Assembly (NCBI GenBank): GCA_016190245.1
Contig: JACPQY010000059.1
Coordinates: 1 to 18,150, forward strand
Source: Nitrospirota bacterium
GTDB taxonomy: Bacteria > JACPQY01
Reading direction: 5' to 3'
Length of the DNA stretch: 18,150 nucleotides
The notes under the pieces are model-generated. The model did not search any database. It worked only from the letters and a program-made list of their open reading frames with translations, and was not told where the DNA came from. Position numbers and translations under genes: made by a program. How positions within the stretch are numbered: the stretch's first letter is position 1; each line of letters begins with the position of its first letter. Positions 1-18,150 of the stretch are shown here, in pieces.

Positions 1-2
1 CG

Positions 3-140
3 CTCAACAACTACTTCTTCGGTTCGGTGAATCGCTTGGGAGAGGCCATCGTGGAAGCGTTCCATCACCTCAACCGACATCCGCACACCGCCCTCTCCCT
101 CGCGTACCGGATTTCTCATGACTTACGTCAGGTGGCTTAG
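3..140 (+). CDS. C-terminus of a gene cut by the window edge, possibly a transposase
   Basis: The reading frame is open from the window edge to a TAG at 138-140 and gives 45 residues that begin LNNYFFGSVNRLGEAIVEAF and end HDLRQVA. The tail pattern (aromatic YFF, then a helix with LxxAI, then a Pro-containing segment and a Leu-rich end) reminds me of the C-terminus of IS630/DDE-type transposases, but 45 residues without the catalytic triad cannot prove this. Only three bases separate its stop from the next start codon. It is therefore either co-transcribed with the acyl-CoA dehydrogenase or a mobile element that landed immediately upstream. The frame and the stop are certain; the family is a guess. 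Confidence 0.4.
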   Translation, partial: LNNYFFGSVNRLGEAIVEAFHHLNRHPHTALSLAYRISHDLRQVA

Positions 141-143
141 CAG

Positions 144-1640
144 ATGGTCGAACCAGACATCGCCACCCCTTCCATCGACACCGACGGCGGATTCGATTTC
201 GACGATCACTTTTTCGGGTTGGTTGTCCTTGAGAAGCACGACCCGCGGATGGTCGCCAAGGTCCGCGAATCGTGGCTGAAGACGCGCCGTTTTTGCCGCG
301 AGCATCTGGTCCCTCACGTTCTCTCGGAGGACCGCAAAAACATGGCGGATCCGCAGTATATCAGTTGGGACCTCGTCCGGCTGGCCGCTCGGCACGGCCA
401 ACTGTCCCGTTTCATCCCGCCCTTCTTCGGCGGCGGGGGCGAGGGAGCTCCTGCGGCGATGGGTCCCTACGCGGAGGAGCAGTCCGCCGTGGACACCGGT
501 TTCTCCGGGATGCTGGGCGGGCATGGGCTCGGTCTCGTGGGCCTGGCTCTGACGTTCAATATGCGGGTTCTCCAGCGCGTGGCGGAGAAGGTGGTCGCGG
601 GAGAGAAAAGCGAAACGCCCTACCTGATTGACGCGGCGATCACGGAGCCCACGGCCGGCACCGACGTGGAGGAGGTCGAACTCTATCCGAAGGCCCGGTT
701 GATCTCCCACGCGAAAAAAGTTCCGGGGGGGGCGATCCTCAACGGTCGCAAGGTGTTCATCAGCACGGGCCACATGGCAAGCGATCACCTCGTCTTCATG
801 CCCTTCGATCTCAAAGATCCCGTACATGACTACGGATGTTTCATCGTGCCGAAACACGCGAAGGGGTTTTCGCTCGGCCGCAAGGAACGAAAGATGGGCC
901 ATCTCGTTTCCACCGTGAGCGAACTCATCTTTGAGGACTGCTTCGTTCCGGAGGAAGACATTGTGCTGCAGACGGCTGATGGATCGGGTGGAAGCGACCC
1001 GGATCGGTTCGCCGTCCTTCTCGAAACCGTCCTCGGCATCACACGTACCGCCGTGGGCGCCATGGGCGTGGGGAATGCGCGCGGCTCGTTCGAGCGGGTC
1101 CTGGCGCTCGCGAAGCGGACGCTGCACAAGGGGAGGACGCTCGTGAACCAGCAGTGGGCGCAAACCCTTCTGACCAACATGCACATCAACGTGGTGACGG
1201 CCCGCTCCGTCTATCTGGAGTCCACGTTTGCCTTGATGGCCAATCTCGAGGGCGGCTTGGCAGGACCCCTGCCGCCCGTTTTGGAGACTGCCCTTGCCCG
1301 AAGGGTCTTCGCGAATCGCTGGTTCAAGAAGGTATTCCACTCCGAGAAGCTGAGGGCAAGGATGCTGGATCAGTTGCTCGAAACGAAACCGGAGGGGAGG
1401 GCGCGCATCCAGTTCATGTCGTCGCTCTCCAAGGTGGTGGGATCGGACGCGGCGATGGAGAACGGACACATGGCGGTGGAGTTCCTCTCGCGGGCCGGCG
1501 TGCGCCACGATCGCGGCGTCGAGAAAGGATTCCGCGACGCGAAGTTGCTCCAGATTTTCGAGGGGACCAACCAACTCAACCGCCTCAACATCTTCAAGCA
1601 CTACCTCGGCCGCCGTCTCCCCGGCGTGAAGGTTTTCTAG
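144..1640 (+). CDS. acyl-CoA dehydrogenase family protein with intact catalytic Glu
   Basis: This is a flavoprotein of the acyl-CoA dehydrogenase (ACAD) superfamily, which oxidises an acyl-CoA thioester at C2-C3 using FAD and passes the electrons to electron-transfer flavoprotein. The 498 residues show an N-terminal helical domain (about 35-160), the flavin/substrate motif ITEPTAGTD at 166-174 with the beta domain after it (to about 275), and a C-terminal helical domain. The signature RDAKLLQIFEGT near the end places the catalytic base at Glu473, equivalent to Glu376 of medium-chain ACAD. The protein is about 100 residues longer than a classic ACAD. The extra sequence lies at the N-terminus and inside the C-terminal domain (roughly 360-425), so substrate size cannot be read from it. 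The ATG at 144 is preceded by a CAGGTGG-like stretch and lies 3 nt after the upstream stop. An 8-G run (725-732) is in frame. The gene is probably functionally linked to the second ACAD-like gene at 1832. Confidence 0.88.
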   Translation: MVEPDIATPSIDTDGGFDFDDHFFGLVVLEKHDPRMVAKVRESWLKTRRFCREHLVPHVLSEDRKNMADPQYISWDLVRLAARHGQLSRFIPPFFGGGGEGAPAAMGPYAEEQSAVDTGFSGMLGGHGLGLVGLALTFNMRVLQRVAEKVVAGEKSETPYLIDAAITEPTAGTDVEEVELYPKARLISHAKKVPGGAILNGRKVFISTGHMASDHLVFMPFDLKDPVHDYGCFIVPKHAKGFSLGRKERKMGHLVSTVSELIFEDCFVPEEDIVLQTADGSGGSDPDRFAVLLETVLGITRTAVGAMGVGNARGSFERVLALAKRTLHKGRTLVNQQWAQTLLTNMHINVVTARSVYLESTFALMANLEGGLAGPLPPVLETALARRVFANRWFKKVFHSEKLRARMLDQLLETKPEGRARIQFMSSLSKVVGSDAAMENGHMAVEFLSRAGVRHDRGVEKGFRDAKLLQIFEGTNQLNRLNIFKHYLGRRLPGVKVF

Positions 1641-1680
1641 AACGTGGGTATCCCGGAACCCTCGCCGCCGGCCTCTCCGC

Positions 1681-1766
1681 CTGTCCGGTCCGCCACGGCG
1701 GACGGACGGGCAGGTCCCTTTCAGTCCGCCACGGGCGGAGAGGGAGTTCTCCGCCAGCCGGCGGAA
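1681..1766. repeat. cluster of three GC-rich hairpins with a shared stem
   Basis: Three inverted repeats in under 90 bp use the same arms, TCCGCC and GGCGGA. The first is the palindrome GTCCGCCACGGCGGAC at 1688-1703, flanked by a longer imperfect outer stem. The second is TCCGCC-acg-GGCGGA at 1725-1739. The third is TCCGCC-agcc-GGCGGA at 1750-1765. The sequence on to about 1785 (AGAGGGGCAGGGTGAGG) resembles intergenic REP-like tails common in GC-rich genomes. The cluster sits between the two ACAD genes, has no T-tract, and is more likely a dispersed extragenic repeat than an intrinsic terminator. It could still attenuate transcription or protect mRNA ends. Confidence 0.6.
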
Positions 1767-1831
1767 GAGGGGCAGGGTGAGGAGGTCTTGAGACCGGGGA
1801 GAAGGCTTTCGGGCAGGTTCTTGGCGGTCGC

Positions 1832-2938
1832 ATGACCCACCCAGGCCCCTCCGACCTCCAATCGTTCCGGGATCTGGCCCGGCGTTTCGCGACCCAGGAA
1901 TTGGAGCCCCGGGCCTTGGAGATGGATGAATACCCGTTTCGGCCCTTAGACCGCGGTGTGCTCAAGGCCGCGCGCGAAGCGGGGCTGCTCGATGTCATGT
2001 TGCCCGAGGACCGCGGAGGCGCAGGCCCATCCGTGGAGGCCTTCTGCGAGATTCTCCTGACACTGGCGAAGAGCGATGCCGGTTTCGCTTCAGTGGTACT
2101 TGTGAGTACGTTGGCCCAACAGGGTCTTATCGCATGGGGCGCACCCGGGCTCGTCGAGAGCCGTGAGCGATCGTCGCTCATCGCGTTTCCTGCCTATGAC
2201 CTTCCCTCGGACCTTCAGCGCGACCTGAAAGCCCGAAAGCAAGGCGACGGGTTTTCGCTGGACGGAAAGGTCGAGTACCTGGCTCTTGCGCCGGTGGCGG
2301 ACGCGATGATCGTTCCAGCAACGCTGAACGATCCGGATAGGGTTGGACTTTTCCTTGTGGATTCCGCGGAGCGGGGAATCTCAATCGGTGATCCCGTCCT
2401 CAGCCTCGGGCTCAGGAGTTGCCCCGTGGCCGATGTCGGTCTGGAGAGCGTGAAGGTTCCCGCCGAACGGCTGCTTTGCAGGGACGCTGGACGCGCCTTC
2501 GCGGAGCTCGCAGAGCGATTCCGGCCCGCCGTTGCCGCTCTGGCGGTTGGGGTGCTGACCGCTTCCTTTGAAGCGGCGATGTCCTACGCCAAGCAGCGAT
2601 ACCAGGGAGGCTGCATGATCATCGAGCACGATCAAGTGAGGATGATGCTCGCCAACATGGCCGTCGTGGCCGAGAGCGGAAACGCCCTCGTACGTGCCAT
2701 GGCCCGGGCCGTGGACGGCGGCGAGTCGTGGGCTCTGCCCCAGGCCGGTTTGATCCTCCTCACCGAACAGGTCTCGCGTGCGACCACGGATGGCGTACAA
2801 TGCCTGGGCGGATACGGATACATGCGTGACTATGGGCAGGAGAAGCGGATGCGCGATGCCAAACAGATCGAATCACTCTTTGGCGCGGTTCCCCTCAAGC
2901 GCCTCGATTTGCTGACGGAGATTCTCGGAAAGAGCTGA
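1832..2938 (+). CDS. acyl-CoA dehydrogenase-like protein lacking the catalytic Glu
   Basis: The 368 residues have the length and order of an ACAD: N-terminal helices (1-110), middle beta domain (115-215), C-terminal helices (220-365). The C-terminal part aligns without gaps to medium-chain ACAD: RFRPAVAALAVG (229-240), then IIEHDQV, LGGYGY (325-330) and RDAK (341-344). The position of the catalytic Glu is Phe350, because the usual IYEGT is replaced by SLFGA. The alternative Glu position used by isovaleryl- and long-chain ACADs, in helix G, is Phe230. The TEPxxGSD flavin loop is also replaced (PAYDLPSDL near 120-128). I recall related delta-type proteins ending in a DYGQEKRMRDAK pattern, so this looks like a real subfamily and not a sequencing error. 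It may be the non-catalytic partner of the ACAD upstream, or carry out chemistry that uses another base. The ATG at 1832 has only a weak ribosome binding site. Confidence 0.82.
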   Translation: MTHPGPSDLQSFRDLARRFATQELEPRALEMDEYPFRPLDRGVLKAAREAGLLDVMLPEDRGGAGPSVEAFCEILLTLAKSDAGFASVVLVSTLAQQGLIAWGAPGLVESRERSSLIAFPAYDLPSDLQRDLKARKQGDGFSLDGKVEYLALAPVADAMIVPATLNDPDRVGLFLVDSAERGISIGDPVLSLGLRSCPVADVGLESVKVPAERLLCRDAGRAFAELAERFRPAVAALAVGVLTASFEAAMSYAKQRYQGGCMIIEHDQVRMMLANMAVVAESGNALVRAMARAVDGGESWALPQAGLILLTEQVSRATTDGVQCLGGYGYMRDYGQEKRMRDAKQIESLFGAVPLKRLDLLTEILGKS

Positions 2939-3274
2939 GCATCGCGGTTCGTCGCGATTCTCTCCTCCGTTTTGCTCCTGGCGGGCGACGTAAGCCGGGA
3001 CGGCACGAAGGGACGGGATCCCTTCGCGACGGGCGGCGCCTCGATGCGGGCGGAACGGCACGTGCACCGCGTGGCCGCTGCCGTGCTCGATGGTCGCGGT
3101 CGGGCTCCCACTGTAGGGGTTGGTTTCTACTCCGAAAACGATGAGGGGGTCTTCACGCACATGGGCTCACGCACGCACATCCGCTGCGTCGTTGACGAGC
3201 CCCTCTCCTCGGGCCACGCGGATCGCGTCGCCCTTCCGGCCGGAACGCGGATCAAGTTTCCGGACGCTCACTGA
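2939..3274 (+). pseudogene. unassigned ORF without a credible start, probable gene remnant
   Basis: Straight after the ACAD-like stop codon the same frame stays open to a TGA ending at 3274. Third codon positions are GC-rich, as in real genes here. The beginning (FVAILSSVLLLAGDV) reads like a signal peptide. The end has a structured pattern, GVFTHMGSRTHI, then SGHADRVALPAGTRIKFP, resembling the C-terminal half of a small exported protein with several His residues. No ATG or GTG start precedes the hydrophobic stretch; the first usable codon is a TTG at 2972 inside it, with no ribosome binding site. I therefore think this is a truncated or internally deleted gene, or less likely a gene with an unusual start. 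It overlaps the end of the GH57-like gene on the other strand by 23 bp. No family is assigned. Confidence 0.35.
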
Positions 3275-5267
3275 CGAAGCGCAATCGTTTCCAACGTTTC
3301 AGCATGCCACTTAGCGCCACCATGAGCAGAGCGAGGAGGGCCTGGGTTGTTGAGCCGGTGGGGTGGGGGAGGGCGGTGCAGAGACCGCCATCGTCGTCCG
3401 GTGAGGGCCGGAGCTGCACTCTCGGGTGGACGTTGAGGCGGTCGGCCTCGCGGAGCGCTTCCTCGGGCGTGCCCTTGAGGATCCGAAACACCCAGGTGAC
3501 CGGCTCGTGGGGCGCGGTGCGGTCCTCGAAACGGATCCAGGGCAAGTCGGTCCCGATCTGCGCGGCCACGTGGATGGTCTCAGCGTCCTGAATGAGGAAG
3601 AGGTCGTCGCCGAGGCCGATTAGTCCATTCGCAAGGGGGATGGCAGTCGAGCCGAAGCCGAAAGCCGATAGGGGAACATCACGCACGATGTCTTCTTGGA
3701 GGGTGGGCGAGTAGGCGAGGCGATCGGTTGAGCGGGGGAAGTAGATGATCGGGGGGACTGATCCCGCGTGAAACTCCACTCGGATGTCCCAGAGATTCTT
3801 CCGGCCGTCCACGGAGAAGGCGTGGACGACGCCGGGCCGACTCTCGGCGGGGATTTCGACGGGGACCGGGGGATCGGCAGCCTCCAAGTCGGACTCGTCA
3901 AAGTCGTTGACGGCGGTTCGGGCGGAGGTATCCACCGCGACGGGTTGCCCGAGGAGGTCCGAGAGGATGCCGATGGCCCTCTCCGCCGATTCGCCGCCTT
4001 TCGCGTTCCACTCGCGGCTGTAGCGGATTTCTCCGGCCCAGGGGTTCCAGCCGGTTGAATCGCTCACCTCGGCCAGCAGAAGGGCCCGCTTCGCTTCGTC
4101 GAGGGCCGCTAGGGCCTCGGCTTTTCGCGCTTCATTGGCCGTCGCGGGGAGGAGCCCCGCGAGGACGTCGGCGGCGAGCACCTTCTTTCGGAGGCGGTAG
4201 TTCCCGGTGAGGATCGTGTTGTCCGCCTCGTCATCGGCAAACACGCCCGACCCGCCCATCCAACGGAATAGGTTTCCAGTATCGTCGGGTTGCCACGTAC
4301 CGTCCAGAATGGGCGGCAGTGGCGAGGGCGGGATTCCGGCGTTCTCGATCGCCTCGACGCATCGGCTGATCGTCTCGATTCGAAAGCCCTGCGTCTCGAG
4401 GGACGCGATTTCCTGCTCGTGCCGGGCCACGGTCTCCGGCGTGTGGACGAACAGCGTGCCGGCGTATGGATTGAGATCGTTTGTGGCGAGAAGCTCTCCG
4501 TCGTTGAAGAAGGTCCAGACGATTTCGAGGCCCAGGTCCGGCCGGGAGAGGCCCTTTCCGGCGACCACGACGAGCGCGCCGCTTGTTTCGTAGTAGGGCT
4601 CGGGGCGCTGATCGAATGAGGGGTGCTGGTGGCGGAGGAGATTCTTGGGCAGCAGGGCGATACGGTAGCCGCGCGGAAGCATGAAGGCGAGCATCCCCTC
4701 GCCGAATTGTCCCTCCTGTGTGAACACAACGGGCGAAATGGGAAGGCCGGCCCGGTCGAAGGCCCGGTGGTTCAGTTCCTGAGACCACTCCATGTCCGTT
4801 GAGGGATAGGCGAGAAAGAGTTGGTCCGAATAGTGGAAGCTCACGAGCTCGACCTGGCGACGATCCGTGAGCGTATCTAGCTTGGCGAGCACGCGCGGGT
4901 GGCGCTGTTCGATCACCTCGATCATGAGGCCTTGGAGCTCGATGTCGGTCCCCCACGTGGGATGGGCGAGGTAGAGATCGAGAAGGGGCTCGAAACTCTC
5001 GGTCACGATCCGATCCTGCACCTGGGCGTCGTCCAGGTTGAAGACCTCGGAGGAGCCGCCCAGGAAGCCTTGGAGGCCGCCGGCTACGTACTGGATGTTG
5101 AAATGGTAGAGGGAGAGGGCGAACCTCTGGGCCGGGGCGGTTGCAAGGACCGCCAGGAGCAGGAGGGTGCTAGTAATGGAAGGGGCTGGAGGGGAGGCGG
5201 GGCTCGCCGGTGAGAAAGGCGTCCACGTTCCGGGCGCACTCGCGCCCTTCCCAGATGGCCCACACAA
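3252..5267 (-). CDS. secreted GH57-like barrel protein with C-terminal membrane tail
   Basis: The 671-residue frame starts with a Pro/Ser-rich stretch followed by a signal peptide core (TLLLLAVLATAPAQ, about 33-46). A probable (beta/alpha) barrel follows (about 50-350), with motifs such as VELVSFHYSDQLF and VVFTQEGQFGEGM that recall the GH57/GH38 type of polysaccharide hydrolase. Next is a helical part with ILTGNYRLR and LLLAEVSDSTGWNPW, then a beta-rich C-terminal part. The catalytic residues cannot be named with certainty. The C-terminus has PTGSTTQ, a hydrophobic helix (about 640-656) and a basic cluster KRWKRLR (657-663): a tripartite anchor like those of PEP-CTERM or MYXO-CTERM proteins, with Cys630 just upstream. 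The only conventional start before the signal peptide is TTG at 5267, which overlaps gltD by 98 bp; a CTG start nearer 5150 would avoid this. It is the last gene of the lrp-gltB-gltD run. Confidence 0.55.
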   Translation of the reverse strand: MCGPSGKGASAPGTWTPFSPASPASPPAPSITSTLLLLAVLATAPAQRFALSLYHFNIQYVAGGLQGFLGGSSEVFNLDDAQVQDRIVTESFEPLLDLYLAHPTWGTDIELQGLMIEVIEQRHPRVLAKLDTLTDRRQVELVSFHYSDQLFLAYPSTDMEWSQELNHRAFDRAGLPISPVVFTQEGQFGEGMLAFMLPRGYRIALLPKNLLRHQHPSFDQRPEPYYETSGALVVVAGKGLSRPDLGLEIVWTFFNDGELLATNDLNPYAGTLFVHTPETVARHEQEIASLETQGFRIETISRCVEAIENAGIPPSPLPPILDGTWQPDDTGNLFRWMGGSGVFADDEADNTILTGNYRLRKKVLAADVLAGLLPATANEARKAEALAALDEAKRALLLAEVSDSTGWNPWAGEIRYSREWNAKGGESAERAIGILSDLLGQPVAVDTSARTAVNDFDESDLEAADPPVPVEIPAESRPGVVHAFSVDGRKNLWDIRVEFHAGSVPPIIYFPRSTDRLAYSPTLQEDIVRDVPLSAFGFGSTAIPLANGLIGLGDDLFLIQDAETIHVAAQIGTDLPWIRFEDRTAPHEPVTWVFRILKGTPEEALREADRLNVHPRVQLRPSPDDDGGLCTALPHPTGSTTQALLALLMVALSGMLKRWKRLRFVSERPET

Positions 5268-6627
5268 CCAGGGACTGGCCGCGGCGCATATCGCCGCAGG
5301 TGTAGACGCCCTCGACGTTCGTCCTGTATTTCCCGTCCGCCGCCACGGAGCCGCGCTCGTTTACCTGGATTCCGAGCTGCTTGAGCAGGGTGTTCTTTTC
5401 CGGGCCGAGGAATCCGAGCGCGAGGAGCACGAGATCGGCGTCCATCTCGAACTCGCTGCCCGGGATTTCCTGCATCTGAGGCGGACCGCCATTTGCTCCG
5501 GCCTTCCATTCGAGGCGCACCGCGTGGAGTTTTTTGACCATGCCGTTCTCCCCCGAGAACCGCTGGGTGAGGATGCTCCAGTCGCGTGTGCCGCCTTCTT
5601 CGTGGGAGGTCGAGCTCCGAAAGACGCGGCCCCACTCCGGCCAGGGGTTGGCCGCGCTGCGCTGGACGGGCGGCTTCGGGAGGAGCTCGAACGAGTGGAG
5701 GCTGCGGCAGCCCTGACGAAGCGCGGTGCCGTGGCAGTCCGACCCCGTGTCCCCCCCCCCGAGGACGATGACGTGTTTGTCCTTCGCGCTGATGAACTCC
5801 TCGTCCGGGACGGCGTCGCCCTGGTTCCGTTTGTTCTGGAGCGTGAGGTACGGCACGGCGAAGTGGACCCCGTTGAGATCGCGGCCGGGCACGTTCAAGT
5901 CCCTCGGCAGGGTGGCGCCTCCGGCGAGAGCCAGCGCGTTGAAGGCCTTCTGCAGCTCCTGCGCATCCTGGTTCACGCCGACGTGAACACCCGTCTTGAA
6001 CTCCACTCCCTCGGCCCTCATGAGTTCGATCCGCCGGCGGACGACCCATTTCTCGAGCTTGAAATCCGGGATGCCGTAGCTTAGCAAGCCCCCGAGTCGG
6101 TCGGACCGCTCGAATACGGTGACGGTATGGCCGGCCTGGTTGAGTTGGTCGGCGCAGGCCAGGCCCGACGGTCCGGAGCCGATGACCGCCACCTTCTTCC
6201 CCGTCCGTTTTTTCGGGGGCGATGGCTGGGCCCAACCCTTTCGGTAGGCGTGCTCGGCGATCGCCTGCTCAATCCGTTCGATCGTGACGGGATCGTTGTT
6301 GATGTTGAGGACGCAGGCGTCCTCGCACGGGGCGGGACAGACGCGGCCGGTGAACTCCGGAAAGTTGTTGGTGGACCGCAGACGCTCGAACGCCTCCTGC
6401 CACCGATCGCGGAAAACGAGGTCGTTCCAGTCCGGGATGATGTTTCCGAGGGGGCATCCCTTGTGGCAGAAGGGAACGCCGCAGTCCATGCACCGGGAGG
6501 CCTGGGCTTGGAGACGATCGGCCTCGAACTCCGCATGGACATCCTTCCAATCGCGGATCCGCTCCGTGACGGGCCGGTCAGGCGGGATCTGGCGGCGCGT
6601 TTCGAGGAAGCCGGTGATCTTACCCAT
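5170..6627 (-). CDS. gltD: glutamate synthase (NADPH) small subunit
   Basis: GltD takes electrons from NADPH through FAD and passes them via Fe-S clusters to GltB, which makes two glutamate from glutamine and 2-oxoglutarate. The 485 residues have the usual length. The N-terminal cluster cysteines are C46, C49, C54, C58 (CMDCGVPFCHKGC) and C97, C101, C105 (CPAPCEDAC). The FAD-binding GSGPSG lies at about 150-155 and the NADPH-binding GGGDTG at 290-295. The last is encoded over a run of ten G (5751-5760), an unstable tract in a functional motif. The ATG at 6627 lies 12 bp after the gltB stop, as expected for an operon. Confidence 0.96.
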   Translation of the reverse strand: MGKITGFLETRRQIPPDRPVTERIRDWKDVHAEFEADRLQAQASRCMDCGVPFCHKGCPLGNIIPDWNDLVFRDRWQEAFERLRSTNNFPEFTGRVCPAPCEDACVLNINNDPVTIERIEQAIAEHAYRKGWAQPSPPKKRTGKKVAVIGSGPSGLACADQLNQAGHTVTVFERSDRLGGLLSYGIPDFKLEKWVVRRRIELMRAEGVEFKTGVHVGVNQDAQELQKAFNALALAGGATLPRDLNVPGRDLNGVHFAVPYLTLQNKRNQGDAVPDEEFISAKDKHVIVLGGGDTGSDCHGTALRQGCRSLHSFELLPKPPVQRSAANPWPEWGRVFRSSTSHEEGGTRDWSILTQRFSGENGMVKKLHAVRLEWKAGANGGPPQMQEIPGSEFEMDADLVLLALGFLGPEKNTLLKQLGIQVNERGSVAADGKYRTNVEGVYTCGDMRRGQSLVVWAIWEGRECARNVDAFLTGEPRLPSSPFHY

Positions 6628-6639
6628 GCAACGACCGAA

Positions 6640-11175
<4,536 letters not shown>

Positions 11176-11191
11176 GGAACTTGCCGGCCTT

Positions 11192-11773
11192 CTACGCCCG
11201 GGCCCTGGCGATGTGCTCCCGACCCCCGTTGGGTGGGCGAAGCGCGTTGGCCCGCCGCGGGCGAATCTCGTCCTGGAAGAATCCGCTGTCCAGCGGCACG
11301 CGGAGGCGTTCCGTCGGCGTCGAGAGCGCGATCATCGTCTCGGTGCGGCCGACGCCCCGGATCGAGCGAATCCGGCTGATCAGGTGCTCGAGCGTGGACG
11401 TGCTTTCGGTCTTGACCTTCAGGAGAATGGAGTGCTGGCCCGTGACGTGATGGCACTCGAGCACCTCATCCAGCTCCTGGACGGCGGCGACGAAAGGCTC
11501 GATGAGTTTGGGATGGGTGATGAGGACGCCGATGAACGCGGTCACGCCCTTGCCGAGCTTCCTCGCGTCCAAGGCGGCGCGATAGCCGAGGATGACGCCT
11601 TGATCCTCGAGCTTCTTGATCCGCTCCACCACGGAGGGCGCCGTGAGGCCGACCTTCTTGCCGATCCGCGCGAGCGGGAGTTTGCAGTTCGCCTGGAGGA
11701 GGGCGAGGAGATCGATATCGATCTGATCGAGTCCACCCCCGTTTTTCTCTGGTTTCATTAGCCGTATTGCCAT
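11192..11773 (-). CDS. Lrp/AsnC family transcriptional regulator
   Basis: The protein has the Lrp/AsnC layout. An N-terminal winged helix-turn-helix (about 15-65, from LDQIDIDLLALLQANCKLPL to RIKKLEDQGVILGY) is followed by a RAM ligand-binding domain (about 75-150, with VTGQHSILLKV at 110-120). It has 193 residues, about 35 more than most family members, because of a basic, Pro/Arg-rich tail after the RAM domain. Its stop lies 16 bp before the gltB start, so it is very likely the first gene of the glt operon and its local regulator; Lrp of E. coli is a known activator of gltBD. The ATG at 11773 follows GGAGAAA closely; a second ATG five codons later has no ribosome binding site. The effector amino acid cannot be inferred. 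Confidence 0.92.
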   Translation of the reverse strand: MAIRLMKPEKNGGGLDQIDIDLLALLQANCKLPLARIGKKVGLTAPSVVERIKKLEDQGVILGYRAALDARKLGKGVTAFIGVLITHPKLIEPFVAAVQELDEVLECHHVTGQHSILLKVKTESTSTLEHLISRIRSIRGVGRTETMIALSTPTERLRVPLDSGFFQDEIRPRRANALRPPNGGREHIARARA

Positions 11774-12097
11774 TTTCTCCTAACAAATACAGGGTAGGGC
11801 GTGGCCTGTCAAGAGCGGAGGCATCGGGCCACGTGCAGGGAGCGAGCTTCCACGTCGTGTCGCTCCCCCGGGTATCTGCGCATCCCCTTCGCGCGGCCCT
11901 CAGGGCTGTTCCGGAGGGTGGAGCGATCGGGCAAAGGCAAGGAGGTCCTCGGCCACCGCGGCCGGATGCTCTCGACCTTGCCGAAGATGCCTTTTTCTTT
12001 CCACGGCGGGGTTATCCGACGAATCTCCGAGGCGGTCAAACTGAAAGGCGTGAGGGTGGAGCGTGTGCATCGCGCGTGATAGGATGCGCAACTCTCA
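11774..12097. other. intergenic region between divergent genes
   Basis: This 324-bp gap separates the Lrp-type regulator (-) from the membrane methyltransferase (+). Apart from the promoter at 11784-11812 I see no supported gene. The short open frames on both strands have Arg/Pro/Ser-rich products with no recognisable domain. Control sites for both flanking genes would be expected here, but I could not recognise an operator. Confidence 0.5.
11784..11812 (-). promoter_or_regulatory. sigma70-like promoter of the lrp-gltB-gltD operon
   Basis: On the - strand a perfect -35 box TTGACA (11807-11812) is followed after exactly 17 bp by TATTTG (11784-11789) as a -10 box, three of six matches to consensus. 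The predicted transcript start, about 7 nt further on, falls near 11777. That is only a few bases from the ATG at 11773, so the mRNA would be nearly leaderless and the GGAG would lie at or before its 5' end. It is the best promoter match I could see in the gap. Confidence 0.5.
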
Positions 12098-12571
12098 ATG
12101 GACAGCGCGGATCACGCGGGCGTACGGATACCGCCGCCGCTCTATGCGCTGAGTGGCATCGTGGCGGGCATCGCGGCGCAGAGGTGGCTGCCGTTGACGA
12201 TCGGTACGGCGGAGAGGGCCGCGCCGCTTCGGATCGCCGGGGGCGTCCTGATCGCGCTGGGTCTCGGGATGATCCTCCATACGGCCGTTTTGTTCCGACG
12301 CGCACGCACGGACATCAAGCCTTGGAAACCGTCCTCCACACTGATCCGGGTGGGCTTGATGAAGTTCTCGCGCAACCCGATCTATCTCGCGTTTCTCGTG
12401 ATCCAGACCGGGACTGCCTTGGCGGCCCGGACCTATTGGATCGCCCTCCTGATCGTGCCGGTTTTTCTGGCCCTCCGCTACTTCGTTGTTGCCCGCGAGG
12501 AGCGATACCTGGAACGCGCCTTCGGTGAAGCGTATCTCGACTACAAGTCCCGCGTCCGCCGCTGGCTGTGA
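12098..12571 (+). CDS. integral-membrane methyltransferase of the ICMT/PEMT type
   Basis: The 157-residue protein has three to four hydrophobic segments (about 13-35, 44-65, 92-108, 112-130). It carries the C-terminal signature of the isoprenylcysteine carboxyl methyltransferase / phospholipid N-methyltransferase family: FSRNPIYL (90-97) and REERYLERAFGEAYLDY (133-149), ending in a basic stretch. Family members bind S-adenosylmethionine at this conserved C-terminal part, at the membrane. In bacteria they rarely have a known substrate; lipids or small thiol/isoprenoid compounds are possible. The ATG at 12098 is preceded only by a distant AGGA (12081-12084), so initiation is probably weak. It stands alone, transcribed away from the lrp-glt operon, and its end overlaps the toxin remnant on the other strand. 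Confidence 0.82.
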   Translation: MDSADHAGVRIPPPLYALSGIVAGIAAQRWLPLTIGTAERAAPLRIAGGVLIALGLGMILHTAVLFRRARTDIKPWKPSSTLIRVGLMKFSRNPIYLAFLVIQTGTALAARTYWIALLIVPVFLALRYFVVAREERYLERAFGEAYLDYKSRVRRWL

Positions 12572-12756
12572 GGGATTGAGCGGTCGACCTCAGAGATTTC
12601 GATCGCCTCTTTTCGATCGCGAATCCGGTACACGAAAATGCTCTTCTCCTGATCGTCGATTTCGTAGATGATCCGATAGCTCCCAAGGCGAACACGCCGC
12701 GCATCCTTCGGGCCGCCGATCCTGCGCACCCCCGAGGGGCCGAAATCGTGCTCCAC
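12541..12756 (-). pseudogene. RelE/ParE-type toxin remnant lacking its N-terminal half
   Basis: The frame encodes the C-terminal half of a RelE-superfamily mRNA endonuclease toxin: GVRRIGGPKDARRVRLGSYR, then IIYEIDD, then FVYRIRDRKEAI. Intact family members are 85-95 residues and start with two helices of about 40 residues. Here only about nine residues precede the recognisable part, the start would be GTG at 12756, and an in-frame TAG lies three codons further upstream. The missing helices are replaced by the end of the antitoxin-like frame, as if a deletion had joined the two genes out of frame. It is probably inactive. It ends inside the 3' end of the convergent methyltransferase gene. Confidence 0.65.
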
Positions 12757-12889
12757 GTTCCTCTATTCTCCTCATCTCCGTCAGGTCAGATCGATCCTCG
12801 GCAAGTTCAAGAAGCTCCGGGAAGCTCTTGATGGGTACCCCGACGGCCGTAGGCTTCCCTCGCCCGATGATGACCTGCAATTCCTTCAA
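12752..12889 (-). pseudogene. Phd/YefM-like antitoxin remnant
   Basis: Translation from a TTG at 12889 gives KELQVIIGRGKPTAVGVPIK and then SFPELLELAEDRSDL, which matches the C-terminal half of Phd/YefM-type antitoxins (a GKPxAVxVP strand followed by an ELLELAED helix that binds the toxin). The N-terminal DNA-binding part is mostly absent: only about six codons (ETTAIS) lie between the TTG and an in-frame TAG upstream. After about 46 residues the similarity stops, although the frame stays open to 12590. An ATG at 12908 after GTAGG would be the natural start but is out of frame, which suggests internal deletions. It lies directly before the toxin remnant, as in an antitoxin-toxin operon. Confidence 0.55.
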
Positions 12890-12914
12890 GCTGATGGCAG
12901 TTGTCTCATCCTAC

Positions 12915-12965
12915 CGGAGCAGTCCTCTGATTCAAGCCAGGCTCAGATGGACTGTGTCTGCTCCG
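12915..12965 (-). promoter_or_regulatory. interrupted inverted repeat between rmuC and the toxin-antitoxin remnant
   Basis: The arms CGGAGC (12915-12920) and GCTCCG (12960-12965) are complementary, as are CAGTCC (12920-12925) and GGACTG (12949-12954). They form an imperfect stem with a 23-nt loop. The repeat lies just after the rmuC stop and just before the antitoxin remnant. It could be the rmuC terminator (although no T-tract is seen) or the old palindromic operator of the toxin-antitoxin module. Confidence 0.35.
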
Positions 12966-12985
12966 TCCCTTCAACAAGCGGGGAG

Positions 12986-14206
12986 CTACTTCGGGGCCGG
13001 GGGGAGAGGGACCGACGGGAGGGCCGAGGAATCGCCCGCGTCTCCCGTGAGGCGGCCGACGCTGCCGGCATACTTCCCCAGATGCGTGGAGGCCTTCTCG
13101 AAGGCCGACTGCGCGCGCTCCAGTTCCTTCCCCACCTCCTCGAATCGCTCCCGGAAATGCCCGAAGTGGGACTGGGCCTTGCGAATCTCCCCGATGGTGT
13201 GCTCCACGCCGCGCGCCATCTCGTAGTAGTCGTACGAGAGCGCCACGCCTTTGAGTGTCACCGCGAGGGTGTTGGGCGAGACGGGGAAGACCTTGAGCTT
13301 GGCGAGCGATTCCCACAGCTCGGAGTTGCGGATGACCTCGAAGTAAAGCGTCTCGCTGGGCAGAAACATGAGGGCCATGTCGGCCGTGCCCGCGTCCGGC
13401 CGGATGTATTTCGCGATACGCTTCGCTTCGATCTTGATCACCTGGGCGAGTTTCTCCTGCGCGGCCTTCACGCGGGCGGGGTCCGACGTGTCGAACAGCG
13501 GGAGCACCTGCTCGCGTGGGAACTTGCTGTCGATGGGAAGCTTGGTGCGGGGGAAGCGCACGAGGGCATCGACCCGCTCGGCTGAGCCCGGCGCGACCGC
13601 CGCCTGAATCTCGTAGGCATCGGCGGGGAGGAAATCGGCCAAGAGGCGGTCCAGCGTGGCCTCGCCAAAGCCGCCGCGCAGATGGGGCATGCGCAGGAGT
13701 TGGCTCAGTTCCTGGACCGAAGCGCCCACGGTGGCCACGTCCTGCAGCCGGGTTTCGGCCGCCTTGAGGTGCTCCTGCACCTTCTCGAAATGCCGGAATC
13801 CCTCGCGGAGGTTTTCATCCAGCTTGGCTTGCACCTGGCGACCGATCCCCTCGAGCCGTTCGTCCACTTTCGATCGGATCGTTTCGAGTTGGGCGGCCTG
13901 CTCGCGGCGGCCGTCGCCGAGTTGCCGATCCACCTTCTCCTGGATCGTCTGGAGCCCCTGCTGGACGCGATCGGAGACGTCCTGTCGGACCTGCCCGATG
14001 GCGCCCACGAGGTTCTGTGTGGAGGTCTGGAGCGTGGTGGCCAGCGTCTGGGCGTGGGCCCGGTCCAGTTCGCGTACGGCCGCCTCGAGACGGGCGAGCG
14101 GCTCCGCGAGGTCCGGCCCTTTTCGCCGGAAGAGGAGCAGGAGCGCGAGGAACGTGGCGAGGACGAAGAGACTGTTGACCGCGAGGAGGAGAACGACCGC
14201 GCTCAT
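12986..14206 (-). CDS. rmuC: RmuC family DNA recombination protein
   Basis: RmuC proteins limit DNA rearrangement at inverted repeats in E. coli and contain a PD-(D/E)XK-like nuclease fold, although their exact activity is unsettled. The 406 residues show an N-terminal membrane helix (about 3-26), a long coiled coil (about 35-170) and the RmuC domain (about 172-370). The domain carries LRGGFGE (176-182), PIDSKFP (224-230), MFLPSE (280-285) and SPNTL (310-314). A second helical stretch follows (345-380), then a Pro-rich tail. I chose the ATG at 14206 because it overlaps the thyX stop as ATGA and is directly followed by the membrane helix. The frame is open for 54 more codons upstream, but that part reads as thyX shadow. 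It is the last gene of ispH-thyX-rmuC. Confidence 0.92.
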   Translation of the reverse strand: MSAVVLLLAVNSLFVLATFLALLLLFRRKGPDLAEPLARLEAAVRELDRAHAQTLATTLQTSTQNLVGAIGQVRQDVSDRVQQGLQTIQEKVDRQLGDGRREQAAQLETIRSKVDERLEGIGRQVQAKLDENLREGFRHFEKVQEHLKAAETRLQDVATVGASVQELSQLLRMPHLRGGFGEATLDRLLADFLPADAYEIQAAVAPGSAERVDALVRFPRTKLPIDSKFPREQVLPLFDTSDPARVKAAQEKLAQVIKIEAKRIAKYIRPDAGTADMALMFLPSETLYFEVIRNSELWESLAKLKVFPVSPNTLAVTLKGVALSYDYYEMARGVEHTIGEIRKAQSHFGHFRERFEEVGKELERAQSAFEKASTHLGKYAGSVGRLTGDAGDSSALPSVPLPPAPK

Positions 14207-15726
14207 CGAACGAAGAAGTCCTCGGGCCGCTCGGGCGCGGGGTGGATGAAACGGGCGACCTCCGGATGCCGGGCGGCCGCGGCCTCGTACATCCGTCGCG
14301 CGATGTCGCGGTACGAGAAATGCCCCGCCGGCCGGCTCCTGAGCTCCACGATGTATTGCAGCTCCCACAGGTTCATCTTGAACAGCGTCCGTCTCCGGAA
14401 GGAGAGGGGCAACAGGTACGGCACGGCGGCGGGAGCGGCTCGGTGGATCTGCTCTGCATGCTCGAGAATCTCCCGGTGGAGCGCGACGTAGCGTTCTTCC
14501 AAACCCGCTGCGCGGATCTCGTCGGGCAGATCGTAGCCGAGGCGGTGGTCGAAGGCCTTGAGGATCTGGATGCAGTTGCGGTGGCGGTGCAGGTCGCGGA
14601 AGGAGCCGTTGTCCATGCAGACGTCCAGGGTGAGATCGTAGCCCGCGGCCAGCGCACGCGGCGGCGCATCGTGGAGACCGCGATCGTGCTCGACCAAAGC
14701 CGCGAGTTCTCGATCCGCGTCGGGGTGCTCGGCCAGGTACTCGAGGATTTGCCGGTAGGAGTGGGGCAACTCCGCATACAGGAGGCCGGCGGCGATCTCG
14801 ATCTCGAGGGAGGGGGCTTTGGAGAGGGTGACGTCACGCCGGGAGTCGGGCGTCGGAAGTCGGGAGTCGAGGGTGGCGGCAATTTCGCGCACGGCGCGGC
14901 GGAGGTTCAGCGCGTAGGAACTGGGCCGGGCGTATTTCACGAGCGTGGGCAGCGGGACGCAATCCTTGTAGGTGTGGAAGTCCACCTCGCGGTTGAGTCC
15001 GTCGGGCAGGGGCGCGGATTTTCTCATCGCCTCGGCGAGCCGCACTTGGATGGGATTGAGCGCCGGGCGTTCCACAAGGGCCTGTTTCATCTCCACGCCG
15101 ATGGAGCGCAACTCGGCCAAGTCCTCTGAGAGCAAGCGGGAGATGTGTCGTTCGAGCGTGCGGCCGCTCGCCACGATCCCCACGCCCGTAAGGGTAGAGG
15201 CCGGCAGCAGGTAGCGCGCCACGTCGAACGCCTTGGCGCGAACGGTGGCGTCGAAACCCTTGTCGTCCAGATCCTTCGGGCGCAGCGGGGCGTACGCGCG
15301 GGCCAGGTGCTCGGTCAACCGGGCGTGGAAGGTGTTGTACTCCTCGAAGAGGCGCCCGCAGAGTGACTCGTAGCGGGACTGGTAGGGGCCTCCGGCGATT
15401 TCCGGCGGGGTGTAGAACGAGGCCCGATTGAAGTCCACGTACCGCGTGGAACGCTCCTGCGCGTCCAAGAGCGGCTCGTCGAGGAGCGCGACAGCCGCCA
15501 CAATCGAGATGTTCTCGACGGCCAGTCCGACGTGGGCGAGATCGGCAATCGAGGCGTGGCCGTACGTGTGATAGAACTGCTCGTAGAAGGACTCGGCGCG
15601 CTCCCGGCTGAGTGCGAGAATCCAGTCCTCGAAGGAGGTTTCCGGTTTGGAGCGGGAGAACCGCGCGAGGGCGAAGCCCTCAACCTCGGGGAGGGCGCCA
15701 ATGACGGCGGTGACCTTGCGCGTCAC
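14203..15726 (-). CDS. thyX: duplicated (two-domain) FAD-dependent thymidylate synthase
   Basis: ThyX makes dTMP from dUMP using methylene-tetrahydrofolate and reduced FAD. Normal ThyX has about 220-250 residues and works as a homotetramer; this protein has 507 and contains two ThyX-like halves. The N-half (about 15-220) has YGHASIADLAHVGLAVENIS (55-74) and a segment aligned with the ThyX motif where RHR is replaced by DEP (83-85) but the motif Ser (Ser93) and RYV (95-97) are kept. The C-half (about 300-507) keeps RHR (381-383) but has Ala391 in place of the Ser. It retains LPLSFRRRTLFKMNLWELQY (439-458) and the dUMP-side LRSRPAGHFSYR (462-473). The halves are therefore complementary and probably build composite active sites. 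The start is GTG at 15726, overlapping the ispH stop as GTGA. I see no thyA in the window, so this may be the cell's only dTMP source. Confidence 0.88.
   Translation of the reverse strand: MTRKVTAVIGALPEVEGFALARFSRSKPETSFEDWILALSRERAESFYEQFYHTYGHASIADLAHVGLAVENISIVAAVALLDEPLLDAQERSTRYVDFNRASFYTPPEIAGGPYQSRYESLCGRLFEEYNTFHARLTEHLARAYAPLRPKDLDDKGFDATVRAKAFDVARYLLPASTLTGVGIVASGRTLERHISRLLSEDLAELRSIGVEMKQALVERPALNPIQVRLAEAMRKSAPLPDGLNREVDFHTYKDCVPLPTLVKYARPSSYALNLRRAVREIAATLDSRLPTPDSRRDVTLSKAPSLEIEIAAGLLYAELPHSYRQILEYLAEHPDADRELAALVEHDRGLHDAPPRALAAGYDLTLDVCMDNGSFRDLHRHRNCIQILKAFDHRLGYDLPDEIRAAGLEERYVALHREILEHAEQIHRAAPAAVPYLLPLSFRRRTLFKMNLWELQYIVELRSRPAGHFSYRDIARRMYEAAAARHPEVARFIHPAPERPEDFFVR
14833..14868 (-). 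repeat. short repeat-derived insert in the thyX linker
   Basis: The word CGGGAGTCG occurs twice (14840-14848 and 14861-14869, + strand) with a 21-bp period and a third imperfect copy between them (GCGTCGGAAG). In thyX it encodes the low-complexity peptide DSRLPTPDSRRD (residues 287-298), at the junction of the two ThyX halves. It looks like a small tandem repeat that inserted or expanded in frame where it does no structural harm. Confidence 0.4.
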
Positions 15727-16667
15727 GTCGCGGCAGCCGCAGCGAGGTGTTTCAGATCAGGGGGCAGGGCGAATTCGATCGTCTCCTCGGCCACCCGGAC
15801 TTCCTTCACCCGGCCCGCACCCGCGGCGCGGAGTTTTCGCAGCACGTTCTGGACGAGTTCCTCCGGTGCGGAGGCGCCCGCCGTGACGCCCACGCTCCGA
15901 ATGCCCTCAAGCCAGTCCGGGCGGATCTCGTCCGCGTCCTGGATCAGTCGCGCCCTGATGCCTCGCGCCTGCGCCACCTCGACGAGACGATTGGCATTCG
16001 AACTCTCGGGCGCGCCCACCACGAGCAGAAGGTCCACTTCTTTGCACATTTCCTTCACGGCGTTCTGCCGGTTCTGGGTGGCATAGCAGATGTCGTCTTT
16101 GCGCGGCTCGCGCAAGTCGGGGAACCTCCCCCGAAGTGTCTCGACGATCCCGCGCGTGTCGTCCATGCTGAGCGTGGTCTGCGTGATGCAGGCCACGCGC
16201 GCGGGATCGGGCACCGCCACGCGGCGGGCCTCTTCCACGCTGCTGATCACCTCGATGTGTCCCGGGGCCTCGCCGAGCGTTCCCTCCACCTCCACGTGAT
16301 CTCGGTGCCCGATGAGGAGGATCCGGTATCCCTCCCGCGCCAGTCGGACGGCCTCGATGTGGACCTTCGTGACGAGCGGACAGGTCGCATCGATGGCTCT
16401 CAGGTTCCGCCGCCGCGCCTCCTCGCGGACCGAGGGCGACACGCCGTGCGCGCTGTAGATCAGGACGCTGTGCTCCGGGATGCCGGCAAGATCTTCCACG
16501 AACCGCGCACCCTTCTCGTAGAGGTCCCGAACGACGTGGCGGTTGTGGACGATCTCGTGGCGCACGTAGACCGGCGGGCCGAATGTCTCGATCGCCAGCT
16601 CCACGATCTCGATCGCGCGGTCCACGCCCGCGCAGAAGCCCCGCGGCGCGGCGAGCCGAACCTCCAT
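15723..16667 (-). CDS. ispH: 4-hydroxy-3-methylbut-2-enyl diphosphate reductase
   Basis: IspH is the last enzyme of the MEP pathway. It reduces HMBPP to isopentenyl and dimethylallyl diphosphate with a [4Fe-4S] cluster. The 314 residues have the family's usual length. The three cluster cysteines are C12 (RGFCAGV), C96 (DATCPLV) and C194 (DDICYATQ). The substrate-binding histidines are H41 (EIVHN), H74 (SAHG) and H124, the catalytic Glu126 sits in HVEVEGT, and the SSN motif is at 222-224. The ATG at 16667 follows a GTAAGGTAG stretch. It is the first gene of a translationally coupled trio with thyX and rmuC, and it shows that the organism uses the MEP route. Confidence 0.96.
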   Translation of the reverse strand: MEVRLAAPRGFCAGVDRAIEIVELAIETFGPPVYVRHEIVHNRHVVRDLYEKGARFVEDLAGIPEHSVLIYSAHGVSPSVREEARRRNLRAIDATCPLVTKVHIEAVRLAREGYRILLIGHRDHVEVEGTLGEAPGHIEVISSVEEARRVAVPDPARVACITQTTLSMDDTRGIVETLRGRFPDLREPRKDDICYATQNRQNAVKEMCKEVDLLLVVGAPESSNANRLVEVAQARGIRARLIQDADEIRPDWLEGIRSVGVTAGASAPEELVQNVLRKLRAAGAGRVKEVRVAEETIEFALPPDLKHLAAAAAT

Positions 16668-16730
16668 GCGGCTACCTTACCACCCCCGGGGCGGGGGCAA
16701 CAACGGGCGCCGAGGTGGATCGAAAGTTTA

Positions 16731-16763
16731 CACACCGTCTGGGGCTCCGTAGCCGAGGGTGTG
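16731..16763. promoter_or_regulatory. inverted repeat in the ispH / CBS-gene divergent region
   Basis: Outer arms CACACC (16731-16736) and GGTGTG (16758-16763) enclose an inner hairpin GGCT-ccgt-AGCC (16743-16754). The element lies in the gap between two divergent genes and may be an operator or part of a leader. No flanking promoter boxes are convincing. Confidence 0.3.
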
Positions 16764-16803
16764 ACCAGGATCATGGCGGGCGCGAAACGGACTGGGAAAA
16801 TGT

Positions 16804-16859
16804 GGTCAGCAGACCGTAATCTTTCGGTCGGCGTGCCCCGCCGACCCCCTGAAAGGAGG
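16804..16859 (+). promoter_or_regulatory. structured leader with alternative hairpins and strong ribosome binding site
   Basis: Three stems can be drawn: A, GGTC-agca-GACC (16804-16815); B, GACCG-taatcttt-CGGTC (16812-16829); C, GGTCGGCG-tgccc-CGCCGACC (16826-16846, eight perfect pairs). B shares bases with both A and C, so the leader could fold as A plus C or as B. Stem C ends six bases before an excellent Shine-Dalgarno sequence, AAAGGAGG (16852-16859), four bases from the ATG. The same GGTC/GACC words could instead be binding sites of a regulator. Confidence 0.4.
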
Positions 16860-16863
16860 CTCG

Positions 16864-17337
16864 ATGCACACGTACAGCGACCCTTGGTGCGTGGGCGCTT
16901 GGATGACGGCGAATCCGGAAACGGTCCCGCCCAACACGCCCGTTCGGGACGCGTTCTACCGCATGCGATCGGGTGGATTTCGCCATCTCATCGTGTTGGA
17001 CGGCGGCCGCCTGGCCGGGATCGTGACCGATCGCGACCTCCGGCGGCCCGATCTCTCGACCGATCCCGACGGCTGGGACGAGTGGTATCGTCTCGACACG
17101 GACTACGAAGTCAAGGACGTGATGACGCGGGACGTCGCCACCGTCCGTTCCCACACCGCGATCGAAAAGGCGCTCAACATGTTCGTCCGCCGGAAATTCG
17201 GGGCGCTTCCCGTGCTCGACAAAAAGAACCAGATCATCGGCATTCTTACGACGCACGACGCACTGCGGGCCCTCGCGAAGATCATGGCCGAGTACGGCGA
17301 TGTCATGCGCCGGCGGGCCGCCAAGAAAACAGAGTAA
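16864..17337 (+). CDS. tandem CBS-domain protein
   Basis: The 157 residues consist almost entirely of two CBS domains: the first about 10-65 (WMTANPETVPPNTPVRDA to GIVTDRDL), the second about 84-140 (VKDVMTRDVATVRSHTAIEK to IGILTTHDAL). CBS pairs form a Bateman module that binds adenosine nucleotides or related ligands and regulates partner proteins. Here the module is free-standing, with a short insertion between the domains (about 63-82, acidic and Trp-rich) and a basic tail (RRRAAKKTE). No enzymatic domain is present, so it probably acts as a small energy or redox sensor; its partner is unknown. Translation should be efficient given AAAGGAGG four bases before the ATG. It is transcribed away from ispH and ends in front of a hairpin terminator. 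Confidence 0.92.
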   Translation: MHTYSDPWCVGAWMTANPETVPPNTPVRDAFYRMRSGGFRHLIVLDGGRLAGIVTDRDLRRPDLSTDPDGWDEWYRLDTDYEVKDVMTRDVATVRSHTAIEKALNMFVRRKFGALPVLDKKNQIIGILTTHDALRALAKIMAEYGDVMRRRAAKKTE

Positions 17338-17374
17338 CGCCGCTCACAGATTCGCCCCTCGCCCGTCCGCTGGA

Positions 17375-17407
17375 CACCCTCTCCCCTCAAGGAGCGAGGG
17401 GAGGGTG
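17375..17407. terminator. GC-rich hairpin between convergent genes
   Basis: The left arm CACCCTCTCCCCTC (17375-17388) pairs with GAGGGGAGGGTG (17396-17407) with a two-base bulge and a seven-base loop. It lies between the ends of the CBS gene (+) and the lipoprotein gene (-), the expected place for a bidirectional terminator. There is no T-tract, and its CCCTCTCCCCTC core is also typical of dispersed REP-like elements, so either reading is possible. Confidence 0.5.
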
Positions 17408-17466
17408 CGGGGTCGCCTCCCCGCCGCGGAGGGCCGACTACCCCTTGAGTACCGCCCCGGTGGACG

Positions 17467-17844
17467 CTACAGGGCCGTGAACGTGCCCTTGGCGCCGGAG
17501 ATCTGACCGCAGAAGGTTTCGGCCTGGGCCGCAGTCTGCGGTTGGTAGAGATACACGGAACTTGTTCCGTGGGAATCTCCGAATACGCATTTTCCGACGG
17601 CTCCGGCCGACGAACAGGCCCCATCCGATTTTGTACCCCCGCCCTGCGTGCAACTGGCGAGGACCTGTTCCACGGTACTCTGCGCGGCCGTGACTTCCGT
17701 ACACATCTTGATGGTGCCGCCTCCGGTGGCCTGCTGGGTCGTGCAGCTTTGGGTTATGTCCGCGGCTTCATCGTCATCGCCGCTGCACCCGGAGAAACTC
17801 AGGGTTGCCGCGAGCGCCGCGGCGGTCAACACAGATCGAGACAT
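17467..17844 (-). CDS. small cysteine-rich lipoprotein
   Basis: The product has 125 residues: a signal peptide (MSRSVLTAAALAATLSFSG) ending in a lipobox with the acylated Cys at position 20 (SFSGC), followed by an acidic GDDDEAAD stretch. The mature part has six further cysteines (SCTTQ, KMCTE, ASCTQ, GACSS, GKCVF, TFCGQ), enough for three disulfides. It ends with AAQAETFCGQISGAKGTFTA. This layout, with AC...GxC, a Tyr-containing strand and a final ETFC...GTF, is familiar from small lipoproteins of delta-type bacteria with no known function. I chose the ATG at 17844 because it sits at the signal peptide and follows GGAGG by about 11 nt; the GTG one codon earlier is equally possible. The frame stays open another 81 codons upstream, but that part looks non-coding. 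It probably sits in the outer membrane, facing the periplasm. Confidence 0.75.
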   Translation of the reverse strand: MSRSVLTAAALAATLSFSGCSGDDDEAADITQSCTTQQATGGGTIKMCTEVTAAQSTVEQVLASCTQGGGTKSDGACSSAGAVGKCVFGDSHGTSSVYLYQPQTAAQAETFCGQISGAKGTFTAL

Positions 17845-18150
17845 CACAACATCTACCTCCATCAAACCGGTGTCAGCGGGGGCAATGTTCCGGAGACGCG
17901 CGCCGATCGAGAAATCCCGATCCATGTTCCGCCTGCCCTCCCAGCGCTGCTTGTCGGATAGGCCGATGGTATCCGAGGCCGACCCGATGTCAATCAACTT
18001 CCAGGCTCTGTTTGAAAACGACCTTAGGGGGATCGACCATGGGCAGGGCGGTTCTTCGTACCTTGGCCCAGGAAGGCCAGGTACCACGCAATGTGGCCCT
18101 GCCAGGATGGCAGGGCAATGACCGTGGTAGGGGCGGGTCCTTCCGCCACG
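17845..18150. other. non-coding right flank with tandem hairpins
   Basis: These 306 bases lie upstream of the lipoprotein gene and contain no supported gene. The lipoprotein promoter must be in the first ~150 bases, but no convincing -35/-10 pair is visible. The right end (18058-18129) is filled by two hairpins, annotated separately. The last bases (TTCCGCCACG) look like the left half of the same TCCGCC-type dyad seen at 1688-1765, cut by the window edge. Confidence 0.5.
18058..18129. repeat. two tandem hairpins at the right edge
   Basis: Hairpin 1 pairs GTACCTTGGCC (18058-18068) with GGCCAGGTAC (18075-18084). Hairpin 2 has a perfect 9-bp inner stem, GCCCTGCCA-gga-TGGCAGGGC (18096-18116), inside an outer stem TACCACG (18082-18088) / CGTGGTA (18123-18129). 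They share bases 18082-18084. The nested symmetry and the following GTAGGGGCGGGT are typical of palindromic extragenic repeats or small non-autonomous elements. Confidence 0.5.

Follow-up and report, generated by a model that had tools for sequence, protein, structure and literature searches.

The window, an 18,150-nucleotide stretch of contig JACPQY010000059.1 from a Nitrospirota bacterium (GCA_016190245.1), carries a gene for a protein with two Thy1 domains, neither of which has a contiguous RHRx7S motif: the N-half reads DEPx7S and the C-half RHRx7A. The question raised by this locus is whether such a protein can still make dTMP and, if so, how its active site would be built. A sequence-only reading of the DNA had seen a fused ThyX with DEP at residues 83-85, seven residues, Ser93 and the motif spacing to RYV in one half, and with RHR at 381-383 and Ala391 in the other; all of these residues were exact when checked against the DNA. 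The features of the locus are listed in Table 1.

Gene, domains and neighborhood

Pfam Thy1 (PF02511) matches the 507-aa protein in two stretches (E 2.6e-27, 96.3 bits, gathering threshold 24.8). The AF2 monomer, modeled with 59 aligned homologues, has a pLDDT of 92.1 and a pTM of 0.90. In the VIA comparison of this model the N-half (residues 11-270) aligns to the solved ThyX chain 1o27_A with Z 10.6 and the C-half (residues 295-499) to 1kq4_A with Z 10.5; Z values to solved ThyX chains are about 10.5 per half and reach 12.9. Judged from the predicted model, both halves share the ThyX fold. Rows for ferritin and TRPM3 in the same comparison, with Z under 4, were set aside as noise. A phmmer search of the PDB sequences with the single fused protein gave no ThyX match; the family profile did match ThyX, and no fused ThyX was found among the solved chains listed in that search.

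The genes ispH, fused thyX and rmuC lie at 12986-16667 on the minus strand and share four bases at both junctions (GTGA at 15723-15726 and ATGA at 14203-14206); these overlaps point to a translationally coupled operon. This gene order is not kept in the closest relative (G001). Elsewhere in the window, a 671-aa ORF at 3252-5267 on the minus strand has no Pfam match at E 1e-5.

Table 1. Features of the fused thyX gene. Residues are numbered on the 507-aa protein; Mtb, M. tuberculosis ThyX; Tm, T. maritima ThyX.
Feature	Position	Strand	Evidence and conservation
Fused double-Thy1 gene (thyX-type), 507 aa	14203..15726	-	ORF and translation; GTG start at 15726, stop at 14203
N-half Thy1 domain, residues 11-270, B-role and C-role residues	14917..15696	-	VIA alignment to ThyX chains; profile match to canonical ThyX
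C-half Thy1 domain, residues 295-499, A-role residues	14230..14844	-	VIA alignment to ThyX chains; profile match to canonical ThyX
D83-E84-P85 at the place of RHR, N-half	15472..15480	-	DNA check; first two positions vary across 59 homologues
S93-T94-R95-Y96, equivalent to Mtb S105, R107 and Y108 (dUMP contacts and lid)	15439..15450	-	S, R and Y in 59/59; S and R in 118/118 more
S59, counterpart of Mtb S71 (touches the FAD phosphate, from subunit B)	15550..15552	-	59/59 and 118/118
R171, counterpart of Mtb R172 (touches the dUMP phosphate)	15214..15216	-	59/59 and 118/118
R189, counterpart of Mtb R190 (touches the FAD phosphate, from subunit B)	15160..15162	-	58/59
R381-H382-R383, RHR motif kept in the C-half	14578..14586	-	59/59; DNA check
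A391 at the place of the motif Ser, C-half	14554..14556	-	Column variable in homologues
R463, equivalent to Mtb R199 and Tm R174 (dUMP uracil contact)	14338..14340	-	59/59
R357, C-half, S71 position (Ser in canonical ThyX), presumed dead-site residue	14656..14658	-	Arg in 55/59 class I and 15/15 class II C-halves
W454, C-half, R190 position	14365..14367	-	Arg in 53/59 relatives; gone in the window's branch along with R85

Partition of the active-site residues

Canonical ThyX is a homotetramer. In the structures from M. tuberculosis and H. pylori each site takes RHR 95-97 and R199 from subunit A, S71 and R190 from subunit B, and R87, S105, R107 and Y108 from subunit C (PMC6514825); residues are accordingly spoken of here as having A-, B- or C-roles. 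The dUMP phosphate is touched by R172 together with R87 and R107 (PMC9571937), and R172 is counted here as a probable C-role residue.

Dozens of full-length fused homologues were found when 386 genomes were searched. The alignment used comprises 59 full-length fused proteins, that of the window included, with 19-64% identity to the window protein. Equivalences were fixed by profile comparison of the two halves, taken separately, against 13 canonical ThyX sequences, so that the structural equivalence of residues is one of sequence spacing and profile alignment.

The A-role set (R381, H382, R383, R463) is held by the C-half in every member of the alignment, and the B- and C-role sets are held by the N-half, where S59, S93, R95, Y96 and R171 are invariant and R189 nearly so. 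The reciprocal loss noted in the sequence-only reading is thereby placed beyond chance. Further residues invariant in 59/59 are S24, R25, E91, Y130, G183, E205 and P260 in the N-half and Y437 and L462 in the C-half. Conversely, the N-halves carry mostly D, K, E, H or S at the position of M. tuberculosis R95 and F, H, N or S at that of H96, and no conserved Arg at that of R199; the equivalents of S105, R107, Y108 and R172 are gone from the C-halves. A retained R199 displaced by one residue in the N-half, to position 199 after a one-residue insertion in the helix, was considered and rejected, as Arg stands there in 6/59 only.

Some positions are conserved less strictly. The R97-equivalent (position 85) is still Arg in 53/59 N-halves, as is the R190-equivalent (position 454) in the same number of C-halves; at the R87-equivalent, 40/59 N-halves have Arg and the window protein has Ile75. 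With the exception of this last residue all canonical FAD and dUMP contact residues are present in the window chain, divided between its halves; by alignment, then, one C-role residue is missing in the window's branch. The expected pairing of DEP/Ser with RHR/Ala held for Ser93 and RHR, but Pro85 proved to be a trait of the branch. Likewise the C-half has lost the motif Ser, but Ala is not what regularly replaces it, since the column holds P, E, D, L, A and others.

Beyond this alignment, 118 more full-length sequences (79 of named genomes, 39 of viral contigs) show the same partition, which is thus common to all 177 sequences examined. The named genomes were searched with a pattern that included RHR, and for the viral contigs RHR was one of two patterns used; the C-half RHR in these 118 sequences is therefore not an independent test, whereas S93, R95, Y96, R171 and R463 are. 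On this comparison of sequences the pattern of complementary loss is ancient and not a local decay.

Class I of the fused proteins falls into two clean subfamilies, one with Q378 and AQWxIR at residues 468-473 (38/59) and one with D378 and GHxxYR (21/59). The latter includes the window protein and the Chlamydiaceae-like genomes. Since D378 stands in for T. maritima Q75, near dUMP, this form might alter inhibitor or substrate binding, and details of substrate binding may differ.

Thymidylate synthesis in the carrier genomes

The assembly of the organism (3.29 Mb, 84.8% complete) has the fused gene as its only Thy1 locus, and neither ThyA nor a single-domain thyX was found elsewhere in it at this completeness, as the role proposed for the gene requires. 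In the closest relative, which belongs to the same family and is 97% complete, the fused protein is 64% identical and is again the only Thy1 locus. Exactly one Thy1 locus was found in each of the 59 carrier genomes and ThyA in none of them, 50 of these being at least 90% complete. Thymidine kinase occurs in at most 22/59 carriers and is absent in at least 37, among them the organism itself and its closest relative. With no second Thy1 locus, ThyA or thymidine kinase, the fused protein is the only detectable route to dTMP in these two genomes. In the jumbo phage Tunturi_5 (Tunturiibacter phage) the fused gene adjoins that of dCMP deaminase, an enzyme that makes dUMP.

These data bear on the view that the protein is a decaying or moonlighting ThyX relative, a pseudo-enzyme, with dTMP obtained from elsewhere. 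Such a view would account for the absence of a full motif from either half and for a TIGR02170 (ThyX equivalog) score of 33.9 bits, below the cut-off of 87.9 that is applied in genome annotation. It is nevertheless hard to credit, given that the carriers have no other synthase and mostly no kinase, and that decay would not preserve complementary sets of invariant residues across 177 sequences. Judged from these genomes, the fused ThyX is almost certainly the working thymidylate synthase.

Proposed architecture

Duplication, fusion and reciprocal specialization of the halves, as first read from the DNA, are well supported by the 177 sequences, by the status of the protein as sole thymidylate synthase and by the absence of random loss. 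One Thy1 gene would have been duplicated and fused, after which the halves would have lost complementary parts of the active site, with the A set left in the C-half and both other sets in the N-half. It had also been proposed that one chain forms one composite site. A composite site is still the favored reading; its construction from a single chain is probably too simple. In the canonical enzyme the B- and C-roles are filled by different subunits, and in the fused chain both sets lie in the N-half; a live site should therefore draw on two N-halves besides one C-half, and hence on two chains.

The scheme was deduced from the residue roles, there being three ways to place the halves in a D2 tetramer with a C2 axis left. 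Taking A and C from the same half was ruled out, as no complete site is formed. Favored on the residue sets is a pseudo-tetramer of two chains (four domains) in which the C-halves would be the A-D pair and the N-halves the B-C pair. Two of its sites would be complete, each composed of a single C-half and two N-halves; the other two would be dead, having lost RHR on the N-half side and the B and C residues on the C-half side. The chemistry would be that of ThyX, with FAD, NADPH and CH2-H4folate in the conversion of dUMP to dTMP. This arrangement is preferred because it needs S59 and R189 of the N-half, which are invariant or nearly so, and because position 85 of the N-half and positions 357 and 454 of the C-half, which co-vary, share a dead site in it.

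The co-variation was followed in 169 sequences. R85 and R454 are kept together in 136, lost together in 27 and mixed in 6; R85 and R357 are both present in 136, both absent in 25 and mixed in 8; R85 shows no co-variation with R189 of the N-half. The pattern amounts to 2-3 independent losses and is not significant on the tree, independent-pairs tests having too few pairs for significance, and it is taken as supporting and not as decisive.

The same positions bear on the other arrangement with composite sites, in which the C-halves form the A-B pair and the N-halves the C-D pair, and R357 and R454 of the C-half supply the B-role. The frequency of Arg at 357 (55/59) and 454 (53/59) would be explained by it. 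However, S59, invariant in 177/177, and the nearly invariant R189 would be left unconstrained, R85 should not then follow R454 and R357 in place of R189, and the window protein has W454. This arrangement is considered quite improbable, and the A-D pairing of the C-halves is retained.

The window gene is, with good probability, the organism's thymidylate synthase and a member of an ancient fused ThyX family with halves of complementary loss, which would act as a dimer with two live and two dead sites. Its fold, residue partition and status as sole synthase are directly supported. From the sequences we infer the homodimer, the number of sites and the activity of the window protein. The dimer may also be obligate, with the two dead sites of most members forming an arginine-lined pocket (R85 of the N-half, R357 and R454 of the C-half) that binds another nucleotide or phosphate and regulates the live sites; this extension is tentative and rather doubtful. 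The window's branch, with DEP and W454, is among those that have lost dead-site arginines and would have dismantled the pocket. Many of the class I fused ThyX encoded by jumbo phages and large viral contigs are likewise without the dead-site arginines.

Distribution and origin

Among the named carriers are Chloroflexi, Patescibacteria, Woesearchaeota and other DPANN, Myxococcota (Sorangium, Polyangium), Armatimonadota, many Chlamydiae, SAR324 and cyanobacteria, and class I is also present in jumbo phages and large viral contigs. All 22 searched genomes (1.0-1.4 Mb) of the family holding Ca. Clavichlamydia, which we take to be the Chlamydiaceae, carry a class I fused gene. Chlamydiaceae have thyX, and C. 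pecorum is without thyA (PMC3932018). By sequence comparison the division of the active site is a trait of a very widespread family that includes the Chlamydiaceae, and not of this organism.

A divergent class II, represented by 15 aligned sequences, shows the same polarity of loss: its N-half has HSHP in place of RHR with invariant equivalents of S105, R107 and Y108, and RHR and R456 are invariant in its C-half. A conserved CPEGxRFCG-like stretch is present at the C-terminus of class II. In the best tree of halves the N-halves of both classes are joined (96/85), as are the C-halves (98/93), and the C-halves of both classes have Arg at the S71 position; a single ancient duplication behind the two classes is favored by these observations. 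Independent fusions that converged on the same polarity, with Ser/Arg/Tyr in the N-half and RHR in the C-half, are compatible with the profiles, in which each class I and class II half is nearer to canonical ThyX than to the other, and with AU tests that do not reject a clade of the class I halves (p 0.32) or of the class II halves (p 0.30). Against the joined halves and the shared Arg this origin appears somewhat unlikely, and one duplication is preferred.

By appearance, an essential three-subunit active site was divided between fused halves long ago, and the division has been kept in chlamydiae, DPANN archaea, Patescibacteria, Myxococcota, Chloroflexi and jumbo phages. Fused ThyX offers a natural, testable case of complementary subfunctionalization.

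Comparison with known systems

A literature search, with most subscription journals outside its scope, turned up no account of a ThyX that is doubled or has its motif divided. A 2005 paper by Griffin et al. (J Biol Chem) reportedly treats the catalytic mechanism of C. trachomatis ThyX (FDTS); it probably concerns a member of the fused family and may have noted the doubling. What is provisionally new is the role-by-role partition and its conservation. Chlamydial ThyX, taken as that of the Chlamydiaceae, is class I fused like the window protein, which differs in that R85 and R454 of the dead site are missing as well. What has been learned from the symmetric tetramer of mycobacteria, in inhibitors as in models, may not transfer to the chlamydial enzyme.

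The fused chain resembles canonical single-domain ThyX (FDTS; T. maritima TM0449, M. tuberculosis ThyX) in the Thy1 fold of each half, in holding nearly the whole FAD/dUMP residue set once per chain and in being the sole thymidylate synthase of the genome. It differs in having two domains, with complete RHR and R199 only in the C-half and S71, S105, R107, Y108 and R172 only in the N-half; two sites per four domains are predicted, in place of four. Thermus thermophilus Thy1 (6j61), with an extra C-terminal domain, is also longer than usual, but with 270 aa and a single Thy1 domain it is not a duplication. Duplicated and fused enzymes with degenerate second sites (pseudo-dimers) have gone through the same duplication, fusion and complementary loss. 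Compared with these in general, fused ThyX would be distinguished by a site that drew on three subunits of a tetramer.
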